Positions 1-64,000 of a stretch of DNA of 64,000 bases are shown here, one piece after another. Origin of the DNA: Candidatus Hepatoplasma crinochetorum (GTDB taxonomy: Bacteria > Bacillota_I > Bacilli_A > Mycoplasmatales > Hepatoplasmataceae); the NCBI GenBank assembly GCA_001179805.1, contig CWGI01000001.1, positions 372,001 through 436,000 on the forward strand, given 5' to 3'. Positions within the stretch are counted from its first letter, which is position 1. Each line of letters opens with the position of its first letter. The notes under the pieces are model-generated. The model worked only from the letters and a program-made list of their open reading frames with translations. It did no database searches and had not been told where the DNA came from. A program made the position numbers and the translations under genes.

Positions 1-348
<348 letters not shown>

Positions 349-353
349 TTAAT

Positions 354-2297
354 TTAATAATCAAGTTTTGCAAATAAAGCATTTTTTTCAATAAATTTTT
401 TTCTTGGTAAAACTATCTCACCCATAAGTTCTGAAAAAACACGATCTGCATCTTGTGCATCTTCAATAGCTACAAGTAATAACTTACGACTAGTTGGATC
501 CATTGTTGTTTCTCATAATTGTAAATCATTCATTTCTCCCAATCCTTTATATCTTTGGATAGAAATTTTAGCTTTTTTTTCTAATTTGCTTAAAAATTGT
601 TCTTTTTCTGAATCAGTATAAATATATCTTGATGATTTACCTTTTGTTATTTTATATAAAGGTGGTTGCGCAATATATAAATGTCCTGCTTCAATTAATT
701 CTTTAAAATAACGAAAGAAAAATGTTAAAAGTAAAGTTCTAATATGTGAACCATCAACATCAGCATCGGTCATAATAATAATTTTCCCATATCTGATTTT
801 TTCAATATTAAAATCCTCATTAATCCCTGTTCCAATCGCAATAATAAGTGAATTTATCTCATTATTATTAAATAATTTATCAATTCTTGATTTTTCAGCA
901 TTTATTACCTTACCTCTTAATGGTAAAATGGCTTGAATTTCACGATTTCTCCCCATTTTAGCACTACCACCAGCAGAATCTCCTTCTACAATAAAAAGTT
1001 CTGTAATTTGATTATTTTTCGAAGAACAATCTGCCAATTTGCCAGGAAGAGTACTAGAAAATAAATTATCTTTCCTTCTTGTTAATTCTTTTGCTTTTTG
1101 TGCTGCAAGTCTTGATTTTGAAGCCTGTTTTATTTTTGCAATTATAAGTTGAGCTTGTGTTGGATTTTCAAGTAAGTAATTTTCAAATTGTTCTGAAATA
1201 ATATTATTTACAATTCTTCTAACCTCGATATTTGCAAATTTACCTTTCGTCTGTCCTTCATACATAGGATCAGGATGTTTTACAGATATTACAGCGGTAA
1301 GACCTTCTTTTACATCATCTCGAACAAAAATTTCTTGTTCTTTTTTAGGCAACTGCTCTTTTACATATTTATTAATAATTCTTATAACGGCATCAAAAAA
1401 ACCTTGTACATGTGTTCCGCCTTCAACTGTTGCGATGTTATTTACAAAAGAAAGAATTTTTGGTTGATAAGCAGTAGTATATTGTAAAGCAACATCAACT
1501 GTAATATCTTCTTTTTTATCAGAAGAATATATTACTTCTTTTGTAATTAATTCGTATCCTTTATTTAAATAACCAACGAAATCTATTAAACCATTCTTAA
1601 ATTGATATTTAATTTTTTTTGAATCTACATCTCTATTATCAGTAAATTCAATCAATAAATTTTTATTTAAATAAGCATTCTCTTTTAATCTTTTATTGAT
1701 AATTTCAAAATCAAAACTATTTACTCCTGGGTTAAAAAGTGAAAAATCAGGTTTAAAAGTTACACTTGTTCCTTTTTTATCAGTAGGACCTAAATTTTGT
1801 AATTCATTCGCCTTAACTCCGCCATCCTTAAATAAAATAGAATAAGCTTGCTTATTTCTAAAAGAAGTAACTTCAAGTGTTTCAGAAAGAGCATTTACAA
1901 CTGAAGCTCCAACACCATGTAATCCTCCAGAAACTTTATATCCTGATTTTTCTCCTCCAAATTTTCCACCAGCATGTAATTTTGTAAATACAGTTTCTAA
2001 GGTAGAAGTATTAGTTTTAGGATGAATCTCAATCGGAATACCTCGTCCATCATCATTTATTGTAATTGATTCATCAGGATTTAAAATTACCTCAATTTTA
2101 GTAGCATAATTTGCTAATACCTCATCAATCGAATTATCAATTATCTCCCACACAAGATGATGTAATCCCTTATCATCAATATTTCCAATATACATTCCTG
2201 GACGTTTACGCACAGCCTCTAATTCTTCTAATACTTGAATTGAATCTTGATTATAATTATTTTCAATTTCTCTTGTAGTTTCATTTTCCTTTTTCAT
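354..2297 (-). CDS. gyrB: DNA gyrase subunit B
   Basis: This is the ATPase subunit of DNA gyrase, 647 residues, close to the usual length of 635-650. The GHKL ATPase domain shows EAVRKRPGMYIG (about residues 27-38) and the Mg-binding EIIDNSIDE (51-59). DGRGIP and a GLHGVG lid motif follow. The TOPRIM domain has EGDSAGGSAK near 437 and DADVDGSHIRTLL near 508. The C-terminal QRYKGLGEMN is followed by a TGA that must be read as Trp (LQLWETTMDP is the normal GyrB sequence). The frame then runs on to TAA at 354-356. AGGAAA lies just upstream of the ATG. Eight bases separate it from the recF stop, so it is in an operon with recF and gyrA. Confidence 0.97.
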
Positions 2298-2305
2298 GTT
2301 ATTTC

Positions 2306-3325
2306 CTAAATTTCAATAAGTTGAACTTTTTGTTTTAATTTTTGATCTAATTTTACTTTTGGTGACGTAATAAAAGAATTTAAATTTTTGTCAATTAAGA
2401 TTTGCAAAAATAGATTTGAATTTTTTTTATCTAACTCTGAAAAAATATCATCTAAAAGCAAAATAAATTCCAAATCATATTCTTTTTTTAAGTACTCAAT
2501 AAAAGAAATTACAAGTAATAAAATTGCCATTTTTATCTGTCCATCTGATGCAATTTTTAAATAAGAATCATTATTATATCCAATAACATAATCATCTTTA
2601 GTAATTGTAATTGGTGGTTTTAAAAGCAAATTTTCTAAAATCTTATCTTTTGAAAAAATTGCGCGTTTGTAATTTAATTTAAGTTCTTTTTTAAGATATA
2701 GTTTTGTATTTTTTTGATAAAAAAGATTCAAATTGTTAATTTCTTTTTCTCTTATATTAATTATTTCTTCTTCTAATTCTTTAATTGAATCAACTACTTC
2801 TGATTTTAAAGAACGATTAATGACAATAGAATTATTATTAATATCTTGTAAAGATATTAATAATTTTTCAAAATCTGACAATAATTTTTCATAAATTTTA
2901 TGATCCAATTTAATAAGGATATTAATCAAACTTTGTCTTGTTGTTTTTTGATATTTAAAATTATTTATTAACTTATTGTTGATAAAAATTGGAATAGAAA
3001 CAATTGTCTTGTTTCCCCCGATATTTTCTGATCCATTAAGCAAAATACGTTTTTTAAATGGAGACAATTCAATTTCTAATTCTTTTCATAGTTTATTAAA
3101 GTCAGTAAGCTTTAAATTTATTTTTGTAAATTCTTGTTCATTTTTAATTAGATCTTGAAATCTTTTCGTACGAAAAGAGGAATTTTCCATCGCAAAAAAG
3201 AAAGCTTCTAAAATGCTTGTTTTTCCACTTCCATTTTCTCCTAAAAAAATGTTTACGTTTTTTTTAAAATAAATATTTTTTTCACTATGATTACGAAAAT
3301 TTTGTAAATTAATTTCTTTAATCAT
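2306..3325 (-). CDS. recF: DNA replication and repair protein RecF
   Basis: RecF is an SMC-like ABC ATPase that helps load RecA at single-strand gaps. The 339-residue frame crosses one TGA(Trp) at 3086-3088. The N-terminus MIKEINLQNFRNH is the family signature. The Walker A motif is GENGSGKTS near residues 29-37. The ABC signature region is SDGQIKMAILL (normally SRGQQR-like), and the Walker B is LLLDDIFSELD, all in the proper order with a coiled-coil region between. Many Mollicutes have lost recF, so its retention here is notable. It sits directly upstream of gyrB, the ancestral dnaA-recF-gyrB neighbourhood turned round by the origin. Confidence 0.9.
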
Positions 3326-3394
3326 TTGTTATAAATTATAACATTTTTTGATTATTTAAAATAAGTTGTAAATAAGAAATAATAATAAATTAAA

Positions 3395-6300
3395 TTAAAC
3401 TTCTTTTTTTGCTTTATGTTGAATTATAGCATGCTTAATAATTTCTGTCGTCATCGTAAATAAGGCTGAAAAAATCCAATAAATTGCTAGTAAAACCGGA
3501 ACAATTAATCCCATAAATATAAATACACCGATCATTATATTTTGTGTTTTATTTTGTTTTTTCATAGCTTTTTTTGTTTGCTCGTCTATTCTTTTGATTC
3601 CTTTTCGTTTATTAGAAAGCATTCTTGGTAATTTACTTGAAAGACCTTGTGAAAAACCAACAGCAATACCTACAAATAAGTAAGCAAAAAATAAACTCCC
3701 AACACTAAACATCCCTGAAATAGCAGAGACAGAAAAAGAAAATTGTCCCACTGAAATTATTTTATAAGCCGGTAGAGCCGAAATAATTATTCAAATTGAA
3801 AGAAAAATAGGCATAGTTACAAAAATGGTACCAAGGGAGGCAAATGGATTTACATTATTTTTTCGATAAAGCGCCATTGTCTCTTGTTGTTTACGCATTT
3901 TCATCTGTTTATTCTTTTTATCATATTGCTGATATTTAGCATTAATTTGTGCAACCTGGGTTTGAACTTCTTGCATTTTTGATTGATTTTTATTTGAACC
4001 AAAAGACATTGCATAACCAATTCCTCTTAAAATAAAAGTAATTAGAAAAATTCCAATAATAACTCCCCAGACAGCTCCAATAGGAAATATAGATTGAATT
4101 ATAATTGATAATTGTGCTAATGGTCAAACAAATAATCCATACATTGGTCCATACTCAGGATCTCAAGCATCTTGCCAATCACCAATGTCATCTGTAAATA
4201 CCTCATGATTATTATTTAAACCGTCTCCTTCTGCTTGATTTAAAATATTATAAAGTGAAGCAGTTATACCAAAATCAGCCGTTGTTTGAATTAATGGATC
4301 AATAGAACTAGATTGAGAATCAGTATCAAAAGTTGAACTAATACCAATAAATGGAGTATAAAAATTAAGATTTCCAATAAGAACACTTTTTTCACTTAAA
4401 TCTGAAACTTCATTATTATCTTCATCATGATAAATAATTTCATAACCAATATTAATATATTGACTATAATCAATTAAATAATTTGAAACTAAATTTTGTC
4501 CTTCTATTGTAAAAAATTTATCAAAATTATTATTATTAAAATCTGAAGCACTAGCAAAATAAAGAAAAGCATTTGCATCAAATGTTGTATCAGCACCAGC
4601 TTTATTGGAAGCTAATTCAATTAATTGTCAATCATTATTTTGATCTTTTTCCATAAATGCTCATCCTGAATAATCAGTTCTATTAGCTTGCCCAGCTTTT
4701 GTTCCATCCATTCAATCAGAAGGACGCAAAACATCGACATCTTCATAAGTAGTATATTCTTCCTCATCACTTAGATCATAATCATAAGCACTTTGATATG
4801 TTGTTTTTGAATCATAAATATTATTTTCATAATTATAACCAGTAATTAGTTGCATTGATTTTTGACTAGGATAAAAAACCTCCGAAGGATCAGAAACACT
4901 ACGAGAATTTATAACATCATATGAAGTACCAACAACTAAATTAGTAGATTCTAAATTTTGCCAAATCCCGCTATTTAAAATATTAAGAGCATAAGGAGAT
5001 ATTAAAAAATTAAAACCAGATGTATAATCAACATTACCAGGAGAAGGAGGACTACTATCTTGATAAAAAATATAACTAATTATTCCATCTACAGTGCGAT
5101 CTACATTCGAAGGAATTTCAATATCTTCAATAGTTTGATCTTGATCACTATAATTTAATTCATAATCAATTATTTTTTCAAAATCATATTGATAATTTGC
5201 TGTTAGTATTGCAAAATTATCATTAATTGAATTAAAATCACCTCCTGTTTGAGAATTTATTCCCCCATAATAAGCTAAAATATTTGTATACAATTTAACT
5301 TCACTTTGATAAAGATTATATTTATCTTCACTTATAGTTGAAGGATCTTCATTTTGATCTTCACTTAATTGATGTAAATAAATAACACTATTAACAGGAG
5401 CTCAATTTAAAGGATTAATTAAATCCGATGAATTAACATTACCGACTTGATCATAACTATCAGAAAATGTTTGTTCAGAAGTAGGATCCAAAGTAGAAAA
5501 ATCAAGCAATGGACCCGTATAATAAGCAAAACCTTTCTGTACAGTTGAATAATAATCATCTCCATTTACTATATCATCTCCATTACTATCTATTACATTA
5601 TCATTTTCATCAGAAGAAATAGGTTGAATATATGAAAGAAAATCTTCACTATAAATAGAATTATTATCTGCAAGGTAAGCATAAAATTCAATGGCATCAA
5701 TTTCTTCATTATCATTTCCATAAGGATTAGTAGTTTGATTATAAATATCATAATTTTCTAGATTATAATTAGAATCACTTAATGAATATTGATAAAATTG
5801 TTTTTTAACAACATCTGAAAAATAATCAATATTAAATGGCATTATTAAATATTGATTATTAATTAAATCAACATTACTTCAATCATATCCTAAAAAGGCA
5901 GTAGAATAATAAGTGCTAAGTGAAAGATTAGCCGTTGAAGATAATAAAGAAATTTGATAATCAGCTATATTTTTTCCAGGAGTAGTAAATAAATTATAAT
6001 CAATATTTTCAGGATCAATATTTTCATTATCTATTCCCATAAGATAATTATAATTGGGACGGTATATTTCAAATGGTAATAAAAAATTGTCTTCTTCAAG
6101 ATCAGTAAAAGGATTATCCCCTGTTGCAACAATTTGATAAGAAAAAGTTGATTCTTGTCCCTTATACATATTAGGAACAACTTCCTGTTTATTTCCATAA
6201 AATTCAAGTCCCCTTGAAACTTGTTGTGTAGTGGTATGAATAAACTCGGCAGCACAACCTCAAAGTGTAACTACAGTTAAAAATGAAAATAAAATTCATT

Positions 6301-6403
6301 TACCGTATTTTCTAATTCCCTTAAAAAATTTAGAAAAAGAAAAATGACCAGATTCATCTGATTTTTTTACTTCTTCATAAAAAGAATGATTACCTTTTGC
6401 CAT
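3395..6403 (-). CDS. yidC: Membrane protein insertase YidC with a very large extracellular insertion
   Basis: YidC inserts and folds membrane proteins. With TGA as Trp this is one open frame of 1002 residues, against roughly 250-400 for typical Gram-positive YidC and about 550 for E. coli. Residues 36-53 form the first membrane segment (WILFSFLTVVTLWGCAAEF, a typical mollicute YidC start). About 700 D/N/Y/S-rich residues follow and should be extracellular. The insertase core lies at about 755-1002. It has LFVWPLAQL, the helix FLITFILRGIGYAM with the conserved groove arginine, a Lys/Gln-rich coiled cytoplasmic hairpin (about 805-850), NPFASLGTIFVTMPIFLSIW and a final hydrophobic pair. It ends in a Lys-rich tail. 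It starts six bases from the rnpA stop, the standard rpmH-rnpA-yidC order. The insertion has no recognisable domain. Confidence 0.9.
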
Positions 6404-6409
6404 TTATAT

Positions 6410-6736
6410 CTAATTCTCAATAAATTTATTTAATAAATTTATAATTATATGTTCCTTTTTCTTAAAGTCAAAATTGTAAAAATTTGGTTTTGTAATTATT
6501 ACAAGATCTTTTTTTAATAAATTTAAGTTTGAAAATTTCCCAATTATATTTTTAATTTGTCTCTTTTGATTATTTCGAAAAACAGCATCACCGTGTTTTT
6601 TTGGAATTGAAATACCAATTTTTGTTTCTTCTGCAGAAATATAAAAAATCGAAAAATAATCAGTATATATTTTTTTACCCTCTACAAGAACTTTTTGAAA
6701 TAATTGTTTATTTTTTAATGAGTATATTTGCTTCAT
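6410..6736 (-). CDS. rnpA: Ribonuclease P protein component
   Basis: This is the small basic protein subunit of RNase P, which helps the RNA subunit cut the 5' leader from pre-tRNAs. At 108 residues it has the usual length. The RNR signature appears as FRNNQKRQIKNII (about residues 72-84), preceded by the central strand IGISIPKKHGDAV. It lies between rpmH and yidC, which is the conserved gene order. The start at 6734-6736 is the only ATG that preserves the N-terminal SLKNKQLFQKVL helix. Confidence 0.92.
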   Translation of the reverse strand: MKQIYSLKNKQLFQKVLVEGKKIYTDYFSIFYISAEETKIGISIPKKHGDAVFRNNQKRQIKNIIGKFSNLNLLKKDLVIITKPNFYNFDFKKKEHIIINLLNKFIEN

Positions 6737-6759
6737 TAGCTATTCTTTATAATTAATTA

Positions 6760-6891
6760 TTAAACAGTTAATTTTTTACGGCCTTTTTTTCTTCTAGAAT
6801 TTAAAATTTTACTGTTCTTAGATGCTTTACGAGCACGAAAACCATGAGTTTTAGCTTTCTTACGTTTATTAGGCTGATAAGTTCTTTTCAT
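6760..6891 (-). CDS. rpmH: 50S ribosomal protein bL34
   Basis: This is ribosomal protein L34, 43 residues, highly basic. It starts with the family signature [12 protein letters not shown], then [11 protein letters not shown], and ends in [11 protein letters not shown]. It is the first gene to the left of the replication origin and is read away from it, as in most bacteria. The ATG at 6889-6891 has GGAG close upstream (from GGAGTAGAAATG). Confidence 0.96.
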
Positions 6892-7274
6892 TTCTACTCC
6901 TTAAATTTTATTTAGATATGAATTATTATATAATAATTTAACTATTAATTAATGGATTTAAGAGTAATTAATAATAGAAAATTTATTAAAAAAATACTTA
7001 TTTCAAAAGACTTTCTAAAATTTTATTAACTTTTAGATATTAAAAAATTTATAAATGTTTAAAAATTAAAAGAATGTTTAAAAAATGTTTAAAAAAGATA
7101 AAAAAATTATTAATGTGGAAAAAATGCTAATTTTTTAAATATTAATATTTAAATGTTAATAACTATAAGGATTTAAAATGTTAATAAGTTTTCCACACCA
7201 ATGTGGAAAAGTATCTACCTTTTAGAAGTTTTCCACATTTTAAAAAATGTTTATTATAATTCTTATATATTAAT
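6892..7274. other. oriC: Probable replication origin (oriC) between rpmH and dnaA
   Basis: This 383-base gap carries no gene. It is extremely AT-rich and holds four 9-mers matching the mollicute DnaA-box form TTTTCCACA/TGTGGAAAA: 7114-7122 (reverse), 7189-7197 (forward), 7202-7210 (reverse) and 7229-7237 (forward). The middle two form an inverted pair separated by four bases. To the left, 7030-7105 contains repeated AATGTTTAAAAA words that could be the unwinding element. Its position between divergent rpmH and dnaA is the standard bacterial origin. Activity is inferred from layout and boxes. Confidence 0.85.
7255..7260 (+). promoter_or_regulatory. dnaA promoter -10 (TATAAT)
   Basis: A perfect TATAAT lies 14 bases before the dnaA ATG. 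Transcription would start near 7267, giving a leader of only about eight bases with no Shine-Dalgarno sequence, so dnaA may be translated from a nearly leaderless mRNA. The expected -35 position (about 7232-7237) overlaps the DnaA box at 7229-7237, which fits DnaA repressing its own gene. Confidence 0.55.
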
Positions 7275-8648
7275 ATGGATGTAAATAATTTAGAAAAAAC
7301 CTGAAAGGAAATTTATTCTTCAACTAGTGTTGATGAAGATTGAAGATATAATTTTTTTAAATTAATTGAGAGTAGTTCAAAATTAGCTGAAATAGATAAA
7401 ATAAATAATAAAATTTTTATTACTGTTAATGCAATTTTTGAAAAACAGATAATAAATGATAATTTTTACAGTTTCTTATTGGATAGTATCAAAAATAAAT
7501 TAGGAAAACAATATAAACTTACAATAATTACAGAAAAAGAATATGAGGAATTAAAAGAAAAAGAGCAAGAAAAAATAAAAGGAAAAACAAAAATCAATAA
7601 TAGCTATGATTCATTAAATGAAAAATTTACTTTTGATAATTTTATTATATCTGATCGTAACGTATTGTTATATAAGGCAGCAATGGCTATTGCTTTATCA
7701 AATAATAGTAGTAATTTAAATTGAAATCCATTTTTTATTCATGGAAAAAGCGGACTAGGAAAAACTCATATTCTGCATTCTATAGGAAATGAAATTAAAA
7801 AAAGCTTTTTAGAAAAGAGAATTAAATATGTAGAAGCAAAAGATTTTGGAAATATTGTAATGAATGCTTTTGAATCAGATGATATTAATAAGAATATTCA
7901 AAATATTTTCAATGAATATTCTGAATATGATTGTCTTTTAATAGATGATATTCAATTTATTCAATCAAGAAAAAAGACAAAAGAAGTATTTTTTAATATT
8001 TTTAATTTTTTTATTAATAATAATAAACAAATTGTTGTTACTTCAGATCAAGATCCCAAAGAATTAAAAGATTTTGAAGAAAGATTTATCACTAGGTTTA
8101 AAGGTGGATTAACAGTAAGAATTTATCCGCCTGATCAAAAAACAACAGAAGAAATTTTAAAACTTAAAATAAGAAAAAATGAAAGACTAGATATTAATAA
8201 ATTTACAAATGAATCAATTCAATGAATAGCTAATAATTTTGGTGAAAATGTAAGATTTCTAGAAGGAGCTCTTAACAGATTAATTTTATATGTAATAAAT
8301 AGTGAAAATAGTGAAAAAATCAACATAAATTTTATTTCAGAAGTATTTGAAGATATGGGTATTGAAGAAAAAACATCATTTGATTCTATTATTAATCTTG
8401 TGGCAAAAAAATATGGAATAAACCAAAAAGATATTTTAAGTAAATCAAGAAAAAGAGAAATTATAATTGCAAGAAATATCGCTATTTTTTTAACAAGAGA
8501 TATTTTACATTATTCTTTAAAAGACATTGGAAAGAAATTTAATAAGGATCATTCTACAATAATGTATGCAATTAATAAAATTGATGAAAATTTAAAAAAT
8601 AATGAGGAATTTAAAGAAATTATCAATGAATTAAAATTAAAAATTTAA
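7275..8648 (+). CDS. dnaA: Chromosomal replication initiator DnaA
   Basis: DnaA binds the origin boxes, forms an ATP-dependent filament and opens the duplex. The frame is 457 residues, reading five TGAs as Trp. Domain III has Walker A GKSGLGKTH (about 157-165), the Walker B region LLIDDIQF (about 220) and a sensor-type arginine region ERFITRFKGG. Domain IV ends with the DNA-binding signature KDHSTIMYAINKI (about 424-436). Domain I is short and divergent. The N-terminal ATG at 7275-7277 follows a TATAAT closely and has no ribosome-binding site. It is the first gene right of the origin and lies 174 bases before dnaN. Confidence 0.97.
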
Positions 8649-8755
8649 AAATAAATTTATTTTTCCCAATTTTTTTCAACACTTAATTAACATTTAAAAT
8701 TGTAAGAAAAAATAAATAAATCAACAATTTTTAATCACTTTTGATAGTTTTAAAC

Positions 8756-8764
8756 ATTTCCACA
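8756..8764 (+). promoter_or_regulatory. DnaA-box-like 9-mer in the dnaA-dnaN gap
   Basis: ATTTCCACA differs by one base from the TTTTCCACA boxes of the origin. It lies 30 bases upstream of the dnaN -10 sequence. In many firmicutes the dnaA-dnaN gap also carries DnaA boxes. A single copy could occur by chance in such AT-rich DNA. Confidence 0.35.
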
Positions 8765-8793
8765 TTAATAATAATAATAATTAAAAAAATAAA

Positions 8794-8799
8794 TATAAT
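8794..8799 (+). promoter_or_regulatory. dnaN promoter -10 (TATAAT)
   Basis: A perfect TATAAT lies 24 bases before the dnaN ATG, followed by AAGGA (8813-8817) as the ribosome-binding site. No convincing -35 is visible in the A/T-only sequence upstream. Confidence 0.45.
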
Positions 8800-8822
8800 A
8801 TATTTATATATTAAGGAAAAAA

Positions 8823-9950
8823 ATGAAATTCAAAATAGATAGTTTAAATTTAAAAAAAATATCAAGAATTTTTTCAAATATATCATACAACAATAATTAT
8901 TTAGTAGAAATGAATGGTATTTTATTTGAAATAAAAAAAGATAATATTTTTATCGAAGCAAGAAATACTTATATAAGTTTAAAATTTACATCAAATGAAA
9001 ACATAGAAGTAATAAATGAAGGTATTTTTTTAGTAAAGGCAAAATTATTAAATGAAGTAATATCAAAATTAGAAAATAACGAAATAATTACATTTAATAA
9101 AGTAGAAGAAAATTTAATTACAATTAAATCAAAAAATTCTTATTATGAAATAAATTTACTAAATCATAAAAATTATAAAAATGAAAAATTTATTTCAGAT
9201 AAAAAATATAATGAAATAATAATTAATAATTTTTATTTTAAAAAAATGATTGAATCAATTATATTTGCAGGGGACGAAAGATCTAATAGAAAAATATTGC
9301 AAGGTATAAATATAAAAATTAATGATAATTTTATCAAGTTATTAGCATCTGATAACGTAAGAATTGCTTTTAATAAACAAAAGATAAATTATACAGGCGA
9401 AAAAATAAATAAAATAATTCCTATTAAAGCAATTAAAGAGTATTTAAAATTAATTAATGAATCAGAAGAAATAAAATTAAGATTTTTTGAAAATAAGATG
9501 TTAATTTTAAGTAGTAATTTATTAGTTCAAATTAATTTAATAGAAGGTACATTCCCTAATTTAGAAAATGCTTTCTTTGATCAAAATAAAAATAAATTAA
9601 CAATTAAAAAAGATTTAATGTTGTCACTTTTAGATCGAGCACTTCCACTTGTTTTAAATAAAGAATCTAATAATACAATTATTACTTTAAAAATATTAAA
9701 AGAAAATTTGATGATTGAATCAAATGAAAGTGAAATTGGTTCATCAAAAGTTGAAACCGCTGATTTTAAATTTGAAGGAGCAAATGAATTTGTAATTCAT
9801 TTTAATCCAAGATTATTGAAGGAAGCTATTATAAAATTAGAAAATTTAGATTTAACTTTAGATTTTAATACATCTGAACAACCTTTTATAATGAAAGATA
9901 GTAGAAAAAATAATGATTTTAGATGTCTAATTTTACCTTTTAAAATTTAG
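8823..9950 (+). CDS. dnaN: DNA polymerase III beta subunit (sliding clamp)
   Basis: DnaN forms the dimeric ring that tethers DNA polymerase III to its template. At 375 residues it has the family length for three repeated clamp folds. Recognisable blocks include FAGDERSNRKILQGINIKI with LLASDNVRIAF in the second domain, and the C-terminal peptide-binding region ending FMKD..RCLILPFKI, which is close to the usual YLIMPMRL ending. AAGGA lies eight bases before the ATG. It follows dnaA in the standard order and is faced by a convergent gene nine bases downstream. Confidence 0.95.
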   Translation: MKFKIDSLNLKKISRIFSNISYNNNYLVEMNGILFEIKKDNIFIEARNTYISLKFTSNENIEVINEGIFLVKAKLLNEVISKLENNEIITFNKVEENLITIKSKNSYYEINLLNHKNYKNEKFISDKKYNEIIINNFYFKKMIESIIFAGDERSNRKILQGINIKINDNFIKLLASDNVRIAFNKQKINYTGEKINKIIPIKAIKEYLKLINESEEIKLRFFENKMLILSSNLLVQINLIEGTFPNLENAFFDQNKNKLTIKKDLMLSLLDRALPLVLNKESNNTIITLKILKENLMIESNESEIGSSKVETADFKFEGANEFVIHFNPRLLKEAIIKLENLDLTLDFNTSEQPFIMKDSRKNNDFRCLILPFKI

Positions 9951-9959
9951 GGTTTTATA

Positions 9960-10772
9960 TTAAAGTTGATTAATTTTTAAGTCTCTAATTTTTGATTTGA
10001 AATTAGTATTTAAATCAGAACTTATTTCAATCATCATCTCTCTTTTTATTTCATTCATCCACTCTTCTACTTCTTGTTCAATTTTTTTTCTTAATTTTAA
10101 AATTTTTTGATCACAATTTGCAAGTAAAAGATTATCATTATTTATTTTTATTTTCAAATTTCTTGCTTCGGTATTTAAAAAGTTAAATCTATTAAAATAT
10201 TTTTCGAATCCTTCAAAATCTATTTTAATAGTAGGAAAAGTTTTTATTTTTTCGTAAAATTGCTCAAATTCAAGTGAAAATTGCTTTTTATTATTTTCAA
10301 ATTTATCTGTAATTTCTTCTAGATCATCTCTTGTTTCAGCGATTCTTTTTTCCTTAGAAATTAAATTTATTTTTTTTCTTTTTAAAAAAATATCATTTAA
10401 GTTTAATTTTCTCAACTTATCAACAATATTTCCAAGTGATGCATTTACATCATCTAATTTTTCTTGGTAATTATATTTATTTTCAATCTCAGTTTTTATT
10501 TTTAAAATATTTTCTTTTATTATATTTATTTCCTCATTAAATTTATTTAAATTATTATATTCTTGAATTATTTTATTATCAATAAAATTTCTTTCTTGTA
10601 ATAATTTTTCATTTTCCTGTAAGCTGTTATTCAATATTTTAAAAAGCAATCTTAACTCACGATTATTGGGGAATTGAAGATTATTCAAAATATTTTGAAT
10701 ACTTGCTGTTGAAATTATTGTTTGTTTTTTTACATTTTCATTTTTTTTAATTTTATAATTTTCTTTTTTCAT
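9960..10772 (-). CDS. Hypothetical coiled-coil protein
   Basis: I do not recognise this 270-residue protein. From about residue 45 to 245 it is rich in Glu, Lys, Asn, Leu and Ile with heptad-like spacing (for example NEEINIIKENILKIKTEIE and LRKLNLNDIFLKRKKINLI), so it is probably a long coiled coil. There is no signal peptide, membrane segment or nucleotide-binding motif, so it is probably cytoplasmic. It is transcribed toward dnaN (convergent, nine-base gap) and away from the GlcNAc operon, with which it shares a 165-base control region containing a perfect palindrome. A structural or chromosome-associated role is possible but not supported by any motif. Confidence 0.7.
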   Translation of the reverse strand: MKKENYKIKKNENVKKQTIISTASIQNILNNLQFPNNRELRLLFKILNNSLQENEKLLQERNFIDNKIIQEYNNLNKFNEEINIIKENILKIKTEIENKYNYQEKLDDVNASLGNIVDKLRKLNLNDIFLKRKKINLISKEKRIAETRDDLEEITDKFENNKKQFSLEFEQFYEKIKTFPTIKIDFEGFEKYFNRFNFLNTEARNLKIKINNDNLLLANCDQKILKLRKKIEQEVEEWMNEIKREMMIEISSDLNTNFKSKIRDLKINQL

Positions 10773-10821
10773 TTTTTATCCCTTTATTCTATTAATTTTA
10801 TTATATTATTTTTAAATACAT

Positions 10822-10841
10822 TCATTTACTATAGTAAATGA
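10822..10841. promoter_or_regulatory. Perfect 20-bp palindrome, likely operator of the GlcNAc operon
   Basis: TCATTTACTATAGTAAATGA is perfectly self-complementary and lies in the gap between the divergent coiled-coil gene and the PTS-nagA-nagB operon. It has no T-run on either side, so it is not a typical terminator. Its size and symmetry fit a dimeric repressor site such as that of a GntR-, RpiR- or ROK-type sugar regulator. On the minus strand a TATAAT (10800-10805) would place its -35 at the edge of the palindrome. No regulator gene is adjacent. Confidence 0.55.
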
Positions 10842-10847
10842 TATTTT

Positions 10848-10871
10848 ATTTATTTTTTTACAAAAATAAAT
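10848..10871. other. AT-only hairpin upstream of the GlcNAc operon
   Basis: ATTTATTTTT, a four-base loop and AAAAATAAAT form a perfect 10-bp stem seven bases after the palindrome. In DNA this AT-rich it may be fortuitous. If transcribed it could be a weak leader hairpin or terminator. Confidence 0.3.
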
Positions 10872-10937
10872 CTTTTTAATTAAAAATATTCGATAATTTA
10901 ATTGTATTTAAGGGTAGATTAAAAGAAGAAATTAATT

Positions 10938-12798
10938 ATGGTAGATAATCAATTAAAAAAAGACATTATTGTAGAAAAAACAGAAATAAAGGAGACTAAA
11001 AAAAAAGATAGATTTTCATTTTTATCATTTTTACAAAAAATAGGAAAATCCTTGGTTTTTCCGATTGCGGTTCTTCCAGCTGCTGCATTAGCTTTAAGAA
11101 TTGGTGATGCAATTAGTAGCGCTGGGGATCAATATTCAGCAGTTTGATGAGTTGGCTGAGTTATTGAAACACCGAGGAGCAATAATATTTGATAACTTAC
11201 CGATGATTTTTGGAGTAGGAGTCGCATTTGGATTAGCAAAAGATCATCGTGGGGAAGCGGCTATGGTCGGTCTTATTGGATATTTGGGTCTTGTTGCTTT
11301 AGTACAAAATGAACATTCTCTAAGTTCTTTAATTTATGATAATGTTTTAACAAAAGATGGATATTCACAGTTATTATATTATGTAACAGAGGTAACAGAT
11401 CCTGTTTCGGGTGAAGTTGAAGTTTATGCTACTTGATTATTAAATCTTGGAGTATTTGGTGGAATAGCAATGGGACTAATTGCCGCTGGACTTTATAATA
11501 AATATTCTGATATTAAATTACCTAAAGCTTTAGGTTTTTTTAGTGGAAGAAGATTTGTTCCGATTGTAATGCTTTTTACAGTTGTTTTATTTAGTTTTTT
11601 GATGGCTATTATTTGGCCATGATTTCAATTGGCACTTGTTGAATTAGCTTATGGTTTATTATATATTCCTTGATTAGGAGCAGGGGCATATGTCGGAATT
11701 AATCGATTGTTAATTCCGACTGGATTACATCAAGTATTAAATGTCTTTTTTTGATTTCAAATGCCAATTACTTGAGAGGGAAATCAAATATTTATTTTAC
11801 AATCATCTATTGATGGGACTACTCAATTTGTTCCTTTATTTGGTGATATAAATGCTTTCTTAGAATCTGGATCTGATGTTACAATTATGATTCCTAATGT
11901 TACTGATCCACAAGGAGTTACGGGTGATGAGGCATTTAATTATTTACAAGAAGCAAATGTTGGTGCATTTCAGGTTGGATTTTTTCCAATTATGATGTTT
12001 GGTCTTCCTGCTATGGGATTGGCAATTGCAAGTCAAGCTGATCAAAAATATCGAAAAAGTGTTTATGCTTTTATGATTTCTGCTGGTGCCGTATCTTTTT
12101 TAACAGGAATTACAGAACCACTTGAATTTTCTTTTATGTTCGTCTCTCCATTGCTTTATTTTGCTTATTCTATTTTATCTGGAATTATCGCTTCAATTAC
12201 TGTTGCAACAGGAGCATCATTTGGTTTTGGATTTTCTGCAGGAATAATTGATTTTGGTTTATCTGTTCCTAATTCACTTAATTTATCTCATGGAATAAGT
12301 AGTTATGCAAATGGATGAGGAGGATTTATAAATGTTATTTTAATAGGAATATGTGTTGCTCCTATTTATTATTTTATGACTTTATTTATGATTAAAAAAT
12401 TTGATCTTGCGACCCCCGGTCGCGGTGGTAATTTATCAGGAATTGTCGATTTGGAAGAAGAAAAAATTTCAGAAAAAATAACAGTAAAAGGTAGCGATGA
12501 CAAGTGATTTAAAATGGCACTAGAGACGATAAAATTAGTAGAAAAAGATAATATTACAGATGTTGATAATTGTATTACGAGATTAAGATTATCTGTAAAA
12601 GATAATACAAAAGTAACCAAAGAAGATGCGATTAAAATTGGGTATACTGGCTTAATTGCTCCAGGAAAAAAGGCTCTACAATTTATTATTGGTCCTGAAT
12701 CAGAAATAATTGCAAAAGATATTAAAGAAATTTTTGATAATTTTGAAAATTATCAGGAATATTTTATTGATAATTTAGATAATTTAAAAAAGGATTAA
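10938..12798 (+). CDS. nagE: PTS N-acetylglucosamine transporter EIICB, with an apparent +1 frameshift near 11175
   Basis: This permease takes up GlcNAc (or glucose) and phosphorylates it, using phosphate from EI, HPr and EIIA. EIIC begins FLQKIGKSLVFPIAVLPAAA and later has NLPMIFGVGVAFGLAKDHRG, a VPTGLH-like IPTGLHQVLN and GITEPLEF. A TPGRGG linker leads to EIIB with the phosphocysteine in DVDNCITRLRLSV. There is no EIIA domain, so the separate Crr protein at 46.9 kb should serve it. The frame opened by the ATG at 10938 reads through WVIETP (to 11174) and then hits TAA at 11193-11195. The homologous continuation GAIIFDNLP is in the +1 frame from 11176. One extra base at CCG-A-GGA explains this, and both halves are otherwise intact (about 619 residues joined). 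GlcNAc specificity is inferred from the following nagA and nagB. Confidence 0.85.
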
Positions 12799-12802
12799 AA
12801 AA

Positions 12803-13927
12803 ATGATTAGTATTAAAGGTTATGATGCAAATTTAAAAAAAATTGAAGTATTTATAAAAGATAATAAAATTTTTAAAATAAATTATTTAAAAAGCGAAGA
12901 AAAAATAAAAAAAAGATACATTATTCCAGGATTTATTGAATTACATTCACATGGAGGATATGGATTTGATTTTGTCTCTGCTGATCAAAAAAAAATGTTA
13001 TTTTTTTTAAACAAACTTGCAGTAAAAGAAGGAACAACATCAATTTGTGGAACCACAATTACGACTGATTTTGAAAAAATGCGCAAAACATTTAGAAATT
13101 TGAGTCCATATATTGATAAAAAAATCAATGGTGCAAATTTTATCGGTTGACATATGGAGGGACCTTTTATAAGTAAAATAAAAAAAGGAGCTCATCCAGA
13201 AGATAAAATTATTGATCCAATAATTTTAAATGTTAATAAATATTTAAAAGACTACTTTAGTAAAATAAAAATAATCACATTAGCTCCTGAATTAACATCA
13301 AAACAGACTCTTTTATATTTGAAAAATAAAAATATTATTATTTCAGCAGGACACATGAATGCAAATAAAAAAGAATTTATGGAAAAAGAAAAATATGGAA
13401 TTAAATCAATTACCCATTTTAATAATGCAATGCAAAAAAATGATGATAAAAATGATAATAGTTTATCAGAATACATTTTAAAAAATGATGATTTATATAT
13501 TGAATTTATAAATGATCGAATCCACAATTCAAAAGAATTAGCTAATAAAATTTATAATAAAAAAGCTGAAAACAAAATTATGCTTGTAACCGATTCTTTA
13601 CAAATAAAGGGTTTAAAAAATGGTATTTATTCTGGTCCTAATGGTAATATTATTAAAAGAAATAATGCTGCTTGATTTGAAAATAAGACTTTAAATGGTT
13701 CTTGTTATTCAATGCATAAGGGATTTATAGATTGAATAAAATATCAAAAAGCATCAATTCAAGAGGCAATTGATGTTACTTCAAAAAACCAAGCTAGATT
13801 ACTAAATTTAAAAAAAGGAGTAATAAAAGAAGGGTATGATGCTGATATTTTAATATTAAATTCTAAATTTAATATTAAAGAAGTTTATGTAATGGGAGAT
13901 AAAGTGTTGGAGAATAAATGAAAATAA
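12803..13927 (+). CDS. nagA: N-acetylglucosamine-6-phosphate deacetylase
   Basis: NagA removes the acetyl group from GlcNAc-6-P, giving glucosamine-6-P for NagB. The 374-residue frame (TGA as Trp) matches the family length of about 380. The amidohydrolase motifs appear in order: ELHSHGGYGFDF (metal-binding HxH), GWHMEGPFISKIKKGAH, ISAGHMNA, ITHFNNAMQ, FINDRIHNS and the catalytic Asp in LVTDS. The end is QARLLNLKKGVIKEGYDADILIL, typical of amidohydrolases. The ATG follows AAGGATT. The gene overlaps nagB by ten bases because its last codons are TGA(Trp)-AAA-TAA, so the two are translationally coupled. Confidence 0.93.
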
Positions 13928-14598
13928 TAAGTGGATCAAAAACAAAATTAGAAGAATCAATTGCAAATAAATTTATTCAAATTATAAATAATAAAAGTAA
14001 TGCAAAATTTTTACTTGCAACCGGTAATTCACAAGTTGAAATATATAAAAATTTAGTTGATTATTATCAACAAAATATCGTTTCGTTTGCAAATGTTATT
14101 ACATTTAATTTAGATGAATATTTACAAGCAGAAAAATATTATACAGATTCCTTTTCTAATTTTATGAAAAATAAATTATTTGATTATATTGATATCAAAA
14201 AAGAAAACATATTTTTTCCACAAGAAGTAAAGGAATATAATAAAAAATTAGATCAAATTGATTATTTTGATTTAACAATTCTTGGAGTCGGCGAAAATGG
14301 TCATATTGCCTTTAATGAACCAGGAAGTAAAATTACTGATCGTACAAAAATAGTTAATTTAACAGCTTCAACAATTCAAGCAAATTTTAAAAATCGTACT
14401 GATTATCCTAAACAAGCAATTACAATTGGGATAAGAGATATTCTTAAAAAATCAAAACTTATTTATGTTGTTGCATGAGGAGAAAAAAAAAGAAAATCTG
14501 TAGAAAAATTATTAGAAAAAGAAATAACTTCAGATTGACCGATTACATATCTTTTGAAAAACAAAAATGTAATTCTTTTTACAGATCTTGAAATATAA
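13918..14598 (+). CDS. nagB: Glucosamine-6-phosphate deaminase
   Basis: NagB converts glucosamine-6-P to fructose-6-P and ammonia, the last step before glycolysis. The 226-residue protein is slightly shorter than the usual 235-265. Family motifs are LATGNSQVEIYKNLV (sugar phosphate loop), FNLDEY with the catalytic Asp, and GVGENGHIAFNEPGS with the catalytic His of the relay. The ATG lies inside the end of nagA (overlap 13918-13927). Two TGAs near the C-terminus read as Trp (VVAWGEKKR and SDWPITYL). It is followed by a hairpin terminator. Confidence 0.93.
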
Positions 14599-14625
14599 AT
14601 TTTAAATATTTATTAAATAAAAGAG

Positions 14626-14650
14626 AGATTAATTATAATTAATCTTTTTT
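14626..14650 (+). terminator. Rho-independent terminator after nagB
   Basis: AGATTAATTATAATTAATCT (14626-14645) is a perfect palindrome followed by a run of T. It is preceded by an A-rich stretch, so the stem may be longer. It closes the PTS-nagA-nagB operon. Confidence 0.6.
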
Positions 14651-14684
14651 ATTATAAAATTAATAAAAAAGGAGGATTATTAAA

Positions 14685-17198
14685 ATGTTTAAAACTTTAA
14701 ATTTTAATAAATTTATTGAATATTTAGATTCTAATAAACCAAGATACGAAGTAGAAAAAGAGGCTTCTAATTATTTAATTGAGGGAATTAATAGAACAGA
14801 AGAATATGCATTACAATCAGAAGAAGAAATTTTTAAAAATGAAGGAAATATTGCCATTGCATTAAGAAATTTTTTAGAAATTTTCTTAATAGATTTTATA
14901 CCTAAAAGAATCGAATTAAATCCACAATTCAATGATTTTGATTATGATAAATATTATAAATTGGGTAGTAGTAATGAAAGAATTATTGAATTAGACCGAG
15001 AATGAAATATTATTAATAAAGATATAAAAGATGCATTACATTTTATTAAAAATATTGCGAATAATGCTTCTCATAATAACAAAAATAAATTTGTTGAAAT
15101 TAATAAATCAAAAATTGTAATGTGTTTAGATTATATTTACAATATTTTGTATTGATTTTATGATTTAAATAGTAAAAAAGATTTTGTTTCAAACAGATAC
15201 TATAAGCCAAATGAAAAAGAACCAACAGCTAACATTAAAATAAAACAAACTTTTTCTCACGAACCATATAAAACAATTGTAATAAATGATGATAAAATAT
15301 TAAATGTTTTATTTGATGAAGGTAAAAAATTTTTTATCCCTATATATCAAAGAAATTTTTCTTGAACAAAAAGTGAAATTGATGAATTATTTTTAGATCT
15401 TGAAAAAAGAATAATTGATCAAAAAAATCATTTTTTTGGTCTTGTTACATTAAGCAATACAAATAATTTTAAAAAAATAGGTAGCAAAAAAATAAATTTA
15501 TTAAAAATAGTTGATGGCCAACAAAGATTTACAACAATTGCATTGTTTGTAAAAGCACTATATATTCACTATTTAAGAGCATTAAAAAATAACATTATTA
15601 AAATCGATAGTAAATTAGCAAAATTTATTAATAATAAAAATTTGCCAATTGATCGCTTTGATGATGAAATTTCAATTAAAATTTTTGAGTTAATTTGAAA
15701 AAATGAAAAATTTTCTAAATTTGAAGAGAATGAATTTAAAAACAATAATTTATTTGAAATTTATAAATACTTGTTTAAAAAAATAGCCGATTTTAAAAAA
15801 GTAAAAAATGAATATGAAACAGTAATTGGAAATTTAGATAAATTATATTGAGCTTTAAAAAAATTAGTAATTGGAATAAATTGAACAAAAGACTATGATG
15901 AATTTGAACTTTTTGAATCAATAAATTCAAAGGGAGTTCCTCTTACCAATTTTAATATTTTTAAAAATTATATTATTTCACTTGCTTCTAATAAGGATTA
16001 TGAATATGAAAATGAAGTAGGAGAAATTGGTTTAATTTTTAATGATCAATCAAGAGAAATTTCAGAATTATTTGATAAATATATTATCAATAAAATAAAT
16101 AATTGATTAAAGAAAAATAGTACTAAAGATTTTGAAAAAATAACAAATAGTTTTTTTAATTCATACATAAATTTTTATAGCAATAATAAGCCAAATGAAA
16201 AAAGATTATTTTCTCAATTTAAAAGTATTTTTGTTGAGCAATTAAAGCAAAAATTTGGCAAAATTGATAATTTTTCATTTAAAGAATTTGAAAAAATATT
16301 AGTTGATTTATCAGTTTTTTTAAATATCTATTTATTTTTGAATGTAGGAACTTATTCAATTTGAAAACAAAGTCCTGCATTATCTGAATTTTATAAATAT
16401 TTTCATACATTAGCAGGAACAAGTTTTATAAATATTTTAGTTCCTTATTTAATTTCAGAAGAAAATGTAGTATTTACAGAAAATGGTTCAATTGTCAGAA
16501 TTAAAAACCCAAAAGAATTTCAAGAAATTTTAAAATTTCTTGAAATTTGGAGAATAAGATTAGGGGTTGTAAATTCAAAATTAAATTACGCAGTTAAAAT
16601 TTTTCCATTTTCTAAAAAATTTAACCAAATATTAGATAAAAACAAGGGAAATGGAATTTTAAATAATAGTTTTCTTGATTTATTAAAATCAACGATTGCA
16701 GATGAAGACAATTTTTTAAAATTTCCTGATGATAAAAAATTTTATAATACTCTTGCAAATGAACCTATTTATAATCAACAAATTTTGAAAGATGTAATTT
16801 TAAAAATTGTTCAAAGTGAGGATAAATTTATTAATGAAACTAATTATAGTAAATATGAAATGTATCCTATAATTGAAAAAGATCTTAAAAAAAGAAGCGA
16901 AAAATGAAATAATTTTTTACAAGGTTTTGATAATTTAAAAGAAGAATCTTATTTTAAATTAGGAAATTATTTTTCTCATAAAAATAATAAAGAAATAAAA
17001 AAAAATGAAAAAGAAGATTTTAATAATTTGCTTTTAAATATTCAAGAAGATAATATTACAATAAATAAAAATGGATTTTTTGAAATATTATCAATATCAA
17101 ATTTAAATTCTTATTATGGAAAAGATATTAATGAATATTTTCTTGCAAGATCAAAATATTTAGCGCAAAAAGCTTTAGAAATATTTAATATAAATTAA
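14685..17198 (+). CDS. DUF262 (GmrSD-type) protein with an N-terminal DUF4145-like domain; candidate defence gene
   Basis: This protein of 837 residues reads several TGAs as Trp. Residues about 1-175 resemble DUF4145, which is found in restriction proteins: the block ALHFIKNIANNASHN matches the usual LHxIRxxGNxxAH pattern. The DUF262/ParB-like domain follows, with FFIPIYQRNFSWTKSEIDE (about 218-236), IVDGQQRFTTIALF (about 274-287) and LFESINSKGVPLTNFNIFKNYI (about 410). In GmrSD enzymes this domain binds nucleotide and drives a DUF1524 nuclease. The C-terminus (about 700-837) resembles DUF1524 (KLGNYFSHKNNKEIKK, then INEYFLARSKYLAQKALEIF), but the expected HNH motif EHILP is YEMYP, so the catalytic His is missing. 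GGAGG stands before the ATG. It is a single gene behind the nag terminator, between housekeeping blocks, as expected for acquired DNA. Antiphage function is inferred. Confidence 0.75.
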
Positions 17199-17205
17199 AT
17201 AAATC

Positions 17206-17225
17206 TTAAATTATATATAATTTAA
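17206..17225 (+). promoter_or_regulatory. AT palindrome containing a TATAAT, probable ksgA promoter region
   Basis: TTAAATTATATATAATTTAA is a perfect 20-bp palindrome just after the DUF262 gene and contains TATAAT at 17215-17220. It could act as a weak terminator for the gene before it or as the -10 region for ksgA. Sequence alone cannot separate these. Confidence 0.35.
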
Positions 17226-17249
17226 AAAATTAAATTTTAAGGGAAATAA

Positions 17250-18041
17250 TTGATAAAAGCAAAAAAGAATTTAGGACAAAATTTCTTAGTTGATAAAAAT
17301 AAAATAAATGAGATTTATAATTCACTTCCTGATTTGAGTGATAATTTTGTGATTGAAATCGGTCCAGGAACAGGTAATTTTACAGAAAAATTAATATTAA
17401 AAGCTCGAAAAATTATTGCAATTGAAATAGATCAAGATATGATTAATTTATTAAAAAATAATGAAAAATTAAATAATGAAAAATTAATTTTAATTCATGA
17501 TGATATCTTAAAAATAAATTTAAATGATTTTATTTTACAAGAAGAAAATATTTACTTAATTGCTAATTTACCTTATTATATTTCAACTAAAATTATTTTT
17601 AAAATGTTTCAATATAAGCAAATTATAATTTTTGCAATTATGCTACAAAAGGAATTGGTTAATCGAATTTTTGCAAAAATAAATACAAGAGAATATGGAA
17701 GATTAACAGTTGCAATTGGAAGTTTATTTTCACTAAATAAAAGAATAAATGTCCCAAGAGAATGTTTTAATCCGATTCCTAAGGTTGATTCTGGTTTTAT
17801 AATTTTAAAAAGAATAGAAATTGATTTTAACTATAATTTATATCTTAAATTTATTAAAGAATGTTTTGCAACAAAAAGAAAAACATTATTAAATTCTTTA
17901 AAAGTAAGTGAAAGTCCTTATCTTGAATTTGTTAAACTATATTTAATAAAGAATAATTTAAAATTAAATATAAGAGCAGAACAAATATCAATTCAAAGTT
18001 ATTTAAAAATTTGGAAAGAAATTGAAAAATATGCAAAATAA
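17250..18041 (+). CDS. ksgA: 16S rRNA (adenine(1518)-N(6)/adenine(1519)-N(6))-dimethyltransferase
   Basis: KsgA/RsmA dimethylates two adjacent adenosines near the 3' end of 16S rRNA and checks small-subunit assembly. The 263 residues start KAKKNLGQNFLVD, the family signature. They contain the SAM-binding VIEIGPGTGNFTEKL (about 33-47) and the catalytic NLPYYIST near residue 107. The start is a TTG at 17250-17252, six bases after AAGGGA. No ATG is available that keeps the KKxLGQNFL block. It overlaps the start of prs by 11 bases. Confidence 0.95.
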   Translation: MIKAKKNLGQNFLVDKNKINEIYNSLPDLSDNFVIEIGPGTGNFTEKLILKARKIIAIEIDQDMINLLKNNEKLNNEKLILIHDDILKINLNDFILQEENIYLIANLPYYISTKIIFKMFQYKQIIIFAIMLQKELVNRIFAKINTREYGRLTVAIGSLFSLNKRINVPRECFNPIPKVDSGFIILKRIEIDFNYNLYLKFIKECFATKRKTLLNSLKVSESPYLEFVKLYLIKNNLKLNIRAEQISIQSYLKIWKEIEKYAK

Positions 18042-19017
18042 AAAATTAAGTAATGCAATAATATTTGGTTTATCTACTTCAAAAGAGATTGCAAAAGAAG
18101 TTTCAATAAAAACAAATATAAAATTGGGCGATTCAGAGATAAAACATTTTAAAGATGGGGAGATTTATTTTGAATTGGAGACTTCAGTTCGAAATAAAAG
18201 AACTTTTGTAATTCAATCTACATCTTCTCCTGTAAATGAAAATTTGATGGAATTATTAATTTTTATAGATACTTTAAGAAGATCTTCTGCAAAAGAGATA
18301 AATTTAATAATTCCTTATTATGGTTATGCAAGACAAGACCGAAAAAATAATGGAAGACAACCTATAACAGCCGCTTTAGTTGCAAGATTACTAGAAGAAG
18401 CTGGTGCTAATAGAGTAATTTCATTTGATTTGCATGCACCACAAATTCAAGGTTTTTTTAGAATTCCAGTTGATGATTTAAGAGCATATGGATTATTAGC
18501 AAGGGCGATTAAAAAAGAGAATATTAAAGATTTAATTATAATCTCTCCAGATCATGGAGGAGTTAGTAGAGCTAGAAGTCTTGCTAAAATTCTTGATACT
18601 GAAATAGCTATAATTGATAAAAGAAGAATTAAAGCAAACGAAGTCGTTATAAGTAATTTAATCGGTAATGTAGAAAATAAAAATTGTGTTATCGTTGATG
18701 ATATTATTGATACAGGCGGGACAATTGTTGAAGGGATTAAAATTTTAAAAGAAAATAAAGCAAAAGATATTTATGTTGTAACTACACATGGTTTATTTTC
18801 TACTTCAAAAGATGAAGATTATGATCTTGTATGAAAAAAAATCCAAAAAGCGGGAGCAAAAATGATTATTACTACAAATTCTGTTAATAATTATTCTAAA
18901 AATAGTTTTGTAAAAGTTGTAAATTTATCTACTGCAATTGCTGATGTAATTTTAAAACATATTAATGATCAATCAATAATTGATCATTTTATCAAAAAAT
19001 ATAATACTACTATTTAA
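18031..19017 (+). CDS. prs: Ribose-phosphate pyrophosphokinase
   Basis: Prs makes PRPP from ribose-5-phosphate and ATP, feeding the Hpt reaction encoded 2.5 kb downstream. It is 328 residues with one TGA(Trp) at 18832-18834. Motifs are GDSEIKHFKDGEIYFELETSVRN, YGYARQDRK with the ATP-binding residues, DLHAPQIQGFF and the PRPP loop VIVDDIIDTGGT (about 218-229). I chose the ATG at 18031 within the end of ksgA. A TTG at 18022 would add three residues. Confidence 0.95.
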
Positions 19018-19018
19018 T

Positions 19019-19594
19019 ATGAAATTAATTGTTGGATTAGGAAATCCTGGGACAAACTATAATAATACCAGACATAATTTAGGATTTATGATTGTTGACT
19101 ATTTTCTTAAAAAACATAATTTGATTTTAGATAAATTTAAATTTTCTGGATACTATACAATTGTAAATTCTGAAAAAGAAAAATATGTAATTGCAAAACC
19201 ACATACTTATATGAATTTATCAGGGGAATTTATTGCTAAAATTTCTTCTTATTTTAAAATAGATGTTAAAGATATATTAATTATTTCTGATGATAAAGAT
19301 CAAAATATAGGTGAATTTAAATTAAAAAATAGTGGATCTGCAGGTGGGCACAACGGATTAAAAAGTATAATTTTAAATTTGAATTCATCTGATTTTAATC
19401 GTTTTAAAATCGGAATAGGACCTTTTAGAAAAGAATACAATCTTGTTAATTATGTATTGAATTCTTTTTCAAAAGCAGAATTAGAAATTTTAAAAAATAA
19501 TTTTTATTTATATTTCAATATAATTGAAGATTATCTTAAATTTGATTTTAAGGAATTGCAGCAAAAATACAATGGTAAAAATTTTAAAAAATAA
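19019..19594 (+). CDS. pth: Peptidyl-tRNA hydrolase
   Basis: Pth releases tRNA from peptidyl-tRNA that has fallen off the ribosome. The 191-residue protein starts MKLIVGLGNPGTNYNNTRHN, with the catalytic His at residue 19. It continues with KPHTYMNLSGE, SDDKDQNIGEFKLK and GSAGGHNGLKSI. The start lies one base after the prs stop. The last 23 bases overlap the start of tilS in another frame, so the genes are tightly coupled. Confidence 0.96.
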   Translation: MKLIVGLGNPGTNYNNTRHNLGFMIVDYFLKKHNLILDKFKFSGYYTIVNSEKEKYVIAKPHTYMNLSGEFIAKISSYFKIDVKDILIISDDKDQNIGEFKLKNSGSAGGHNGLKSIILNLNSSDFNRFKIGIGPFRKEYNLVNYVLNSFSKAELEILKNNFYLYFNIIEDYLKFDFKELQQKYNGKNFKK

Positions 19595-20510
19595 TTATAT
19601 TATGGTTGCTGTTTCAGGAGGGCCTGATTCAATTTTTTTAATTACAAAATTATTAAAAAAATATCAAAAAATTATTGTTGCTCATGTTAATTATCATTTT
19701 AGAAAAGAATCAAATCAAGAGGAGGAATTTGTTAAATTGTTTTGTCAAAAAAATAATTTAATTTTTGAATCATTATCAGTAAACCAAGAAATTAAAGATA
19801 AATATTTAAAAATTAATAAAAATCAAGAAGCATTTGCAAGATTAATTAGATATGATTTTTTTAAAGAAATTGCAAATAAATATCATACTAATTATTTATT
19901 TTTAGGTCACCATAAAGATGATTTTTTAGAAACAGCAATTATGCAAGAAAAAAGATCAAATAAATATTTATTTTATGGAATTTTAAAAAAATCAACTTAT
20001 CAAAATTTAATTTTAATTAGACCTCTTATAGATAGATATTGAAAAGAAGAAATTATTGAAAAATTAAATAAAAATTTAATTGACTATAAAATTGATAAAT
20101 CAAATTTTAGTGATAAATATTTAAGAAATCAAATTAGAAAGGATTTATTTTTACTTTCCTTAAAAGAAAAAGAAAAAATATTTAAATATTATCAAAATTT
20201 AAATAAAGCAAATGAATTTAAAAGAAGAAAAATTGAAAAAATATTTAAAAATTGAAAAATAAAAGATTTTGAAATTATATTTTTTAATAATCAAAATACT
20301 AATATTAAAGAAGCTTTAATATATAAATATCTTTCAACTGAATTTATAGATCAAAATATTTCAATTAATAAAAATAAACTTGATGCGATAATTAATTTTA
20401 TAAATAATAATCGTGGAGATAAAAATTATCGAATAAAGAATAATATTTTTATTAAAATTAAGAATAAAAATTTAATAATTTTTGATAATGATTTGATAAT
20501 TAAGAGTTAA
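19572..20510 (+). CDS. tilS: tRNA(Ile)-lysidine synthetase
   Basis: TilS attaches lysine to C34 of tRNA-Ile(CAU) so that it reads AUA, an abundant codon in AT-rich genomes. The PP-loop SGGPDSIFL lies near residues 15-23, followed by VAHVNYHFRKES and LGHHKDDFLETAIM, the two conserved metal and substrate motifs. The 312-residue frame crosses two TGAs (Trp) at 20040-20042 and 20253-20255. The C-terminal substrate-recognition domain is short and divergent, as usual in Mollicutes. Its start lies inside pth. Confidence 0.92.
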
Positions 20511-20565
20511 TATAATATAATTTTAATTATTTATTTTTTGATAAATATTAATAATTAACTAGTAA

Positions 20566-21114
20566 ATGGCAACAGAAAATAATTACTTAACAAAAAAAAT
20601 TAAAACAGAAAAAGAAATTGAACTAGCAATTTCAAATTTAGCAAACAAGTTAAATATTGAATTTAAAAACAAAACGGTTGTTTTTCTTATTATTATGAAG
20701 GGCGGAATTTATCTAGGATTAGATCTTGCAAAAAAATGTAAATTTGATTTAATGTTTGATTTTGTTTTTTCTAGTTCTTATTATTTAAATAAAAAATTAA
20801 ATAAACCAAAAATTTATTATAAAAAGACAATTTCACTATTAAATCAAGAAGTTATTATAATTGATGATTTAATAGATAGCGGAGAGACAATTAAAAAAAT
20901 TATTAAAAAAATTAGAAACGAAAAACCAAATTCAATTTCCATTGCTGCTTTATATAATAAAAAAGATAGTACTTTTTTACCTTTAATTAAAAAGTATTTA
21001 TGTTTTTCAGAAAAACCACCTGGATTTCTTTTGGGATATGGTTTAGATTATGATGAGAAATACAGAAATTTAAATTATCTTGGTATAATTAAATCTAATG
21101 ATACAAAGGAATAA
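20566..21114 (+). CDS. hpt: Hypoxanthine phosphoribosyltransferase
   Basis: Hpt salvages hypoxanthine (and guanine) to nucleotides using PRPP, which is essential in organisms without de novo purine synthesis. At 182 residues it has the standard length. The PRPP-binding motif is EVIIIDDLIDSGETIKKI (about 95-112), with IMKGGIYLGLDL earlier and the GYGLDYDEKYRNL block near the end. The pth-tilS-hpt-ftsH order is conserved in firmicutes and Mollicutes. Confidence 0.94.
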   Translation: MATENNYLTKKIKTEKEIELAISNLANKLNIEFKNKTVVFLIIMKGGIYLGLDLAKKCKFDLMFDFVFSSSYYLNKKLNKPKIYYKKTISLLNQEVIIIDDLIDSGETIKKIIKKIRNEKPNSISIAALYNKKDSTFLPLIKKYLCFSEKPPGFLLGYGLDYDEKYRNLNYLGIIKSNDTKE

Positions 21115-21115
21115 A

Positions 21116-23296
21116 ATGCTTACAAACGATTTAAGTACAATTAAGAACGATTTATTATCATTAAGAGGCGAAGATCCAAATTCTAAAAATAACTCTAATT
21201 CAACTAATGAGAAAAGTAATAAAGATCCAAAAAATAATTCAAAAAACGATTCTAATTCAAAAAACAGTACTGAAAATAAATCTAGTCAAGATAAGGATTT
21301 AAATAAAAATCCTAATCCTACTCCTAATTCTAATCCCGCTCCTAATCCTAATATTAATCCGCCAACAGGAAAAAGTCCTGTTGGTAATCCTCCTAAAAAA
21401 AAGAAAAGATCATCATTATCAACAATTTTATGATTGCTTTTCTTTTTCTTCTTAATTTTAATTTTATTTGCTTTAATTTTTAATGTAAATTATACTTATC
21501 TTACTCCTGATGATTTATCAACTTTAATTAATGCACTTCCAGCAGGAACATCAGTTGATATTAATGGAATAATTTTACAAAATTCTGATCAACTTGTCCA
21601 AGTTACTGTTGTAATTGATAGTCCTAGTGGATATGATTATTATTATACTTATCTTACAGATGTCACCGCATGAAATGATTGAATAAATGGTTTAAATCTT
21701 GTTTTATTAGATTCTGATTATTCAATTGCTGTACAAACAACATCGGTATTTTGAAGTTTAATAGCCTTTTTCATTCCAATCATTATAATTATTGGTATTA
21801 CTGTTTGAATATTTAAAAAAATTATTCAAAGTCAATCAAATATAGGGAAAGCATCTAAAAAAACATTGATTCCACAAATTTCAAATGTTAGATTTTCAGA
21901 TGTACAAGGATATCAAGAAATTAAACAAGAATTAAGTGAAATTGTTGATTTCTTAAAACAACCTGAAAAATATTCTAAATTTGGTGCAAGAACACCAAAA
22001 GGAGTTATGCTTTCTGGTCCTCCTGGTACAGGGAAAACTTTATTTGCAAAAGCAATAGCAGGAGAAGCAACTATTCCTTTTTATTCAATTTCTGGTTCAG
22101 ATTTTGTTGAAATGTTTGTCGGTGTTGGAGCTTCTAGAGTTAGATCATTATTTGAACAAGCAAAAAAAACATCTCCATCACTTATTTTTATTGATGAATT
22201 AGATGCTGTTGGTCGTAGAAGAGGTGCTGGTCCTGGTGGTAATGATGAACGCGAACAAACATTAAATCAATTACTTGTTGAAATGGATGGATTTTCATCA
22301 AATTCAGGAATTATTGTAATAGCTGCAACTAATAGACCTGATGTTTTAGATCCTGCACTTAAACGTCCTGGAAGATTTGATAGATTAATTGATATTCGTT
22401 TACCTGATATAAAAGAAAGAGAAGCGATTTTAAGATTGCATGCTTCTAAAGGAAATAAAAAATTTGCAAAGGATGTAAAATGAATTAATATTTCAATGCG
22501 TACTCCAGGTTTTTCCGGAGCAGAACTTGAAAACGTTATTAATGAAGCAGCAATTTTGGCTGTAAGAGAAAAATTAAATGAAATTGCATTAGATACACTT
22601 GATGAAGCGATTGATCGTGTTATCGGTGGTCCTGCTAAAGTTAATAATGCAATGTCACAAGAAGAAAAAATTCTTATTTCTCATCATGAAGCCGGTCATG
22701 CTTTAATTGGTCTTATTTTAAAAGATGCTGAAAGAGTACAAAAAATTTCAATTGTTCCAAGGGGATCTGCTGGTGGTTATGTTTTAATGACTCCTAAAAA
22801 AGAAAAAATTATTCAAACAAAAGCAGAACTTAATGCAAAAATTACTTCTTATCTTGGTGGTCGTGTTTCAGAAGAAATCTTCTTCGGAAAAGATGAAATT
22901 ACAACAGGCGCTTATTCTGATATTCAAGAGGCGACAAAAATTGCGCGTAAAATGATTATGGAATTTGGAATGTCTGAAAATCTTGGAGCAATTCAATGAA
23001 ATGCTCAAGAAATTAATTCTTATGGAATATCTGAAAAAAATCCTGTAAGTGATAAAGTTTCAGAATTAATTGATAAAGAAATCCAAGATTTAATTGATAA
23101 ATCTTATAAAAAAGCTTATAAAATTATTTTTGAAAATAAAGATATGATTAAACTTTTTGCAAAAGCTTTAATGATTAAAGAGATTTTAAATAGAGAAGAT
23201 ATTGATTATATTTATAAAAATAAAAAATTAACTGATGAAATTATTGATCTTGAAAAAAAAGAAAATACAGATCTAAAGAAAAATAATAATAAATAA
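21116..23296 (+). CDS. ftsH: ATP-dependent zinc metalloprotease FtsH
   Basis: FtsH is a membrane-anchored AAA+ protease that removes damaged membrane and cytoplasmic proteins. The frame is 726 residues with several TGA(Trp). It has an unusual N-terminal cytoplasmic stretch of about 100 residues rich in Asn, Ser and Pro with [15 protein letters not shown] repeats. A first membrane segment (about 106-125), a small extracellular domain and a second segment (about 211-232) follow. Walker A GPPGTGKT is near 300 and Walker [16 protein letters not shown] follows. The zinc site HHEAGHA is near 523. The ATG at 21116 is one base after the hpt stop, with AAAGGA overlapping the end of hpt. Confidence 0.96.
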
Positions 23297-23335
23297 TTTA
23301 TTTATTAAATTAAAGGGAGAAAATAAAGTAATATT

Positions 23336-26300
23336 GTGGAAATCTTACTTTTAATAATAAAAATATTAGTCTATATTTTTGCAATAATAGGGGTATTAAT
23401 TTTACTTTATTTTATCTTCAATTTTTTTAGATCAAAGCAAGTGAATAAATCTGTTACAAAAGATGTATTTAAAGGTAAACTTTCTATTTTTATTCTACTT
23501 TTATTTTATTTTTCTTCCTTTGCATTAATTGGTGGACTTACAACATATAATGACAAAGAAAAAGATGCAGCAAATAGATTAGTAGTAACAGATAGAAATA
23601 TCGGACAAGCTTATTTGATTCCTGGTAATATATCATTACAAAATTATGATGAATATAGTGGCGAAATAGAAGAATTAAATAAAAATAATGATTGAAAAAA
23701 TTTATATTATTTTTTCTTTGAAACCGAAGATAATACAAATGACACCTTTTATGAAGATTTTATTTTTCCTATAATAAATGATGAGCAAAATTATGAATAT
23801 TTATTTAATGATGTTATATTTAATGAATATGTAAAAGTTTACTATTATTATTGATATTTAGATTATCCTGATGAAGATTTTGAAAACTTACAAGCAGAAG
23901 CTGATCAATTTTGAGAAACTTCTTATGTTGGATCTAGTTTTTTTGGTAATATTGAAAATATTATTGGAATTTATTTCTTTTATAAAAATATAATTAATCC
24001 ATATTATAATGGAGAAAATAATGAAGATCATGGCGATATTTATAATCTCTATGGTCAAGTTGATTATGATATTCAATTGCAATATGTTTATTCTCCTCCT
24101 TTTTCAAATAATGATAATGAAGATGGTACTTCTCCTTCATATTTATTTTTAGGATTTAATGGATTGAATAATAGTTATAGTAGTCATTTAAGATCAAAAG
24201 ATGGTCAATATTCGAAAAAAATGGATGTTCCGATTATAAATGAAAATTTTACAAATCTTTCTAATCAAGATTTACTAAATAATGTTTTTGCAGCTGATTA
24301 TAATGAAACTTTAAATGATCAAGTAATTTATGGTGATGGAACAAATCAAAATCCTTATAAGGTTTTAATGATAGATACATATTATCAAGCAAATAAAGAT
24401 TTTTTTCAAGAAAATAATAATGTTTTTACAATTGGACCTTATTATTTTGAAGTTGTAGCTACTGGATGATTTCCAAATGTTTCTTATCCAATTCATAATG
24501 TAAATAATATTTTAACCGATGTTAATAATGAACAGACAATGATGCTTAATAATTATGCATTAGCAAATATTGCAAGAGGAAATCAAGATTTTGTTATTTA
24601 TTATGGATTTGAAAATTTATATAAAAAAATTGATTCTTATGAAGATATTATTAGTGGACCTATTTCTGAAGATATTCAAGATCAAGCTAATTATCTTGTT
24701 TGATATACAGAAAGAAGTTATCAAAATAATTTTTTTCAAAATGATCGATATTATAATTATTCTGAAAATAATGATATTACAATTAGTTCAAATGGTATTG
24801 TAGAAGCAAGAGCAAATTCATTATTATTAGAAATACAAGCCGAAAAATCATTTATTTCTGTTTTTAGATTTATATTTCTCATAGTTATAATAATAACTTT
24901 AGTGTTGCTTATTCAAAAAAGAATAAGTGATAGTAGTAAGAATCTTGGGACATTAAAAGCGCTTGGAATGAGTAATATTAGGATTTCCTCTTCTTATATA
25001 ATTTATCCAATAATTATTACAACAATTGGTGCCTTTATCGCTCTTTTATTAGCTATTCCTGTTAGTCTTTATTTTATTGGTATTCTTACAGAACATTTTG
25101 CCGTTCCAATTTCCACCGCGGCTACTTTTAGTCTTAATTCTTTTTTGATTGTATATATTTCCCCATTACTTATCACCTGTGGAATATCATTTTTAATTTC
25201 ATATTATGTTCTTCGAAAACCGACGCTTAAATTACTACAAGGATCTTATAAAAATAAACCTGGTTTTGTTGTGATTTATTTAGGAAAATTAATTCCTAAT
25301 TCTTTTTCATTTTCTACAAGTTATAAAATAAAAAGTTTATTTAGATCAACTGGAAAATCCTTTATTTTATTTTTTGCAATGATTTTTTCAACTCTATTGG
25401 TGGCTTTATCTTTTTCGGGATCAACAATGGTTTCAAGCATAATTAGTGGTGCAGAAAATGAATTAAATTATCAATCTTTTTCTCCGTTAAATTCAAATTT
25501 AAATTATCTTTCTTCTGATTATCAAGATGATTCAATTGATTGATATCAAAATATTGATAATAATTTATTTGATTTTGATTTTGAATATTCAGCAATAAAT
25601 TGAGATTTTTCTTCAGTAACTGCGATAACAGATGAAGGAAAATATCAACAGATGGGAGAAGTCATTTTAAATAGTCCCTATATTTTTGATTATGATTCAA
25701 TAAATGATCAATATGATATTTCATATCTGTCAGCAGAATCTTTATTGAATTATTTTAATTTTTTAGCAAATAATTCTGAGGTTTTATCTTATTCTGATCA
25801 AAATTTTACAGGTTCGAGTATTAATAATTCTGATCTGCTGGTTATATCTTTTTATTTTTGAGAGTATTCATACTTAAATTATCTTGTCTATGCAAATGAT
25901 CAAGCAATCCCTATCAATCAATTTATTAGTGAAACAATTTCAACTTATGATCCAAATCTTGGTTTAATTTCACTTCAAGTATTATTTCCTAATGATTCAA
26001 GTGGAAAGATTTATCAAGATATTTATATTGATATAAATTTTGGTAATTATTTTTATAATTCTGATCAACAAGCATTGGCTTTTTCGGATACAATTGAATT
26101 TGAATCATCTGATAAAGATAAAAAAGAACAATTTGCAATATTATCATTAAATGATATTGATCAAATCAATGATAATATGTATAAAAATATCGCAAATTTA
26201 GATAAAGCTATTGATAATTTTAATAATTATGAATCAACAATAGATCAAAATGGTAATTATTATCTTCCAATAATTTTATCAGATTATTATTATAAGGAAA

Positions 26301-27121
26301 TTAAAAATATTGCAAATTACGAAGGGAAAGATCAAAACGGATATGAGATATATGATGGAACAATAGAATATAAAGATCAAAACGGAATTCATAAAAATAA
26401 AGAAGTGAATTTTGTTATTGTTGGAACTTATTCTTCTTATGTATCAAATTCAATTTATACAACAAGAGATGCAATTTCTATTTCAGTAGATGATCAATTA
26501 TCATATATTCCACATTATATTTATTCGCAAAATTTTTATCGTCAAGTTTATTCGTTTGCAATTTCTGATTCTTTAATTCAACAAATACTTATTAATGGAG
26601 GTGATTACAGTATTTCAATTGAAGAAATTTTAAATAATAATTATTTATTAATTGAACAATTTTCGGTTGATAATGATATTGTATTTGATCAAATAGATTC
26701 TGCTTATAGTTTAATTAGCGGATTATTAATAATAATTTGTGTATTTGCTTTAATTGTTGCTTTTGTTTTAATTTCAATTACAATTAAAGTTGTCGCTGAT
26801 AATAGTTTAAATGAAGTCTCAATGCTTAAAGTATTTGGATATACAAATTGAAAAGCAACTTCTCTTGTGATGACTTCTTATATTATTATTCTTATTCTTT
26901 CTTTTGTTCTCTCAATTTCTTTAATTTTTGTTTTTCTTGCAGGACTCAGTGCTCTTCTGACAAATTTAACTGGCACAACTTATAAATTTATACTTACAGG
27001 ATTACAACTTTGAATTTTAATTGCAATTATACTTGGTTTAATTATTATTTTATTAATATTTGTATATGTTACTTTTGCAAAAGCAAATCCTCTTGATGCT
27101 ATTAAAGAAACTGAGGAGTAG
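23336..27121 (+). CDS. Giant FtsX/MacB-type ABC transporter permease
   Basis: With TGA as Trp this is one frame of 1261 residues. It has two N-terminal membrane segments and a large extracellular part rich in Asn, Asp and Tyr (about 70-500). Three segments follow (about 508-626) in the FtsX-domain pattern, with the coupling sequence NLGTLKALGMSNIRI. Another segment lies at about 672-692 and a second extracellular domain at about 695-1120. The last FtsX block has three segments and again a coupling motif, NEVSMLKVFGYTNWKA. It ends AKANPLDAIKETEE, close to the typical PANALR-type ending. The GTG at 23336 is the best start I see, although the GGGAG before it is about 16 bases away. It is paired with the ATPase gene that starts six bases later. 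The substrate is unknown; lipoprotein or peptide release would fit the family. Confidence 0.85.
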
Positions 27122-27127
27122 TAGGAA

Positions 27128-28072
27128 ATGATGATGAAAAAAAATCCAAAATTAAATAATGATGATGAAAAAAATATCAACAAAGAAGATTTAAAGAAAT
27201 TAAAAAATCTTGCAAAAGATCGAATAAAAAAAGAAAAAAAAGAGTATAAAGAAAAGATAGCAAATGCAATTAATCATGAACAAAAGGGAAAAATAAAAAA
27301 AGAAGCAAAGAATTTATTTAAAAAAGGCATTTTACCAGAGAATAGTTTTAACAAAAAATATATTGTTGAATTAAAAGATGTTGAAAAATATTATTTTATG
27401 TCTAAAAGTAATTATGAACATATTTTAAGAAAAATTAATCTTAAAATAAAAGAGGGAGAAGTCGTAATTATTTTAGGAATGAGTGGTTCGGGAAAAACAA
27501 CACTATTGAATATAATTTCTGGACTTACAGATTTTAATAAGGGAAGTGTCCGCGTTTTAGATCATGATCTTTTTTATTTAAGCGAAAATAAAAAAACAAA
27601 ATTTCGAGCAAATCACGTTTCTTTTGTTTTTCAGTCATATAATTTAATTCAATCATTAACAGTAAGCGAAAATATTAAAATAGGTGAAAATTTAAGATCT
27701 AAATCAAAAGAAAAAATAGATGTAGATCAAATCTTAGCTTCTTTAGATCTTTCAGATCAAAAAAATAAATATCCTTTTCAATTATCGGGAGGACAACAAC
27801 AGAGAGTTTCAATTGGAAGAGCTCTTGCAAAAAATCCAACAATTCTATTTGCAGATGAACCGACCGGGGCATTAGACGAAGAGAAAGGAAAAGATGCGAT
27901 GAGAATGATTTTAAATATAAATAAAATTTTTAAAACAACTTTAATTATTGTTACTCACAATCCTAATTTTGCAAATATCGGTGATCATGTTATTAGAATT
28001 AAAGATGGTCAAATAATTGAAGATGTTTATAACAAAAAAAGAGTTTCTGTAAGTGATGTGAAATGAACATAA
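27128..28072 (+). CDS. ABC transporter ATP-binding protein (MacB/LolD type)
   Basis: This is the ATPase partner of the preceding permease, 314 residues. A Lys/Glu/Asn-rich N-terminal extension of about 70 residues precedes the ATPase domain. Walker A is GMSGSGKTT, the Q-loop is VFQSYNLI, the signature is LSGGQQQR and Walker B is ILFADEPTGALD, with the H-loop at IVTHN. FADEPTGALD is characteristic of the MacB/LolD/FtsE group. Three ATGs stand in a row (27128, 27131, 27134). AGGA at 27123-27126 is best spaced for the third. The last codons are TGA(Trp)-ACA-TAA. Confidence 0.92.
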
Positions 28073-28101
28073 ATTTATTTTAGGATTTAATTTTAAGATA
28101 T

Positions 28102-28123
28102 ACTTATATTTAAGAATATAAGT
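28102..28123. other. Hairpin between the ABC ATPase gene and lysS
   Basis: ACTTATATT, loop TAAG and AATATAAGT form a perfect 9-bp stem. No T-run follows on the plus strand. It may be a weak terminator of the ABC operon or a leader element of lysS. I see no T-box features such as an AGGGTGG-like T-box sequence. Confidence 0.35.
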
Positions 28124-28149
28124 GAATAGTTAAAGTCAAAAAACATAAT

Positions 28150-29640
28150 ATGGAACAGAGAACATTTCAAGAACAAGAATCAATAAGAAGAGATAAATTA
28201 GCAAAACTAATTAAATTAGGAATTTATCCTCCTATAAAACTTTATAGACAAAATTTTAATTTAATTAGTTTGAAAAATAATTATAAATCTTTATCAAAAG
28301 AAGAAATATTAAAAAAAAATAGAACTAACTTAAAATTAACGGGAAGAGTTATGATGATAAGAGATCAAGGGAAAGCTCTTTTTATTTTAGTGAGAAAACA
28401 AGAAGGAGAAATGCAAGTTTATTTAAGAAAAGATAATTTAAAAGATCAAGATTTTCAAGCAGCAAAATTATTAGATATTGGTGATATCATTTTTACAAAT
28501 GGTACTTTATTTAAAACTAATACAAATGAATTAACAATTAAAGCAAATAAATTTTTAATTTTAACAAAGGGTTTAAGACCTCTTCCAGAAAAGTATCATG
28601 GTTTAAAAAATATTGAAGATCGTTATAGAAAAAGATATATTGATCTTATTGTTAACAACGAAGTAAAAGATATATTTATTATTCGTACTAAAATAATGAA
28701 TGAGATTAGAAAAGTTTTAAATAGAAAAGGATATTTGGAAGTTGAAACACCGATTTTGCAACCTCTTATTACTGGAGCCGCTGCAAAACCATTTAAAACT
28801 TTTCATAATTCATTAAAACAAGAATTTAATCTGCGAATTGCAACTGAATTACCTCTTAAAAGATTATTGGTAGGTGGATATGATAAAGTTTATGAAATTG
28901 GAAGAATATTTCGAAATGAAGGTATTTCTATTAAGCATAATCCTGAATTTACATCTCTTGAACTTTATGAATCATATAGTAATCTTGAAAGAATGATTGA
29001 TATTACAGAAAATATTATTGTTAATTTAAATAATAAATTGAATAATGGAAAAAATTTAGTTTATCAAGAAAATAATATAAATTTCAATAAACCATTTAGA
29101 AAAATCAAAATGATTGATTTAATAAATGAAGTTGTAAAAGTTGATTTTAGAAAGATAAAAACTTTTTCAGAGGCAAAAGAGATTGCAAAAAAAAGCAATA
29201 TTGAATTAAAAAGTCATCATATTTCAATTGGACACATTATTAATGAATTTTTTGAACAAAAATGTGAACAAATTTTAATTCAACCAACTTTTGTTTTGGA
29301 TTACCCAGTTGAAGTTTCACCTCTTGCAAAAAGAATTGAAAATAATATAAATTTTACTTATCGATTTGAATTATTTATTCATGGAAGAGAATATGCAAAT
29401 GCTTTTTCAGAATTGAATGATCCAGATGATCAATATAGTCGTTTTTTAGGGCAATTAGAAGAAGCCAAAAAAGGAAATGATGAAACAAACGAAATGGATT
29501 TAGATTATATAGAAGCATTAGAATACGGAATGCCTCCTGCTGGCGGGATGGGTCTTGGAATTGATCGAATTGTGATGTTATTTACAAACCAAAAATCAAT
29601 TCGTGATGTTTTATTATTTCCTCATCAAAGAAATAAATAA
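28150..29640 (+). CDS. lysS: Lysyl-tRNA synthetase (class II)
   Basis: LysS charges tRNA-Lys. The 496 residues match the bacterial class II enzyme. An N-terminal OB-fold anticodon-binding domain contains LTGRVMMIRDQGKALF. Motif 1 is around KGYLEVETPILQP, motif 2 is GRIFRNEGISIKHNPEFT with SLELYESY, and motif 3 is GGMGLGIDRIVMLF near residue 466. The frame needs no TGA. No strong ribosome-binding site is visible before the ATG. Confidence 0.96.
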   Translation: MEQRTFQEQESIRRDKLAKLIKLGIYPPIKLYRQNFNLISLKNNYKSLSKEEILKKNRTNLKLTGRVMMIRDQGKALFILVRKQEGEMQVYLRKDNLKDQDFQAAKLLDIGDIIFTNGTLFKTNTNELTIKANKFLILTKGLRPLPEKYHGLKNIEDRYRKRYIDLIVNNEVKDIFIIRTKIMNEIRKVLNRKGYLEVETPILQPLITGAAAKPFKTFHNSLKQEFNLRIATELPLKRLLVGGYDKVYEIGRIFRNEGISIKHNPEFTSLELYESYSNLERMIDITENIIVNLNNKLNNGKNLVYQENNINFNKPFRKIKMIDLINEVVKVDFRKIKTFSEAKEIAKKSNIELKSHHISIGHIINEFFEQKCEQILIQPTFVLDYPVEVSPLAKRIENNINFTYRFELFIHGREYANAFSELNDPDDQYSRFLGQLEEAKKGNDETNEMDLDYIEALEYGMPPAGGMGLGIDRIVMLFTNQKSIRDVLLFPHQRNK

Positions 29641-29663
29641 TAATTTTAAGGTTAAAATTCTAA

Positions 29664-30641
29664 ATGAAAAAAATAAAAATTAATTACATAAATCAATTTT
29701 CAGAATTAGAAATACAGCGTTTAATAAATTTTTGTGAAATGAAAATCATTGATTTGATTTATGATCGTTTTGATTTTCATTATGTTCGCAAACCTCTTTT
29801 TTCTGTTGATAAAATAGTAGATGAAATAAGTGAAATTAATTATTCGCGCACAATCACTTTTGATACGATTAATGATTATCAAATTTATAATATTTATAAT
29901 TCATTTGATTTTTGATTTGTAAAAAAAATAACAAAATTAAATTTAGAAAATAATCATGGAATTTTTACAAAATTAAATTATATTGTAAGAGATCTTAAAA
30001 TAGATAGTAATAATAGTTTGGAAAGAAATATTCTTTTTTTTGAGATAAGATCAGATAATATAACTGATGTTTTTCAAAAAATGGAAACTCTTGGAAGAAA
30101 GATTTATCAATTAATTTATGATCTTTTCTTTGAGATGCATTTATTCAATCCAAAAGTAAAAATTAATATTCCAAAGATTAATAAACTCACTTTTTTTAAT
30201 CAAATTACTTTTAAAAAGCAAACACAAGATTATCAATCTTTTATTAATCAAATTGCTTTAAAATATGGTGTTGTAAGTGTTCTCGAGGAGTTAAATGAAA
30301 AAGAAGATGAGGATTTTTTAAATAGTAAAGATAAAATTACTTTTTATTATTTTTCAAAATATTTAAGAGAAAATTTAAAATTTATTGAAATATTTAAAAG
30401 AAAAGAAAAAGAAGAAATATTGCAAGAAGTTAAAAAAATTATTTCTAATAAAATTGAATTGGATTATTTAAGTGAACAAATTGAGGATTTTAAATATAAA
30501 ACAATTAACATTAAAATTAATTTAGATTATTTAATTTTAATGGCTTTAGATATTGCTTCAGTTTTTGAAATTCAAGCAAATAGTAACAATAGAAAAGTAG
30601 AAGAATTTATTGAAAAATCAAAGATAAATACGCTTTTTTAA
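29664..30641 (+). CDS. Asparagine synthetase A-like protein, probably catalytically inactive
   Basis: The gene codes for 325 residues, almost exactly the length of AsnA (330), the ammonia-dependent asparagine synthetase with a class II synthetase fold. From memory of E. coli AsnA, several blocks align in order. HYVRKPLFS aligns with the IEVQAPILS strand, DEISEINYSRTITF with DNLSGAEKAVQVKV, and NSFDFWFVKKI with HSLAKWKRQTL. GIFTKLNYIVRDLKID aligns with GLYTHMKALRPDED, and INQIALKYGVVSVL with IAKDLGAVFLV. LDYLILMALDIASVFEIQA aligns with SRLTMLLLQLPHIGQVQA. The ATP-binding motif 3 (GGGIGQSR in AsnA) is lost (NIKINLDY), so activity is unlikely. It lies 23 bases after lysS, probably in one transcript. 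The homology is my reading without an alignment program. Confidence 0.55.
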
Positions 30642-30671
30642 TTTAAAGATAATCTAGATAGATTATTTCTC

Positions 30672-30700
30672 TTTACTTGCTAATAATAATATGTTAAAAT
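30672..30700 (+). promoter_or_regulatory. Promoter of the rpsF-ssb-rpsR operon
   Basis: TTTACT (30672-30677) and TAAAAT (30695-30700) are separated by 17 bases and match the sigma-A consensus at four and five of six positions. Transcription would start near 30706, right at the beginning of the structured leader. Confidence 0.5.
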
Positions 30701-30703
30701 TAA

Positions 30704-30763
30704 TTTGGATTTATCAAACCTTGTTTATAAATGAAAAGATTATAAACTTTTATCCAAAAGGAA
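30704..30763 (+). promoter_or_regulatory. Structured rpsF leader, candidate S6:S18 autoregulatory element
   Basis: An outer stem pairs TTTGGAT (30704-30710) with ATCCAAA (30752-30758). An inner stem pairs GTTTATAA (30723-30730) with TTATAAAC (30740-30747). The 5' side between them is a 12-base internal loop, TTATCAAACCTT, and the 3' side is four bases. AAGGAAA, the likely ribosome-binding site, abuts the outer stem. Many bacteria have an rpsF leader bound by the S6:S18 complex, with an asymmetric bulge rich in C. This structure is similar in kind, but the canonical CCG is not exact here. Confidence 0.5.
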
Positions 30764-30777
30764 AAAATTAAGAAGAT

Positions 30778-31176
30778 ATGAAATATGAAATTTTAATCAT
30801 GATGTTTCCTAATTTAACAGATAAAAAACGTCAAGATCTAATTTTAAAAATAGAAAAAATATTAAACGCAAAAATTATTAAAAAAGAAGATTGAGGCTTG
30901 AGAAAATTAGCTTATAAGATTAAGCATCAAGATCAATCTTATTATTTACTTTATTATTTAGAAACAGATATCAATGATTTAAATCAATTTAAAAAAATGG
31001 TTTCAATTAATAAAGAAATTATGAGAATTTTTATTTTAAAACATGAAAAAAAATGACCTTTTGAAATGAGAACTTCAAAAGATCTTAAATTTCCTGAAAG
31101 AAAACAAATTCGCAGAGATAATAAAAATGGTCAAACTAATTTGGAAAAAAGACCAATAAAAGAAAGTTATAAATAA
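30778..31176 (+). CDS. rpsF: 30S ribosomal protein bS6
   Basis: This is ribosomal protein S6, 132 residues, with TGA(Trp) at two conserved places: KEDWGLRKLAYKIKHQ, the family signature, and KKWPFEMR. It begins MKYEILIMMFPNLTDKKR. The S6 domain ends near residue 95 and a basic tail follows. It forms a pair with S18, whose gene rpsR is two genes downstream, and ssb lies between as in most bacteria. The stop TAA overlaps the ssb start (TAATG). Confidence 0.95.
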
Positions 31177-31685
31177 TGTTAAATAAAGTTATCCTAATTG
31201 GACGAATAACAAATGATATTGAACTTAGACAAACAAACGAAGGGACACCGTTAGTTTATTTTACGTTAGCTGTAAATAGAAGAGTTCGCAACAACAACAA
31301 TAATAATAATCAACAGCAAACAGATTTTGTTGATTGTAAAGCATGAAGAAACCTTGCAGAAACAATGAGCAATTATTTGAAAAAAGGTTCTTTAATTGCT
31401 GTAGAAGGAAGATTAGAAGTTTTTAATTCTCAATCCGATAACGGGCAATATAATCGTAGAGTATCGGTTGTTGTTGATCAATTTAGTTTCTTAGAATCTA
31501 AAGGGGCAAGAACATTAGAATTAGAAGCAAATGATTATAAAGAATCAACTTCAGAATATAAAAATAAATCAAATTCAAATAAAAATTCAAAAGATAATAG
31601 CAAAAAAATAAATTTTGCATCAGAAAGTAATTTTAAAGAAAATGATGATTTTGATGAAATTAATTTTGATGAAATTAATTTCTAG
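31176..31685 (+). CDS. ssb: Single-stranded DNA-binding protein
   Basis: SSB coats single-stranded DNA during replication and repair. The 169 residues start MLNKVILIGRITNDIELRQTNEG, the SSB signature. The OB fold includes TDFVDCKAWRNLAETMSNYLKKGSLIAVEGRLE (TGA as Trp). A run of Asn and Gln lies in the L45 loop. An unstructured Ser/Asn/Lys linker leads to the protein-interaction tip, which is duplicated: DEINF occurs twice in the last 11 residues. The start overlaps the rpsF stop. Confidence 0.95.
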
Positions 31686-31701
31686 ATAAAGAGAGGAAAA
31701 A

Positions 31702-31962
31702 ATGCCAAGAACAGCAAAAGGTCGTAGAAAACCTATAAAAAAACAGTATAAAATAATTCGTAAAAAATGTTTATTTACTCAACAAAATATCGAATATATT
31801 GATTACAAAGATGTTGATATATTAAGAAAATTTATTTCTTCTACAAATGGCAAAATTTTACCAAGAAGAATTACAGGTACCTCTGCAAAATATCAAAGAA
31901 AATTAGCAAAAGCAATTAAACAATCTCGTGAAGTTGGTTTGTTACCATTTGTTGCTAAATAA
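31702..31962 (+). CDS. rpsR: 30S ribosomal protein bS18
   Basis: This is ribosomal protein S18, 86 residues, partner of S6 on the platform of the small subunit. Family blocks are [42 protein letters not shown] and VGLLPFV. GAGAGGA lies just before the ATG. It completes the rpsF-ssb-rpsR operon. Confidence 0.96.
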
Positions 31963-31995
31963 TAGCAAATAAAATAAAAGGGAATCCTTAATATA

Positions 31996-33957
31996 ATGAA
32001 AAAGCAAAAATATTTAAAATGATTAAATATTACTGGTTTGATAGCAATATTAATATTAGTAATAATAATGGCATCTTTACAAGATTATTTAGTTATTTTA
32101 TTATCGGTTGCTTTTTTAATTTTATTTATTTTTTTCATTATCAATATGATTTATTATTTTAATGTTGGATTTATAAATGAACAGAAAATTAATAAAATAA
32201 TTCCAGATATTGAAAATCAAATTGAAAAAAATTTTAAGTATGGATATTTAATTTATGATGAAAATGAAAGAATTATTTTTATTAATAATTATCTTTCATT
32301 GGTTGGATTTAATCATTTTGTTGGAAAAAAAATAATAGATTTAAAATTAGATGAAGGCAAATTAAAATCAGAATTTTTATTTAATAATAAAAATTATGAA
32401 ACAATTAAATTAACGCAAAAAAAAATTATTCTTTTCCGCGATATTTCAGAAATTTCAGCTTATCGTCAACAAATAGATAGCAATTGAATTACAGTTTTTT
32501 ATATTGATAAATATTATGATCAAAAAATTTTAGAAGATGAATTGAAAAGAATTTCAATTGATATTAAAATAAATACCTTTTTAAGAGAATGAATTTCTAA
32601 AAATAAAGGTATTTTTAAAATTGAAGGATCAAATGATAAAAATGTTCTTTTAATTTCAAAATGAAAATATTTAAGAGATGATATTTTAAGTGAAAAACTT
32701 TTAAATGATCTTATTAAATTAATTAAAGAGGAAAATCAAAAAAATGTTTCTATTTCAATTGGTGTTTCCTATGGTAATTTTGAATTAAATAAATTATCGG
32801 ATCGTGCAAAAAAAAGTTTAGAACTTTCAAAAACACGAGGGGGTAATCAAATAACAGTTTTTCATAATGATAATCATTTAGAAAATATTGGAGAAAAATC
32901 ATCAAATATAACAGAACAAAATATTAGAAAACTTACAATTTTTGCAGAATATTTAAATGATAATTTAAACAAATATTTTAATTTCATCATAATTTCTCAT
33001 GATAATGCAGATATTGATGCCGTCGTATCTGCGATAGGAATCGCAAGATATATAAATAATTTTTCTGTAAAAGCAGAAATTTTAATTTACAATTTTGATA
33101 ATTCAGCAAGTAAATTATTTATGAATCTTTCTGATAATTTAAAAAAACTTTTTATTGATCCAAGAGAGCTTAAAAATAAATTAAATAATAAAACTGCTAT
33201 TTTGATCGTCGATGTTTCAAATACTTATTTAATTAAGGAGTGGGGAGATATTAAAAGTAAAGTTTCAAATGAAAACATTTTCTTAATTGATCACCATACA
33301 ATTAATGAAAAAAGTATTGATTTAGTTGGAAAAAATAGTTATGTCGATATTTCAGCCTCATCGGCTTCTGAAATAATCGCTAATATTTTTAATATTAATT
33401 CAAATTTAATAAATTCACTTACAAAAGAAGAGGCAGATCTTTTAATTTCAGGAATATATACTGATTCAAAAAATTTAACAAGAAATGTCGGTCCTACTAC
33501 TTGTGATGTTTTATCATATCTTACACATTCAGGAGGAGAAATTGATAAAGCAGTTGATATTTCAAGAAATGATCTTGAATATATTAATTTATTAATTGAA
33601 TTATTTAATTCCGTTCAAAAACCAATTACAACAAATATTTTATTGGGTGTAATTCCACAAGAACAGCTTTTAGATGACATTATTGTCTCTAAATTGGCAG
33701 ATGAATTAATGAATTATAATAATATTGATGCTTCTTTTGTATTTGCAAGAATTGATAATAATAAATATAAATTATCAGCAAGATCAAATCAAAATATTAA
33801 TGTACAAAAAATTTGTGAATCACTTGGGGGAGGCGGGCATCATAATATTGCTGCTGTAACTTTTGATTTCAAAATTGATCAATATGATAAAATTTTAAAC
33901 AAAATAAAAAATATAATTAAAAAAAATGAACGTAAAATTGATAATATTTCAAAATAA
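31996..33957 (+). CDS. gdpP: Cyclic-di-AMP phosphodiesterase GdpP
   Basis: GdpP breaks down c-di-AMP made by CdaM (40.3 kb). The 653-residue frame crosses several TGA(Trp). Two N-terminal membrane segments (about 14-52) are followed by a PAS-like region (about 70-150) and a degenerate GGDEF-like region (about 155-300). The DHH domain starts with ISHDNADIDAVVSAIG near 333 and has the DHH motif in LIDHHTIN near 430. DHHA1 ends with GGGGHHNIAA near 609. It follows rpsR as in Bacillus. The rplI gene that normally separates gdpP from dnaB is absent. Confidence 0.92.
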
Positions 33958-33979
33958 TAAATAATTTGGTGAGTTGAGT

Positions 33980-35335
33980 ATGAATATGCAGATTGATAAT
34001 AATATTTATTATAAGAATAATAAAATAAACTCAGAAGAAACAGAAAAAGCAATTTTAGGATTATTAATTTCAAATCCTCCTTTAATTACAAAATGTTCAG
34101 GAAAATTAAAAAGTGAACATTTTTATAATATTGATTATCAATTGGTTTATCAAATATTGCTAGATAATTTTGAAAATGCCAATAAAATTGATTCAACAAT
34201 TCTTATTGATCTTTTAAGCAAAACTAAATCTGGAAAAAATACAAAGTATTGAAAACAGATAATTTTCGAAGTTTTATTTGATAAAGGAATAGAAGCCAAT
34301 TTATTAGAATATATTCAAAATATTCTTGATAAAAAACAACTTCGTGATTTGGATTCAACTTTAAAAAATTCAATTAATGAAATTGTTAGTAATCAAAATA
34401 ACCCACAAAAAATAATTGAAAAAATAGAAGGAAGTATTTTTTCTGTTACTAAAGATCGTGATTTAAAAGATTTTTTAAAAATAAATGATTTAGCAGATAT
34501 TTATTTAGATAAACTTAATAAAATTAAAGAACATGGTTATCAAGAAGGAGTTAGGGTTAAATTAAATTATTTTGATAATATGATAGGCGGATTTAAAAAA
34601 GGTGAATTAATTATTTTGGCAGGAAGACCTTCAATGGGAAAAACGGCAGTAGCATTACAATTTATCTTTAATATTTCAAATGAAAAAAATGTTGCTTTAT
34701 TTTCTCTTGAAATGCCTTCTGAAGCGATCATTCAAAGATTTATTTCAAATGATTCAATGGTTAGTCAAGATGAATTAAGAAGTTATGATAAATTAAATCA
34801 AAATAAATTACTAAGGATAGATAATTCGCTTTCAACCTTAAAAAATCGAAAAATTTGAATTGACGATAAGGCTGGAATAAAAATTGGCGAACTTGTTTGA
34901 AAAATTAGAAAATTAAATTCTGATGTTGGATTAGATGTTGTATTTATTGATTATTTGCAATTAATTGAATCAGAAAATTTAAGATATGAATCCAGACAAG
35001 AATCAATTTCAAATATTTCTCGTACAATCAAAAGTTTAGCAAGAGAATTAAGTATTCCAATAATTGCTCTTTCTCAACTTTCAAGAAAAGTTGAATCAAG
35101 AGAAGAAAAAAGACCGATGATGTCTGATCTTAGAGAATCAGGAGCTATTGAGCAAGATGCAGATGTAGTTTTGCTTTTATACAGACCAAAGTATTATAAT
35201 AATAGCGATAACAATTTTAAAGATAATATTGTAGAAGAATTAGAAATAATTATTGCAAAAAATCGTAATGGAAAAACAGGAATTGTTAATTTAGATATTA
35301 ATATGGAAATTGGAAAAATAACATCATCAAATTAA
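33980..35335 (+). CDS. dnaB: Replicative DNA helicase
   Basis: DnaB (DnaC in Bacillus naming) is the hexameric helicase that unwinds DNA at the fork. The 451 residues comprise the N-terminal collar (SEETEKAILGLLIS), a linker and the RecA-like domain. Walker A is GRPSMGKTA near 214, followed by VALFSLEMPSE. Walker B is VVFIDYLQLI and a C-terminal block reads MSDLRESGAIEQDADVVLLLYRP. I chose the ATG at 33980. A TTG at 33974 adds two residues. Three TGAs read as Trp. Confidence 0.95.
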
Positions 35336-35354
35336 CAAATTAGAAAAGATAGAT

Positions 35355-35585
35355 ATGGCATTTGCACTTAAAATAATCCTAGTAATAATCTCATTTATTT
35401 TGCTTGTACTTTTATATTTACAATCTGGAAAAGTTAAAAATGTAGGATCTTCAATTATTGGAACAAAAGATGTTGAACTTTTTGAAAATATTAAACATCG
35501 TGGAAATGATCGAATTTTACATATTATTACTGTCGTTCTTGTAATTTTATTTGTTGCGATATCCTTTACTTTGCTATTTATTTAA
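35355..35585 (+). CDS. secG: Protein translocase subunit SecG
   Basis: SecG is the small accessory subunit of the SecYEG channel. The 76 residues have two membrane segments (about 5-23 and 55-75) separated by a loop containing LQSGKVKNVGSSIIGT, which matches the SecG QxGKGxG...G region. It lies directly upstream of rnr, as in many firmicutes and Mollicutes, which supports the call for such a short protein. Confidence 0.88.
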   Translation: MAFALKIILVIISFILLVLLYLQSGKVKNVGSSIIGTKDVELFENIKHRGNDRILHIITVVLVILFVAISFTLLFI

Positions 35586-35592
35586 CAACAAT

Positions 35593-37671
35593 ATGAAAAA
35601 TGAAATTATACAATTAATAAAAAACAATAATGGGATTAATTTTAAGAATTTAAAATTAAAATTAAATCTTAATAAACCAAATGATGGCTATAAATTAAAT
35701 CAAATATTACATGAATTAGTAACAGAAAATAAAATCTTTTATCGCAAGAAAACAGAGTTATATTATTTAAAAAATGAAAAAAGCATAATTGGTACTTTTA
35801 GAACAACATTTAGAGAATTTGCCTTTGTAGAAGATGAACAAGGTTCTATTTTTATTCCGGCAAAATTTGTTTTAAATGCTTTAGAGGGCGATACAGTAAA
35901 AGTTATTTTATTCTCTGATTTTGAAGAAAAGAAAGATGATAAAAGAGCAGGAAAAGTTGTTCGTGTTTTAAAAAGAAATGGCGGAAATATTGTTGGAAGA
36001 ATTAAGAAAATAAAAAATAATTTAGAATTTATTCCTGATGATATTGATCCAAAATATAAATACAAAATTATTGGAAAAGATAATTTAAAAGAAGGACAAA
36101 TTTTAATCGTTACTTTTAAAGATTTTTCTGATCAAATTATTTATGTTAATTTAAAAGAAATTTTAGGTGATGAAAAAGACCCATCTTTAGATTATCTTTT
36201 AATAAAATATAAAAATAATCTTAAAGATAAATTTTCAAATGATGCAATTTTACAAATCAAAAATAAAGATTTTGCAAAAGAAAATCAAGAAAGAGTTGAT
36301 TTAACAGATCGTTTAATTGTAACAATAGATGGAGAAGATTCTAAAGATTTAGATGATGCGATTGATTTTAAAATTATAGATGATAATTTATATCATCTTG
36401 GTGTTCACATTGCTGATGTTTCTCATTATGTACTAGAAGATACAAAATTAGATTTTGAAGCTTTTGATCGTGGTAATTCTATTTATTTAATTGATAAGGT
36501 ATTACCTATGTTACCACAGGAATTATCAAATGATCTTTGTTCTTTAAATCCTAATGAAAAAAAATTAACATTAACTTGTGATATGAAAATTAATAAAGAA
36601 GGTAAAATAATTGATTTTAAAATTTATCCAAGTATTATTAAATCATCTTATCGATTAACCTATAATGAGGTTGATAAATTATTTAATGAAAAAGGATTTA
36701 TTTTACGAGATGATAAAAATTTATCTTCAATGCTAACTGAAGCAAAAAAGCTTTCTTATAAATTAAGAAATTATAAATTAAAAAATGGAATGATTGATTA
36801 TCAATTAAAAGAAATTAAAATAAAACTTGATCAAAATGGTAAACCTATTTCAATATCTGATAAAGTACAGACAGAATCAGAAGCATTAATTGAAGATTTT
36901 ATGGTTTCAGCTAATCAATCTGTTGCTAAATGATTTGTTTCAAAAAATTTGCCATCAATTTTTAGAGTTCATAAGAAACCTAAAATGGAAAATTTAGAAC
37001 CTTTTTATAATCTTTTAAGTTTATTTAATTTAAAATTTAATTTTAAGAATTTAGATTCAAAAAACTTTGATTTTTTCTTAAAAGAAAATAAAGATAATGA
37101 AAATATTGAAATTATCAAAAAAATAATGATTCAAGCGATGGAGAAAGCGATATATTTAGAAAAAAATGAGGGACATTATGCATTAGGATTAAAATACTAT
37201 CTTCATTTTACTTCTCCTATTCGAAGATATGCCGATCTTATTGTTCATAGATTATTAAGATCTTTTTTATTCAAAAATCAAAAAATAGAAAATAAAGAAA
37301 AATTAGCAGATTTATTAAATAAACTTAGCGAAATAGCAAAGCAATGTTCACTTAAAGAAAAAGAAGCAATGGTAAGTGAAAGAAAATTTGCCGATATCAA
37401 AAAAGTCCGTTTTCTTTCTGATAAAATTAATCAAAAAATAGAAGGAACAATTGTTAATTTTTCTAATTTTGGTATTTTTGTTGAACTTGAAAATAATACT
37501 CAAGGAATGGTAAGATTGGATAATTTAAAATTAAAAGCAAAATATTATAAATATGATGAAAAGAAATTTTTATTAAAAGTTGATCAAAAAAATTATCAAT
37601 TAGGAAATAAGGTTTTAGTTAAAATTATTGGATTAGATACAATAAGAGGATTGATTGAATTAGAATTATAA
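35593..37671 (+). CDS. rnr: Ribonuclease R
   Basis: RNase R is the 3'-to-5' exoribonuclease that degrades structured RNA and works with tmRNA on defective messages. The 692 residues include a helix-turn-helix-like N-terminus, cold-shock domains, and the RNB domain with TIDGEDSKDLDDAIDF (about 243-258, catalytic Asp cluster). LHFTSPIRRYADLIVHRLL follows later, and an S1 domain ends the protein (GTIVNFSNFGIFVELENNTQGMV). TGA at 36931-36933 is Trp in SVAKWFVSK. The secG-rnr-smpB-ssrA order is conserved. Confidence 0.95.
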
Positions 37672-37687
37672 TTATAATTTTATTAGT

Positions 37688-38128
37688 ATGAAAATAATCA
37701 CAAAAAACAAAAGAGCAAAAAGAGATTATATTTTATTAAAAACATATGTTGCTGGAATCTCTCTCTTAGGGGGAGAGGTAAAATCAATTCGAATGGGAAA
37801 AGTTGATCTTACTGGTTCTTTTGTTAGTTTTGATCGTAATAATAATTTAGTTGTTTATGGAATTAATATTGAACAATATAAATATCAAACACAGACAAGT
37901 TTTGATAGTTTAAGGACTAGACAGTTGCTATTAAATAAAAAGGAAATTAGAAAGATAAATGATAAAATTAAATTGGAAAGATTAACAATTATTCCAACAA
38001 AGCTTTTTATAAATGATAATAGTTTGATAAAATTAGAGATAGCGCTTGCAAAAGGGCGTAATAAAAAAGATATGCGTGAATATCTAAAAGAAAAAGATTT
38101 TAAAAAAGAAAAAAAAGATTATTATTAA
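37688..38128 (+). CDS. smpB: SsrA-binding protein SmpB
   Basis: SmpB binds tmRNA and delivers it to stalled ribosomes. The 146 residues begin with NKRAKRDYILLKTYVAGI and contain LLGGEVKSIRMGKVDLTGSF. They continue with LTIIPTKLFINDNSLIKLEIALAKGRNKKD and a basic tail, all family features. The tmRNA gene starts 10 bases downstream of the stop. Confidence 0.96.
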   Translation: MKIITKNKRAKRDYILLKTYVAGISLLGGEVKSIRMGKVDLTGSFVSFDRNNNLVVYGINIEQYKYQTQTSFDSLRTRQLLLNKKEIRKINDKIKLERLTIIPTKLFINDNSLIKLEIALAKGRNKKDMREYLKEKDFKKEKKDYY

Positions 38129-38138
38129 TTTATTTTAT

Positions 38139-38466
38139 GGGGGTGCACTGGATTTGACAATTAAGGATGAACTTAAAAGGCAGTGGTATTGCAGACCTTA
38201 AGGCAATTTAAAGATAATCGGAAACGATGATTCTGCCGTTGATTTTGCTTTAATGCAAGAACAAAGTTTTCAAAACACAAATTTTGCATTAGCATAATAA
38301 ATTAACACTTCAACTTTATTTTTTCACTTGGGATTTAGTTGGAGAGGGTACAAGTGAATCATATAAATTTTTATTTAAAGGATGCTAATTCCTTAAATTA
38401 GCTAAACTGTAGATTTTTAAGTGTTTTTTTAGTTGGACTCGGGTTCGATTCCCGACACCTCCACCA
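38139..38466 (+). ncRNA. ssrA: Transfer-messenger RNA (tmRNA)
   Basis: The RNA begins GGGGGTG and ends CACCTCC-A-CCA, so the acceptor stem has seven pairs, one of them G-U, with encoded CCA. The 5' GGATTTGAC and the T arm GGGTTCGATTCCC are the tmRNA signatures. Resume codon GGA (38220-38222) is preceded by ATAATC, the usual upstream context. The tag has 25 codons to TAA (38295-38297), beginning GNDDSAVDFA and ending NTNFALA, a proper hydrophobic degradation tail. It lies directly behind smpB. Confidence 0.95.
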
Positions 38467-38473
38467 TTTTAAA

Positions 38474-40246
38474 ATGAATTTATCAATAATTGCTTTCATT
38501 TTTTTAAATCTTTTATCAGTACTTATTATTTTTGTAATTTATTTTGCGATAAAAGAATATTCAAGAATAAAAAATAATCAATTTTCTCCGGTTGCTTTAA
38601 TAATAATATTTTTATTTTTGCTACCGATTGTATTTATTTTTGAGTATTTTTTTTCTTATTATAATAATCTTTATTATTTAAGTTTAATTCCAATATTAAT
38701 AGTATTTTTTTCTTTTTATTTTGATAATAGGTTTTCTTATCTTTTATTTATTATTTTTTTGTTTACATGGTTTTTTAAAGTTGCAAATTTGGAAGAAGGA
38801 TCAAATTTTAATCCAATTTATATTCTCCCTCTTATTGCTAATTTAGCTTTAGTTTTAATTATTAATTTAAGAGAAATTTCAATTTTCAATAATTTTAAAA
38901 ATTATTTTTTAACATTAAGTTTGCTCTTTATTTATGTTTTAATTTTATTTCTTTTTTCAATATTTTTCTTTTTTATTCTAGATTCAAATGATTATTTTTC
39001 TAATCCTCCACTTGATTTTTTTATTTTATTAATTTCAGAAATTGCTTACTATTATTTTTTATATCTTTTTATTCTTTTTGCAATTTTTGGAGTTGATTCA
39101 ATTTATAATAATTTTTTCAAACTTGAGACTTTTACTACACAAAATGAAGTTTCATATTTTAAAATAACATTGGCACAGGATTATCTAAAAAGATATATTT
39201 TTGAAAATAATTATAAATACGGATTTTTAGTTTTATTTGATATAAATTCTAAATTTTTATTAGAAAATGATGTTAATTTTATTTTAGAACATTTGAGATT
39301 TAAAATTCAAGAGAAATATGAAAATGCTTTCTTTTTAAAAATTGATAGTAAATATTACTCTGTATTTTTACCATTTAGGAGAAATGAAGTTAATCTTGAA
39401 TTAATTCACCAAAATAATCAAAAAAATATTCACACTAATGATTATCTTGGGGATTTTGAAAAAATATTATCAAAAATTAAAATTAATAATAAAAATTTAC
39501 AAGCAGTTGCTTCAATTTATGGATTGGATTCTTATAATCTTAATAATTTAATTTATGATGCAACTTATCTTTTAAATCCAATTATAAAAAATGATGATAA
39601 TATCGTAAATGTTTATGATTTTCGTAAAATAAAAGATAGACTTGTTAAAAATAATCAATCTAGATATTTAATTGAAATGATTGAAAATTATGACATAAAT
39701 TATATTAGGGCAAAAACAAAAGCAAAAATTTATTATCCTATTATTTATATTTTTGATCAAAAAAACAGAAAAATAGAACTTTATAAGTGAATGAAAGAAA
39801 GTAAATTTAATCGAAAAGAAGAAATTATAATAGAGAGATATTTTGCAAATCAAATAATTAAAAATTCAAAAAATTACCAGTTTGATAAATTAATTTTAAA
39901 TTATCCTTTAAGATACTTAGTTAATAACAATCTTGATAAAAAATATTTTATAGAAAATCTTAAAAGTAAAATTGATTTTAATAAAATTATTATAGGTGTT
40001 TTTGTAGATGAAAAATTAAAAGAAAATAATAATTTAATTAATTTAAAAGATGATTTTAATAAATTAGGAATTGAATTTGCAATTTTAGATTTAGAAAATC
40101 TAAATGACGATTTTTATAATATTTTAAAACCCTCTTGATTTAAATATAAACAAGAATATGATTTTTGAAAAATACTTGAATCAAGAAATAAAATAGATCA
40201 AAAAGTTTTTCAAAAATATAAAATAAAGGATAATCTTTTAAATTAA
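38474..40246 (+). CDS. Membrane protein with degenerate GGDEF-like and EAL-like domains
   Basis: The 590 residues start with about seven hydrophobic segments (1-225). Residues about 230-355 have a nucleotide-cyclase-like outline: FLVLFDINSKFLLENDVNF resembles the DID-FK-IND block, and AFFLKIDSKYYSVFLPF falls where GGDEF normally stands, but the GGDEF residues are gone. Residues about 415-590 resemble an EAL domain: FDKLILNYPLRYL, then IIIGVFVDEKL, LKDDFNKLGIEFAILDLENL and LKPSWFKY follow the EAL strand pattern without the EAL or metal ligands. Cyclic-di-GMP signalling is not known in Mollicutes, so a structural or sensory role is more likely. Two TGAs (Trp) are read through. It lies 30 bases before cdaM. 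Confidence 0.65.
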
Positions 40247-40276
40247 TATTATAATATTGTTAATTTAAATAAAGCA

Positions 40277-40861
40277 ATGGAAACTGAATTTTGAGTTTTA
40301 GCATCATTAATTGTTGTTTTTACAACAATTCCTTGATTAATTTTTTATTTTCAAAAATCTTCATTTTTACGAAAAAAAATTAAGTATCAGTCAAATGAAG
40401 AGGAAAAAATAAATATAATTCAATCAATTGATCTTGCAATTGAGTCTTTAGTCTCTGATAAAAAAGGTGCGACAATTATTCTTGATGATTTTGATGATGT
40501 AGAAAAATATGTAGCAGATTTTGAATATCTTGATGCATATGTCTCTTCATCTCTTATTGTTAATATTTTTGAAGGAACTTATACACCACTACATGATGGG
40601 GCTTTAATAATAAATAATAATAGAATTAAAAGTGCAGCTGCTTATATTTCGAGATTATCAAGTAAAAAATTACCAAAAAAATTTGGAACAAGACATCGAT
40701 CAGCATTAGGTTTAAGTGAAGCAACAAATGCAATAATTATTGTTTTATCAGAAGAAACACAAAATATTCATTTTTTTTATCATGGCGATTATGAAAAAAT
40801 TGAAAGAAAAGAATTTTTTGAAAAAATTTATAAGATTTGAATAGAACAGAAAGAAGTTTAA
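40277..40861 (+). CDS. cdaM: Diadenylate cyclase (c-di-AMP synthase), CdaM type
   Basis: This enzyme joins two ATP to give c-di-AMP, a potassium and osmotic signal. The 194-residue protein has a single N-terminal membrane segment (about 5-24), like the CdaM of Mycoplasma pneumoniae and unlike the three-helix CdaA of Bacillus. The DAC domain shows both catalytic motifs: LHDGALII (DGA near 107) and GTRHRSALGLSE (RHR near 139). Three TGAs read as Trp. Its product is degraded by GdpP, encoded at 32 kb. The stop is two bases before deoD. Confidence 0.92.
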
Positions 40862-40863
40862 AA

Positions 40864-41583
40864 ATGACAGCACATAATGAAGCTAAAAAAGAAGAGATAG
40901 CAAAAATTGTTTTAATGGCAGGAGATCCTTTAAGAGCAAAAAAATTTGCAATTGAATATTTAAAAAATTATAAATTAGTAAATTCTGTGCGAGGAATGCT
41001 TACTTTTACAGGATATATTAATAATATAAAAGTAACTGTCATGGGTCATGGTATGGGAATGGAATCAATCGGTATTTATGCATATGAACTTTATAAGTTT
41101 TATGATGTAGATATTATTATTAGATTTGGTTCTTGTGGAAGTTACATTAAAGAGATTAATTTATTTGATTTAATAATTGCTGATCAAGCATATACTGAAT
41201 CAAACTATGGATTAGGTTTTAATAAAGAAAAAAAAGATACAATAAAAGCCTCTTCTGATCTTATTTTGAAAGCAAAAAAAGCAAGTGAAGAATTAAATTT
41301 AATAAAGAAAACAAAAATTGGTAAAATTCATTCATCAATGTGATTTTATACTGAAGGATACGATAAAGGAATTTCAAATTATACAAAAAATGGAGTTATT
41401 GCTGTAGAGATGGAATCTTACGCACTTTATTTAATTGCAAAAACATTAAATAAAAAAGCTCTAACAATTCTTACAGTTTCTGATAATCTTATAACAAAAC
41501 AAGAGACGACAGCATTTGAAAGGCAAGAGGGATTTATTGATATGTTTAAATTATTGGAAAAATTTGTAATTAATTTATCTTAA
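40864..41583 (+). CDS. deoD: Purine-nucleoside phosphorylase (DeoD type)
   Basis: DeoD splits purine nucleosides with phosphate, feeding base salvage through Hpt. The 239 residues start MTAHNEAKKEEIAKIVLMAGDPLRAK, the family signature. They contain TVMGHGMGMESIGIYAYEL, IRFGSCG and the VEMESYALY block, and SDNLITKQETTAFERQ near the end. TGA(Trp) at 41341-41343 follows HSSM. The ATG is two bases after the cdaM stop. Confidence 0.94.
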
Positions 41584-41592
41584 TTTTTTATT

Positions 41593-43191
41593 ATGGAAAA
41601 TAAAAATTTACTTATCTTAAAAGCGATTAAAAAATATTATAAAGAGGATGATTTTAAAAAAATTAATCAGTTAGTATCTGATATTCATCCTAATTTATTT
41701 TATGATTATTTTATCAAACAGGGTGAATGAAAAGAAGAAGATTATATTGTTTTTTTAGAAAATTTAAAAATTGAATATGCAGCAAAGTTATTTGCTAATT
41801 TTCAAACAAATTATCAATTGGAATTAATTTCAATTTTATCTGATAAAACTCTTAAAAAAATATTTTCAGAATTTTATATAGATGAAGCTGTTGATTTATT
41901 GGAAGAATATCCTTATGAAAAGGCAAGATATATCATTAATCTTTTAGATGAAGATCAAGCAAAAAAAATAACTGATATTTTTAAATATAAAAAGTATCAA
42001 ATTGGTTTTCATATGGTGCTTGATTTTGTTGCAATTAGTGATAAATTGACAATACATGAAGCTAAAAATGATATTAAAAAGAAAGTTAATAAAAAATCAC
42101 TAGAGATTATTGGAAATATTTTTGTTGTTGATAAAGAAAATAAATTAATCGGATACATAACTCCTGATCGAATTATTGTAGAAGAAAATGATAAAAAAAT
42201 AATTGATTTTTTAATGCCTATTGATTTTATTCATCCTACAGATAAAATTAGTAAAGCTGAGAAAATTCTTTCAAAATTTGATGTTCCTTCTGTTCCGGTT
42301 GTTGATAAAGATCAAAAAATAGTTGGAGTTATTGAAGCAGAAGATATAATCGAAATGTATGATGAAATTGATAATGCATTTTTTGAAGCTCCAAAAGAAA
42401 AATATGCAGGAAAATCATATTTTGATTTTAGTGTTATAGATCTTTTTAAATCAAGAATTGTCTGATTATTAATTTTACTTATTGTCGGTGTTCTTTCTCA
42501 AATTGTAATTATGGAATTTCAAGGTGTTTGAGAAAAAAATGGAATTTATGGATCTAGTTCAGAAGCTGCTGCTGTTATTGTAAGTCAAATTATAACGCTT
42601 GCTCTATTTACTTCACTTTCTGTTTCTTCTTCGATAAATGATTCTGCTGGTAATAGTGGATCGCAGACATCTGCAACAATCATTAGAGCGATAGCGACTG
42701 GTGAAATTGAACAAAAAGATTTTGGGAAAGCTATCTGAAAAGAAACAAAAGTAGCTTTTTATTTAGGACTTGTAATTTCAATTGTCTCTTTTATAAGAGT
42801 ATTTTTTGTTTGATGAATCGTTGGATCTTTGAGAGATATTCCCGAAGCGGCAACCGAACTTGGTTGAAGCGAGGGAAAAGTTTGATTATGATATTGTATT
42901 ATTGCTTTAATTTCTTCAGTTACTTTTTTTCTTGCTATTTTAATTGGTAATTTAATCGGAGCAGTTTTACCAATAATTGCTTATAAATTTAATTCTGATG
43001 GAACAATTATTGCTGGTCCTTTACAAACAACAGTTGTCGATTTATTTGTGGTTACACTTTATCTCGGTCTGACTACAGCAATATTTGTTCCGCTTTCTCA
43101 AAATGGATACTTTGATGTTACCGAAACACTACAAAGTTATAATTTTGAAGCAACTAGTAATTTAAATCAATTCTTCTTTTATCAAATTTAA
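41593..43191 (+). CDS. mgtE: Magnesium transporter MgtE
   Basis: MgtE is a dimeric Mg2+ channel gated by its cytoplasmic domains. The 532 residues show the order N domain (about 1-135; EAVDLLEEYPYEKARYIINLL), a pair of CBS domains (about 140-262; GNIFVVDKENKLIGYITPDRI and PVVDKDQKIVGVIEAEDI) and five membrane helices from about 292. The channel motif NSGSQTSATIIRAIATGEI is intact, as is GPLQTTVVD in the last helices. Many TGAs read as Trp in the membrane part. Confidence 0.93.
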
Positions 43192-43237
43192 AAAAAGATA
43201 ATAATTGTTATAATTGTATTTGAAAAGATTTTATAAT

Positions 43238-43329
43238 GGAGTAGTACTCAAGTCTGGTTAAGAGGCCTCTCTGCTAAAGAGGTAGTCGATAACAATCGTT
43301 CGCAGGTTCAAATCCTGTCTACTCCACCA
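43238..43329 (+). tRNA. tRNA-Ser (GCU)
   Basis: The acceptor stem GGAGTAG/CTACTCC is complete and is followed by A and encoded CCA. The anticodon stem CCTCT/AGAGG encloses loop CTGCTAA, so the anticodon is GCT (43273-43275), reading AGC/AGU. The long variable arm (TAGTCGATAACAATCGTTCG region) is typical of serine tRNA. A TATAAT at 43209-43214 is a plausible -10. Confidence 0.93.
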
Positions 43330-43350
43330 TTTTTTATTATTGTTGATAAG

Positions 43351-44835
43351 ATGAATAAGAAAATTATTTTATATAAAGTCAGACCTTATTTTGACTTTTT
43401 TGTAGCACTTTTATTACTGATTTTACTTATAATCTCATTTATTTTTTGAGTTTATGTTGGTGCTTTTTTACTTATTCTTTTTTATATTTTTAATTTTTAT
43501 TATTTATTTGAAATTTTATTTGCTGATTTTAATTATCAAAATAAAAAATTTTGATTTTTTATTTTGATAATCTTTCCTGGTGGAGGATCTTATCTTTATT
43601 TTGCCTTTGCAAAAATTTCAATTAAAAAAGCAAAATTAGATAAGAATTTACCGATAATAAAAAATGATTTACAAAATGCTGATATTTTCTTGCTTGCAAG
43701 TGAATTTGAAAATTTTGAGATTGGTTCTAATTTATTTTTAATAGATGAAAAAGAACAAGAAATTAATAATTTTATTCAAGAAATAAAAAATGCAAAGAAA
43801 GAAATTTGTTTTTTTTTATCTTCATTGGATAATGGATTAATTTGAAAAGTAATAAAAGAAGAATTAAATTTAAAAGTTAAATTAATAAAAGATTTTTCAA
43901 TTATTTTTATTGTAGATTTTTTTGCATTAGATAAAAATAATAAAAAAATAATAAAAGAAATAAAAGAAATTGAAAATTCTAAAATTCTTTATTTTAATAA
44001 TTGGAATATTTTTTTAACTTCTGCTTATAAAAATAAAAAAGCAAATTTTAATTTTATAATTATTGATCAAAAAACAACTTATTTTAATGGAATTATCTTA
44101 AATGATCAAAAATTTTTATTTACAAAAAATGGATTTGTATTTACAAATGGTTTTAAATTTAAAGACAATTTAACTATCTTTTTTAATCATTTTTTTAATT
44201 ATCTTATTGCTTTTTCCGATCAAAACTTAAGTGAAAAAAGAGAGAAAGAAATCTCAAATTTAAAAAAATTAGATCATAAAAAAAATTTAACTGAGAATAT
44301 TCAAATTTTTGTAAATGGATTTTTAGATAAAAAAGATTTTTATTATCAAAAATTTATCGATTCAATCAATAAAGCAAAAACATCAATAAAAATTATTATT
44401 TCTAATATTTTGCTTTTAGATGATTTTAAAAATTGCTTATTAGATGCTTTGAGTAGAAATATTTCAATAAAAATTATTATTTCTAATCCAAAAAATAAAG
44501 ATCTTAAGACAAAATTAAGTTATTTTTATGAACAAGAATTGATCTCTTTAGGAGCAGAAGTTTTCAAATTCGAATATACAAAAATTGTTACAAATTTTTT
44601 AATAATTGATGATGATAATATTATTTATTCTTCTTCTGATTTTAGTTATAATCAAATTTTTAATAATTTAAATTTTAATTTGATTATAAATTCAAAAGAA
44701 TTTGCAATTAAGTCGAACTTGATTTTTAAAGATTTATTAAAAAATTCTTATAGAGAAAAAACAAATTATCTTAAATGATCAATTTTTAAACAGATTTTTT
44801 ATAAATTAGTTAATTTTATTTCTCCGATTTTATAA
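43351..44835 (+). CDS. cls: Cardiolipin synthase-like protein lacking both HKD active-site motifs
   Basis: Length (494 residues) and layout match cardiolipin synthase: two or three N-terminal membrane segments, the mollicute-type PGGGSYLYF junction (about 70-80), then two phospholipase D-like halves. The first HKD site, normally HxKxxxxD, reads NFNFIIID (about residue 235), with His and Lys both replaced by Asn. The second reads VTNFLIID (about 409), again without His and Lys, and the GS/N-rich segment after it is SSSDFSYN. The Asp is kept in both. Such a protein cannot use the known HKD mechanism. It reads TGA as Trp throughout and has no internal stop, so it is not an obvious pseudogene. 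A true cls may lie elsewhere. Confidence 0.7.
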
Positions 44836-44864
44836 AAAATTTTAATTAAAAATTAAATTTATTA

Positions 44865-44870
44865 TATAAT
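44865..44870 (+). promoter_or_regulatory. tRNA-Gly promoter -10 (TATAAT)
   Basis: A perfect TATAAT lies 12 bases before the first base of tRNA-Gly. The -35 is weak (TTAATT-like in an A/T-only stretch). Confidence 0.5.
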
Positions 44871-44882
44871 TAATTCAATGGT

Positions 44883-44957
44883 GCGAGTGTAGTATAGCGG
44901 CTATTATGTCTGGCTTCCAACCAGAAGATGAGGGTTCGATTCCCTTCACTCGCTCCA
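44883..44957 (+). tRNA. tRNA-Gly (UCC)
   Basis: The acceptor stem is GCGAGTG/CACTCGC with discriminator T and encoded CCA. The anticodon stem TCTGG/CCAGA encloses CTTCCAA, giving anticodon TCC (44916-44918), Gly GGA and by wobble other GGN. The T arm is AGGGTTCGATTCCCT. Confidence 0.95.
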
Positions 44958-45063
44958 TTTTTTTTATCAAAAAAAGGATTTATCTTTAATTTTATAGTTA
45001 TATTTACTAGATTAAAACAAAAAAGATTGATTTCTTTATAAAGGATTATATTGATTTATTAAT

Positions 45064-46785
45064 ATGGAAAAATTAAATGGAATTGCTGCTTCAGAAGGAA
45101 TTGCGGTAGCAAAGATATATAAATTAGAAAAAGAAAAATTAAATGTTAAAAAATTAAGAGTAACAGATTATAAAAGAGAAATAAAAAAATTAAATGATGC
45201 TTTAAGTAAAGCTGAAAATCAGATTAATAATTTGAAGATAAAAGCATTAAAAAAACTTGGAGAAGAAAAAGCTTCGATTTTTGATGCTCATTTAGAAATT
45301 TTAAAAGATCCTGAATTAAAAGATAAAGTCTTACAAAAAATAAGAGATGAAAAAATAAATTGTTCTTATGCTTTTGAATTTATAATTAATCAATTTAAAG
45401 AAATTTTTCAAAATATGGATGATTCTTATATGAAGGAAAGAGCAAGTGATATAGGTGATGTTGGTTATCGTGTTCTTTCGATTCTTGAAGGAAAAAAAAT
45501 AAAAGATCTAAGTTTAATAAATAAAGAAGTAATAATTTTAGCTAATGATCTTTCTCCTTCTGAAACATCACAATTAGATGCAAAATTTGTAAAAGGTTTT
45601 GTTACAGAAATTGGTGGTAAAACTTCTCATTCTGCAATTATGGCCAGAACATTAGAAATTCCTGCCATTGTTGGGATCGGTAATAAGATATCTAAATTAA
45701 AAGATGAACAAGAAATTTTAATCGATGGAACAGCAGGAATTTTAATTATTTCTCCTGATCAAAAAACAAAAGATTTTTATAATAATAAAAAAACACAAGA
45801 ATTAATTACAAAAAAAGAAGAACAAACTTTTAAAGCAAAAGAATCAAAAACAAAAGATAATTGAAAAACCAAAATTGCTGCAAATATAGGATCACCGGAT
45901 GATTTAGAAGGTTATCATAATTTTGGTGCAGAAGGAATAGGTCTTTTTAGAAGTGAATTTTTATATATGGAAGCACAAAATTGACCGACAGAAGAAGAAC
46001 AATTTAATGCATATAAAAAGGTTCTTGAAAGCATAAAACCAAATCTTACTGTTATCAGAACTCTTGATATTGGCGGCGATAAAACATTAAAATATTATCA
46101 ATTTCCTAAAGAAATGAATCCTTTCTTAGGATATCGTGCAATTCGTGTTCAATTAGATCAAAAAGAATTATTAGTAACACAAATAAGAGCATTACTTAGA
46201 GCATCTTATTATGGAAATTTAGCGATAAATATTCCAATGATCGCTACGATTGACGAGTTTAAAAAAGTAAAAGAAATTATTATTGATGTTGAAAAAAAAT
46301 TATTAAAAGAAGGTAAGAAAATTGGTAAATATCAATTGGGAATTATGGTTGAAATTCCTTCTACTGTTATTCTTGCAGAAAAATTTGCAAAATATGTTGA
46401 TTTTTTTTCAATTGGGACAAATGATTTAATTCAGTATACTTTTGCTGCTGATAGAATGTCAAAATCAGTTTCTTATTTATACCAACCTTTTAATCCAGCG
46501 ATTTTAGAATCAATTAAAAAAGTTATCGATAGTTCGCATAAATATAATAAATGAACTGCGATATGTGGAGAAATGGCAAATGAAGAAAAATTAGCTCCAT
46601 TATTTGTTGGAATGGGACTTGATGAATTTTCAATGTCTTCTACATCAATTTTAAAAATTAGAAGAGTTATTGCAAAAGTTGATAAAAAAAATGCTGAAAA
46701 ATTAGTTGAGAAAGTTTTAAATTTAGAAACATCAGATCAAGTAGAAAATTTATTAACAAATTATTTGAAAAATATTCTAATTTAA
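45064..46785 (+). CDS. ptsI: PTS enzyme I (phosphoenolpyruvate-protein phosphotransferase)
   Basis: EI takes phosphate from PEP and passes it to HPr, starting the PTS chain that drives the GlcNAc transporter. The 573 residues have the standard length. Key sites are the phosphohistidine in [21 protein letters not shown] (His near 189), the PEP-binding [12 protein letters not shown] and [11 protein letters not shown]-like [36 protein letters not shown] and the catalytic Cys in AICGEMA complete the set. TGA is read as Trp (for example [10 protein letters not shown]). It heads a ptsI-crr-ptsH cluster. Confidence 0.96.
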
Positions 46786-46813
46786 TAAAATTTTTATAAT
46801 TAAATTAATTATA

Positions 46814-46837
46814 TATAATGTTATAGTATAACATTAT
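46814..46837 (+). promoter_or_regulatory. crr promoter overlapped by a perfect 23-bp palindrome
   Basis: TATAAT at 46814-46819 is the likely -10. From 46815 to 46837 the sequence ATAATGTTATA, central G, TATAACATTAT is perfectly self-complementary and would cover the -10 and start site. This placement fits repression by a dimeric regulator. If transcription starts further upstream it could instead form a hairpin shortly before the crr ribosome-binding site GGAGG. Confidence 0.55.
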
Positions 46838-46860
46838 CGGAATTATAACGGAGGAAGAAT

Positions 46861-47370
46861 ATGTTTTTTGGAAAAAGAAAACAAATAAATGAAGATGAAT
46901 TAAAAATTCTTTCACCTTGTGATGGTAAAGTAAAAGATCTTGCAAAAGTAGATGATGCAGTTTTTGCTGAAAAAATGACAGGTGATGGTATTGCTATCAT
47001 TCCTAAAAATGGCAGAATTTTAGCACCTATTAAAGGTAAAATGAAAGTTGTTTTTGATACAGGTCATGCTTATGGAATTAAAAGTGATTTAGGTCCTGAG
47101 GTATTGGTTCATATCGGAATTGACACAGTTGCATTAAATGGTCAAGGGTTTACAAAAAAAATTTCACAAGGAAAATCAGTAAAAGAACAAGCCGAAATTG
47201 CTGAAGTTGATCTTAAAGTTATAGGTGAATTAGCAAAAGGATCAGATATTATTGTAATTTTAACGGACGATTCTCTAGAAGGAAAATGAAAATTAGAAAT
47301 GGTTGCAAAACCAGGACAAGAAATAAAAGCTGGGGATATTTTATTTAAAGCAATAAGAAAAGATAATTAA
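46861..47370 (+). CDS. crr: PTS glucose-type EIIA
   Basis: This single-domain EIIA passes phosphate from HPr to the EIIB domain of the sugar permease. It is 169 residues. The domain starts LSPCDGKVKDL. The two active-site histidines lie in VFDTGHAYGI (about 69) and EVLVHIGIDTV (about 84, the phosphorylated one). GGAGG is well placed before the ATG. TGA(Trp) is read in EGKWKLEMV. It supplies the domain that the EIICB at 10.9 kb lacks. Confidence 0.94.
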
Positions 47371-47380
47371 GGAATTTAAT

Positions 47381-47641
47381 ATGGAAATAAATGTTAAAAT
47401 AATAGATCCAATCGGATTACATGCTCGCCCAGCTTCAATCGTTGTACAGCAAGCAAATAAATTCAAATCAAATATTAAATTAGTTGTTAACGGAAAAGAA
47501 GCTAATTTAAAATCAATTATGTCAGTAATGGCTTTAGGTGTAAAGACAAACACTGAAGTTAAAATTGTTATCGAAGGTGATGATGCAAAAGAAGCATTAG
47601 AACAAATCAAAAAAACAATGCATGACCACAAATTAATTTAA
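47381..47641 (+). CDS. ptsH: PTS phosphocarrier protein HPr
   Basis: HPr shuttles phosphate from EI to EIIA. The 86 residues contain the phosphohistidine in GLHARPASIVV (His 14) and the regulatory serine in NLKSIMSVMALG, so control by HPr kinase is possible. It lies ten bases after crr and is closed by a strong terminator. Confidence 0.96.
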   Translation: MEINVKIIDPIGLHARPASIVVQQANKFKSNIKLVVNGKEANLKSIMSVMALGVKTNTEVKIVIEGDDAKEALEQIKKTMHDHKLI

Positions 47642-47655
47642 TTTTAAAAATAAAA

Positions 47656-47690
47656 AAAGAAAGTAATGTATAATTACTTTCTTTTTTCTT
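47656..47690 (+). terminator. Rho-independent terminator after ptsH
   Basis: AAAGAAAGTAAT (47656-47667), loop GTATA and ATTACTTTCTTT (47673-47684) form a perfect 12-bp stem flanked by A-runs before and T-runs after. It is the clearest terminator in the window. Confidence 0.9.
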
Positions 47691-47765
47691 AAATAATGTT
47701 ATTATATAAAAGTAATAAATTTGTTAATTATAAACACAATTATAGTGGAAAAAGAAAGGAAAGAA

Positions 47766-48188
47766 ATGCCTACTATTAATCAATTAGTTCGTAAAGGAAG
47801 AGAAAATAAAAATAAAAAAACAAAAACTCCGGCTTTGCAAACAAGAAAAAATACTTTAAAAAATAAAGAAATTCAAAAATCATCTCCTCAGATGAGGGGA
47901 GTTGCAATTCGTGTTGCAACAATGACGCCAAAGAAACCTAATTCAGCATTAAGAAAATACGCTAGAGTTCGTCTTTCAAACGGACAAGAAGTAAATGCTT
48001 ATATTCCCGGAGAAAAACATAATTTACAAGAACACTCTGTTGTCTTAATTAAGGGAGGGAAAGTAAAAGATTTACCAGGAATTCGTTATCGTGTTATTAG
48101 AGGGAATTTAGATACATCTGGTGTTGAAAATCGTAAACAAAGCCGTTCTCTTTATGGTGCAAAAAAACCAAAAGATCAGAAAAAATAG
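47766..48188 (+). CDS. rpsL: 30S ribosomal protein uS12
   Basis: This is ribosomal protein S12, 140 residues, at the decoding centre. It starts [14 protein letters not shown] and contains [20 protein letters not shown] and [19 protein letters not shown] with [14 protein letters not shown]. The ATG at 47766 with AAAGGAAAG upstream matches the family N-terminus. It is the first gene of rpsL-rpsG-fusA. Confidence 0.96.
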
Positions 48189-48206
48189 GAAAAGGAGAAA
48201 AATAAT

Positions 48207-48677
<471 letters not shown>

Positions 48678-48713
48678 TTTTAAGTTTAAATAAGAGGAGA
48701 AATTATACTTTAT

Positions 48714-50801
48714 ATGATAAAGCGAAAAGAACCAATTGAAAAATTTAGAAATATTGGAATAATGGCACATATTGATGCTGGAAAAACAACAACAACAGAA
48801 AGAGTTTTATTTCATACAGGTAAAGTTCATAAAATCGGGGAAACACATGATGGTGAATCACAGATGGATTGAATGTCACAAGAAAAAGAACGGGGAATAA
48901 CTATCACCTCAGCGGCAACAACCGCTTCTTGAAAAAATTATAGAATTAATATTATTGATACTCCCGGACATGTTGATTTTACTGTAGAAGTTGAGCGATC
49001 ATTACGTGTTTTAGATGGCGCTGTTGCGGTATTGGATGGACAAGCCGGTGTTGAACCTCAAACAGAAACAGTTTGAAGACAAGCGACAAATTATTTAGTA
49101 CCAAGAATAGTTTTTGTAAATAAAATGGATAAAATTGGTGCTGATTTTTTTTACTCTGTTGATAGTATTAGAAAAAAACTAGGTGCAAAAACAGCAGCGA
49201 TACATGTTCCGATCGGAAAAGAAGATACCTTTACTGGATTTATCGATGTAATTGAAAAAAAGGCTTTTATTTTCGATCATAAAGAAACCGAAAATTATAA
49301 AGAAATTCCGATTCCAAAAGAATTAGAAAATGATGTAAAAAAAATTTATGATCGTCTACTGGAAGAAATATCTGAATTTAATGATGATTTAATGTTAAAG
49401 ATTTTAGATGGAATTGAAATTTCAAAAGAAGAAATTTATCAAACAATTCGTAAAGCAACAATTACTGCAAAATTTCATCCTGTTCTTTGTGGTAGCGCAT
49501 ATAAAAATGTCGGGGTAAAACATTTATTAGATGCTGTAATTAATTTTTTACCTTCACCAATTGATGTTCCTGCAATCAAAGGACATGATTTAAATGATAA
49601 TGAGATTGAACGTAAAGCAGATGATAATGAACCTTTTTCTGCATTAGCTTTTAAAATAATGACAGATCCTTTTGTCGGTAAATTAACTTTTTTCCGTGTT
49701 TATTCAGGAACTTTAAAAGCAGGAAGTTATATTATAAATACAACAAAAGGTAAAAAAGAACGTGTCGGTAGAATTTTACAGATGCATGCAAATCATAGAT
49801 CTGAAATCGAAGGTGTTGTAACAGGAGAAATTGCTGCCGCTGTCGGTCTTAAATCAACAACAACAGGAGATACATTATCTGATGAAAAAAATCAAGTTAT
49901 ACTTGAAAAAATGGTATTTCCCGAACCTGTTATTTCTCTTGCGGTTGAACCAAAAACAAAAGTTGATCAAGATAGATTAGGATTATCACTTAATAAATTA
50001 TCAGAAGAAGATCCAACTTTTCGTATAAGAATGAATCATGAAACAGGACAAACAATAATTTCTGGAATGGGAGAATTACATTTAGAAATTATTGTCGATA
50101 GATTAAGAAGAGAATTTAAAGTCGGTGTAAATGTCGGTAATCCTGAAGTTTCTTATCGAGAGACATTTACAAAAAAATCAACAATTGAATCAAAATATAT
50201 TAAACAATCAGGTGGACGTGGTCAATATGGACATGTTGTTATTGATTTTGAACCAAATGAAGAAGAAGGATTTAAATTCATTGATAAAATTGTTGGAGGA
50301 AAAATTCCTAAAGAATATATTTCATCAATTAGAAATGGATTAGAAGAATCTATGGCTGGGGGAATTTTAGCAGGATATCCGATGATTAATATAAAAGCGA
50401 TATTACATGATGGATCATATCATGATGTTGATTCATCAGAATTAGCTTATAAGATCGCTGCTTCTAAGGCTCTTAAAAAAGCAAGAATATTATCTGGTGC
50501 AATTTTATTAGAACCGATTATGGATGTTGAAGTAACGACACCAACAGATTATTTTGGTGATATTATGGGTGATATCTCTGGAAGAAGAGGTCTGATTAAT
50601 GGACAAGAAGAAAGAGGTAATGCTCAGGTCATAAAAGCACATATTCCGCTCTCTGAAATGTTTGGTTATTCTACAAGATTGCGTTCAATGTCACAAGGTA
50701 GAGCTGTATATACAATGCATTTTTCTCATTATTCAACAACACCAAAAAATATTGCTAATAAAATAATAAAAGATCGTGGTTTTGATAATATTGAAGATTA
50801 A
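48714..50801 (+). CDS. fusA: Elongation factor G
   Basis: EF-G moves tRNAs and mRNA through the ribosome. The 695 residues match the family. G motifs are [15 protein letters not shown] (about 19-33), the switch region [19 protein letters not shown] and NKMD. Domain IV contains [16 protein letters not shown] and the end has [19 protein letters not shown](Trp) is used four times in the G domain. GAGGAG lies about 13 bases before the ATG, a long spacing. No tuf gene follows. Confidence 0.96.
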
Positions 50802-50830
50802 ATAATGATTTAAAGTTAAAGGGTAAAATT

Positions 50831-51745
50831 ATGAAACATGTTAAGCAAAAAATAACAAAAGCTGTAATTCCGGTAGCGGGATTAGGAACAAGATTTCTTC
50901 CATTTACAAAAACTATTCCGAAAGAAATGCTTCCAATTTTAAATATTCCATCAATTGAATATATTATAAAAGATGCAGTAAATGCCGGAATTACAGATAT
51001 TATATTTGTCACTTCTGCAAGAAAAAAAGCATTAGCTGATTATACTGATTCTTATCCGTGATTAGAAAATGAATTGTCAAAAAAAGAAAAAATTGAAGAA
51101 TTAAGTTTAATTAAATATATTCCTTCAATTGCTAATTATATCTTTGTAAGACAATCAGAGCAATTAGGACTAGGTGATGCTGTATTAAAGGCAAAATACG
51201 TAGTTGGAAATGAACCATTTGCTTTACTTTTAGGTGATGACATATTGATTAATGATTTTAAAAATATTAATAAAAATTCAGTTTTAAAAGAATTAGTAAA
51301 TTTTTATCAAAAATATCAATCATCAATTATTCTTGTTAAAAAAGTTGAAGGAAAAAGTATTGAAAAATATGGAGTGGTTGGATTTTCTAAAAATATTAGT
51401 AAAAAGGATTTTCTTTTAAATTCCTTAATTGAAAAACCAAGTTTTAAAAAAGCTCCTTCTGATCTTGCTATTATCGGAAGGTATATTTTAAAACCTGAAA
51501 TATTTGCTTATTTAGAAAAAGAAGAGATGGATCCAAAAACAGGAGAAATTCAATTGACAAGTGCAATTAGTAAATTTCTAAATGATGGTAATTCTGTTTA
51601 TGCACATTTATTTGAGGGTTCAAGATATGATATGGGTAATATATTAGGATTTTTAGAAGCACAGATTGACTTTGCTTTGAATGATAAAAAATATAAAAAG
51701 ACCTTTTGCGAGTTTTTAAAAAATAAGATTGAAAATATTAAATAG
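50831..51745 (+). CDS. galU: UTP-glucose-1-phosphate uridylyltransferase
   Basis: GalU makes UDP-glucose, a donor for glycolipid and polysaccharide synthesis. The 304 residues start [25 protein letters not shown], the nucleotide-binding signature with the catalytic Arg and Lys. Other blocks are [45 protein letters not shown] and [12 protein letters not shown](Trp) is at 51059-51061. It heads the glycan locus, three bases before the first licD-like gene. Confidence 0.95.
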
Positions 51746-51747
51746 CT

Positions 51748-52617
51748 ATGAAAGAGATTACTTTTGAAGAATTTCAAAAACTAAATAGAGAAGGATTTAT
51801 TAAAATAAATCGAGCAATAAAATCACTAGGTATAAAATGATGAGCTCATTCAGGAACTTTATTAGGTGCAATAAGAGAAAACGGATTTTTACCATGAGAT
51901 GATGATATTGATATGGGGATGGCTATTGATGATTATTTAAAATATCGAGATGATTTAAATAAAATTGCACAAGAAAATAATTATAAATTTGCTGATCGTT
52001 TAAAATATATTGGAATGAATGCATCAAGATTTATTTATAATGAAAAATTTATTGTTTCTTATGAAGGAAAAAAATATCTTTCTTCTCCTTTCATCGATAT
52101 TATGATTGCTATTCCAATTAAAAAAGAAAATAAATTTAAATTTAAAATATGAGAATGAGAAAATAAATTTTTCTTTTTATTCAATAGTTTACCTCCCATT
52201 TTTCCTAAAATAGATACAAGATATGGGAAAATAAAAAAAGTGCATTGATATGAACAAACTGGAGCAGCAATTGCTCAAATTATTCTTTTTTGAATGATTC
52301 CCTTTTTTTATTTACAAAATTATTGATTAAAGAAAAAAGCAAAAAATAAGAAAAATTATAAAAATTTAATTTTATATCATACTTATACTTCAAGAGTATT
52401 TATATATCAAAAAGAAAACTTAATAAAAAGGAAAATTTTTAATGAAAAGGAATTTATTTATATATCAAGATCTTATATTAAAGAATTAAATTCTGCTTTT
52501 GGAAAAAATTGAAATAAAAAACCTCCAATTGAAAATCAAATTCCTAAGCATATTATTTATAATCCTTATAATCCGAAAAAAAAAGAAGCAAAAATATATC
52601 CTCATATAGCAAAATAA
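51748..52617 (+). CDS. LicD-family phosphotransferase (copy 1)
   Basis: LicD enzymes (nucleotidyltransferase-like fold, also seen in fukutin) transfer phosphocholine or phospho-alditols from a CDP-linked donor to a glycan. The 289-residue protein has the family core WWAHSGTLLGAIRENGFLP (about 32-50) followed at once by WDDDIDMGM, with the metal-binding acidic cluster. SSPFIDIMIAIP follows near residue 118. A hydrophobic stretch around 176-197 (AQIILFWMIPFFYLQNYWL) suggests a membrane anchor. A paralogue of the same layout lies at 58721-59578. It follows galU by two bases, so the pair shares a transcript. The donor is probably the CDP-alditol made by the TagD-type genes nearby; this is inferred. 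Confidence 0.85.
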
Positions 52618-52621
52618 AAAT

Positions 52622-52996
52622 TTATTTTATATTTTCAATATTTTGTAATTTATTTTCTTCTGCTAATTGCTTTTTAAAAATAATAGGAATAGAGATTATT
52701 GATAAAAAAGATCCCAGTGCATTACCTATTGCTCCGATTATTACGATAAGAATAGCTTTTCCGATATCGATTTCATTACTATCAACAGGAGTTGATCCAT
52801 ATATTGCGATTCAAGATATTAAAGGAATAGTAAGCGAAGAAATAAATGTTGCATATACACCATAAAGGGCAGCACTTATAAATCTATTTCTTTTAATTTT
52901 AAATATTTTAATATTAAAAGCTAGCGATATTGTATATTGTAAAATTAGAATTATAAGAAAAAAAACTATTAAAAATCATCATTTATTTACTATCAT
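52622..52996 (-). CDS. Small membrane protein, second of a tandem pair
   Basis: The 124-residue protein reads TGA as Trp (MIVNKWWFLIVFFL) and has three hydrophobic segments, about 8-27, 47-72 and 82-108. The short cytoplasmic segment IKIFKIKRNRFISAALYGVYA lies between. The pattern weakly recalls DUF5698/UPF0316 membrane proteins, but I cannot confirm this. The C-terminus is Lys/Glu-rich. Its start overlaps the end of the preceding gene by 14 bases. The two proteins have the same length and topology (IGNALGSFL here, VGNFFAAIL there), so they are probably duplicates forming a heteromer. They run against galU and licD. Confidence 0.75.
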
Positions 52997-53357
52997 TTAC
53001 TATTTCCTCATTTTTATTTTTTTCCTTTTTTCTTCCTCTTTTTTCCTCATGACCTAATTTTTTTGCTACATGAGGAACTAAAATTGCTGCAAAGAAATTA
53101 CCAACAGCGGTAGCAAAAGCAGCAATTAGAATAATTCATCAAGGAGCTTGATCTCCATTTGTTAGTGCAACTACGATAAGTGGTGTTAAAGCCATTGTAA
53201 TAACAAATAAAAAGGATGCAACAGCTCCCATAAGTGCAGCAACAAAGAATTGATCTTTCGATATCATATATATACGATAATTAAAGAAAAAACCTACAAT
53301 AAGTTCTACAAAAGGGTAAACAAATAAAATTATTAGTGCTACTTCTCAATTTTCCAT
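52983..53357 (-). CDS. Small membrane protein, first of a tandem pair
   Basis: The 124-residue protein (MENWEVALIILFVYPFVEL) has three hydrophobic segments: about 5-24, 43-65 and 74-95. A very basic and acidic tail ends it (KKLGHEEKRGRKKEKNKNEE). The loop NYRIYMISKDQFFVAALMGAVAS corresponds to the IKIFKIKRNRFISAALYGVYA loop of its neighbour. AAGGAC precedes the ATG. No domain is recognised. The overlapping stop/start of the pair implies translational coupling. Confidence 0.75.
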
Positions 53358-53466
53358 TCTTGTCCTTATTAATTAATTAAATTTTATTATACTCTTATAT
53401 TTAATTAAATTCGCCTTTTAAGGTGTATAATTTTTTAGATATATTGATTTACAAAAAAATAATATT
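53358..53466. promoter_or_regulatory. Divergent promoter region
   Basis: The gap separates the minus-strand membrane-protein pair from the plus-strand hydrolase. TATAAT occurs on the plus strand at 53426-53431 and on the minus strand at 53386-53391. Both are at reasonable distance from their genes. No clear -35 boxes are visible. Confidence 0.4.
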
Positions 53467-54186
53467 ATGAGTGAAAAAAAAGACAATCGTGTTATTTTGT
53501 TAATTCATGGTTTCAAGCGTGGAAATGAAAATGATTTTGAATATTTAGAAGAATCTCTTTTACAATTTAATTTACCAGTAGTTAATTTTGAATATTACGA
53601 TAATTATGATAAAAAAACTCTCAATTGAAAAGTTTTTTTTAAAAAAATTTCTAAACAAATGGAAGAATTAAAAGATCAAGAAATTATAATTATAGGTTAT
53701 TCCATCGGGGCAATAATAGGAATTTATTTGGAAAATTATTATCCCAATGTAATTCAAGTTGTTTCTATCTATCCTGCATTTAAAATTCATTTTTTTGATT
53801 GAATTAAAAGATTAAAAGATCTTTATTTCAAAAGAAGAAGACTTAAGAAAAAAATTGGTAAAGAACGTTTTAAAAAACTTAATGAGGTTGCCAAGCAAAA
53901 TAAGGTTGTTGAGAAATATCCGATAAAAATAACTAGAAATATTAATATTTTTCGTTCAAAGATTCGTAGAAAAATTAAAAATATTAATACAAATAAAACT
54001 ACATTAATTTTGTCAGAAATTGATGAGGTTGTACATTATAAAAAAACATATAAATATATAGATAAATTTAATATTGGTGATAAAATTATATTTTTTAATC
54101 TTAGTCATTACTCAGCTCTTAAAGATGGAAAGAATTTACGTAATTTCATAATTAATGAAATTAAAAAATACAATAATTTTGAATAA
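53467..54186 (+). CDS. Alpha/beta hydrolase
   Basis: The 239 residues show an alpha/beta-hydrolase outline. RVILLIHGFKRGNENDF is the first strand and oxyanion loop. IIIIGYSIGAIIGIYLE (about 76-92) has the nucleophile elbow GxSxG with Ser near 81. TLILSEIDEVVHYKKTY is the likely acid region and LSHYSALKDG carries the likely catalytic His. The middle is highly basic (RLKDLYFKRRRLKKKIGKERF), which could bind membrane lipids or nucleic acid. Its place in the glycan locus suggests an esterase or lipase acting on envelope lipids, which is an inference. Confidence 0.75.
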
Positions 54187-54206
54187 TGAAATAATAAATT
54201 TGTGAT

Positions 54207-54989
54207 ATGGATAATTTTGAAAATAAAAATAAAATAATTCATTATGTTTGAATTTCAGACAAAAAAGACATTCCTAAAAACCAAATGGAAATAATTGAAA
54301 AAACATTGAAAATTAATAGTGATTTTTCTATAAAAATATGAGATATTGATTCAATTAAAAATTTTGATATTAAAAATAAATATTTTAATAAAGCAATTTC
54401 AAATGAAAAATGAGCTTTTGCTTCTGATTATGTGAGATTAAAAATTTTATATGAATATGGAGGAATTTATTTAGATATAGATTTACTTTCCATAAAAAAA
54501 ATTAGTGAGTTTTTTAAGGAACAAAAAGATTTTGATCTTGTTTTAGGTTTCGAATATAAATATCTTATTTCAACAGGATTTATTTGAGTTAAAGATAGAA
54601 AAAATGCAATTATAAAAGAAGTTTTAGAGCATTATGATTTTTTTGATGATTATGAGAACAATAAAATTAAATATATTGTAAATAATTATATTTGAACAAA
54701 AATTTTAATGGATAAATATGGATTAATTTTAAGTGATAAAAATCAAATCTTAAAAAATAATATTTTAATTGTTAATCATAATTATTTTTCATCAATTAAT
54801 AAACAAACTTCTGAAAGTTTTTTTTTACATAAACATTTATTATCTTGAAAAGAAAATCATAATATTAAAAAAATAATGATTTTTGTTTTAGCATATATTC
54901 AAGAGCATAAAATTTTAAATCCTTTCCTTAAAATTCAAATAAAAAATAAATTGAAAAAAATTAGAAAGATATATAGAGATTTAAAATAA
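54207..54989 (+). CDS. Glycosyltransferase, DXD sugar-binding family (GT32 type)
   Basis: The 260 residues begin KIIHYVWISDKKDIPKNQ, typical of the GT32/capsular family (IPKIIHqiW..). They contain WAFASDYVRLKILYEYGGIYLDIDLLS (about 69-95) with the metal-binding DID. LVLGFEYKYLISTGFIWV matches the later family block. It probably transfers a hexose from a nucleotide sugar to a membrane-bound acceptor on the cytoplasmic side. Six TGAs read as Trp. It lies 20 bases after the hydrolase and 27 before the GT2 gene. Confidence 0.85.
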
Positions 54990-55016
54990 GAATTTTAAAG
55001 GTCATAATAATTTAAT

Positions 55017-56027
55017 ATGAAAACATTTGGTGTCATTATTCCAATTTACAATGTAAAAAAAGAATGATTTAAAAAAGCAATTGATTCAGCAATAGAATCT
55101 TATTTTAATTTAAATAAAGACTTTGCAATCATTATAATTGATAATGGTTCAGATGATAAAGATATTTGGAAATATTTAAATGAAAATTATAAAAAATATG
55201 ATTTTATAAAATTAAAAAGATTTGAAAAAAACGAGGGTAAAAAACAAGCAGTAAAATATGGTTTTTATGAAATAGATGCAAAGTATTTTCAAATATTAGA
55301 TGCAGATGATTGATTGGATACAAAAAAAATTGTAAATGCTGTTAATAATTTAAAAAAAGTAAATGGCGATATATTTTTTTTAAATTATTATTATTACAAT
55401 AATAAAAAAGGAAAAATTCGTAAAGAACGTAAAATTTATAAAAAATCTTTAGAAGAATATATTCAATTAAATCAAATCCCAAGAATGTTTTGGCATTTTA
55501 ATGCGAATACAATTTTTAATAAAGAATTCATGATTAAAAATAATTTTAAATTTCCGGATGAAAAAATTTATTATGAAGATATTTTTATGAATATGTGAAA
55601 TTTAAGTAAAGTAAAAAAACCTATTTTCATAAATGAAGCATTTTATTATTATCGTGTAAATATTGGTGGAACAAATCTATCTTCAACAAAAAAAATGTTT
55701 GAATATATTGATTATTTTGAAAAAATGTATTATCAAATAATTAAATTAGATTTTTCAAATTCTATTTCCAAAAAAAATATGTTACATCTTGCAAGTTTAC
55801 AATACCTAACTCTTAATTATTTTTGGACAGCAAAAGAAAAATTTAATATTGCAAATAAAAAGATCAATAAATTAAAAAGGGAAATTAAAAAGAATGATAA
55901 TTTATATTATGCAAAAGGTTTAAAAAGACCAAGAGCAACAATTATTGGTGATTCATTAATTTGAAAAGGATATTCATTTTTTTTTGTGAAACCTTTTACA
56001 AAGGTTTTTTTTAAGTTTAGAGATTAA
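55017..56027 (+). CDS. Glycosyltransferase family 2
   Basis: The 336 residues start KTFGVIIPIYNVKKEWFKKAIDS, the GT-A nucleotide-sugar strand. IIIIDNGSDDKDIWKYL and KNEGKKQAVKYGFYEIDAKYFQILDADDW follow, with the DXD-type metal site near residue 94. The later EDIFMNMWNLSKVKKPIFINEAFYYYR is the usual acceptor-side block. A basic C-terminal end (FVKPFTKVFFKFRD) may touch the membrane. UDP-glucose from GalU is a plausible donor. Confidence 0.88.
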
Positions 56028-56029
56028 TT

Positions 56030-56692
56030 ATGAATAAGAAATTAAATCAAAAAAAATATAATATTTGTTTAACTTATGGAACTTTTGATATGTTTCATTA
56101 TGGACATTTTTCGATTCTTTTAAGATGCAAAAATCAATGTAAAAAATTAATTATAGGTGTTTCTACTGATTTTTATAATAAAAATAAAAATAAGGAATCT
56201 TTTCAAAATGAATTACAACGTTTTAATTTTATAAATGCTCTTCCTTTTGTTGATAAAGTTATTTATGAAAATGATTTTAAAACTCAATGAAAAAAAGATT
56301 TTGAAAAATATAAAGCAGATGTAATATTTATTGGTGATGATCATAAAGGAGAATTGGATTATTTAATTGAAAAAGGAATCAATATTATTTATTTAAATCG
56401 AACTAAAGGTGTATCTACAAGTGATATTAAAGATAAATTAAAAACAAAAAAAGTCACTTTTTTTGTTCAAAATGAATGAAATGAAACGGAAAAATTATTT
56501 AAAAATATAAATAAATATAATTCTTCTAGAGATAATTTTTTAATTTTAGCTATTAATAGTAAAAATAAAGGAAGTAGCCAACTTTACGATTTTTGAAATG
56601 GCAGTAAAAAATTGGATTTTATTTTTCTTTTCAAAAATTTAGATGAAATTAATAAATTAAAAGAAAAAATTAATTCATGGAAAAAGAATTAA
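56030..56692 (+). CDS. TagD-like cytidylyltransferase with a C-terminal extension
   Basis: Residues about 10-140 match glycerol-3-phosphate cytidylyltransferase. They include CLTYGTFDMFHYGHFSILLRCK with the HxGH nucleotide motif, LIIGVSTDFYNKNKNKE and VIFIGDDHKGELDYL. YLNRTKGVSTSDIKDKL gives the RTxGISTT-type motif. The family usually has about 130 residues. Here about 80 more follow (FFVQNEWNETEKLFKNI...), unlike anything I recognise. The product is probably CDP-glycerol or a related CDP-alcohol, the donor for a LicD-type transferase. It starts two bases after the GT2 gene. Its end touches the convergent gene on the other strand (overlap 56689-56692). Confidence 0.85.
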
Positions 56693-57558
56693 TAATTTAA
56701 TCAATTAAATTTAAAAAATATCATATATATAATTCATACTTTTATTTTTAAACTTTTTATTGTTATTTCTTTTTTTATTTTTTTATAATAAATTCTTCTA
56801 GATTTAAAAAATCTTTTATTTAATAAATATCTAATAAAAATGGGTTTAAAAGTTTTATCTAAATTTTTGTAATTTTTATTATAAAAATTAATTAATATTA
56901 ATAATGAATTTCAATATTCTTCTTTTTGTTTATTATTTAATTTTTCTTTTTTTATTTTATCCAAAAGGTTATTTAAAACAAGATAAGGAATATTAATATT
57001 TTTTCAACTCGCATTAATTCCCAATATAATTCCAATATATTGAAATTCAAAATGATTTATTTTTATTAACAGATCATCTTTATTTTCAATTGCCTTTTTA
57101 GTTTTAAAAATTGTATTATAAGTTAAAAGACCTAATCTTTTTTTATTATATTTTTGTTCTCCACTTTTATATTTTTGATAAAAAGAATGTTGAATTAAAT
57201 CAACATTTGTATTTGTCAATTCAAAAATTAAATTTTTTAATCAATTAAAAATTATTTTATCTTTTGCTTTTATTAATTTAAAATATTTACTATCTATTTT
57301 TTCAAGATAGTTATATAAAAATTCTGCTTTTTTTAAATTTTTTTCATCTTTTCAGATGATAATTTTTTTATTAAATGCTTTAATTATTTTATTTTTAAAT
57401 TCGGTATTTTTATAGCTGTTTACATATATTATTACTTGAACTAAATTGTCAAGAGAATTTTCTTCTAAATATTTCTGTAAGAAATTGATTCGTGTCATTT
57501 CCTCTAGATTAATTTTTTCATCAATTGTATAGATAAAACTTAAAATTTTTTTTTTCAC
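56689..57558 (-). CDS. Hypothetical protein, possibly a divergent glycosyltransferase
   Basis: The frame of 289 residues starts at a GTG (57556-57558, no clear ribosome-binding site) and reads four TGAs as Trp. It begins KKKILSFIYTIDEKINLEEMTRINFLQKYL, then LVQVIIYVNSYKNTEFKNKIIKAF. KYFKLIKAKDKI (about 95-106) resembles the GT2 strand leading to DXD, but the acidic metal site is absent. The C-terminal third is strongly basic with a hydrophobic end (VWIIYMIFFKFNWL). It is the only gene of the glycan block besides the membrane-protein pair on this strand. Function is not assigned. Confidence 0.6.
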
Positions 57559-57632
57559 AATATTTATTGTTGCATTCTAGATTTAATTAATTATAAAAGT
57601 AAATATTTAAAATATTATCATTTTATAATTAA

Positions 57633-57681
57633 AATTTATAAAATTTTCAATTAATTTTATAAATTAAGATTTATAAAATTT
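57633..57681. repeat. Three alternating 13-bp AT elements upstream of the HEPN gene
   Basis: AATTTATAAAATT occurs at 57633-57645, its exact reverse complement at 57653-57665, and ATTTATAAAATTT (12 bases shared with the first copy) at 57669-57681. This makes two possible hairpins in front of the gene at 57696. Chance is not excluded in A/T-only sequence. Confidence 0.4.
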
Positions 57682-57695
57682 GCTATTATTAGATT

Positions 57696-58715
57696 GTGAA
57701 AGAAATGGGATTTTTACTACAAAGAGTTAATAATGAGTTTTTACAAAATTATTTTACTAAAAATGAATATTCTGAATATTTAAATAATGTTGAAAATGAT
57801 AAATACATTGATAAAAAAATTTATTCAAAAATTAAAGAATTAAATAATTATCTTAAAGAGAAGGATTTTGAATTATTTAATTTTATCACTGATAATATAA
57901 TATCGTTTGATCAAAATAATAATCATATATTAAAAACTTATGATTTATTTTTTGAGTATCATCAAAAAATATTAACAATTTTTTTCGACAATTTTGTTGC
58001 ATTTGAGAAACTAATTAAAAATAAAATAATAAATTCAATTAATTATCTAAATATAAATTCTTTACATGAATTAATAAAAAAAATAATTAATGATTCTAAA
58101 AATAAAAATTTTTCTAATAGATGTAAATTCATTTTTTATATTTTTTATAATTATAATTTTGAAAAAGCAAAAGAAATATTGAAATTAGATATTAAAAATG
58201 AAAAAGAAAATTGAGAAAATGTTTTTATTAGTTTATATGAAAAAAGTAATAAAGTTCAAAAAAGATATTTTGATTATAAATTAATAAATGAGTTTTCTTT
58301 TTCTGATATAGTTGATTTTTTTACAATTTTAGAAAATAAAAATTATAAAAATTATTTAAATATAAGAGATTTTATTATAAATTTATTAGGAAATAAGAGA
58401 TATAGTAATCTTTATCATGAAAAAAATCAGCAAAATATAATTAAATGATTTTTAAATAATTATAATAATATAAGAACTTTAAGAAATAAAGTTATGCATA
58501 ATAAAGTTTTATTTACAAATATTGATGAGCTAAAAAAAGGAATGGAAAGTTTGATTAAATTATCAAATCAACAAAACAATATTGGTAATGTAACTTATAA
58601 AAAATTTTTAAAAGAAACTTTTGATGTTATCGAAAAAATGAATCAAAAAAAAGCGAATAAATTTTTTATGAATAAGATTATAAATCTTAATGAAAATAAG
58701 AATAAAAATATTTAA
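57696..58715 (+). CDS. Abi_2/AbiF-like HEPN protein (candidate RNase of an abortive-infection system)
   Basis: The 339-residue protein has the two features of the Abi_2 family. An N-terminal region LKTYDLFFEYHQKILTIFFDNFVAFEKLIKNKII (about 90-125) matches the usual LYxFDxxLRxLLLxxIxxIExxIR pattern. A C-terminal HEPN motif RNKVMH (about 262-267) matches the RxxxxH site of HEPN ribonucleases. Abi_2 proteins block phage growth by cleaving RNA in known cases. Two TGAs read as Trp. The start is GTG at 57696 or ATG at 57705. It sits alone between envelope genes, with repeated AT elements upstream and no visible antitoxin gene. Confidence 0.7.
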
Positions 58716-58720
58716 ATTTT

Positions 58721-59578
58721 ATGAAAAAAATACAATTTAAAGAATTTCAAAAAATAAATATTGAAGGATTTAAAAAAATAAATCAAAATATTTTAAAGAA
58801 TAAAATAAAATGATGAGCTCATTCTGGGACTTTATTGGGTATGATTCGTGATAATAAATTAATACCTTGGGATGATGATATTGATATGGGAATGAGAATT
58901 TATGATTTTAGAAAAAATTTTGAATTACTCAAAAAAATTGGTGAAGATGCAAATTATGAATTATTTGATCGAAAGAATTATTTTGGACTTGATGTTGCAA
59001 GATTTATTTATAAAGAAAAATTTATTATTCAATTTAAAGACAAAGAATACATAAGTTCTCCTTATATAGACATAATGTTAGCTGTAAAAAGCAAAAATAA
59101 TTTATTTATTAAAAGAAAATTTTGATCTTCAATGAATAAATTAAGTTTTATTTATAATTCTTTTTTAATTCCTCTTCCATATTTTGGCTGAAAATTTAAC
59201 AAGTTAAAAAAAATTTATTGATATGAACAATTATTAATACATATTTTTCGATTTATTTTCTTTTTTCTAATTTTAATTTTACCAATTCAAAATTACTGAT
59301 TAAAAAGAAAAGCAAAAAATAATAATAACAAAGTTTCATTTTATTATAATTATGATAATTTGGGAATAATTTATGATATAAAAAAACTTGTTGAAAGAGA
59401 TTTTTTGGGTGAAAAAATTTTAATTTCTGAAAATTATTTGGAAGAATTAAATTTAAGATTTAAAAATTGAAAGCAACTTCCGGAAGAAAAAAAACAAATT
59501 CCTCATCATTTATTTCTTACACCAAATTTAGATAAATTTAGGAATAAATATAAAATTTATCCTTTTATAATTAAATAA
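58721..59578 (+). CDS. LicD-family phosphotransferase (copy 2)
   Basis: This 285-residue paralogue of the gene at 51748 keeps the same core: WWAHSGTLLGMIRDNKLIP followed by WDDDIDMGM (about 31-60), SSPYIDIMLAV near 117 and WYEQ with a hydrophobic anchor ([19 protein letters not shown]). The two copies also share the opening FKEFQKIN-EGFKKIN. TagD copy 2 follows 29 bases later, so each LicD in this locus has a cytidylyltransferase nearby. It lies five bases after the HEPN gene, possibly in the same transcript. Confidence 0.87.
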
Positions 59579-59607
59579 ATTAATATTTGGAATTAATATA
59601 TATTACT

Positions 59608-60033
59608 ATGGAAAAATATAAAAATTGTATTACATATGGAACATTTGATTTGTTTCATTATGGGCACAGAAGACTTATAAAAAGAATTGATAAGCATTGT
59701 GAAAACTTAATAGTTGGAGTTTCAACTGATGAATTTAATAAATTAAAAAATAAAAAAGCTTTTGATAATTATCTTATTAGAAGTGAAAATATTTTAAATT
59801 CTTATCCTATTGTAAAAAAAGTGATTAAAGAATTAAATTGGGAGCAAAAAATAACTGATATTAAAGAATATAAAATAGATTGTTTTATTATGGGATCTGA
59901 TTGAAAAGGGAAATTTGATTATTTAAATAAGTATTGTGATTTAATTTATTTAAGTCGAACACCTTTTATTTCTTCGACTTATCTTCGAAATAAAAAAACT
60001 AATAAAAACGGAGATCTTAAAAAAAATACTTAA
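59608..60033 (+). CDS. tagD: Glycerol-3-phosphate cytidylyltransferase
   Basis: TagD makes CDP-glycerol from CTP and glycerol-3-phosphate. The 141 residues have the family length. They show CITYGTFDLFHYGHRRLIKRI (HxGH motif), LIVGVSTDEFNKLKNKKAF and MGSDWKGKFDYLNKYCDLIYLSRTPFISST. The last is close to GDDWKGKFD and RTxGISTT; the ISST in place of STT may affect substrate choice. In walled firmicutes it serves teichoic acid synthesis. Here, with no wall, a membrane glycan decorated by LicD is the likely use. Confidence 0.9.
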
Positions 60034-60040
60034 TTAGTTG

Positions 60041-60049
60041 TGCTATAAT
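60041..60049 (+). promoter_or_regulatory. Extended -10 promoter of tRNA-His
   Basis: TGCTATAAT (60041-60049) is a perfect extended -10 element, TG-n-TATAAT, placed 29 bases before tRNA-His. It also lies after the tagD stop at 60033, so it could drive the tRNA and the downstream tsaE-tsaB genes. Confidence 0.6.
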
Positions 60050-60077
60050 TTATTTGTGGAAACTTTATTAAGTTTAT

Positions 60078-60155
60078 GGCGAGTGTGGCGAAGTGGTTAA
60101 CGCATCGGGTTGTGGTTCCGACATTTCGAGGGTTCAATTCCCTTCACTCGCCCCA
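60078..60155 (+). tRNA. tRNA-His (GUG)
   Basis: The acceptor stem is GCGAGTG/CACTCGC with an extra encoded G at position -1 (60078) opposite C73, the identity mark of tRNA-His. The anticodon stem TCGGG/TCCGA encloses TTGTGGT, giving GTG (60112-60114). The T arm is AGGGTTCAATTCCCT and CCA is encoded. Confidence 0.95.
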
Positions 60156-60181
60156 TTTTTTTATTTTTAATTGTTAGCAAA

Positions 60182-60604
60182 ATGATTAATAAATTTATTA
60201 CAAATAGTGAACTTGAAACAGAAAAAATTGGTCAAGAATTAATTAGAAATTTTCCTGATAATAAATTAATTATTATTACTGGTGAAATTGGTGTGGGAAA
60301 AACAATTTTAGTAAGAGGAATTGCAAAAGAATTAAGGATCAATGATAATATAATTTCTCCTACTTTTGCTATCAAAAAAAAATATAAAAATTTAGTTCAT
60401 TATGATTTATATTTTGCAAATAAAAATCAATTATCTTTAAATGAATTCAATTCCTTAATTACTGAAGATTTAGTTAATAATTATGTTGTTATTGAATGAG
60501 GTAATAATTTAAATTTAAAAAATATTAAAAATTTTTTAAAAGTTGATATTACAGTTTTAAAAAATCAAAAAAGAAGTATCAAATGGAAATTAAAAGGAAA
60601 ATAG
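60182..60604 (+). CDS. tsaE: tRNA t6A biosynthesis ATPase TsaE
   Basis: TsaE is the ATPase of the complex that makes t6A at position 37 of ANN-decoding tRNAs. The 140 residues have Walker A ITGEIGVGKTILVRGIA (about 33-49), the SPTFAIKKKYKNLVHYDLY block and VVIEWGNN with a TGA Trp. The ATG at 60182 begins after tRNA-His. A frame extension upstream would run into the tRNA and was not used. It is followed by tsaB. Confidence 0.92.
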
Positions 60605-60606
60605 TG

Positions 60607-61164
60607 ATGAAAAAGTTATTTTTAGATACAGCTGGAGAATATTTTAATATTGCAATAATTGAAAATAATAAAGTGGAATTTTTTGAGTCAAAAAAAAATA
60701 ATAATGATGTTGTAAATGAAGGATTAAGTTATTTGCACACTTTTTTAAATAAACATAAGATTTCTTTAAAGGATATTAAAGGATATTATTTTACAGTTGG
60801 TCCTGGTTCATTTACAGGAACAAAAGTGGCATTGAATATAATTAATAGTTTTAATTTAGTTTTTCCAACATTTGATTTTAACTATATTACAAATTATGAT
60901 CTTTTAAAAAATGATCAAAAAAGATATGTTTTAATAAAATTAAGTAAACAAAAATATTACTTGCATGATTTTATGAAAAAAGGGAAAAAAAATCGAGGAA
61001 AAGTAATTGATATTCTTGAAACAAAAGAAGATTTTAATATTGTTGATGGTTATAAGGAATTTGGAGCTAAAATTTTAGAAGAAAAAATTTCTAATCATAA
61101 ATTTATAAAAGTTGAAAATTTAATGCAAATTAATTTACTATATGCTAATGATTTTATTAATTAA
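60607..61164 (+). CDS. tsaB: tRNA t6A biosynthesis protein TsaB
   Basis: TsaB is the non-catalytic partner of TsaD. The 185 residues start KKLFLDTAGEYFNIAIIE (ASKHA fold) and contain YYFTVGPGSFTGTKVALNIINSF, the family signature. The C-terminal part is shorter than in E. coli (231). The ATG at 60607 is two bases after the tsaE stop. TsaD lies two genes on, separated by asnS. Confidence 0.9.
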   Translation: MKKLFLDTAGEYFNIAIIENNKVEFFESKKNNNDVVNEGLSYLHTFLNKHKISLKDIKGYYFTVGPGSFTGTKVALNIINSFNLVFPTFDFNYITNYDLLKNDQKRYVLIKLSKQKYYLHDFMKKGKKNRGKVIDILETKEDFNIVDGYKEFGAKILEEKISNHKFIKVENLMQINLLYANDFIN

Positions 61165-61181
61165 ATTTTAGTGGTGTAAAA

Positions 61182-62537
61182 ATGGAAATAGAAAAAATAT
61201 TAAAAAAAGAGAATATTAAAAAGCAATTAAAAATATCAGGTTGAATTAGATTTAACAGATCATCTAAAGAAATAGTTTTTATTGATTTGTACGATGGATC
61301 TAATTTAAATGGAATTCAGATTATTTGTAAAAAAAAATTACTTTCTTCGAAAGATTTTGAAATTCTATATAAAGCTCCTTTGTACTCATCTTTTACAATA
61401 ATAGGAAAATTAAATTTAAATATTAAAAATAAAAATTATGAATTTATCGTCTCAAAAATTGAAAGTTATAATTTGGCTGATTCTGAAATTCCATTAGGAA
61501 AAAAAGAACATACATTAGAATTTTTACGAATACAAGCACATTTAAGAATAAGAACGAAATTATTTCAATCTATTATGAGAATAAGATCTTACTGTAGTCA
61601 ATTGATTCATTTTTATTTTATGAAAGAGGAATTTTATTATATTCATACACCAATAATTACAAAAAATGATGCAGAAGGAGCAGGAGAAATATTTTTTGTT
61701 AATATCAAAAAAAATAATCATTCATTCTTTAATGGACAAGGAACACTAACTGTTTCTGGTCAATTGCAAGAAGAATCTTATACACAAAGTTTAAAAAAAA
61801 CTTATACATTTGGGCCGACATTTAGAGCAGAAAATTCAAATACTTCAAGACATGCTAATGAATTTTGAATGATTGAACCAGAGATTGCTTTTGCTGATTA
61901 TTTTGAATTAATGAATTTAGGGGAGAATATTTTAAAATTCGTTGCTAAAAATATTTTAGAAAAGTACGAAGAAGAATTAATTTTTTTAGGTAATTTTTTT
62001 AAATTAGATTTAATCAAAAACTTAGAAAATTTGATTAATATGAAAATTAAAAAAATTACTTATAAAAATGCTTTAAAAATTTTAAATGAAGCTAAAGATA
62101 AAAATAATTTATTTAAAGATGATAAATTTATTTTTGGTAATGAATTATCTACTGAGCATGAAAAATATTTAGCAGAAAAATATGCTAATGGACCGATTTA
62201 TGTTTATGATTATCCTGCAAAAAATAGTTCTTTTTATATGTACCGAAATAATGATAATGAAACAGCACGTGGATTTGATTTATTAGTCCCAAGAATTGGT
62301 GAATTAATTGGGGGATCACAACGTGAAGATAATTATCAAAGATTAATTAAAATTATTAATGAAAAAAAATTAGAATTAAAAGAATTAACTTGATATTTAG
62401 ATTTAAGAAAATATGGTTATGCTAAATCCTCTGGTTTTGGAATTGGTTTTGAACGACTAATTATGTTTATTACTGGAGTTGAAAATATAAGAGATGTATT
62501 GCCTTTTCCAAGAACACCAGGAAAATTGGAGTTTTAA
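61182..62537 (+). CDS. asnS: Asparaginyl-tRNA synthetase
   Basis: AsnS charges tRNA-Asn directly. The 451 residues have the OB-fold anticodon domain ([23 protein letters not shown]), motif 1 region [18 protein letters not shown], motif 2 [19 protein letters not shown] (about 211-229) and motif 3 [14 protein letters not shown] (about 418). [11 protein letters not shown] is specific for AsnRS rather than AspRS. TGA is read as Trp after NEF. It stands between tsaB and tsaD, with the tsaD ATG beginning immediately after its stop. Confidence 0.95.
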
Positions 62538-63527
62538 ATGAAAAAATCAATAGATCATACTATTATGGCAATTGAAACATCTTGTGATGATACTTCTATT
62601 GCTATTTTACGTAATGGAGTTGTGATTTCTCAAATTACTCATTCTCAAATTGAAAATCATAATAAATTTGGTGGTGTAATTCCTGAACTTGCAGCAAGAT
62701 TACATTCAAAAAATATTTTTAAATTAATAAATTTATCAATTGAAGATTCAGCAATTAATTTAAAAAATCTCAATGCAATCGTTGTAACTGAAGGACCCGG
62801 ATTAGTAAATACACTACAAGTGGGTTTTTTGGTCGCTAAAAGTCTTGCCTATGCTCTTAAAATTAAATGTTATAAAGTAAATCACTTAATTGGACATGCT
62901 TTTTCTCCTTTTATAAATGAGTCAATTCAAAAAATTCCTCTTAAATCAATCGTTTTAATTGTTTCTGGTGGGCATACTATTTTAGCAATTAAAAAAAATT
63001 ATAATTTTATAATAATTGGAAAAACAAGAGATGATTCAATTGGAGAAGTTTATGATAAAGTCGCAAGAATGCTTGGTTTAAATTATCCGGGAGGGCCGAT
63101 AATTGATAAGATTGCTTATGAAAATAGTAATCGTAATTTTTTAAATGCACCGATTACAAATTTGGAAAAATTTGATTTTTCTTATTCTGGTTTAAAATCT
63201 TGGGTTTTAAACCATAAAAATGAAAATAAGGAAGAATTATTGAGTTCTTTTCAAAATGTTGCAATTGAACAATTAATTATTAAAATAAAAAAAGCAATGA
63301 AAGATTATGATTTAAAATATTTAATAATCGGAGGCGGAGTAAGTGCTAATCGATATTTAAGACAAAAAATAAGAGATATCAATGATATTTATTCTTTTAT
63401 TCCAAAAAAAATTTATTCTACCGATAACGCCGCAATGATTGGTAATGTTTATTTTAAAAGTAAGAGAAATATTAAAGAAGTAAAAATTTCAGATGATGTA
63501 AAACCCAATTTACTAATGGAGACTTAA
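62538..63527 (+). CDS. tsaD: tRNA N6-adenosine threonylcarbamoyltransferase TsaD
   Basis: TsaD transfers the threonylcarbamoyl group to A37. The 329 residues have the standard length. Motifs are MAIETSCDDTSIAIL, EGPGLVNTLQVGFLVAKSLAY, the metal-binding NHLIGHAFSPF (His near 116 and 120), VSGGHT, DDSIGEVYDKVARMLGLNYPGGP and IGGGVSANRYLR. It is two bases before folD. Confidence 0.96.
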   Translation: MKKSIDHTIMAIETSCDDTSIAILRNGVVISQITHSQIENHNKFGGVIPELAARLHSKNIFKLINLSIEDSAINLKNLNAIVVTEGPGLVNTLQVGFLVAKSLAYALKIKCYKVNHLIGHAFSPFINESIQKIPLKSIVLIVSGGHTILAIKKNYNFIIIGKTRDDSIGEVYDKVARMLGLNYPGGPIIDKIAYENSNRNFLNAPITNLEKFDFSYSGLKSWVLNHKNENKEELLSSFQNVAIEQLIIKIKKAMKDYDLKYLIIGGGVSANRYLRQKIRDINDIYSFIPKKIYSTDNAAMIGNVYFKSKRNIKEVKISDDVKPNLLMET

Positions 63528-63529
63528 AA

Positions 63530-64000
63530 ATGAATGCAAAAATATTAGATGGTAATAAATTAGCAAAAGAATTATTAGATAATTTAAAACAAACAATTGA
63601 AAAAGAAAAATTAAATTTAAAATTAGTTGCTATTCAAATCGGGTCGATAGAAGAATCAAATATATATTTAAAATTAAAAGAAGCACAAGCTAAAAGAATT
63701 GGAATTAATTTTGAAATTAAAAAATATTCAAATGAAATAAATACTGATAAATTATTAGAAGAAATTAAAAAATTAAATTCTGATCAAAAAGTAGATGGAA
63801 TTATTGTTCAATTACCTTTGCCTAAAAAAATAGATTTAAATTTAATTTCGCAAGCGATTGTTCCTTGAAAAGATGTAGATGGATTTAATCCTTTTACTAA
63901 AGGACAATTAGATTTAAATAATTTAGAATTAGTTCCACCAACTGCTCTTGCTACTTTTTATATTCTTGATGCTTATAATATTTCATTTAAAAATAAATTA
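63530..64000 (+). CDS. folD: Methylenetetrahydrofolate dehydrogenase/cyclohydrolase FolD, N-terminal part
   Basis: FolD interconverts one-carbon folates to supply formyl groups. The visible 157 residues start AKILDGNKLAKELLDNL and contain VAIQIGSIEESNIYLKLKEAQAKRIGI (catalytic Tyr and Lys), VDGIIVQLPLPKKID and VDGFNPFTKGQL. One TGA is read as Trp (IVPWKDVDGF). The gene runs off the right end of the window. Confidence 0.94.

What the first reader, a model, noticed from the sequence alone, without database searches (positions are those of the whole stretch)
14685..17198. DUF4145-DUF262 fusion with a nuclease domain that lost its histidine
DUF262 motifs (YQRNFSW, DGQQR) are perfect. The N-terminus carries a DUF4145-like domain and the C-terminus a DUF1524-like domain in which EHILP has become YEMYP. 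A single-gene GmrSD relative without the HNH catalytic residue would need another way to act, possibly through the N-terminal domain. It sits alone between a terminator and ksgA, as acquired defence genes do.
Basis: partly seen in the sequence, partly recalled or inferred. Interest (0 to 1): 0.7.

Follow-up and report, generated by a model that had tools for sequence, protein, structure and literature searches.

The report
Conserved nuclease-dead GmrSD relative with HEPN-like domain
A bacterial symbiont of woodlice keeps a protein built like a DNA-cutting anti-phage enzyme, but its cutting site was lost once in an ancestor and the protein has been kept under selection ever since, so it probably works by sensing or binding rather than by cutting DNA.

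Summary
Window 14685-17198 is one 837-aa gene, readable only with TGA=Trp. The genome matches Ca. Hepatoplasma crinochetorum Ps. DUF262 is intact (IPIYQRNFSW, DGQQR). The N-terminus is a DUF4145/HEPN-like domain: weak by Pfam, supported by relatives and by a predicted fold. The C-terminus is homologous to DUF1524, but Pfam GmrSD_C no longer recognises it. The catalytic His is gone, although the register is probably IIE-K732, not YEMYP. The metal-binding Asn also appears lost, while the LGN Asn is kept.

All six Hepatoplasmataceae members share this loss and form one clade (SH-aLRT 100). Other mollicutes carry the same three-domain layout with an intact EHILP...GN...N...K site. The gene keeps its place after nagB in three species and is under purifying selection in every domain. 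It is absent or elsewhere in other relatives, so it is neither decay nor universal housekeeping. The HEPN-like motif also lacks the canonical Arg, so the N-domain cannot be assumed to be an active RNase.

Best reading: an NTP-driven DUF262 sensor that acts without cutting DNA, through the HEPN-like domain or by binding DNA or a partner GmrSD. This is a new variant of a known kind.

The parts
14621..14650 (+). AT-rich hairpin with U-tract between nagB and the gene, likely intrinsic terminator
   Evidence: RNA fold -9.6 kcal/mol, z -3.67; same hairpin with compensating changes before the gene in Ca. H. scabrum. The G+C-rich terminator scan does not list it.
14670..14675 (+). AGGAGG ribosome-binding site
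   Evidence: read directly
14685..17198 (+). coding sequence, 837 aa, genetic code 4: DUF4145/HEPN-like - DUF262 - helical linker - degenerate DUF1524
14685..15194 (+). N-terminal DUF4145/HEPN-like all-helical domain (residues 1-170)
   Evidence: Pfam DUF4145 E 0.003, found in 8 of 12 family members scanned; profile match to the N-domain of His-intact relatives E 2e-9; AF2 pLDDT 85, top Foldseek hits are HEPN toxins, best probability 0.80 but E not significant
15048..15074 (+). HEPN-like motif K122-NIA-N126-NAS-H130; canonical Arg replaced by A125
   Evidence: R61, N126 and H130 invariant in 10 aligned relatives; alignment
15303..15974 (+). DUF262 (GmrSD_N) domain, residues 207-430
   Evidence: Pfam E 6e-29
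15345..15353 (+). YQR motif (221-223)
   Evidence: invariant in A2
15513..15527 (+). DGQQR NTPase motif (277-281)
   Evidence: invariant in A3, 30 proteins
15981..16784 (+). alpha-helical linker (residues 433-700)
   Evidence: AF2 secondary structure
16785..17195 (+). degenerate DUF1524 domain (residues 701-837)
   Evidence: hhalign to active DUF1524 E 5e-5; fastest-evolving part, dN/dS about 0.40-0.48
16854..16868 (+).
16875..16880 (+). E731-K732: invariant Glu of the EH motif and the residue that replaces the catalytic His
16962..16967 (+). G760-N761, the retained Asn of the HNH site
   Evidence: nearly invariant in A3
16977..16979 (+). H765, only His of the C-terminal region, present in 5 of 6 family members and not in His-intact relatives

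Best explanation
The gene encodes a pseudonuclease of the GmrSD type. Shown by sequence: an ancestor with the layout DUF4145(HEPN-like)-DUF262-linker-DUF1524, still intact in other mollicutes, lost its HNH active site once on the stem of a Hepatoplasmataceae clade, and the protein has since been retained under purifying selection. Inferred: DUF262 still binds and hydrolyses NTP and senses a DNA state (modified or foreign DNA). The C-terminal domain survives as a DNA-binding or structural module that cannot cut. The NTP-driven conformational change is passed to the HEPN-like N-domain or to a partner protein, so the output is translation or RNA interference, a DNA roadblock, or regulation of an active GmrSD, not DNA cleavage. 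The most likely role is a non-cutting anti-phage or anti-MGE sensor-effector.
For: DUF262 motifs are invariant and DUF262 is the slowest of the main domains (dN/dS about 0.16); the whole gene is about 0.25-0.30, like neighbouring nagB, ksgA, tilS and pth. The C-domain is homologous to active DUF1524, but His is K or P in all six members, the N...N..K tail is lost, and no Pfam GmrSD_C hit remains, whereas five of the other six relatives in the same alignment keep the site and five members have the hit. The six form one clade (SH-aLRT 100) among 53 GmrSD rows whose other 47 keep the His. Same place after nagB in three species, with a conserved hairpin before it in two. The predicted structure matches SspE and DndI (Foldseek E 4e-10 and 2e-9; BrxU 2e-3), and the N-domain's best matches are HEPN proteins. 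In SspE, DUF262 NTP hydrolysis controls the C-terminal nuclease domain, and in DndI the NTPase is needed for defence (PMC9646914, PMC11662687).
Against: No function was measured. The canonical HEPN Rx4-6H motif is incomplete in Hepatoplasma, so the N-domain may be catalytically dead too. In SspE and DndI a mutant of the nuclease site abolishes phage defence, which argues that a dead version would need a different output. The genomes carrying it also carry an intact GmrSD, so this copy could be auxiliary. No defence-island context.
Confidence: 0.5

Rival explanations
1. Regulatory partner: the dead protein hetero-oligomerises with the intact GmrSD encoded in the same genome (625 aa, C1:130 kb) and tunes its specificity or holds it off, as an inactive paralogue subunit.
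For: BrxU and DndI are dimers (PMC11662687). Every genome carrying the dead gene also carries an intact GmrSD_C protein, of one orthologous-looking type.
Against: Genomes without the dead gene also carry GmrSD_C proteins, so co-occurrence is not specific. The two genes are not linked. Sequence identity between the two types is low.
Confidence: 0.22
2. HEPN RNase effector: DUF262 sensing activates the N-domain, which cleaves RNA and stops growth (abortive infection), making the DNase dispensable.
For: N126 and H130 are conserved in 11 of 12 relatives. HEPN fold prediction. Spiroplasma-like relatives have RNSNFH / RNDEGH motifs. The DUF262 plus HEPN pairing is known in PD-T4-2 and a HEPN-DUF262-HNH fusion (VNG7073).
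Against: The motif Arg is A/S/T in Hepatoplasmataceae. The paralogue in the same genome and its stand-alone N-domain copy also lack the His.
Confidence: 0.15
3. Domesticated non-defence protein, for example a DNA- or RNA-binding regulator now part of the core gene set of these symbionts.
For: Fixed position after nagB and housekeeping-like selection in three species.
Against: Homologue elsewhere in H. vulgare, duplicated in the window genome, none found in five of ten family genomes.
Confidence: 0.1
4. Still a nuclease with a rebuilt site, using H765 or K732 in place of the lost His.
For: H765 lies directly after the retained LGN in 5 of 6 members and is not found there in His-intact relatives.
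Against: The metal-binding Asn and other site residues are also lost; the paralogue has Tyr at 765; the C-domain evolves fastest.
Confidence: 0.03

Closest known systems
GmrSD type IV restriction endonucleases (DUF262+DUF1524; GmrSD, Eco94GmrSD, BrxU)
   Same: DUF262 with YQR and DGQQR, alpha-helical linker, C-terminal DUF1524-homologous domain, single chain
   Different: extra N-terminal DUF4145/HEPN-like domain; catalytic His and metal-site Asn lost; no Pfam GmrSD_C match
Mollicute DUF4145-DUF262-DUF1524 proteins (e.g. L047, L048, L050, L151-L158)
   Same: same three-domain layout and length (about 750-840 aa); nearest His-intact relatives by architecture
   Different: relatives keep EHILP...GN...N..K; 20-25% identity to the five measured (L047, L048, L050, L059, L071)
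SspE and DndI (phosphorothioate-sensing DUF262-HNH effectors)
   Same: best structural matches (Foldseek E 4e-10 and 2e-9); DUF262 NTPase-HNH layout
   Different: they nick DNA and need their HNH residues; no N-terminal HEPN-like domain; their dnd/ssp partner genes were not looked for here
PD-T4-2 (DUF262 plus HEPN defence system)
   Same: pairs DUF262 with a HEPN domain and has no active DUF1524 nuclease
   Different: listed with a different HEPN family (PF18735); here a fusion to DUF4145-like HEPN plus a relic DUF1524

Membership tests
GmrSD type IV restriction enzymes | N-terminal DUF262 domain with YQR and DGQQR motifs | tested here: met
   Pfam E 6e-29; motifs invariant
GmrSD type IV restriction enzymes | C-terminal domain homologous to DUF1524 | tested here: met
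   profile-profile E 5e-5, probability 67%, shared E731/G760/N761/R822; Pfam GmrSD_C itself not matched
GmrSD type IV restriction enzymes | intact HNH site (EHxxP His, GN Asn, third His/Asn) | tested here: not met
   His is K or P in 6 of 6, third residue lost, GN kept
GmrSD type IV restriction enzymes | NTP-stimulated cleavage of modified DNA | not testable with these tools
   needs purified protein
HEPN superfamily (DUF4145) | HEPN sequence and fold | tested here: inconclusive
   Pfam DUF4145 below cut-off (18.1 vs 23.1 bits), matched in 8 of 12 relatives at E up to 0.1; Foldseek top hits HEPN but E not significant
HEPN superfamily (DUF4145) | Rx4-6H RNase motif | tested here: not met
   A125-N-N-A-S-H130; only Lys at -8; Arg present in some relatives
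PD-T4-2 | DUF262 together with a HEPN domain and no DUF1524 | tested here: not met
   single fusion gene with a DUF1524 relic; definition from PMC10952713
SspE / DndI | association with phosphorothioation genes (ssp or dnd) | not tested
   genome not searched for dnd or ssp genes

The most novel reading that the evidence does not exclude
A conserved class of single-gene GmrSD-like defence proteins that act with no DNase: an NTP-driven DUF262 sensor coupled to a HEPN-like domain, with the HNH domain turned into a DNA-reading module. It would show that type IV restriction architecture can be converted into a non-cutting immune sensor.
Probability: 0.3. Interest if true: 0.7.

Novelty: new variant of a known kind. 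Interest (0 to 1): 0.45.

Why it matters
If true, it is a natural separation of function: a GmrSD whose sensing half is preserved and whose cutting half was lost once and kept lost under selection. It would make testable whether DUF262 proteins do more than license a nuclease, and it gives a clean comparison set (dead clade versus intact relatives of the same layout). It also adds a conserved candidate defence gene to isopod symbionts in which only restriction-modification and CRISPR-Cas9 had been listed (PMC10928387).

Tried and rejected
Decayed pseudogene: rejected; frames are open in all six members, and in the orthologue pairs compared dN/dS is well below 1 in every domain. Lost His replaced by another His upstream: none in residues 598-764. 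C-terminus unrelated to DUF1524: rejected. Universal housekeeping gene: rejected. Mobile-element origin: 7 phage and 43 plasmid records share essentially the DUF262 stretch, none covers 80% of the protein; viral contigs gave 4 DUF262 matches. Single-sequence genome-contig scan found nothing; the alignment scan was needed. NCBIfam has no model for it. PADLOC hits (Orf5, HEC-06, SspE) reflect mainly DUF262.

Full report
What was checked. The window is a mollicute genome read with code 4. The gene at 14685-17198 encodes 837 aa, starts after AGGAGG, follows nagB (13918-14598) and an AT-rich hairpin with a U-tract, and is followed by ksgA. Gene names of the neighbours rest on my reading of their sequences, not on a library search.

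Domains. Pfam finds DUF262 (GmrSD_N) at 207-430, a sub-threshold DUF4145 match at 105-133, and nothing for DUF1524. The same genome has four DUF262 genes: one with an intact EHIMP site (625 aa), one with FEHVMSK (566 aa), the window gene, and a second member of its family (844 aa, 42% identical) followed by a stand-alone 171-aa copy of the N-domain.

The family and its relatives. Homologues of the full protein occur in Ca. H. scabrum (73%), Ca. H. crinochetorum Av (72%), Ca. H. vulgare (43%) and a 'SnakePit' MAG recorded as an uncultured Mycoplasmataceae bacterium (35%); species names come from record titles and genome lengths. A wider search found proteins of the same layout in MAGs named Mycoplasma, Ureaplasma and Mycoplasmatales, and in an unnamed mollicute family that looks like Spiroplasma (genome search entries carry no names). 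These keep the active site: SIEHILPQ ... LGNYF ... NSSASNK.F..KK in L047. Five of 12 aligned members have a Pfam GmrSD_C hit, which fits the five full-length intact relatives, and eight have DUF4145.

The lost site. In the six Hepatoplasmataceae proteins the invariant E731 takes the place of the Glu of EH, and the His is Lys (four) or Pro (two). The Glu-to-Trp spacing is 10-11 in both groups; the profile-profile alignment and the alignment with a solved 818-aa DUF262 protein (20yv) agree. The LGN Asn stays; the following Asn and Lys, invariant in active domains, are gone. In SspE the His is the general base, the Asn structural and the third residue binds metal (PMC9646914), so this site should not cut. 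In the AlphaFold model (pLDDT 81.5) the first strand is 724-728, so the register stays open at the structural level.

One loss, then retention. A tree of DUF262 plus linker, leaving out the C-domain, puts the six dead members in one clade with support 100, one change of state among 53 rows (quick method, some long branches). Between the window gene and its two closest orthologues dN/dS is about 0.25-0.30 overall, 0.16 in DUF262, 0.22-0.36 in the N-domain and 0.40-0.48 in the C-domain (ratios of the dN and dS values). Amino-acid identity (72-73%) is like that of pth and tilS beside it. So the C-domain is relaxed but not free, and the gene is not a relic.

Place in the genome. In three species the gene follows nagB; in two of these ksgA follows it, and in Ca. 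H. crinochetorum Av two repeat-containing genes lie in between. In Ca. H. vulgare the homologue lies elsewhere and ksgA follows a tatD-like gene instead; a similar arrangement is seen in several other family genomes, as far as their contigs show. Five of ten family genomes yielded no member. This is neither a mobile defence island nor a universal core gene.

N-domain. R61, N126 and H130 are invariant in ten aligned relatives. The model of the domain alone (pLDDT 85) has HEPN proteins as its leading Foldseek hits, but with E above 0.2, so HEPN is likely, not proven. The Arg that defines the HEPN RNase motif (PMC3710099) is A/S/T in the Hepatoplasmataceae members that keep the His, Gly in most of the Mycoplasma-type relatives and Arg in some of the Spiroplasma-like ones. 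RNase activity cannot be assumed.

Mechanism. Shown: intact DUF262 motifs, dead HNH site, selection. Inferred from SspE and DndI: NTP hydrolysis by DUF262 drives the rest of the protein. With no nuclease there, the signal must go to the N-domain, to DNA binding itself, or to a partner such as the intact GmrSD that accompanies it in all five genomes. I favour a non-cutting sensor-effector (0.5 overall), with the partner model next (0.22).

Context. Losses of this His are not confined to this clade: H-to-Y changes were seen in two proteins of G007, a Bacteroidetes MAG and a Cenarchaeum record, with GN and part or all of the tail kept, and in the H. scabrum orthologue of the 566-aa protein. In the same survey the His was present in 106 aligned proteins. 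The fixed, multi-residue loss in the Hepatoplasma clade differs from these scattered changes.

Novelty. GmrSD with extra domains is known (PMC4619093), and a HEPN-DUF262-HNH fusion was noted in 2013 (PMC3710099). I found no report of a conserved nuclease-dead GmrSD in the searches made, which cover only the open-licence library. It is a new variant of a known kind.

Noticed in passing
L006:10590-11105 (own genome, about 517.6 kb): Stand-alone 171-aa copy of the N-domain directly after the second dead GmrSD gene; 33% identical to that gene's N-domain (E 4e-18), HEPN His lost.
   Followed up: partly
L175, L184 (G007), L080, L064, L193: GmrSD-like proteins in which the HNH His is Tyr (EYIMP, EYVMP, EYILP, EYIIP, FEYVY); in the first four GN and much of the rest of the site are kept.
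   Followed up: partly
L007:10954-16347 (own genome, about 595-600 kb): Repeated short-chain dehydrogenase-like genes interleaved with repeated small proteins, next to the 566-aa GmrSD.
   Followed up: no
L017:10047-15721 (Ca. H. crinochetorum Av): Two approx. 930-aa RCC1/BNR-repeat-like proteins with signal-like N-termini lie between the dead GmrSD and ksgA.
   Followed up: no
L046:3847-5664: In the SnakePit MAG another DUF262-type gene (605 aa) with IDHVIP near its C-terminus lies directly downstream of the dead member.
   Followed up: no
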